21,727 nt of DNA. It comes from a virus. This document shows, one piece after another, positions 1-21,727 of this stretch. How positions within the stretch are numbered: the stretch's first letter is position 1; each line of letters starts with the position of its first letter. Where the stretch lies: the IMG/VR virus record IMGVR_UViG_3300033571_008236, positions 1-21,727 of that record; one strand, written 5' to 3'. The position numbers and the translations under genes were made by a program. The notes under the pieces are model-generated. The model saw nothing but the letters and a program-made list of their open reading frames with translations, had not been told where the DNA came from and searched no databases.

Positions 1-755
1 ATACGGTTGCCATTGGCTCTAATGCCACAAGTCGTCTTCAAATTGGTCCTGCCGGTCAGTGGGGTATTGGTGCTTCATACGGCACGTCAGGCGAAGTCCT
101 CACATCCGGCGGAACAAGCGCCGCGCCGACTTGGGGATCACCTACGGGGCGTTTAATTGAAGCGCCGTCTATCCTTACAGCGAACGGCACATACACAACC
201 CCTGTCGGTTGCACTTCGATCTATGTTGAATTGGTCGGCGGTGGCGGCGGCGGCAATGTCGGCAGCGTGACCACAAACAACCGTGGCGGCGGTGGTGGCG
301 GCGCAGGGGCCTATGCGGCCAAGTATTTCGCCGTTACGGGCAATACGACCTACACATACGCAATTGGCCTTGGTGGCGGTTCTGCGGCTGCTGGAGGCAA
401 TACGACATTCACAGTGGGCGCAACGACGGTCACGGCAGGCGGGGGCGCTGTCGGTGGTGCTGTCGGCGGCACATCGACGCCGGGCGCAGGTGGTGCAGGT
501 GGCACGGCAACCAATGGCGATTTGAACGTCACAGGCGGTTCTGGTCAGAACGGTTCAATTGTATCCGGAACGACGCTCAACGCCTCCGGCGGCGGTGGTG
601 GGGCATCATTCTTTGGCGAAGGTGGCCGAGGCGGCCTTGCGGGCGCTGGCGTGGCTGCTGGTCCTTTTGGTGCGGGTGGAGGCGGATCTGGAAACGCCGC
701 TGGCGCTGGTGGTTCAGGAGCCAACGGCGTGATCCGAATTTGGGAATTTACTTAA
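1..755 (+). CDS. Tail fibre protein, glycine-rich C-terminal part (5' end outside window)
   Basis: The frame is open from the left edge (first full codon at 3) to the TAA at 753-755, so this is the C-terminal ~250 residues of a longer protein. The sequence shows a motif GEVLTSGGTSAAPTWGSP, of the kind found near the ends of phage tail-fibre and tail-collar proteins. It is followed by a glycine-rich domain with runs such as GGGGGG and the segment AAKYFAVTGNTTYTYAIGLGG. Such Gly-rich tips are known in phage receptor-binding fibres, where polyglycine strands pack into a compact adhesin head. Role at the tip of a fibre that contacts the host surface is inferred from this. The lysis genes follow 16 bases downstream. 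A TTG at 231 could be read as a start, but the open upstream frame argues against it. Confidence 0.8.
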   Translation, partial: TVAIGSNATSRLQIGPAGQWGIGASYGTSGEVLTSGGTSAAPTWGSPTGRLIEAPSILTANGTYTTPVGCTSIYVELVGGGGGGNVGSVTTNNRGGGGGGAGAYAAKYFAVTGNTTYTYAIGLGGGSAAAGGNTTFTVGATTVTAGGGAVGGAVGGTSTPGAGGAGGTATNGDLNVTGGSGQNGSIVSGTTLNASGGGGGASFFGEGGRGGLAGAGVAAGPFGAGGGGSGNAAGAGGSGANGVIRIWEFT

Positions 756-771
756 CAAAAAGAGAGTAGAA

Positions 772-1008
772 ATGGATACGCAGGCCATCATCAATTTTGT
801 TTTGTTGTTCGGTATGGGCGTTGGTGGCTGGTTTGCGCGTGAAGTGTGGAGCGCAGTCAAAGACTTGCGCGAAGACCTTCACGACATAGAAAGCAATTTG
901 CCGAAGGAATATGTCTTAAAAGTGGACATGGATAAGCGTATGCAACATATCGAGGATATGTTTCAGCGCATTTACGATAAATTGGATGGGAAGGCCGATA
1001 AGTCATGA
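772..1008 (+). CDS. Small single-pass membrane protein with coiled coil, lysis cassette
   Basis: A 78-residue protein with an N-terminal hydrophobic segment (about residues 5-21) followed by a long charged amphipathic helix (about 25-75) ending in KLDGKADKS. Proteins of this form are common beside phage holins and endolysins, but their function is not established. They might be holin partners, anti-holins or spanin-like tethers. No lipobox or signal-peptidase site is visible, so a classical outer-membrane spanin is unlikely. The start ATG at 772 has a purine-rich upstream stretch AAAGAGAG. Its stop TGA overlaps the ATG of the next gene by four bases (ATGA at 1005-1008), which suggests translational coupling within the lysis group. 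Confidence 0.75.
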   Translation: MDTQAIINFVLLFGMGVGGWFAREVWSAVKDLREDLHDIESNLPKEYVLKVDMDKRMQHIEDMFQRIYDKLDGKADKS

Positions 1009-1166
1009 ACGTAGATCTTAAACTAACACTTGAAGACTTGAACGCAATTGTCGGAATTTTGGCGCAAAGACCGTTTATGGAAGTGCATCTTTTGCTGAAA
1101 AAGATCACTGAACAGGCGGCTCCGCAGCTTCCTCCACAAGAGCAGGAAGAGTTACAGGGGAACTAA
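1005..1166 (+). CDS. Small conserved phage protein, 53 residues, unknown function
   Basis: The ATG at 1005 overlaps the stop of the preceding gene (ATGA), and the TAA at 1164-1166 directly abuts the ATG of the holin at 1167. The product runs from MNVDLKLTLEDLNAIV to QEELQGN. A β-strand-like start (DLKLTLEDL) leads into a helix (AIVGILAQRPF) and a second helix (EVHLLLKKITEQAAPQL). I recognise this pattern, an LTLEExN opening followed by hydrophobic helices and a Gln/Pro-rich tail, as a short protein that recurs in many phages next to lysis or structural genes. Its function is unknown. The tight packing between two real genes with overlapping or abutting ends is the main support for it. Confidence 0.75.
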   Translation: MNVDLKLTLEDLNAIVGILAQRPFMEVHLLLKKITEQAAPQLPPQEQEELQGN

Positions 1167-1562
1167 ATGGCATTTGGAATTGGTGAGGCTGTAGCGGCTG
1201 GCCTCAAAGTCCTCGACAAGTTTGTTCCTGATCCGGCAGCAAAGGCTGAAGCGGAAAAGGAACTGCGCGATACGCTTTTGGCGTGGGACACCAACCAAAC
1301 CAAGGTCAACGAAGTTGAGGCCGCAAACCCCAATCTCTTTGTTTCCGGCGCTCGTCCTGCTCTGCTTTGGATCTGCGCTATCGGATTTGGCTGGCACTAT
1401 ATTGCCTATCCTGCTCTGTATTTTCTTGGTTCCGTGTTTCATGTAACCGGGATGCCAGAAACATCCGGCATTGACGGTGGATTGTTCGAGCTTGCCATTG
1501 CCCTTGTTGGTCTTGGCGGCCTTCGCACATACGAGAAAATCAAAGGGGTTGCCCGGACATGA
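1167..1562 (+). CDS. Holin, 3-TM GTA-type
   Basis: A 131-residue protein that matches the general plan of the 3-TM holin family known from gene transfer agents (Pfam GTA_holin_3TM). It begins with an amphipathic segment and the PDPAAKAEAEKEL helix (about 20-50), then a conserved-looking EAANPNLFVSGARPALLW stretch. Hydrophobic segments lie at about 63-80, 80-92 and 105-120. Holins accumulate in the inner membrane and open it at a set time so that endolysin can reach the peptidoglycan. The endolysin gene follows with a four-base ATGA overlap at 1559-1562, the usual holin-endolysin coupling. Family assignment is from motif recognition, and the number of true membrane passes is inferred from hydrophobicity. 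Confidence 0.85.
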   Translation: MAFGIGEAVAAGLKVLDKFVPDPAAKAEAEKELRDTLLAWDTNQTKVNEVEAANPNLFVSGARPALLWICAIGFGWHYIAYPALYFLGSVFHVTGMPETSGIDGGLFELAIALVGLGGLRTYEKIKGVART

Positions 1563-1972
1563 AGTTGGATGCCAGATCAGTTACACGTTTGCAGGGCGTC
1601 CATCCTGATCTTGTTGCCATCGTAAACCGGGCGGCAGAGATCACGGTTCAGCCATTCATTATTACGGAAGGTCTTCGGACGCTGGAGCGTCAAAAAAAGC
1701 TGCTTGAAGCTGGGGCATCGTGGACGCTCCGGTCGCGCCATCTGACCGGCCACGCAGTTGATGTCGCCGCTTTTATCGACATGGACGGCAGCGGCGACTA
1801 CACCAAACAAGATAATATCAGATGGGATTGGCCGCTTTACACGACTATCTCTATCGCTATGAAGGACGCGGCAAGGGAATTAAATTTGCCGATTGAGTGG
1901 GGCGGCGATTGGAAGCCAAGGAACAAAGACGGGCCGCATTTTCAACTTCCGTGGTCAAAATATCCAGAATGA
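1559..1972 (+). CDS. Endolysin, M15 peptidase (L-alanyl-D-glutamate / D-Ala-D-Ala type)
   Basis: A 137-residue zinc peptidase that would cut peptide crosslinks of peptidoglycan at lysis. The motif SxHxxGxAxD is present as SRHLTGHAVD (59-68), giving zinc ligands H61 and D68. DGPH at 124-127 supplies the catalytic acid D124 and the third ligand H127. The spacing of H61/D68 and D124/H127 is the same as in the phage T5 endolysin (H66/D73, D130/H133), and the total length also equals that of the T5 enzyme. E113 in IEWGGDW is a second acidic residue near the site. No signal peptide is visible, so release depends on the holin encoded just upstream with a four-base overlap. Exact bond specificity cannot be read from the sequence. 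Confidence 0.92.
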   Translation: MKLDARSVTRLQGVHPDLVAIVNRAAEITVQPFIITEGLRTLERQKKLLEAGASWTLRSRHLTGHAVDVAAFIDMDGSGDYTKQDNIRWDWPLYTTISIAMKDAARELNLPIEWGGDWKPRNKDGPHFQLPWSKYPE

Positions 1973-2002
1973 TGTATGGTCGTGCGGCAATAGGTGGATG
2001 AT

Positions 2003-2662
2003 ATGACTTCTCAGACCGGGATGACCTTTAACGAGCTTGAATCAGACGTTCGAAACTATCTCGAACGCGGATATTCTGCCGTCCTTGATCCTATTGTTTT
2101 TGAACAGATCCCTCGCCTTATTACTCTTGCTGAACGTCGGATCACGGCTGATCTGAAGCTGCAAGGCTTTATTGTTGCCGTCACCAGCACCATGCAAGCA
2201 GGTGTTGCGGTCTATCCAAAGCCTGATCGCTGGCGTGAAACAGTGTCGATCAACTTCGGAACCGGAACCCAAAACAATACCCGCAAGCCGCTCTTTACCC
2301 GCAGCTATGAGTATGTCCGGAACTTCTGGCCCGACGATACCCAGACCGACGAGCCAAAATTCTACGCTGATTATGACTATAAGAACTGGATTGTCGCCCC
2401 GACACCGGACGATGATTATCCGTTTGAAGTCGTTTATTACGAGCTTCCGGCTCTTCTCAGCACGGAAAACCAGACGAATTGGCTGACGGAATATGCTCCT
2501 CAATTGCTCCTTTACGGGACGCTGCTTGAGGCGACACCGTTCCTGAAGAACGATGAACGCATTGCCGTATGGCAGGGCTTTTACGACCGATCCCTTGCTG
2601 CTCTTGGCAGAGAAGATATTAAGAAAATCACAGACCGCGCCACCGTGCGTATGGAGGCTTAA
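2003..2662 (+). CDS. Head-tail adaptor protein, SU10/T7 gp11-like
   Basis: A 219-residue protein if started at ATG 2003, which has AGGTGG at 1992-1997 five bases upstream; a GTG at 1994 would add three residues but would lie inside this ribosome site. The sequence shows MTFNELESDVRNYLERGY, then IPRLITLAERRI, KPDRWRETVSI, RSYEYVRNFWPD, FYADYDYKNWIVAPTP, and NWLTEYAPQLLLYGTLLEATPFLKNDERI. I recognise this series as the phage adaptor family (SU10-type), whose members form a dodecameric ring below the portal and connect head to tail. It supports a short-tailed phage. The gene lies downstream of the endolysin and its TAA abuts the next ATG directly. Confidence 0.82.
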   Translation: MTSQTGMTFNELESDVRNYLERGYSAVLDPIVFEQIPRLITLAERRITADLKLQGFIVAVTSTMQAGVAVYPKPDRWRETVSINFGTGTQNNTRKPLFTRSYEYVRNFWPDDTQTDEPKFYADYDYKNWIVAPTPDDDYPFEVVYYELPALLSTENQTNWLTEYAPQLLLYGTLLEATPFLKNDERIAVWQGFYDRSLAALGREDIKKITDRATVRMEA

Positions 2663-4234
2663 ATGGGCAGCTACACGAATGTCTTTGGTGGATCGACGAT
2701 CTACCCGTCCGACGTATCGTATTACGCCCTGCCGCTGAACACGACGGATGTTGTTTTAAGCTGGCCGCTTGAAACCAATGCCTCGTCCAATATTGCAGCA
2801 AGGATCATCGACGTTAACTGCACGGTTGGCGGCCTAAAGATCTATACGCCGGATGCGCAGCTTGCATCGACGGGCGAAACAATCCTGTTCAACAACGTCG
2901 GAACTGCAACATTTACGGTTGTCGATGCGACTGGCGCAACGATCTGCGCACCATCGTCCGGAACCCAATGGCAGATTTATCTGACTGATAATACGACAGA
3001 GGCCGGTTCTTGGGAGTCGGTGGCGTATGGAACTGGCGTATCCGTCACCAACGCTGCCGGTCTTGCTGGCCCGGGCCTAAAGGCCATCTCGACGCGTCTT
3101 GCCACAACCGCCGCAATCACGAGCTTCAACACAAATTACACGACCGGAACCAATGATCGTGCGCAAGTTCTTATGTGGACTGGTGGTGCTGGAACCCTGA
3201 CGCTTCCGCTTGCGGGGAATGTGGGGAACGACTGGTATATTATCGTTCGCAATAGCGGGACCGGTGTTCTCACAATTGATTGTCAGGGAACGGAAGAAAT
3301 TGACGGCGCTGGAGCAAAGAACCTTGCTCCAACCGAATCTTGCTGGGTTTTGACAAATGGAACAGCTTTCTACACCGCTGGATATGGTCAGAACGCAGAC
3401 TTTGTTTTTGATTATGTCGCCATCGACGTGTCTGGAACGGGTGATTATACGCTTTCTGCCGCAGAGCAGAACAAGATCTCATACAATTTCTATGGCACAT
3501 TGACGGGCAACCGTAACATCATTGTTCCTCCGACTGTTCAGCAATACTGGGTGGACAATTCTACATCCGGATCATTTGCCTTAACGGTAAAGGTTGCAGG
3601 GCAACCCGGATACGCTGTTCCGCAAGGATCTCGCGCAATTCTTTATTGCGACGGAACCGACGTTCTAAACGCTGCAACGGCTGGTATTTCAACTCCCATC
3701 GGTATCGCAAACGGCGGAACTGGAGCAACATCAGCAAACGCTGCATTGATTAACCTTGGCGGTGGATCTGCTGGTATTTCAGTTTTTGAATCTGTAACAG
3801 CATCAGATGCTCGTGCCGCTCTCGGCGCATCCATCATTGGTGATTCACTCTTTACAACGCCGGGATCAATTGCAACGGTCGGATCGCTGAACGGTGGATC
3901 TGGTTACGTCAACAGCAGCTACACAAATGTTCCTTTGACGGGTGGAACTGGAATTGGTGCGCAGGCAACAATTCTTGTTGCAAACACCGCAGTTACAAAT
4001 GTCACAATCACAAACACGGGTCTTGGTTATGAGGCAGGTGACGTTCTGTCTGCCGCAAACACAAACCTTGGTGGATCCGGTTCCGGTTTCAATGTCACGG
4101 TTACATCAATCACAGCCGCGGCGGCTCGTGTAACGCTTGATGTTTATTCAACAGCACAAACAAACGCTGCCATCTCTGCGGCATCTGTTATTGATGGTGA
4201 AAACGCCATCGCATACGCAATTGCATTGGGATAA
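2663..4234 (+). CDS. Fibre-like tail structural protein with tail-collar motif and β-repeat module
   Basis: A 523-residue, Gly/Thr/Ala/Asn-rich protein that looks almost entirely β-structured. Residues 347-367 contain GIANGGTGATSANAALINLG, a motif found widely in phage tail fibres and collar proteins at the base of receptor-binding domains. Residues 407-484 form a module (YVNSSYTNVPLTGGTG, then VTNVTITNTGLGYEAGDVL, then LGGSGSGFNVTV). A related copy lies inside the next gene's product. The C-terminus (485-523) is a short Ala-rich segment of unclear role. GGAGG at 2653-2657 gives a strong ribosome site, and the ATG abuts the adaptor's stop codon. Placement between adaptor and nozzle-like genes suggests a virion-surface fibre or decoration protein. 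Exact role is not known. Confidence 0.72.
   Translation: MGSYTNVFGGSTIYPSDVSYYALPLNTTDVVLSWPLETNASSNIAARIIDVNCTVGGLKIYTPDAQLASTGETILFNNVGTATFTVVDATGATICAPSSGTQWQIYLTDNTTEAGSWESVAYGTGVSVTNAAGLAGPGLKAISTRLATTAAITSFNTNYTTGTNDRAQVLMWTGGAGTLTLPLAGNVGNDWYIIVRNSGTGVLTIDCQGTEEIDGAGAKNLAPTESCWVLTNGTAFYTAGYGQNADFVFDYVAIDVSGTGDYTLSAAEQNKISYNFYGTLTGNRNIIVPPTVQQYWVDNSTSGSFALTVKVAGQPGYAVPQGSRAILYCDGTDVLNAATAGISTPIGIANGGTGATSANAALINLGGGSAGISVFESVTASDARAALGASIIGDSLFTTPGSIATVGSLNGGSGYVNSSYTNVPLTGGTGIGAQATILVANTAVTNVTITNTGLGYEAGDVLSAANTNLGGSGSGFNVTVTSITAAAARVTLDVYSTAQTNAAISAASVIDGENAIAYAIALG
3881..4114 (+). repeat. β-repeat module, copy A (in fibre-like protein)
   Basis: This segment encodes residues 407-484 of the 523-residue protein. 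It shares an order of motifs with the segment at 5395-5640: GGSxY, YxNV, a Gly/Ala stretch, VANxxVTNVT, GxGYxxGDxL, NTxxGGxGxG and a final VTxxT. The DNA is clearly diverged between copies, so they are not recent duplicates. Confidence 0.75.
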
Positions 4235-4236
4235 TC

Positions 4237-6039
4237 ATGCCAACCCGCCCGATACACATCAAATCTCTTGCTGGTGTTAAACGAGACGGAACCCGTTTCG
4301 AGGGCGACTTTTACATTGATGCAAAGTGGATGCGGTTCCAGCGTGGTCTCCCGCGCAAAATGGCTGGCTATCGTCAGGTAACAAATGATGTCAGCGGATT
4401 GAACCGCGGCATGTTCACATCATCCGTCAACAATATGCTCTATACCCAGATCGGTTCTGCCGATTATCTGGAGCAGGTGGCGATTGACCAGAACGGCAAC
4501 CCGACAGCGGTGTATGACAGGACGCCTTCCGGCTTCGATGCAGATCCAAACAATATGTGGCAGATGGATATTTTCTACGATCCAATCACCGCAAATTCCG
4601 CAATTGTTGCCCATGCTGCGCCAAACCTGAACGACATCTCAAGCAATGCAGATCGACAAATCTACATTGGCGCGACAACGGCAACCAATTCATTTGTCCC
4701 GCTTGCAAACGGATCTTATTCAGTAACCGCACCAAATGTTTCAGGTGGCGTTGTTATTTTGCATCCGTATATCGTGGCATATGGAAACAACGGATATGTT
4801 GCATGGTCTGCACCAGACAATCCTGAAGATTGGACAACAGCAAGCGGCGGCGGTGAAGCCTATGTGACCGGGCAAAAGATTGTTCATGGTCAGGCATCTC
4901 GCGGCGGTGCAGAAAATTCTCCGTCTGGGATTTTGTGGAGCTTGGACAGCGTTATTCGTATGTCCTATGTTGGCGGAAACGTAACATTTACGTTTGACAC
5001 AATCTCTGACGAAAGTTCCATTCTCTCATCGCAGTCCGTCATTGAGTATGACGGTATTTATTTCTGGTGCGGTGTTGACCGCTTCCTGATGTATAATGGT
5101 GTCGTCAAAGAAGTTCCAAATCCTCTTAATCAGAATTGGTTCTTCGACAATCTCAATTATGCGCAACGACAAAAAGTTTTTGCTTTCAAGGTTCCGCGCT
5201 GGGGTGAGATTTGGTGGTGCTTCCCGTATGGCGATGCAACAGAGTGTTCACATGCGGTGATTTTCAACATCCGTGAGCAGACTTGGTATGACACTGTTTT
5301 GCCAAACGCCGGACGCTGCAATGGGCAATACGCCAAGGTTTATCGTTATCCAATTATGAGCGGCAATGAATCAATTCGTGCTGTTCGTAATGTCGGCAAC
5401 CTGACGGGCGGATCGTCATACAGCAACGGGACATATTACAACGTCGCTGTGAGTGATACGACAACGCCGGAAGCCATGGGCGCGACGGTTAATTTGATCG
5501 TCGCAAACAACACGGTCACAAACGTGACGGTTGTCAGCGGCGGCATGGGATACAATGTCGGGGATAACCTGACCGTTTCAAACACGTTGATTGGCGGGAA
5601 CGGAACAGGATTGAATTTTCAAGTGACGGCTTTGACAGGTTACTCTCTCTGGCGGCACGAAGATGGTGTCGATGAGATTGCCGGTCAAAACATCAACCCA
5701 ATCCAGTCATTTTTTGAAACATCCGACATCTCTCTTGCTGCTGCTGACGACTCTCAAAATAAAAGCCTTCGCGTGGTCATGATTGAGCCTGACTTTGTTC
5801 AGTCCGGAGATATGACGGTTCAGGTTACTGGCCGGGCAAACTCCCGTGCGCCTGAAGTCGTTTCAGATCCTCAGACATTTGTGGCCCAGCCGCAGACACC
5901 GCAGGAGCAGGTCGTATATCTCAAAACGATCCGCCGCCAGATGCGGTTCCGGTTCGAGAGCAACACGCTTGGTGGCAATTATCAAATGGGCCTCTGCCTT
6001 GCTCACATCGAGCCAGCAGACGGAACGGTGCTTGGATGA
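4237..6039 (+). CDS. Tail nozzle-like / DNA-stabilisation structural protein
   Basis: A 600-residue protein with a MPTRPIHIKSLAGVKRDGTRF start, an early YIDAKWMRFQRGLPRKMAGY segment, and repeated β-blade-like stretches. These include DGIYFWCGVDRFLMYNG (272-288) and SHAVIFNIREQTWYDT, which recall propeller-type tail proteins. Comparable proteins in SU10-like and P22-like short-tailed phages (P22 gp10 role) extend the adaptor ring and keep packaged DNA in place; that role is inferred here from gene order and form. Residues 387-468 are a Gly-rich module similar to one in the preceding protein. They sit between PIMSGNESI and YSLWRHEDGVDEI as if inserted. The ORF starts two bases after the previous stop and its own stop overlaps the next ATG by four bases. 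Confidence 0.6.
   Translation: MPTRPIHIKSLAGVKRDGTRFEGDFYIDAKWMRFQRGLPRKMAGYRQVTNDVSGLNRGMFTSSVNNMLYTQIGSADYLEQVAIDQNGNPTAVYDRTPSGFDADPNNMWQMDIFYDPITANSAIVAHAAPNLNDISSNADRQIYIGATTATNSFVPLANGSYSVTAPNVSGGVVILHPYIVAYGNNGYVAWSAPDNPEDWTTASGGGEAYVTGQKIVHGQASRGGAENSPSGILWSLDSVIRMSYVGGNVTFTFDTISDESSILSSQSVIEYDGIYFWCGVDRFLMYNGVVKEVPNPLNQNWFFDNLNYAQRQKVFAFKVPRWGEIWWCFPYGDATECSHAVIFNIREQTWYDTVLPNAGRCNGQYAKVYRYPIMSGNESIRAVRNVGNLTGGSSYSNGTYYNVAVSDTTTPEAMGATVNLIVANNTVTNVTVVSGGMGYNVGDNLTVSNTLIGGNGTGLNFQVTALTGYSLWRHEDGVDEIAGQNINPIQSFFETSDISLAAADDSQNKSLRVVMIEPDFVQSGDMTVQVTGRANSRAPEVVSDPQTFVAQPQTPQEQVVYLKTIRRQMRFRFESNTLGGNYQMGLCLAHIEPADGTVLG
5395..5640 (+). repeat. β-repeat module, copy B (inserted in nozzle-like protein)
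   Basis: This segment encodes residues 387-468 of the 600-residue protein and is related to copy A in the gene before it. It lies between two stretches that appear to belong together in the propeller-like part (PIMSGNESI and YSLWRHEDGVDEI), so it looks like an insertion into the parent fold. Confidence 0.75.
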
Positions 6040-6269
6040 TAGGTATCGACCCAAGATTTTTAGAAGTGATCGAGTGGACGGATTATATGAACCCCATTCT
6101 TAGCCAGCAAGGCTCAGATATTGGGCGTTTAGAAAGCCCAGACCAATGGAAAGAGTGGGCGAGATCTGTTATTCTCAGCAACAACCAGTATCAGGCTATT
6201 GCTCCAAACCCATACCAGTTTGACGATTGGCGGGATTGGGCAGAGCGGTTTCTGCAAGTGATAAATTAG
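6036..6269 (+). CDS. Small conserved phage protein, unknown function
   Basis: A 77-residue acidic protein beginning MIGIDPRFLEVIEWTDYM and ending FDDWRDWAERFLQVIN, rich in Trp and Asp. I recognise the pattern (an IDPRF start, a W-rich middle and a DWRxWAERF end) from short proteins encoded beside nozzle or internal-virion genes of several phages. No function is known to me. The start ATG overlaps the previous stop (ATGA at 6036-6039), and its TAG at 6267-6269 runs into the AGGTGA ribosome site of the next gene, so it is embedded in the late operon. A minor virion or assembly protein is a plausible guess. Confidence 0.75.
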   Translation: MIGIDPRFLEVIEWTDYMNPILSQQGSDIGRLESPDQWKEWARSVILSNNQYQAIAPNPYQFDDWRDWAERFLQVIN

Positions 6270-6276
6270 GTGAATT

Positions 6277-7350
6277 ATGACGACGTTTCCAGTTGAGATT
6301 GATTTCACCCCACCGCACCGCAAAAAATATGCGAAGGGCGGTCTTGCGGCCAAGGCCGGGCAAGTGCAGGAAGCAAGCATTGGTCCTGACACAAAGCTGA
6401 TCCACGTCAATCAAAAGGAATATGATTGGCTGAAGAGCCAGTTTGGTCCTCCGGTCAAGAACCCGAAGACGGGCCTTGATACGTTTGGTTTCCTCGACTT
6501 CCTGATCCCGGCAGCGGCAAGCGTGTTCCTTGGCCCGGCCGTCGGTGGCGTTGTCGGAAGCGCCCTTGGTCTTGGATCGACGGCGGCAGGCGTTGTCGGT
6601 GGTGCGCTGGCTGGTGCTGGCGGATCTGCTTTGATGGGTAAAAACCCATTGACCGGCGCTTTGATTGGTGGCGGAACACCTGTCCTCAGCAATGCGCTTG
6701 GCCTCAACCTTTCCGGATTGTCTGCTGGTAATTTGTTTGGTGCGGCTCCTATGGGTTCTGGAGCCTCTGCCGCTCAGAATTACATCGGCGGATCTGATCT
6801 TGGTGGATATGCAGCGGGCGGCGGTGGCAAAGGTGTCCTTGGCGGTTTGTTCAGCGCAGGTGACAATCCGTTGCTGAAGGCAGCCCCGTATCTCCTCATG
6901 GCCTCATCTCTTGCTGGCGGTCAGCAAAAGCAGGGTGCGCCGGTTCCGATCAAAGACAATCAGAACAAGGTTCCGCTTTCTCAGGTTGAATTTGACCGCG
7001 AACAGACGCAGCCAACCGTCACACCGAACTATGCTTATGGTCCGGAACAGCAGTTTTTCCGCAATAACCGACTTCCGACATTGCCGCCTCCAATGGCCGC
7101 AGCAGAGGGTCGGTATGTAAAAGGTGGCGGAACAGGCACATCAGATGACATCCCCGCTGTTTTATCTGATGGGGAATATGTTATTGATGCACAGACAGTT
7201 TCGATGCTGGGAGACGGTTCATCTGATGCCGGGGCCGCAAAACTGGATAAAATGCGTGAAGAGATCCGGAAGCATAAAGGTAAACATTTGGCGAAGGGTA
7301 AATTTGCTCCCAATGCCAAGGGACCGCTTTCATACATGAAAAGGGCTTGA
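6277..7350 (+). CDS. Internal-virion-type structural protein with glycine-rich core
   Basis: A 357-residue protein. Residues about 70-135 are a hydrophobic Gly/Ala-rich stretch (AAASVFLGPAVGGVVGSALG and onward) of a kind that can insert into membranes. Residues 283-335 hold the motif GTSDDIPAVLSDGEYVIDA followed by SMLGDGSSDAGAAKLDKM, which I have seen repeatedly in phage virion proteins. The C-terminus is basic (RKHKGKHLAKGKFAPNAKG). It opens a series of four genes with similar composition ending in the giant polyvalent protein, the position where T7-like phages place core or ejection proteins. The start has AGGTGA at 6268-6273. No catalytic motif is visible. Role in the virion is inferred from motif and context. 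Confidence 0.65.
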   Translation: MTTFPVEIDFTPPHRKKYAKGGLAAKAGQVQEASIGPDTKLIHVNQKEYDWLKSQFGPPVKNPKTGLDTFGFLDFLIPAAASVFLGPAVGGVVGSALGLGSTAAGVVGGALAGAGGSALMGKNPLTGALIGGGTPVLSNALGLNLSGLSAGNLFGAAPMGSGASAAQNYIGGSDLGGYAAGGGGKGVLGGLFSAGDNPLLKAAPYLLMASSLAGGQQKQGAPVPIKDNQNKVPLSQVEFDREQTQPTVTPNYAYGPEQQFFRNNRLPTLPPPMAAAEGRYVKGGGTGTSDDIPAVLSDGEYVIDAQTVSMLGDGSSDAGAAKLDKMREEIRKHKGKHLAKGKFAPNAKGPLSYMKRA

Positions 7351-7352
7351 AG

Positions 7353-8393
7353 ATGTCTGTTCTTGATTTTCTCTTTCAGGGCAAGCCGCCGCCGTCTACA
7401 ACGAAATACGGCGAGACGGTTCAGGGCATCCCCCAGTTCATGTCGGACTACACGCAGGGCCTTTTGTCTCGTGCAAACGCCATTGCTGCTGAACCATATC
7501 GAGCATATGGCGGCCCAAGGCTGGCAGAATTTACACCAGAACAGCAACGGTCGTTTGATTTGACAAGTTCCAGCGTCGGCCAGTTCATGCCGACGATCAA
7601 CACTGGACTTGATTATACGCGTCAAGCGGCAGGCAAAAGCTCTTATGGTGCAGCGCAACCATACATGGATATTGCGGGGAGAACGGCTCCGTCCATGATT
7701 GGCGAGTATATGTCTCCGTATCAGGATCTTGTTGCGAACCGGATTGGGGTTTTGGCCGGACGCAACCTTCGTGAAAACCTGATGCCAAACATTAACCGGG
7801 ACTTTATCCGTGCCGGGCAATACGGCAGCAGCCGCATGATGGACACCATCGGTGGTGCGCTTCGTGACACGCAAGAGTCGGCTCTTGCAGCACAGGCTGA
7901 CCTTCTCAACAAAGGTTATGGTCAAGCCATTGGTGCGGCACAGACGGATCTCAATCGTTTTGCAGACCTTGGGCAGTTGGCTGGAAACCTTACGACGCAA
8001 GATGTCAACACATTGCTGTCGTCCGGTGCGCAGATGGGAACGCTTGGTCAGCAGGGTCAGGCAATGAACCTGAAGGATCTTGCTGCCCTCGAAGCCGTCG
8101 GTCAGACACAGCAAGGTCAGGCTCAAAAGGGTCTCGATATTGCGTATGGAGACTTCCAGCGTCAGCGGGATTATCCGAAAGATCAGCTTTCGATGCTCAA
8201 CGCGCTTATTCGTGGTTTGCCATATGGATCGACGACAAGCACAACATCGACTGGCCCGGCAGATTCATATCAGGCTTCTCCATTGGCCCAGCTTGCAGGT
8301 TCGGCCGCTTTGTTAAGCGGTCTTCGTTTTGCAAAGGGCGGCAAGGTTAGAAACCCAAATCGTCGTTCTAGCCGTGGACGGAAGCGGAGGTAA
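7353..8393 (+). CDS. Internal-virion-type protein, Gln/Ala-rich, basic tail
   Basis: A 346-residue protein read from ATG 7353, which has an AAAAGGG site at 7339-7345. A TTG at 7347 would add two residues. The middle is mostly α-helical and rich in Gln, Ala, Gly and Tyr: LADLGQLAGN-type helices, EFTPEQQRSFDLTSSSVGQF, and SMIGEYMSPYQDLVANRIG. The protein ends in a short, strongly basic tail (GGKVRNPNRRSSRGRKRR) that could bind nucleic acid. The segment YMSPYQDLV followed later by INRDFIRAGQYGSSRMM is a pattern I associate with internal or ejected phage proteins. A DNA-ejection or head-core role is inferred from this and its place between two similar genes. No enzyme motif is visible. Confidence 0.62.
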   Translation: MSVLDFLFQGKPPPSTTKYGETVQGIPQFMSDYTQGLLSRANAIAAEPYRAYGGPRLAEFTPEQQRSFDLTSSSVGQFMPTINTGLDYTRQAAGKSSYGAAQPYMDIAGRTAPSMIGEYMSPYQDLVANRIGVLAGRNLRENLMPNINRDFIRAGQYGSSRMMDTIGGALRDTQESALAAQADLLNKGYGQAIGAAQTDLNRFADLGQLAGNLTTQDVNTLLSSGAQMGTLGQQGQAMNLKDLAALEAVGQTQQGQAQKGLDIAYGDFQRQRDYPKDQLSMLNALIRGLPYGSTTSTTSTGPADSYQASPLAQLAGSAALLSGLRFAKGGKVRNPNRRSSRGRKRR

Positions 8394-8395
8394 TT

Positions 8396-9088
8396 ATGGC
8401 TGAAGGTCCACTTTCTGCTTATACGGCCGAAGAACTTATTCGCAGGCAAATCGCTGCTCAAGATGCGCAAATTGCTGCATTGCGGCAACCGGCCCCAAGT
8501 CAGGGCGGGTTTTTGTCCGGCGCAGATCCGGTGATGTTGTCACTTGCTGCTGGTCTCTTGTCTCCGACAAAGACAGGCGGATTTGGTGAAAGCATTGCTG
8601 CTGGTCTTTCGGCCGCATCGGGTCCGTTGTCTGACATTCGGCAGCAGGAAGCCGCTCGCGCCGATAAAATTGGTGCATTGCAAAGTGCGCAAGCCAAGCT
8701 GGCAATGGATCTTTATGAGATCCAGACCGGTGGTCTTCGTGGCCGAAAGATGGAAGATCCGTCACTTATCTCAAGCCGCTGGAATGAGCAGGCAAAAGAC
8801 TTGATGGCTGAAGCCAATATGCTTGATGAAACCAATCCTCAAGAGGCCCAAGAAAAAGCCGAACTTGTGGCGCAGGCAAAATACCTGAGAGATCTTGCAA
8901 AACGCGCATCTGGATTTGGGTCAAAAGCGGAGAGCCAAGGCTCAAAAGCTGAAGTCAAAGCAGAAGCAGAGACAGAAGAAGATCAAGGCGCTTATCCAAG
9001 GCCGACAACTAAAGAAGAATATGATGCCCTTCCAAGCGGAACGGTATATATTCACCCCAATACAGGCAAACAAAAAGTTAAACCATAA
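8396..9088 (+). CDS. Internal-virion-type protein with C-terminal YPRP/LPSGT motif
   Basis: A 230-residue protein. The N-terminus (1-35) is a helical AEELIRRQIAAQDAQIAALR segment, followed by a Gly/Ala-rich stretch (38-75), a long helical region (75-175) and a charged Lys/Glu/Ala linker (175-198). The last 31 residues contain YPRPTTKEEYDALPSGTVYI then HPNTGKQKVKP, a short C-terminal motif common to phage virion proteins near the ejection-protein genes. GGAGG at 8386-8390 gives a strong ribosome site and the gap to the previous stop is two bases. It probably acts with its neighbours inside the virion or during ejection, but this is inference from context. Confidence 0.62.
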   Translation: MAEGPLSAYTAEELIRRQIAAQDAQIAALRQPAPSQGGFLSGADPVMLSLAAGLLSPTKTGGFGESIAAGLSAASGPLSDIRQQEAARADKIGALQSAQAKLAMDLYEIQTGGLRGRKMEDPSLISSRWNEQAKDLMAEANMLDETNPQEAQEKAELVAQAKYLRDLAKRASGFGSKAESQGSKAEVKAEAETEEDQGAYPRPTTKEEYDALPSGTVYIHPNTGKQKVKP

Positions 9089-9097
9089 GGATCTATT

Positions 9098-12000
9098 ATG
9101 GCTGATTGGGGTTTATCCGATCCGGATTTTGATGCAACGAAATCAAAAGCCGTAGACACCTCGTGGGGCGAATCTGATCCTGATTATCAAGGTAGCGTCC
9201 CGACGCCAATATCGAGGCGAGAGGCGTTTCCGGAAGAACCTCGTTCTTTTACCGAAGCGCTTATTGGTCGTGGTGAACCGTCTAGAACGTCCATTGGTCT
9301 TGGCGGCGCACCTCTTGCTGAAAGCCAGCAAGGTCTTGATGAGACAGGTCTTGAACGCGCAACCACAGCGATTGGTGACATTCCAGAAGCCGCTATGCGC
9401 GGTTATTACGGCGCGAAGACTGGCGCAAACATCCTTGGTGTCGAGACTGGTGTCTTGTCACCTCAAGAGGCTGCTGCCAACATCGCAGCAAGCAACAAGG
9501 CTGCCGCTGCCGTTCCTATGCCTGAAAGCGTCCGAAAGGGAATGGAAGAGCTTCAAAAGGCAAAGGGATGGGCCGAGAGCTTTGAAGTCTTAAAGAAGTA
9601 TCCCGATATTTTGCCTTCCGTTGTTGGCGAAAGCGTATCGTCATCTCTCCTTTCTGGCGCAACAGGTCTTATTGGTGGTTTGACTGGTGCTGTTATTGGA
9701 TCTGCCGCTCCTGTTGTGGGGACCGCCGCAGGTGGAACGGCCGGTCTTTCGGTTGGTGTTGGCCTTGGTTCTGCAGCAACAGAATATGCAAGCACGTTGA
9801 ACAATTTCCTTTTGGAACGTGGATACGACACATCAAATCCAGACCAGTTGAAGGCTGCCTTCTCCGATCCTGATTTGATGGCAGAGGCTCGTAAGGATGC
9901 TGCGTTGCGCGGTGTCGCCGTTGGTGCATTTGATGCCCTGTCTGCTGGTGTTGCTGGCAAGCTGTTTGGTCCGGTCAGCAGATTGGCTGGCAAGAGGGTT
10001 GGGCCTATTGCCGGATCGACGGCAGAGCTTGGCGCACAAGCCGGTGCTGGCGCTGCTGGTGCGGCCACAGGTCAGGTTCTCACAGAAGGTAAAATTACAG
10101 AGCCGTCTGAGATTCTTCTTGAAGCCGCTGGTGAAATTGTCCCCGGCCTTGGCGAAATTGCAATCAGCAAGATGCTCCCATCCGGACAGGCTCCGGCTGC
10201 GGCCCCTGCCGCTCCCGCTGCCGCACCGACGGAACCACTTCAGGTCAACGTCACCGTTCCGATGCTTCGGCCGGGCGAGAGACCAGAAGGTGCTGCCGCC
10301 GAGCCAGAGCCAAGTGAGAAAGATCTGGAAACGCTCAGTGACGTTGCTGCTCTCAGAGGGGCAGGCTTCGATGTTGATGACATCTCCTCGATGTCCACTC
10401 GTCAGCGCCGTGCAGTAGCAGACAAGATCAGGAAAGATGGCATAGTAGAACCTGCTGAACTGACGCCGGACGAGATCCAGCTTTTTGCGCCAAATGTATT
10501 GGCTCCGGCCGTTCCGTCCTCCCCGGAACCGGCTGTTGAGGCGCGGGGGCCAGAGGGTTTGCTTCCTTCCCCTTCTGCGCCCCCGGTCGCCCCAGTTGCA
10601 GATGCTCCATCTGAACGCGCTGCCGCGCTTGTTCAGCAAGGCGTTGAACCGCTTGAGGCTATGCAGCAAGCAGCACAGGCTCCAGTTGAAGCTCCAGCCC
10701 CTATTGAAGCGCCACAGGCGACGCAGCCTCTTCTTAATATTCCCTACGATACGCTGACGTTCGACAACGCGGCGAATAGGACAGTCGCGTCGTCTGGCAA
10801 TAGTCAGATTATCAATTTCAGCGGCCGAATGATCGTTGTGCGGGATGTTGATGGCGTCCGTGTGCCGTTTTATCTCAGCACAGGAGATGGCGGCAAAAAA
10901 GATGTTCAGTCCGGCAAATGGTATCCATTTTTTGGCATCGGACCTGACGGCTGGATCAATAAGACTGGCGGCGCTGAGATGTCTGGGTATTATGGCAGTG
11001 AAGCGTTACGAAACGCTGCCCAGCAGCTCGACAGCGAGATTGGCGATATTCGCAATGACAAATCGGTTCCAAAAGTAAAAGCAACCGGATCTCATATTGA
11101 CTTTATCAACGAAGGTCTCTCGCCCGTTGAGAACCAAACTCCAGATACTCTTGCCCGCGTTCGAGACAATATCGACGGGCTGCTTGCTCGCCTCGGTGGG
11201 TCTCAAGTTAAACCGGCTCCAGATCGCACGGAGGCGGGTTCCGCTGCCGTTCCTAAATTTTCTCGGGAGTCTGCAAAGAAACAATTCGACAATGCCTTTA
11301 CCGGAAAACCGTTCAAGGCCACGCTAATCCGTGGTCAGGGCGCAACCGAAAGCCCATACAACGATTTCGGTGCGCAAGAACCAATTCTCGGCCAAGGTCG
11401 ATACACGACATATGACGAAGAATATGCTTCTATCTTTGGTCCGAACATCACGGAACATGAAGTTTCTCTTAAAAATCCTCTTGTCATCGACAATGATTTG
11501 CGATGGAAAAACCTGACCAAGAAAGCTGGATGGAAATTCCCAAATCCATCCATGGCTGAACCGGGCCGGGCAAAACAAGAGATCGCAAACCTTCGCAAGA
11601 TGCTTGTCGATGAGGGTTATGATGGTGTTGTTATCCTTGTCCCAGAAAGCGAGATCGACGGTAAAACGCTTCAAAACGTCTTTGGCGCAGATCAGGCCAT
11701 TGAATTTAATGTTGCAAAACCCGCTGTAGAAAAGAAGGCCGAGCCAAAAGCAAAGGCAGAACCGGTTGCTGCTGCACCAAAGGCAAAGAAGGGTCCGTCT
11801 CCTCGTCCGTTCTGGCGGGCAGGAAACATGGACACCGCCATCCGCAATATGGGCGGCATCAAGGATGTTGGTGGGGAATTTAAGGCCCGTGATGTTCCTC
11901 GTCAGTTGATTAACAATAAGCGCGGCCGCCCGTTCGAGCAGGTCGCTCTCGATCTTATCGAGCGTGGATACTATCCGGAATTTAAAGCCGATCTTGAGGC

Positions 12001-15000
12001 TTCAGCAGACAGCGCGACCGGCAATTACCAGCCGACGCCGGAAATGCTTGAGCAAATCAAGAACGATGTTGGCAAAAAGAAAATGCACCCGTCCTATCAA
12101 GAGGACGTGGAAGAAGCTCGTCGTCTTGACCAAGAAAAGAATATCTTTGGTCCATACATTGAGGAAGCAGAGAAAGCGGCAGCGGCTCTTGGCATCAGCA
12201 AAGATGATCCGATGGTCCGTCAGGCTGCGCAGATGGTCTACAACGGCGACGTTGAGACGGCAGAAGATGCGTTCCGCGCCTTGCTGTTCACTGAGATTGA
12301 AGATGCCCTTCCCGCTGAAGCCCTTCCCGAATTGCGTGAAGCGTTCGGTGAAGAAAACCTGAGAGACATTGAGGAGTTTCTTGCCATTGAAGGCATGGCT
12401 CCATTGGAGGCTGATTATGTTCCCGAACCATCACCAGTGCAGGAAGGTCGCCCAGTTAGCGGAGAGATCCGCGAACAAGGAAAGCAACCCGAAGGCGAAG
12501 GCGCACCTGAAGTCTCTCGCGGCAAAGTGGCGGAACCTGTCGGCGAAAAGGCTGAAAGGAAAAGCGGCCCAATCCTGAAAGAAGTTGCAGCCTATTATCG
12601 CAACGAAGGCTCATTGAGGGCGGTCCCGCGTCCTGATGGATCGCAAGAAATTGTGTCTCGTGACGGATCTGTCAAAATTGCCGTTGTGCCGAAAGGCAAA
12701 GACATCGAACGTGCGATGCTTGAAGCCGTGCGCGATGAAGCAAATCGGTCCTTTGGCGATGATCCGACCAAGATGACGCTTGATGAGTTTAGCATTGCAT
12801 ATCGCATGAAACTCATTCCTGAATTTGAGATCACGCCGGACGAGATGAGCAAGCTGCTTGTCACCGCGCCAGATGGAACATTCACGGTCAACATCCGTGG
12901 TCTGTATGACAAGATCATGCAGTCTGTCGAACCGGACATTTCAAGGCAGGCAAAAGAAGATATTGGTGCTGAAGGCAAGCCGCAGCTTGTTATCCCGGGT
13001 GCGGAAAAGGTTGACCAGAAGAAGATGCTTGAGAAAAAGGCTCAAGCACCTCTGAAGGCCAAAGTGAAACAGAAAGAGCCGGGCGGATTGTTCAGCGATG
13101 AACGTCTCCAGCAAGATCTGTTTTCTTCCGTTGCATCTAAGCCTGAACCGAAGCCTGTTGTTGAGCAGCAGCCAAAGCGCCAGATCGCTGATTGGATGAA
13201 AGAGTATGCTGCAAGCAACGGCCACAAGGCCGTGTTTGCGAACGAAAAGATTGGTATCGCTTATCGCTCAACCCAAAACGGGATCCTTGAGTATATTGCC
13301 TATCACCGTCCATCCAATTCCAAAACAATGGTGGATGTTGATGCCTACACTGGAACGATGTTCACGCCGGACGAGCTTCAGCTTTTGCGCGATGAAAAGG
13401 CAAAAGAGGAAAAGTGGTCGGCAAACGAACTAAGCAAAAACCCTGCTGGTCCGTTTAAAAATGCAAACATTGTTGTTTCACCAAACTTCCCAGAAAAGTT
13501 TGCAAAGATTGGCATTGAATGGCTGAAAATTGCAAAAATTCCGCCAAACACAAAAGTCATGTTCTCGACGGTTGAGGATGCTGAGAATATGGATCTTGCT
13601 GGTGACTATCGCATCATCAGTTCTCCAAAGACATTCTTTAACGCTGGAACAAACGGGCTTCATGTTTCTCCAAAGGAAAATCCAAAAAATACACGCACAG
13701 ATCAGGACTGGCATGTAATTTACATTAAGAAGGGTATGAAGACAGCAAAGACGCTGGAAACATTGTCACATGAAATTGGACACCTTCTTGATATTGTAAT
13801 TTGGAGAAACGCAAGCGGCCCAGAAAAAGACGCCGTTATTCAAGCGCACGAAACGTGGGCCAAGAAGTCAGGTGCGGGTTTTGCGCCAGATTTGTTTTCT
13901 GGTCGCGCCTATCGGACGCAAAGAGAGCTTTTGAAGAAGTATCCGCATATGGCGCAAACGCCAGCATCCAACATTGGGCAAAAAGAATATTTCTTGAGCT
14001 TTCCTGAATGGTATGCCGACAACATGGCTCGCTGGTTCACATCTCAGAACAAGCCACTTACCGTCGTTGATCGTTATTTCAAGAGATTGGCTGATGCTTT
14101 GCGTCGTTTCTATGCCGCCATCACAAATCAGCAATACGCACCAAACCCTGAATTTAAGAAATGGTTTGAGGGATACCTCGATTCTCAGCCGCAGTTTGCT
14201 GCGCCAAACATGGTTGAGATCAAAACACCTGAGACAATAGCCAGAGAGCAGCGCGATACATTGGATCGCAGCCCTGATCCCGTTTACACCGTGCCGCAAG
14301 ACGGTCTTGGTGCGCAGTTCATGTATAGCATTGTTGATCGTTATTACGATGCAACTGCAATTCAACGCGCGATTGAAGCGGCCCGTGGCTCAAAGATGCC
14401 TGACAATCTGGACGTTGAAATGGCGATCCAGCTTATGCAGGACAAGGCTATTGCCAAGCAGAACAAGTTCTTTGACGACAAGGTTCGCCCCATGGTCGCG
14501 TTTATGCAGACGCATAAAATAACCGGGGATGAGGCTGGCATGTTCCTTTATGCGCAACATGCACCGGAGCGTAACCTCCGCATGGCGCAGCGTGATCCTA
14601 CACGTTTTGACGGGACAAACGGTTCCGGCATGACGACGCAGGAAGCCATCGACTATATGGAGAGCATCCCGGAAGAGCGACGTGCTTTGCTGAAGCAGCT
14701 TTACAACGATCACGTCAAACCGATCCTCCGCTCGGATCTTGATTATCGTGTCGAGAATGGCCTTCTCACTGATGAAGCATATGAGTCTTATACGCTCCCA
14801 TTCGATCAGGGCGGCTATGACTATTACATGCCGCTTCAGGGCTTTGCAGAAGAAGATGCTGATGCAAGCAATTCGATCCCGAATGTCGGCCGTGGCTTTG
14901 CTGTCTGGGGCAAGGAATATAAGGTTGCGGCAGGTCGTGTCAGCAAGGCAATGAACCCGCTGTTCTCCGCCATTCAAAAGAGAATGGATGGCATTGTCCG

Positions 15001-17038
15001 TGTTGAGAAGAACAACACCGATAAGGTCATTTACGACCTGTTCAAGAAGAACCCGAACCCTGAAGTTGCCGAGATCTACAGCGAAAAGAATTTGCCGACG
15101 CGGCCCGTTCTTCGCATGGATGGGACAATCCAGCAGGTTCCGGACTTTGCCGAGGCCCGCGCTGATTATACATTACCGCTCAAGATTGGCGGAAAGCAGC
15201 ATTACATTGTCTTTAATCGAGACAATCCTGTTTCCTCCCGACTTGTCCGTGTTTTGAAGAACTTGGATAAAGATTCGACGGACATCATTAGCCGGACAAT
15301 CTTCTCTCTTGGTCAGTTTATGTCGAAGATCAACACCCAATGGGTTCCTGACTTCTTCATCACCAACATGCCGCGCGACGTTCAGGACGCTCTTGTTTCG
15401 CTTTACTCGACAAAAGAGGGTCTGGCGACGAACTTCATGGCTGAATTTACGCGGGCCGGAAACATCGTCAGGAAGGTTGCCTCTGGCAAAACGCTCAGTG
15501 TCGATGAGCAGGCGTCCTATGATGAATGGACCGGCAGCGGTGGACGTTTGGACTTTGGTGGCTTTGCAACGGTCGCAAAGTCGGCAGACAAACTGGAAGA
15601 AGAATTTGGCGACGTTTTCAATCGGGAACGGACAACGCCAGAGCAGCTTCAACGCTATTTCAAAAAGAGCGGTCAAGTCACTCTCGGCGCTATCGAAGCC
15701 TTCAACCAATTCTTCGACGATATGGTTCGCTTCTCTGTCTATCGGGCAGCAAGAAAAGGCGGGATGTCGCGTGATCGTGCGGCCCAGTTGGCTCGTCGTG
15801 CGACGGTTGACTTCCGGCAGCGCGGCCAGATCATGCCATATGTCAATGCGTTCTATCCTTATCTCAGCGCCGGTATCAACGGTGTGCGGAACTTGTTGCG
15901 CGTCTTGAGGACCAAGAAGGGCAAGAAGATCATTGGTTCGCTGATGCTTCTTGGTGTCGCCAATTCCTTGCTGGGTCTTGCATTGTCTGAGGACGATGAG
16001 ACTGATCCCACAAAGAAAAAGTATTACACTGAAATAAATTCATGGGAACGGGCCAAGTCGATCATCATCCCGATCCCGATCAACGGCAAGTATCGCAAAG
16101 TCAGCCTTGGTTTCATGGGCCTCTTTGCCTTTGGCCTTGGGGATCAAATTGTCGGTTATCTCAGTGGCAATGTGAAGGCTGATGAGGCAGCAACGAATGT
16201 CGGCACATCTCTTGTTTCGTCATTCGTTCCTTTCTGGTCTGGTGGCGCTGTCGATTCAATAACGCCATGGGTCTTGCAGCCTGTCATCGAGCTTTGGACA
16301 AACAGCAATTGGTTAGGCAACCCGATCTATCCGGAAAAAGATACTCGTATGCCGCAGTCGTCTCAGGCTTTTGAGAAGACACCGGAGTGGGCAAAGTCGG
16401 CAGCGGAGTTTGCAAACTATTGGTCAGGCGGTTCTCATACAGAACCCGGCTGGGTCGATGTATATCCGGCAACGCTGGAATATTTTTCGAACTTTGCCCT
16501 GCAAGGTCTCAAGTCCTTTGGCTCTTCGTCCTATGAGACTTTCAGGAGCTTCATGGATGGTGAGGCTCCGGAAGGTGACAAGATGCCGTTCGTGCGCCGC
16601 GTCACCACGCGCGATACAGCGCAGCGGTCTGACTATTATGAATTGCGCAATTCGATTAAGGCCGGTGTTGCCCAAGCGCGAGATCTGCGCAAAATCATTA
16701 TGGACAGAAAGTCCACACCTGAAGAGAAGGCAGATGCTCGCACCACCATGCGCAAGCTGTCTCGTGAGCTTGGCATAAGCCTGACGACGGATGGTGTTAC
16801 AATCAAGAACAGCATCGCGGATCAGTTTGATAAGACCGATGAGAAAATTAAAAGGTTCAACGAAGAAATCAAAGCTATCCAAGACAATGAAAACCTGACA
16901 ACGGCTGAAAAGGCCGAGCGTGTCAGGCAGAAAGAAGCCGCAAAAGAAGCGGCCATGAATCTTGCCCGCAGGCGATACTTGAGCCGGAACCGGCCGGAAG
17001 AATCGCCCGCAGAGCAGATCATGGATGTCTTACAGTGA
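9098..17038 (+). CDS. Giant polyvalent protein: metallopeptidase + ART-like + LPD38-like regions, probably virion-borne
   Basis: A 2646-residue multi-domain protein. In order: two WG-x-SDPD repeats at the N-terminus; a Gly/Ala hydrophobic stretch (183-227); Pro/Ala linkers (about 360-540); a compact domain (about 552-652) with GKWYPFFGIGPDGWINK at 606-622. Next is an ADP-ribosyltransferase-like region (739-872) with LIRGQG, GQGRYTT at 765-771 and GYDGV at 840-844, then a conserved GGIKD segment from 911. A zincin follows, with HEIGH at 1558-1562 and EWYAD at 1637-1641. Last is an LPD38-like half (1736 to about 2330) including NMPRDVQD, a hydrophobic segment (2278-2296) and a C-terminal coiled coil. 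Such domain mixtures are known as polyvalent proteins, thought to enter the host with the DNA and counter defences. AAGGA at 9087-9091 supports the start. Ejection is inferred from position after internal-virion-type genes. Confidence 0.85.
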   Translation: MADWGLSDPDFDATKSKAVDTSWGESDPDYQGSVPTPISRREAFPEEPRSFTEALIGRGEPSRTSIGLGGAPLAESQQGLDETGLERATTAIGDIPEAAMRGYYGAKTGANILGVETGVLSPQEAAANIAASNKAAAAVPMPESVRKGMEELQKAKGWAESFEVLKKYPDILPSVVGESVSSSLLSGATGLIGGLTGAVIGSAAPVVGTAAGGTAGLSVGVGLGSAATEYASTLNNFLLERGYDTSNPDQLKAAFSDPDLMAEARKDAALRGVAVGAFDALSAGVAGKLFGPVSRLAGKRVGPIAGSTAELGAQAGAGAAGAATGQVLTEGKITEPSEILLEAAGEIVPGLGEIAISKMLPSGQAPAAAPAAPAAAPTEPLQVNVTVPMLRPGERPEGAAAEPEPSEKDLETLSDVAALRGAGFDVDDISSMSTRQRRAVADKIRKDGIVEPAELTPDEIQLFAPNVLAPAVPSSPEPAVEARGPEGLLPSPSAPPVAPVADAPSERAAALVQQGVEPLEAMQQAAQAPVEAPAPIEAPQATQPLLNIPYDTLTFDNAANRTVASSGNSQIINFSGRMIVVRDVDGVRVPFYLSTGDGGKKDVQSGKWYPFFGIGPDGWINKTGGAEMSGYYGSEALRNAAQQLDSEIGDIRNDKSVPKVKATGSHIDFINEGLSPVENQTPDTLARVRDNIDGLLARLGGSQVKPAPDRTEAGSAAVPKFSRESAKKQFDNAFTGKPFKATLIRGQGATESPYNDFGAQEPILGQGRYTTYDEEYASIFGPNITEHEVSLKNPLVIDNDLRWKNLTKKAGWKFPNPSMAEPGRAKQEIANLRKMLVDEGYDGVVILVPESEIDGKTLQNVFGADQAIEFNVAKPAVEKKAEPKAKAEPVAAAPKAKKGPSPRPFWRAGNMDTAIRNMGGIKDVGGEFKARDVPRQLINNKRGRPFEQVALDLIERGYYPEFKADLEASADSATGNYQPTPEMLEQIKNDVGKKKMHPSYQEDVEEARRLDQEKNIFGPYIEEAEKAAAALGISKDDPMVRQAAQMVYNGDVETAEDAFRALLFTEIEDALPAEALPELREAFGEENLRDIEEFLAIEGMAPLEADYVPEPSPVQEGRPVSGEIREQGKQPEGEGAPEVSRGKVAEPVGEKAERKSGPILKEVAAYYRNEGSLRAVPRPDGSQEIVSRDGSVKIAVVPKGKDIERAMLEAVRDEANRSFGDDPTKMTLDEFSIAYRMKLIPEFEITPDEMSKLLVTAPDGTFTVNIRGLYDKIMQSVEPDISRQAKEDIGAEGKPQLVIPGAEKVDQKKMLEKKAQAPLKAKVKQKEPGGLFSDERLQQDLFSSVASKPEPKPVVEQQPKRQIADWMKEYAASNGHKAVFANEKIGIAYRSTQNGILEYIAYHRPSNSKTMVDVDAYTGTMFTPDELQLLRDEKAKEEKWSANELSKNPAGPFKNANIVVSPNFPEKFAKIGIEWLKIAKIPPNTKVMFSTVEDAENMDLAGDYRIISSPKTFFNAGTNGLHVSPKENPKNTRTDQDWHVIYIKKGMKTAKTLETLSHEIGHLLDIVIWRNASGPEKDAVIQAHETWAKKSGAGFAPDLFSGRAYRTQRELLKKYPHMAQTPASNIGQKEYFLSFPEWYADNMARWFTSQNKPLTVVDRYFKRLADALRRFYAAITNQQYAPNPEFKKWFEGYLDSQPQFAAPNMVEIKTPETIAREQRDTLDRSPDPVYTVPQDGLGAQFMYSIVDRYYDATAIQRAIEAARGSKMPDNLDVEMAIQLMQDKAIAKQNKFFDDKVRPMVAFMQTHKITGDEAGMFLYAQHAPERNLRMAQRDPTRFDGTNGSGMTTQEAIDYMESIPEERRALLKQLYNDHVKPILRSDLDYRVENGLLTDEAYESYTLPFDQGGYDYYMPLQGFAEEDADASNSIPNVGRGFAVWGKEYKVAAGRVSKAMNPLFSAIQKRMDGIVRVEKNNTDKVIYDLFKKNPNPEVAEIYSEKNLPTRPVLRMDGTIQQVPDFAEARADYTLPLKIGGKQHYIVFNRDNPVSSRLVRVLKNLDKDSTDIISRTIFSLGQFMSKINTQWVPDFFITNMPRDVQDALVSLYSTKEGLATNFMAEFTRAGNIVRKVASGKTLSVDEQASYDEWTGSGGRLDFGGFATVAKSADKLEEEFGDVFNRERTTPEQLQRYFKKSGQVTLGAIEAFNQFFDDMVRFSVYRAARKGGMSRDRAAQLARRATVDFRQRGQIMPYVNAFYPYLSAGINGVRNLLRVLRTKKGKKIIGSLMLLGVANSLLGLALSEDDETDPTKKKYYTEINSWERAKSIIIPIPINGKYRKVSLGFMGLFAFGLGDQIVGYLSGNVKADEAATNVGTSLVSSFVPFWSGGAVDSITPWVLQPVIELWTNSNWLGNPIYPEKDTRMPQSSQAFEKTPEWAKSAAEFANYWSGGSHTEPGWVDVYPATLEYFSNFALQGLKSFGSSSYETFRSFMDGEAPEGDKMPFVRRVTTRDTAQRSDYYELRNSIKAGVAQARDLRKIIMDRKSTPEEKADARTTMRKLSRELGISLTTDGVTIKNSIADQFDKTDEKIKRFNEEIKAIQDNENLTTAEKAERVRQKEAAKEAAMNLARRRYLSRNRPEESPAEQIMDVLQ

Positions 17039-17362
17039 TGGTATCTTGAGGCGGTAGACCTTTGCTGGGCGACCTGCCCCTAATTGGTTCTTAACCTCCG
17101 GCAGTTCTTCAGCAAGGTCAAATGCCATCAGCTTCAACATGCTTACGGTTGTCTTGTATCTTCGGTCTGGCGGCAGCTTCGACGGCATGATGGGGTAGAT
17201 CCCAAATTCATCAAATAGCTGTAGCCATAAAACAGCAAGTATGGGATGATAATTTGTAATAAGAAGCCGAACCGTCGGGCTGATTATCAGCCGCGCTGCG
17301 TCCCGTCGGGCCTTTACTCTTCCCACCGGGGGACCACTTGACCGTTTAATTTTCTTTTCCAT
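17030..17362 (-). CDS. Small basic protein, possible winged-helix DNA-binding, last gene of leftward operon
   Basis: A 110-residue basic protein. The N-terminus is Lys/Arg-rich (MEKKIKRSSGPPVGRVKARR). The middle looks helical (RLLITNYHPILAVLWLQLFDEFG, then VSMLKLMAFDLAEELPEV), and the end GAGRPAKVYRLK resembles the wing plus strand that closes many winged-helix domains. A role as a transcription or DNA-binding factor is a guess from that ending. The ATG at 17362 has GGAAAGG seven bases upstream, which supports it although it overlaps the HNH gene by 49 bases. An internal GTG closer to the HNH stop is an alternative. The stop overlaps the giant late gene's end by nine bases on the opposite strand. 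Confidence 0.6.
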   Translation of the reverse strand: MEKKIKRSSGPPVGRVKARRDAARLIISPTVRLLITNYHPILAVLWLQLFDEFGIYPIMPSKLPPDRRYKTTVSMLKLMAFDLAEELPEVKNQLGAGRPAKVYRLKIPSL

Positions 17363-17679
17363 TTTGAAGCCTTTCCACCGGGAAGCGGTGTCTTGGATTG
17401 TTTGAACCCAAGGGTTACTGATTTTTGTCTTTTGGCTTTCGCAGCCGTTGCGTGGTCCTTTTTAGTCTTTGTTGTCGCGCATGGCTTGCATGTAAGTCGG
17501 ATATTGTCATCCTCATCCGCGCCACCCAGTTCAAGTGGTCTGACATGCTCGAAGATAAACCCGCCAACCCTGAGTTTTGATCCGCAGACCATGCACTTTC
17601 CGTGTTCTCTTTCCCAGATCGCAAGTTTTCGACGATTAGAAAGATGGCCTCTTTTAGTTGTGCCAACATCTTCAACCAT
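17314..17679 (-). CDS. HNH endonuclease
   Basis: A 121-residue nuclease. Zinc ligands are C29 and C32 (CMVC) and C64 and C67 (CKPC). The ββα-metal site contains E44-H45 (FEHVRPLELGG) and N59 (DEDDNI), with H76 near the end of the motif. The downstream helix AAKAKRQKSVTLG and the basic end PLPGGKASKWKRKLNG are typical of phage HNH proteins of this size. I chose ATG 17679, which overlaps the upstream stop by eight bases; starts at 17718 and 17751 exist but would lie deep inside the upstream gene. Similar small HNH proteins often assist terminases, but here the neighbours are recombination genes, so a role in early DNA processing or host DNA attack is equally possible. Confidence 0.85.
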   Translation of the reverse strand: MVEDVGTTKRGHLSNRRKLAIWEREHGKCMVCGSKLRVGGFIFEHVRPLELGGADEDDNIRLTCKPCATTKTKKDHATAAKAKRQKSVTLGFKQSKTPLPGGKASKWKRKLNGQVVPRWEE

Positions 17680-18136
17680 TGTCTTTCCATTGTTGTAGAC
17701 GATTTTGTTCAACGACATAGCTGAAATTAAATTCCGCGCTTTTATTCTCATCCTTATACAACTCTGCTGCCGTTATATATCCGGGGAATAGAACATATGT
17801 GTCGTGCAGAATTGCAAGCGCGAACACATCAATGTCATCGTTGTGTTTGGCGATAAGTTTTCCGCTTTTGACGCGGGTCGTTTTCACATCGAACCGTTTC
17901 TCCTTGAGTAGACAGTCGGCAGATCCCGTCCTTGGTTTTGCTGTGATGTCAAAGAATATGTTCCAGTGCTTGCAGAAAGCATATTCACCAATGAACCCAT
18001 CCTCATCAATCTCGTAGGTATCGCGGTTGAACGGCGTGTTTTTACTGGAGACGGTTCGAGCCGAGAACGACCGAAGGTTTCCCATCATCTTGCAAACGGC
18101 AATTTCAGCCGGTTCAAGGTCAACCCTGATTATCAT
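17672..18136 (-). CDS. PD-(D/E)XK-like nuclease, phage type
   Basis: A 154-residue protein with the residue order of the PD-(D/E)XK nuclease fold: E51 in DGFIGEYAF, D74 in RTGSADCLL, then D83 and K85 in FDVKTT, followed by a DIDVFALAIL strand and VLFPGYITAAEL. The series GEYAFCK, PRTGSADC, DVKTT is one I recognise in short phage proteins usually annotated as hypothetical. Members of this fold cut DNA as exonucleases, junction resolvases or restriction-like enzymes, and the substrate here is unknown. The start at 18136 overlaps the preceding gene by 17 bases. Its place between an unknown gene and the HNH gene suggests work on early phage or host DNA. The fold assignment is from residue pattern only. 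Confidence 0.65.
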   Translation of the reverse strand: MIIRVDLEPAEIAVCKMMGNLRSFSARTVSSKNTPFNRDTYEIDEDGFIGEYAFCKHWNIFFDITAKPRTGSADCLLKEKRFDVKTTRVKSGKLIAKHNDDIDVFALAILHDTYVLFPGYITAAELYKDENKSAEFNFSYVVEQNRLQQWKDNG

Positions 18137-18455
18137 CTTTCATCCACTTCAAAGCATCTTCGGAACAGGCATCGAGCAGCTTGTCCGAATGGGTTTCAGC
18201 CAATGCGTCAGCAAACGCATCGAGCATGTCTTCAGAAACAATGTCCGGCATATTGCCGTGAGAGTCTTCGACATAAATATCCACGAAGCCCATGACTTCG
18301 CAGCCAAGCGTTCCCATAAAATTGCGGGACACAAGCTGCGTTGCCTCTCCTTCGTAGGATAATTCTGCGACACCGCTGATAAAATACTCTCTGTCATTAA
18401 ACATGGCAGCGAGGTTCTCGAATTGGTAAAGTGCAGATCCTTCAAACTTAATCAT
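18120..18455 (-). CDS. Unknown phage protein, 111 residues, acidic
   Basis: Read from ATG 18455, whose first bases overlap the previous gene's TGA (ATGA at 18452-18455); an upstream start at 18470 would add five residues but is less well placed. The product starts MIKFEGSALYQFENLAAMF and contains a β-rich middle (YFISGVAELSYEGEATQLVS) and an acidic helical end (SEDMLDAFADALAETHSDK). I do not recognise a family. No catalytic motif, membrane segment or metal site is evident. Its position in a tightly overlapping operon is the main support for it being real, and codon phase is continuous with its neighbours' pattern of short overlaps. Confidence 0.65.
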   Translation of the reverse strand: MIKFEGSALYQFENLAAMFNDREYFISGVAELSYEGEATQLVSRNFMGTLGCEVMGFVDIYVEDSHGNMPDIVSEDMLDAFADALAETHSDKLLDACSEDALKWMKDDNQG

Positions 18456-18583
18456 CGTTTTTTCAACCAAGCCTGTTCGCGTTCTTTTCTGAGCCGATCC
18501 AATTCGATGCGCATCTCTGCAAATTCATCGTGCATAAACCGGTATCGTTTTGCCAATCGGGCAAATTCATCCTGAAGGTCCAT
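18452..18583 (-). CDS. Coiled-coil small protein, 43 residues
   Basis: A short gene read from ATG 18583, overlapping the end of gcrA by 17 bases and ending with an ATGA overlap onto the next gene. The product, MDLQDEFARLAKRYRFMHDE followed by FAEMRIELDRLRKEREQAWLKKR, is almost wholly a charged amphipathic helix with heptad-like Leu/Ile/Met spacing, so a coiled coil is likely. The frame is open upstream as far as an ATG at 18814, but that would overlap gcrA by nearly 250 bases and its extra N-terminus is low-complexity, so the short form is preferred. Function unknown; an adaptor or inhibitor that binds a partner protein would suit its size. Confidence 0.6.
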   Translation of the reverse strand: MDLQDEFARLAKRYRFMHDEFAEMRIELDRLRKEREQAWLKKR

Positions 18584-19079
18584 GTATCTTTTTATGCTTA
18601 CTACCCCCTCCGTCTCTGTATTTTGGCTGCTCGTCGAAGGGCCGATAGACAATGGCAGCGTGATAGTCGCACCATCCGTTTCTTGTTGCTGGTGTTCCGC
18701 AGCAAATGTATTGCTCTCCTCGTTTTTCAACGATGAATTTGCATTGGTGATTTTGTCTTCTGAGGAACGGGACATAATGCTCCTTACTAGGCGGGGGAGG
18801 CGGTGATATTTCATGCTTTACCCTTTCCTGTTTCGGGCCTGTCAGAAATACTCTCCTGAGATGTTCTCCTCTGCGCGGTCTTGGTGACTTTGGTGCATTT
18901 TCTTTCGTGGCTTTTGCCCCAGACTTCGCCAATGATTTTACTTTATTGCGGTGCATTACGCCAATCACGGAGTTGCGTGTCCGGCCGACTTGCCGCCCGA
19001 TCTCTGATGCACTTTTGCCTTCAGCAGCCAGCTTCCTGACGATTTCTAATTCATCTGGTGTCCAATGCTTTAATGTCAT
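18567..19079 (-). CDS. gcrA: GcrA-like cell-cycle transcription regulator
   Basis: A 170-residue protein of the GcrA family (Pfam GcrA). The N-terminal helix-turn-helix domain is clear: HWTPDELEIVRKLAAEGKSA (5-24) then SEIGRQVGRTRNSVIGVMHR (25-44). A Pro/Lys-rich linker follows (60-105), and a Cys-rich C-terminal segment contains C113, C126, C127, C137 and H140 (CKFIVEKRG, CCGTPATRNGWCDYH). In alphaproteobacteria GcrA binds sigma-70 holoenzyme and activates promoters carrying CcrM-methylated GANTC. A phage copy may redirect host transcription to phage or S-phase genes; this is inference. The ATG at 19079 overlaps the upstream TGA (ATGA); a start at 19091 is possible. No CcrM methylase is in the window. 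Confidence 0.9.
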   Translation of the reverse strand: MTLKHWTPDELEIVRKLAAEGKSASEIGRQVGRTRNSVIGVMHRNKVKSLAKSGAKATKENAPKSPRPRRGEHLRRVFLTGPKQERVKHEISPPPPPSKEHYVPFLRRQNHQCKFIVEKRGEQYICCGTPATRNGWCDYHAAIVYRPFDEQPKYRDGGGSKHKKIHGPSG

Positions 19080-19531
19080 GAGCGTGTCCATTCTTCCGGC
19101 TCCATACCCAACATGGCAAACACTTCGTCGAGCAGGGCTTGCCTATCAGTTTCAGGGATAACTTCTTCGACGATCACATCCAGACATTGATTGAAGAACT
19201 TCCTAAATTCATCCTGCCCCATCGAATGAAACGATATGGATTTGGTCTGCGTCCATATCTTTCCATCGTGCATCATAACGCTATCAACCCAGCCGAGACG
19301 GACCTTCAGCCATGTGAGAAGCTGTTCCGGATTGGTGTAATAGGGATGGTTTTCCACAACCTTCGCCAGAAGAGACCAAAACAGGCGATGCTGCTTTGGG
19401 CTTCTGGTCCGGGTTATCTTGACTGTCAGATCACGGCCTTCAGGGATCTCAAGCAAATGCTCCCGATCCCATTCGGTAACGGGGAGAAGCCTCTCCCCGC
19501 TCCGGCGCATGATGAGGAAGTCGTTGCTCAT
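19076..19531 (-). CDS. DUF1367 family phage protein
   Basis: A 151-residue protein matching the general pattern of DUF1367: a DLTVKITRTRSPKQHRLFWS segment (34-53), LLAKVVENHPYYTNPEQLLTWL, a HDGKIWTQTKSISFHSM stretch, and DEFRKFFNQCLDVIVEEVIP near the end. DUF1367 proteins are found in phages and prophages next to recombination genes, often in the place of NinB-like factors, but no biochemical role is established that I know of. The ATG at 19531 overlaps the erf stop by four bases, and its own stop overlaps gcrA. The coupling to erf suggests a role in recombination or replication. Confidence 0.75.
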   Translation of the reverse strand: MSNDFLIMRRSGERLLPVTEWDREHLLEIPEGRDLTVKITRTRSPKQHRLFWSLLAKVVENHPYYTNPEQLLTWLKVRLGWVDSVMMHDGKIWTQTKSISFHSMGQDEFRKFFNQCLDVIVEEVIPETDRQALLDEVFAMLGMEPEEWTRS

Positions 19532-20172
19532 GCCGCTGCTGCTGCCTCATTGAGACGCTTCTGGGCTTCGACAAATGCTGCACGAACTGCCGCCTGATCC
19601 GGTGGTGTCAGCTTCTTTGTCTCGCTGGCAACATCAGTTCCCCATTTCTGAAGAGCAACCTTGTCGGTGATGTTATTCAAGCCAATCATCATTTCTTCTG
19701 CGCGAAGTTTGCTTTTTTCATCGTCATAGCCATCGACGACGGGCTTCGGCGCTTGCTTGGCAGGACGCGCAGCATTTACCGGAACATCGTTTGCTGCATT
19801 GCCATCGTCATCCTCTTCACCGGCAACACCAGCAATAGCAGACAAAGATAGGCGCTTTGCATAAGTGAGGGCAGCCGCAATTTCCTGATGTTTGCCGCTG
19901 TTCGTAACCGGATAAACCGACTCAATCCACTGACCTGATGTATGCGTCAGACGGGAATAGAGGACCATCCCTGTATCCTCTATCCCCGTCATCTGCATGA
20001 GGGCGATCCCATTCTTTGCAAGAGCGGGACGCACCGCATTGAGAACCGATGACAGATCCGCATACTTCGATTTGAAGTGCGGGTTAACCTTGTTGAAAAC
20101 AGGGTTTGTCATTTCGGCCTGTGCCTTGGCAAGTGCCGCAGCAATTTCATTAATCTGTTCTGACGTTTTCAT
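19528..20172 (-). CDS. erf: Erf-family single-strand DNA annealing protein
   Basis: A 214-residue protein of the ERF superfamily. The signature region NPVFNKVNPHFKSKYADLSS (23-42), followed by VLNAVRPALAKNGIALMQ and later SGKHQEIAAALTYAKRLSLS, is characteristic. ERF proteins form rings on single-stranded DNA and anneal complementary strands, for example to circularise or recombine phage genomes. The C-terminal third (120-214) is less conserved, with a Pro/Lys linker and a helical end finishing in AAAAA. It is encoded two genes after a YqaJ-type exonuclease, the usual partner that makes single strands. Four-base ATGA overlaps on both sides point to translational coupling. No sign of truncation. 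Confidence 0.92.
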   Translation of the reverse strand: MKTSEQINEIAAALAKAQAEMTNPVFNKVNPHFKSKYADLSSVLNAVRPALAKNGIALMQMTGIEDTGMVLYSRLTHTSGQWIESVYPVTNSGKHQEIAAALTYAKRLSLSAIAGVAGEEDDDGNAANDVPVNAARPAKQAPKPVVDGYDDEKSKLRAEEMMIGLNNITDKVALQKWGTDVASETKKLTPPDQAAVRAAFVEAQKRLNEAAAAA

Positions 20173-20399
20173 TGTTTTGCTTCCTTATATGTGTTCGCCC
20201 AAGGCCCACCGTTAACTTTGTTAGCCATTCCCATTAACGCATCAAGATATTGAAACGAGTTTTCGACCGCTTCACCATATCCCTTAACCCAATCAGTAGG
20301 TTCACGATCATCATTTGTTGCTTTGCTGATCAATGCACGTTGCCCTGCAAGAAATGACTTCATCTGAATGATGATAAGCGTATCGGTTATATCGCCCAT
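20169..20399 (-). CDS. Unknown small phage protein between exonuclease and erf
   Basis: A 76-residue protein (MGDITDTLIIIQMKSFLAGQ, then EPTDWVKGYGEAVENSFQYL) of mixed helical character. The ATG at 20399 shares one base with the exonuclease's TGA (TGATG); a GTG three bases upstream is also possible, and AAGGAG lies at a usable distance from both. Its stop overlaps the erf ATG (ATGA). I do not recognise a family. The conserved-looking VKGYGEAVENSF stretch resembles short phage proteins of the type that read GYxxAxxDA near Asp/Trp pairs, but I cannot name one. Position inside the recombination pair suggests an accessory role. Confidence 0.65.
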   Translation of the reverse strand: MGDITDTLIIIQMKSFLAGQRALISKATNDDREPTDWVKGYGEAVENSFQYLDALMGMANKVNGGPWANTYKEAKQ

Positions 20400-21184
20400 C
20401 ACTTCATCTCCTTAATCGTAATGGAGCCAGTCTTGCTCCGTTTTGCCACAAGACCATGACCATATGCCTCGGCCGCATCAGCCGGTGTCATCGCCTTCAA
20501 TCCTTCTTTAGCTTTATCAAACTTTCCCGCTGCATCTTTATTGGAAATGAATGTAGCAGCAAGATCAGCCCACTCATTGTTGCCAGTCATATCGACCTTC
20601 TTATCAACAGGACCATCATATTTGACGGCGCGGATCACTGGTTCGATGCCTTCGAGGACACAATCCCAGAACTGCTCTTCGACAGCGATCAACTCTTCCG
20701 CGTATCCATAGTCCAATTCAAACTCAAACACCGAGTGTTTATGGTTGCCGAAAAACACTGATAAAACAGCCCTTTTCAGATCACACACAATCATGTTGTG
20801 CGTAAGCTGCGGGATGTATTTCTGGATCACTTCCTCATCTTTCCAGAAAGCAGAAACATGCTTTGCTTCCCAGATGGCCTTGTTGTCATCCGTCAAACCA
20901 TCGAGGGTGCAACCCATGAATGGATGATCTAGGCAGATGCGCTGATCCCCTGCCGCAAGAACATTGCGACCGGTTGTCTTGGTAAACCAAGTCCGATTGA
21001 AGGCTTCAGTCCATATGCCCATCTGAACAGGGAGAACGTCGGAAAGATCTTCATGCTCTTTCTCGCCGCGCTTTTCCTGCCACAGCCGGAATATCTTTTC
21101 ATTGTCCCCAGACATGAGGATGTTCGCATCCGAGCCGCCAAGAACGGTTTTACGAAATGCGATCTGTTCTGCTGTAAGGCTCAT
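20399..21184 (-). CDS. YqaJ-type viral recombinase / lambda-exonuclease-fold nuclease
   Basis: A 261-residue nuclease. The sequence shows GGSDA (16-20), the acidic E60 in MGIWTEAF, D95 in CTLDGL, and E106-A107-K108 in AIWEAKH, followed by YIPQLTHNM with Q126. This is the order of catalytic and structural residues of the YqaJ/λ-exonuclease group (PD-(D/E)XK fold), which degrades one strand of double-stranded DNA from ends to make 3' tails for an annealing protein. The Erf gene two positions downstream is the expected partner. ATGA overlap at 21181-21184 with the preceding gene supports the start. The C-terminal 60 residues (DNA-distal) are Lys/Ala-rich and do not match a motif I can name. Confidence 0.88.
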   Translation of the reverse strand: MSLTAEQIAFRKTVLGGSDANILMSGDNEKIFRLWQEKRGEKEHEDLSDVLPVQMGIWTEAFNRTWFTKTTGRNVLAAGDQRICLDHPFMGCTLDGLTDDNKAIWEAKHVSAFWKDEEVIQKYIPQLTHNMIVCDLKRAVLSVFFGNHKHSVFEFELDYGYAEELIAVEEQFWDCVLEGIEPVIRAVKYDGPVDKKVDMTGNNEWADLAATFISNKDAAGKFDKAKEGLKAMTPADAAEAYGHGLVAKRSKTGSITIKEMK

Positions 21185-21408
21185 ACCTTGCTCCCATCGA
21201 ATGATTTGTTAAGTGCCTTGGTCAGAGCCAAGCGCAATTCATCTGGCGATCCATTGAACTGCAATACACATTCTTCAAACGTGATCTTCTGCGGTTCATG
21301 ATAGTCTGCCGTATCAAGCAGCAAGTGAAGCATTGTCTGATTCGTTTGCGGAAGATGATGAACCATCGCGTCGATGTGAACGACGCGCTGAAAATAAACT
21401 GTTGCCAC
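21181..21408 (-). CDS. Unknown small protein, first gene of leftward operon
   Basis: A 75-residue protein beginning with GTG at 21408 (MATVYFQRVVHIDAMVHHLP), chosen because GAGGAGG lies at 21416-21422, seven bases upstream, a near-ideal ribosome site. The middle contains LLLDTADYHEPQKITFEECV and the end LRLALTKALNKSFDGSKV. I do not recognise a family. It stands first after the candidate leftward promoter, so it would be among the earliest proteins made from this operon, a position often held by host-takeover or regulatory proteins in phages. That role is only inference from position. Confidence 0.65.
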   Translation of the reverse strand: MATVYFQRVVHIDAMVHHLPQTNQTMLHLLLDTADYHEPQKITFEECVLQFNGSPDELRLALTKALNKSFDGSKV

Positions 21409-21415
21409 TGGTGGT

Positions 21416-21422
21416 CCTCCTC
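21416..21422 (-). promoter_or_regulatory. Ribosome binding site that decides the GTG start at 21408
   Basis: On the minus strand GAGGAGG lies seven bases before GTG 21408. It is the strongest Shine-Dalgarno match in the leftward operon and is why the GTG is taken as the start of the first gene. Confidence 0.7.
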
Positions 21423-21423
21423 A

Positions 21424-21439
21424 ATCGCCCTATTGCGAT
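21424..21439. promoter_or_regulatory. Small inverted repeat downstream of the leftward promoter
   Basis: ATCGCCCTATTGCGAT contains five-base arms ATCGC/GCGAT around a six-base centre. It lies just downstream of the leftward -10 box, near the expected start point, and overlaps the rightward -35 box. It could be an operator half-site pair or a hairpin at the 5' end of the early transcript. Short arms make chance possible. Confidence 0.35.
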
Positions 21440-21461
21440 ATTTTTATTTTGATGCTAGAAA
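21433..21461 (+). promoter_or_regulatory. Candidate rightward promoter, overlapping the leftward one
   Basis: TTGCGA at 21433-21438 and TAGAAA at 21456-21461 are separated by 17 bases; each matches four of six consensus positions. It would drive the rightward gene at 21492. Its elements overlap those of the leftward promoter, so the two could compete. Weaker than the leftward candidate. Confidence 0.35.
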
Positions 21462-21475
21462 TTAAAAAATGTCAA
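21446..21475 (-). promoter_or_regulatory. Candidate leftward sigma-70 promoter for the early operon
   Basis: On the minus strand a perfect TTGACA (21470-21475) is followed after 18 bases by CAAAAT (21446-21451), which matches the TATAAT consensus at four of six positions. It lies 37 bases before the GTG of the first leftward gene, within the only real intergenic gap of the window. The whole spacer is A/T-rich. Confidence 0.55.
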
Positions 21476-21491
21476 GCGGGGAGATTTAGCA

Positions 21492-21722
21492 ATGGAATGG
21501 CAACCAATGGAGACGGCCCCCAAAGATGGGTCCATGATTCTTGCATATGCTTATTGGGTGGATGACGGCAAGGAATGTGGCGACTATTATGTGATGGTTT
21601 GTTGGGACGAAATTGATCAAATGTGGAATGAGGGCGGCCTTCTTTATGAACAAGATTTGTTAACAGGTTGGATGCCTCTTCCAAAAAAACCAGAGAAAAA
21701 ACAGAATGGCAAATCGCTTTAA
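21492..21722 (+). CDS. Small W-P-METAPKDG family protein
   Basis: A 76-residue protein with MEWQPMETAPKDGSMILAYA at the start and TGWMPLPKKPEKK near the end. The pattern (W-x-P-x-E-TAPKDG … WMPLP) is a widespread short family seen in phages and in alphaproteobacterial genomes; its function is unknown to me. It reads rightward, away from the leftward operon, with GGGGAG at 21478-21483 as ribosome site and a candidate promoter at 21433-21461. The Trp-rich β-type sequence and absence of membrane segments suggest a small soluble protein. The next gene may overlap its end. Confidence 0.75.
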   Translation: MEWQPMETAPKDGSMILAYAYWVDDGKECGDYYVMVCWDEIDQMWNEGGLLYEQDLLTGWMPLPKKPEKKQNGKSL

Positions 21723-21727
21723 AGTAG
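21706..21727 (+). CDS. Possible start of next rightward gene (cut by window edge)
   Basis: An ATG at 21706, inside the end of the preceding gene, opens a frame reading MANRFKV to the window edge. A run of purines (GAGAAAAAACAG) lies just upstream. The overlap style is like that of other genes here. Only seven codons are visible, so this is tentative. Confidence 0.3.

Follow-up and report, generated by a model that had tools for sequence, protein, structure and literature searches.

What is a single protein that takes up more than a third of a virus fragment made for? The window, i.e. the whole stretch of DNA that was analysed, is a virus record of 21,727 bases, apparently a fragment, and the gene in question lies at 9098..17038 (+). 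It encodes a giant protein of the polyvalent/ejection type, 2646 amino acids long in the list of open reading frames. As the initial annotation had pointed out, it fills over a third of the window (36.5%); the reading frame is uninterrupted and starts with ATG, 8 nt after AGGA, a good ribosome site. The same annotation described a polyvalent protein with a zincin, an ART-like region and LPD38, and all three are found by Pfam, models and alignments: biochemically unrelated domains in one reading frame. It missed a conserved C-terminal core of about 810 residues, of which LPD38 is the last part, the hydrophobic segment of this core, and a duplicated N-terminal motif. The reading that we prefer, with a probability of about 0.68, is that the giant is carried inside the virion of a short-tailed phage as an ejection protein, and that it consists of a delivery chassis and a changeable load. 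It is a fresh example of an already known kind of phage protein and not a new system.

According to Pfam and PHROG matches, the left part of the window is a virion block of the short-tailed phage type. It encodes a SU10-type tail adaptor protein (1994..2662, +; PF24175, E=2.3e-27), and therefore the virus is probably short-tailed. The adaptor is followed by a fibre gene (2663-4234) and a 600-residue virion structural protein (4237-6039, PHROG 3287). These two have a type of segment in common (3833-4153 and 5395-5640; PHROGs 5342 and 438) that baseplate wedge proteins and tail fibre proteins also have. Holin and M15 peptidase genes are located in the same block, and the giant is its final gene, downstream of the genes for the adaptor, the virion structural protein and the DNA ejection protein.

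Three internal-virion-type genes had been proposed directly before the giant. The clearest is the second, a 348-residue protein (7347..8393, +) that matches the DNA ejection protein family PHROG 4287 with E=4.6e-15 and has homologues upstream of other giants. For the first and third genes synteny agrees with the proposal, while the profiles say little. The first, of 357 residues (6277..7350, +), has only a short match to tape-measure families, but its position before giants is conserved. The third, of 230 residues (8396..9088, +), lies immediately 5' of the giant and has no PHROG match of note; its homologues are found directly before the giants of four other loci (L007, L008, L009 and L202).

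Downstream of the giant, on the opposite strand, there are HNH, GcrA, ERF and YqaJ genes. The start of the HNH endonuclease gene (17314-17751, -), which has weak PtuB similarity, overlaps the next gene (17672-18136). The presence of a GcrA-like cell-cycle regulator (18567-19091, -; PF07750, E=8.5e-17) points to an alphaproteobacterial host. No RNA families or tRNAs were found in the window.

The conserved C-terminal core (aa 1730-2540, 14285..16717, +) contains the motifs HAPERN and GSGMT and matches PHROG 14770 with E=9e-103. The LPD38 call within it is certain: PF18857 covers aa 2309-2499 (16022..16594, +; E=1.9e-32) with 113 bits against a gathering cut-off of 27, as the initial annotation had expected. 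LPD38 is only the end of a unit of about 810 residues that is common to hundreds of phage giants. The domain has been listed as phage-only (Iyer et al., PMC5512222), and the core as a whole matches predicted viral proteins only. Its identity is 42-43% to viral contigs L005-L009 and 23-28% to Vibrio phage 1.205.O, Ruegeria phage 45A6, E. coli podoviruses and Bcep22-like phages. Just before LPD38 there is a hydrophobic helix (aa 2277-2297, 15926..15988, +; hydropathy 2.05), which is also helical in the model and is possibly a membrane segment. The core has no PDB match by sequence, and few VIA-align rows touch it in the model of aa 1360-2545, which has a pLDDT of 83.

That model also contains the zincin metallopeptidase-like domain (aa 1453-1701, 13454..14200, +), with HEIGH at 1558-1562 and E1637 as third ligand. 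The family has 108 matching stretches in viral contigs. The HExxH motif and the downstream glutamate, the third zinc ligand, are kept in 40 of 40 homologues, and in this alignment H1558, E1559, H1562, Y1631, E1637, W1638 and A1640 are invariant. The best VIA-align matches of the model are lethal factor (Z 8.3, a moderate value) and the Pro-Pro endopeptidase PPEP-1 (Z 7.3), with other zincins lower; Foldseek alone gives no significant PDB match for the same model. Polyvalent MPTases related to lethal factor have been found by profile (Iyer et al., PMC5512222). Here the MPTase-PolyVal profile has no hit, neither in the window nor among the families shown for the 40 homologues at E<=0.1. Instead of acting as a weapon, the domain might be a peptidase that processes its own chain. 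It is a speculation that a preference for proline-rich substrates would suit an enzyme that cleaves the Pro/Ala-rich linkers of the same chain.

These linkers are found at aa 346-397, 467-550 and 867-910, and they bear out the low-complexity stretches between domains that had been described before. In addition there is a conserved linker motif of 52 residues, EGKPQLVIPGAE...GLFSDERLQQDLFS (aa 1292-1343, 12971..13126, +). Its pattern, Q..VIPGAE...PLK...QK...GLF.D...Q.DLF, is found in 17 giants, this one and 16 others, at varying distance from the zincin. We considered the "GLFSDE" part of it as a cutting site for the zincin and rejected this as a rule, since it lies 79 to 2468 residues before the next HExxH and sometimes no HExxH follows.

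The second enzyme-like region is an ADP-ribosyltransferase-fold domain (aa 735-875, 11300..11722, +), defined by a model and an alignment of this giant with 14 homologues. The proposed ART-PolyVal match (PF18760) is below threshold in the giant itself (E=0.009; 17.2 bits, where the Pfam gathering cut-off is 31.2), but 5 of the 15 subfamily members match the profile at E<0.1, the best at 2e-5. The AlphaFold2 model based on the alignment has a pLDDT of 86.8, and its top VIA-align rows are ADP-ribosyltransferase-fold proteins: NatT (Z 5.9), the A4 pre-ejectosome (5.7), MbcT (5.6) and PARP1 (5.5). The Z values are moderate, while the agreement in fold among the leading matches is clear; Foldseek alone finds no significant PDB match for this model. 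The active-site residues, positioned by motif and not by superposition, are R745, Y769 and Q866, and the tyrosine and glutamine are invariant in all 15 members. Polyvalent ARTs have been described with an H-Y-D active site (Iyer et al. 2017, PMC5512222). Given R-Y-Q instead, with Q at the third position throughout the subfamily, it is uncertain from the sequence whether the domain would have transferase activity.

How the giant relates to other phage giants was studied by alignment-based scans of viral contigs. Scans seeded with the whole protein or with single domains gave no close relative. In general the C-terminal end is constant and the middle is exchanged. LPD38 is present in all 16 full giants scanned, and between them these contain ART-PolyVal (6), InPase (5), LPD1 (5), LPD5 (4) and LPD3 (3), and more rarely ddrB-ParB (2), MuF-C (2), M23 (1) and helicase/methylase (1). 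Further, in 56 non-redundant giants the core is preceded by a sufficient length of sequence; an HExxH lies within 500 residues before the core in 29 of them, where 0.5 would be expected by shuffling. Many of these zincins have no detectable similarity to the one studied here. The giants of L007-L009 are about 40% identical to this one in the core and weakly similar at the N-terminus, with a different middle and a different zincin. The order ART, zincin, core is not unique, because it recurs in two other viral lineages (L131/L132/L221/L222 and L133). The counts document a constant C-terminal core against exchanged middle enzymes, and the giant is a clean three-domain addition to a family for which most of the knowledge is computational.

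At the other end, the giant starts with a duplicated motif, WGLSDPDF (aa 4-11) and WGESDPDY (aa 23-30), at 9107..9187 (+). The self-similarity of this head exceeds that of 100 out of 100 internal 70-mers and 100 out of 100 shuffles, and a related pair is present in the L007/L008 giants. Among 96 non-redundant giant heads, 22 are more self-similar than every one of 100 segments taken from inside the same protein, where about 1 such head would be expected. The shuffle test is passed by 28 of the 96 heads, compared with 7 of 247 other reading frames in the same loci. The duplicated heads include those of L007, L019, L023, L101, L135, L173, L178, L192, L193, L202 and others. The sequence of the repeat differs by lineage and is often aromatic plus acidic: WGxSDPD[F/Y] here, and FDQF, KPWEKYAQ, DFSKFGTPV, DPWAVV and others elsewhere. 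Other giants begin with different short modules. The idea that other internal virion proteins have the same motif was rejected, as it is absent from the neighbours in 26 of 26 loci tested. A limited literature search found no description of the duplicated motif.

From the sequence, a docking or packing peptide would be the obvious guess. Tentatively, the extreme N-terminus of the giants might be a lineage-specific address motif, duplicated in many lineages, through which the giant would dock in the head or to its partners in ejection, with the middle as exchangeable load; we hold this to be somewhat less than an even chance.

The motif is followed by a Gly/Ala-rich hydrophobic domain (aa 187-357, 9656..10168, +), common to L030/L113 (E 3e-17) and, over aa 228-355, 44% identical to proteins of Xanthomonas phage CP2. 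It is possibly a membrane-interacting segment. Next comes an unnamed domain (aa 539-695, 10712..11182, +), which has no Pfam match; it matches PHROG 32390, is 42% identical in its homologues in L057/L060, and is present in structural proteins of Cellulophaga phages.

It had been suggested that the giant may be packaged and ejected with the DNA to disarm host functions on entry. Packaging and ejection are well supported by analogy. In the Bcep22-like phage JC1, gp69 (4515 aa, LPD38 at 4195-4401) was identified by 51 unique peptides from CsCl-purified virions (PMC9144972). The genes upstream point the same way: homologues of the ejection protein are found upstream of giants in about 40 further loci, and L007, L008, L009 and L202 all keep the order ejection protein, 230-residue protein, giant. 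The virion RNA polymerase of N4 demonstrates that proteins as large as this one can be ejected. The ART model also matches residues 1421-1594 of 9k3a_B, which is part of the pre-ejectosome of cyanophage A4. Judged by length and position, 9k3a_B would be the 1717-residue "tail protein" of Anabaena phage A-4L (L226:20116-25269, -). Where 9k3a_B matches, that protein has an ART-like pattern, LYHGT...GSGTYFS, and no Pfam match. That the giant disarms the host on entry is plausible but less secure than packaging: the ART has R-Y-Q in place of the described H-Y-D triad, and self-processing may be all that the zincin does.

In the preferred reading, the chassis would be formed by the N-terminal docking motif and hydrophobic domain together with the core of about 810 residues ending in LPD38. 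The load would be the ART-fold domain and the zincin of lethal-factor/PPEP-like fold, with disordered linkers between them. By homology, the giant would be made late and enter the head together with the ejection proteins encoded next to it, and then be threaded through the tail like beads on a string. Its hydrophobic parts may anchor it in the inner membrane, after which its own zincin would cut it and free the load domains in the cytoplasm. The freed load might then act on host proteins while the DNA enters. Cleavage is not a rule for such proteins, since the virion RNA polymerase of N4 has an MPTase domain and is still packaged unprocessed.

The giant could alternatively be a purely structural ejection protein that only builds a trans-envelope channel, its ART and zincin domains being worn down and kept for shape. 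The change of the ART triad to R-Y-Q, with Q in 15 of 15 members, would fit such decay, as would the conservation of the ends of the giant and not of its middle. However, the metal and base residues of the zincin are intact in 40 of 40 homologues, and other recognisable enzyme families occupy the same place in different giants, which makes a structural role alone unlikely.

A DarB-type head protein, which accompanies and protects the DNA against restriction and does not attack host proteins, is suggested by the Bcep22-like proteins that share the core and are annotated as DarB-like. This name, however, fits their helicase/methylase part. No SWI2/SNF2 helicase or adenine methylase is found in the giant by Pfam and PADLOC, so membership was rejected and we regard such a role as very improbable. 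Lowest of all we place a late protein that is not packaged but made in the infected cell, where its targets would be the host or superinfecting phages. Packaging of the giant in this virus rests on homology, which leaves some room for such a protein; on the other hand, the relative JC1 gp69 is found in virions and the gene for the giant has a fixed place as the last of the ejection genes.

Several known systems resemble the giant in part. The polyvalent proteins of Iyer et al. 2017 (PMC5512222) likewise combine zincin, ART and LPD domains in one chain near virion genes. The giant differs from them in the R-Y-Q instead of H-Y-D triad and in a zincin subfamily without a Pfam model, and its exact chain is new. 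N4 virion RNA polymerase is likewise a giant that is ejected and has an MPTase domain; its units are joined flexibly, and its N-terminus inserts into the membrane. Membership of this type was rejected, as no single-subunit RNA polymerase domain is found in the giant with Pfam, PHROGs or PDB sequences. The 1717-residue protein of Anabaena phage A-4L (pre-ejectosome, PDB 9k3a) is, like the giant, a large ejection protein that contains a segment with the ART fold; unlike the giant, it keeps an LYHGT-type motif and has no zincin or LPD38 match, and sequence similarity between the two is not detectable.

In Microcystis phage Mae-Yong1326-1 and Vibrio phage VS-ABTNL-3, giants of 2441 and 1790 residues have the same zincin subfamily and the same gene order, but the LPD38 core model does not match them. 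The giants of Vibrio phage 1.205.O, the E. coli podoviruses and Ruegeria phage 45A6 have the opposite combination: 26-28% identity over aa 1730-2540, with other middle domains and other zincin families. The Bcep22-like proteins JC1 gp69 and BcepIL02 gp70 have the core with LPD38 and are the last virion-block genes after internal virion genes, just as the giant is. In contrast to them, the giant has no transglycosylase, methylase or helicase, is shorter (2646 versus 4515-4667 aa) and is 23% identical in the core.

Follow-up and report, generated by a model that had tools for sequence, protein, structure and literature searches.

A phage-lineage GcrA encoded among recombination genes and overlapped by a candidate overprinted gene

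GcrA connects DNA methylation with the cell cycle in alphaproteobacteria, where the host chromosome carries CcrM-methylated GANTC sites. In the accessible part of a review, its domain borders are given as residues 1-45 and 108-173, with the C-terminal, sigma-interacting half (SID) binding sigma region 2 (PMC7403470). Phage-borne GcrA as such is not new. As described in the accessible portions of the respective reports, gp222 of phiCbK is a phage GcrA proposed to shift the host to replication (Gill 2012, PMC3556154), gp5 of Atu_ph08 (2019, PMC6630229) and both ORF4 and ORF5 of Brucella phage Y17 (2025, PMC11836647) are GcrA proteins, a coral-associated phage linked to Rhizobiales carries GcrA (PMC11309003), and a table entry lists the gene for phiLM21-like prophages (PMC12429752). 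The word GcrA is absent from the accessible text of a 2024 paper on Riverwalkvirus phages (PMC11053796), and no title or abstract was found that reports a split phage GcrA, one reduced to the DNA-binding domain (DBD), or an ORF overlapping gcrA, in a search that left most subscription papers outside its reach.

The locus analyzed here lies on a virus record of 21,727 nucleotides, probably a fragment, to which we refer as the window (IMG/VR IMGVR_UViG_3300033571_008236). From position 21408 downward on the minus strand, the window carries a tight operon of genes with overlaps of a few bases, which encode, in this order, a 75-aa ORF, YqaJ, a 77-aa ORF, Erf, NinB, GcrA, ORFs of 120, 116, and 154 aa, and an HNH protein (Table 1). 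The same operon recurs on L002 and L093, two short viral contigs of 7.8 and 5.0 kb, and the GcrA lineage of the window is known from these three contigs. A preliminary description of the window, made from its letters alone, had placed a GcrA regulator in a phage recombination operon next to Erf and DUF1367 genes, and family searches agree with it on all of these genes. The same description had suggested early production, and gcrA is probably made together with the recombination genes, because the genes overlap and a sigma-70-like promoter stands before the first of them in all three contigs. The case for this promoter lies in its conservation, since a promoter scan of the window, with 5 promoter-like sites versus 5.7 in shuffled sequences, is by itself no better than chance. 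Elsewhere in the window, positions 9098-17038 encode a 2646-aa protein with an LPD38 domain (113 bits), a large polyvalent protein that is perhaps injected with the DNA.

Table 1. Coordinates of the operon features on the window
Feature	Position	Strand	Details
Sigma-70-like promoter	21446..21475	-	TTGACA-18-CAAAAT; alike in three contigs; without GANTC
First operon ORF	21181..21408	-	75 aa; conserved in L002 and L093
YqaJ/RecE-like exonuclease	20399..21184	-	Family match
Operon ORF without family match	20169..20402	-	77 aa
Erf single-strand annealing protein	19528..20172	-	PF04404, 67.8 bits
NinB/Orf-like recombination mediator (DUF1367)	19076..19531	-	PF07105, 50.8 bits; phrog_319 (NinB/Orf), 1.3e-24
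Phage gcrA	18567..19091	-	174 aa from ATG 19091 (170 aa from ATG 19079); PF07750, 7ye1_G, SD
DNA-binding half (HTH)	18945..19079	-	Residues 1-45 from ATG 19079; helices 8-19, 24-31, 35-44; AlphaFold, structure matches
Sigma-interacting-like C-terminal half (SID)	18633..18758	-	About residues 108-149; C113, C127, C137, H140; AlphaFold block
Candidate overprinted gene	18452..18814	-	120 aa; covers last 82 gcrA codons in another frame; long C-terminal helix
Next operon ORF	18120..18470	-	116 aa, TTG start; conserved in L002 and L093

The family membership of the regulator is clear, with the ORF at 18567-19079 (-) matching the Pfam GcrA profile PF07750 over most of the model (positions 2-151 of 155) at 62.5 bits, above the curated cut-off of 26.9 (E 7.8e-17). 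The counterparts in L002 and L093 match the same profile at 62.7 and 57.3 bits, and the Caulobacter GcrA chain 7ye1_G matches the window protein over residues 5-160 with an E-value of 1.5e-12 (phmmer). Translation probably starts at ATG 19091 instead of 19079, because the Shine-Dalgarno (SD) sequence GGAG is located 8 nt before the former, no such SD precedes the latter, and the sequence upstream of 19091 is nearly identical in L002 and L093. The window protein is 70% identical to the L002 protein and 61% identical to the L093 protein, and the gene is intact in each. In a tree, the three form a clade (support 100/97), whose attachment to other phage GcrAs is weakly supported and involves long branches; the use of this tree for dating the acquisition of gcrA was dropped, as the deeper position of the trio depends on the meeting of long branches. 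Besides these three, the viral contig L142 carries a GcrA with 34% identity in a region with a primase/helicase-like ORF. An alignment of five GcrA proteins, made for a distant pattern search, was too little conserved to provide patterns, and a pattern scan of genome contigs gave matches in 74 stretches, none of which codes for a relative.

The DNA-binding half of the window protein keeps 18 of the 33 columns shared by at least 90% of 34 host GcrAs, including W6, G21, A24, S25, G32, R35, N36, V38, I39, G40, H43, and R44. Its N-terminal helix-turn-helix (HTH) contains the R-N-x-V-I-G of the Caulobacter DBD, reading R-N-S-V-I-G, with S in place of A as in 6 of 90 viral loci. The helix columns R, N, A, V, I, and G are present in 109-110 of 110 host loci and 83-89 of 90 viral loci, values that are inflated on both sides as these sets were mostly gathered with Caulobacter GcrA patterns including the recognition helix and C-K-W-P-I. 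In an AlphaFold model of the window protein (mean pLDDT 76.7), residues 1-40 fall in blocks at 84-95, and the best matches to the modelled DBD among 1000 chains are those of the Caulobacter GcrA DBD (5yiu, Z 8.8, rmsd 1.2; 5yiv_A, Z 8.1, rmsd 1.0), although the input alignment included host GcrAs, so that the fold is partly inherited and not independent of family membership. The sequence nevertheless shows that this protein retains the recognition helix and the fold of a GANTC reader. Its DNA preference may still differ from that of the host protein, because the residues K, L, and G that follow the recognition helix in hosts are replaced by V, N, and K.

The C-terminal half is more divergent, with 6 of 18 host-conserved columns kept (C113, C127, G128, C137, H140, and P147) and 12 changed. 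The Cys/His frame of C113, C127, C137, and H140 is invariant in 37 of 37 aligned rows, and AlphaFold places residues 101-150 in a block at pLDDT 82-94; the structure comparison for this half consists of the 7ye1_G alignment alone, which covers 96 residues at rmsd 14.7 and spans both domains. The host signature C-x-W-P-x-G-D-P reads C-K-F-I-V-E-K in the window, and because this signature is absent, we classify the protein, from its sequence, as a phage variant of GcrA and not as a host-type alphaproteobacterial GcrA. With 12 of the 18 columns changed, sigma binding may be lost. The preliminary description had concluded from the presence of both domains that the copy looks functional. Both are indeed recognizable, as the HTH and as C...C...C..H, but the conclusion is weakened by the missing host signature, and “functional” suits the DNA-binding half better than the sigma-binding half.

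This divergence is not confined to the window lineage. Across 110 host loci (the 80 best of 549, plus 30 picked by likeness to the window protein, with at least one duplicate, L013 = L124), the signature residues are found in 106 (W), 109 (first P), 109 (G), 99 (D), and 109 (last P) loci. The corresponding counts are 52, 61, 52, 38, and 36 for the 83 viral loci with an aligned SID, out of 90 (80 of 83 found plus 10 hand-picked, the window trio being among the latter). The GcrA match is limited to the DBD in 7 of 80 viral loci (L205, L209-L212, L217, and L222), and no SID was found in an open frame near these seven ORFs. Caulobacter phage KcrB encodes the DBD in gp061 (L139:29329-29646, Pfam 33.7 bits) and the SID in gp049 (L139:18375-18938), both annotated as hypothetical and about 10 kb apart, the latter detected at E 2.2e-10 with an HMM including the window lineage and at 14.6 bits, below the cut-off, with Pfam. 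The sigma-binding half is generally relaxed in viral GcrAs and missing from some of them, and this, like the combination of a well-kept DNA-binding half with an SID reduced to its Cys/His frame in the window protein, is apparently a new observation. In Phaeobacter phage MD18 (L011:2001-2375), a GcrA DBD 71% identical to that of Caulobacter is fused to an unrelated C-terminus, and the gene adjoins one annotated as DNA polymerase III epsilon subunit.

The explanation that we favor is that a host sigma-70 promoter would drive early production of this intact phage-lineage GcrA along with the recombination proteins. The regulator would then bind methylated GANTC on the host chromosome and, via an altered contact with sigma-70 region 2, change the transcription of host S-phase and division genes to the advantage of phage replication. 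As the preliminary description had suggested, it may hold the host in a replication-friendly state. The overlapping ORF would encode a small protein that is disordered over most of its length, has a long helix at its C-terminus, and is probably made at a constant ratio to GcrA. Taken as a whole, including selection on the second frame, we consider the chances of this explanation to be about even. Activation at host promoters is our first choice over competition with host GcrA, and this choice hinges on the SID, which retains its frame but no longer has the host signature. As a competitor, the phage protein would occupy methylated GANTC without productive sigma-70 contact, shut down the genes driven by host GcrA, and stall division in a dominant-negative manner. 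We regard this alternative as doubtful, albeit the best of those considered: a pure competitor would need neither the Cys/His frame nor the fold of the SID, both of which are kept and, in the model, confidently predicted, and the C-terminal half is still conserved across the three contigs. Nevertheless, the loss of the host signature in the window lineage speaks for competition, and the DBD-only viral ORFs, the MD18 protein with its unrelated C-terminus, and the DBD-only gp061 kept by KcrB all point in the same direction.

The 3′ half of gcrA is overlapped by an ORF with the same start, stop, and length in the window, L002, and L093, without indels, whereas the 5′ part of gcrA does contain indels. 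An SD lies 7 nt before its start in each contig (AAGG in the window, AAGGAG in L002, AAGGA in L093). Among gcrA codons that specify the same amino acid in two contigs, those that differ are much rarer in the overlap than in the 5′ part: 4/52 vs 26/49 between the window and L093 (Fisher p 6e-7), 14/64 vs 29/52 between the window and L002 (p 2e-4), 15/59 vs 34/63 between L002 and L093 (2e-3), and 14/50 vs 33/45 over all three contigs (p 1.3e-5). When equal-size windows were taken from YqaJ, Erf, NinB, the gcrA 5′ part, and the next ORF, none was as low as the overlap for the window and L093 (0/554) or for the window and L002 (0/520). Between L002 and L093, 346/609 were as low, so that the overlap is not under the background for this pair, in which the neighboring genes are nearly identical. 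The alternative-frame products share 52, 53, and 49 of 81 residues, compared to means of 27.0, 29.5, and 28.8 when the GcrA sequences were fixed and synonymous codons redrawn, each value being above the maximum of 5000 draws (sd 3.7 and maximum 40 for the first comparison). In a model based on three sequences (mean pLDDT 63.5), the product has no regular structure up to residue 73, followed by one helix at 74-119. No relative was found in 50,697 phage records at E-values up to 1, and L002 and L093 were the only viral contigs in which the search for this ORF succeeded. An antisense ORF over gcrA (18582-18806, +) was considered as a cause of the codon constraint and rejected, being open in L002 and not listed in L093.

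Hence, in these three contigs, a conserved start, stop, and SD are combined with constraint on the second frame, and the ORF is apparently a gene born by overprinting, and apparently a new one, as judged by these comparisons of codons and frames. It is unlikely that the ORF is not a gene, with the constraint arising from RNA structure or recombination and the real downstream gene starting at 18583 (43 aa). This possibility gains from the probability of the alternative frame being open by chance (0.57, 0.59, and 0.40 per contig), which makes openness alone weak evidence, from the part past the gcrA stop being the best conserved (28-33 of 38 residues), and from the near-identity of NinB in L002 and L093, which indicates that recombination occurs. 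However, the inner start at 18583 lacks an SD, and the differences between the window and L093 are equally frequent in the overlap and the 5′ part at first and second codon positions (22+20 vs 23+19) and halved in the overlap at third positions (21 vs 45), a pattern that recombination would not give. An overlapping frame under selection within the gene of a regulator would illustrate cleanly how overprinting gives rise to a gene in a tailed phage.

For the target of the regulator, the preliminary description had proposed that GcrA may direct host polymerase to phage genes, to be checked by the GANTC frequency upstream of these genes. The window contains 22 GANTC sites, compared to 77.3 expected from a second-order model, making this the most depleted of 255 gapped motifs, and to 56.7 (sd 5.7) after shuffling of synonymous codons within genes. 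All 22 are in coding sequence, with none in 629 non-coding bases and none within the operon promoter of the window, L002, or L093; the proposal finds no support in the part of the genome, and in the promoters, that this fragment covers. Because the phage GANTC sites are few and absent from promoters, the phage’s own promoters are unlikely GcrA targets here, and the host chromosome is the likely one. Recruitment of polymerase to phage promoters, via GANTC or another site, is accordingly quite unlikely. The GANTC sites at 21339 and 21536 do flank the operon promoter of the window, in which the -10 hexamer CAAAAT is weak, yet both sites are missing from L002 and L093, and the accessible part of a study of alphaproteobacteria phages reports no positional asymmetry of GcrA sites (PMC9437464).

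Part of the GANTC depletion may reflect escape from restriction, because other motifs are also avoided, namely GTAC (0 seen vs 25.0 expected, and likewise 0 in L002 and L093) and CCNGG (34 vs 85.6, a ratio of 0.40). The observed/expected ratio of GANTC is 0.43 in 352 kb of alphaproteobacterial DNA and 0.02-0.56 in other phages, mostly of alphaproteobacteria. Depletion was rejected as a sign of GcrA, given the 0.43 of host DNA and the 0.35 and 0.39 of two phages in which no GcrA was found. The strongest depletion among the phages compared is that of the GcrA-carrying RHph_X2_24 (L105), with 3 sites in 50 kb vs 168.9 expected. The host of the window virus is very probably an alphaproteobacterium, as the preliminary description had read from GcrA itself, because the virus encodes a 600-aa virion protein with 52% identity to those of Caulobacter phages RW, RLK, KcrB, and GB2A, in two segments that together span 84% of the protein, and shares its GANTC depletion with alphaproteobacterial DNA. 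GcrA is also present in PP438432 (L006) and OM868079, both named after Synechococcus, and their stated host may be wrong; GANTC depletion in PP438432 is 0.33, and GcrA and depletion are together traits of alphaproteobacterial phages.

That gcrA is a recently acquired host gene without function in the phage is very improbable and was already disfavored: GcrA is admittedly widespread, with 68 of 385 alphaproteobacterial genomes matching the window protein at 1e-6 or better, but the best match (E 2.9e-16) is 31% identical, identity does not exceed 39% for matches that span most of the protein or 45% for a local match of 60 residues, and the intact gene holds the same operon place in all three contigs.

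Beyond this locus, the main role of GcrA in alphaproteobacterial phages might be to read methylated GANTC rather than to act as a sigma-70 cofactor, a generalization that we consider rather doubtful at present. The reading half would be kept nearly unchanged while the sigma half is relaxed, dropped as in the DBD-only proteins, moved to another gene as in Riverwalkvirus, or overprinted as here, such that the phage would block or rewire the methylation-gated cell cycle of its host. A series of phages that keep the methyl-reader and alter or remove the polymerase contact would amount to separation-of-function variants provided by nature, through which phage exploitation of the alphaproteobacterial cell cycle would become directly testable.

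Compared to Caulobacter crescentus GcrA (PF07750; 7ye1, 5yiu, 5yiv, 5yix), the window protein has the same two halves joined by a linker, the same DBD fold and recognition helix, and the same Cys/His frame in the SID, but it is 28-30% identical, lacks W-P-x-G-D-P, and is encoded in a phage recombination operon where an ORF overlaps its gene. It shares with phiCbK gp222 and its relatives the property of being a phage-encoded GcrA; however, the proteins of phiCbK and BL57 keep C-R-W-P-Y-G-D-P, belong to jumbo phages, are not located beside erf/ninB, and show 20-22% aligned identity. Podoviridae sp. ct2G2228 (MW202785) also combines Erf and NinB with a phage GcrA, which the tree groups with the window lineage on weak support, although this GcrA keeps C-R-W-P-I and is encoded apart from erf/ninB, on the other strand, where its gene overlaps the beginning of a replisome organizer ORF. 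GenBank does not annotate this intact gcrA (L003:7559-8092, Pfam 84.2 bits), listing instead a short antisense ORF and the overlapping replisome-organizer ORF. Finally, the Riverwalkvirus phages RW, RLK, KcrB, and GB2A are the closest isolated relatives by virion protein, and KcrB has GcrA-like sequence as well, yet divided between separate genes for the two halves that are joined in the window protein.
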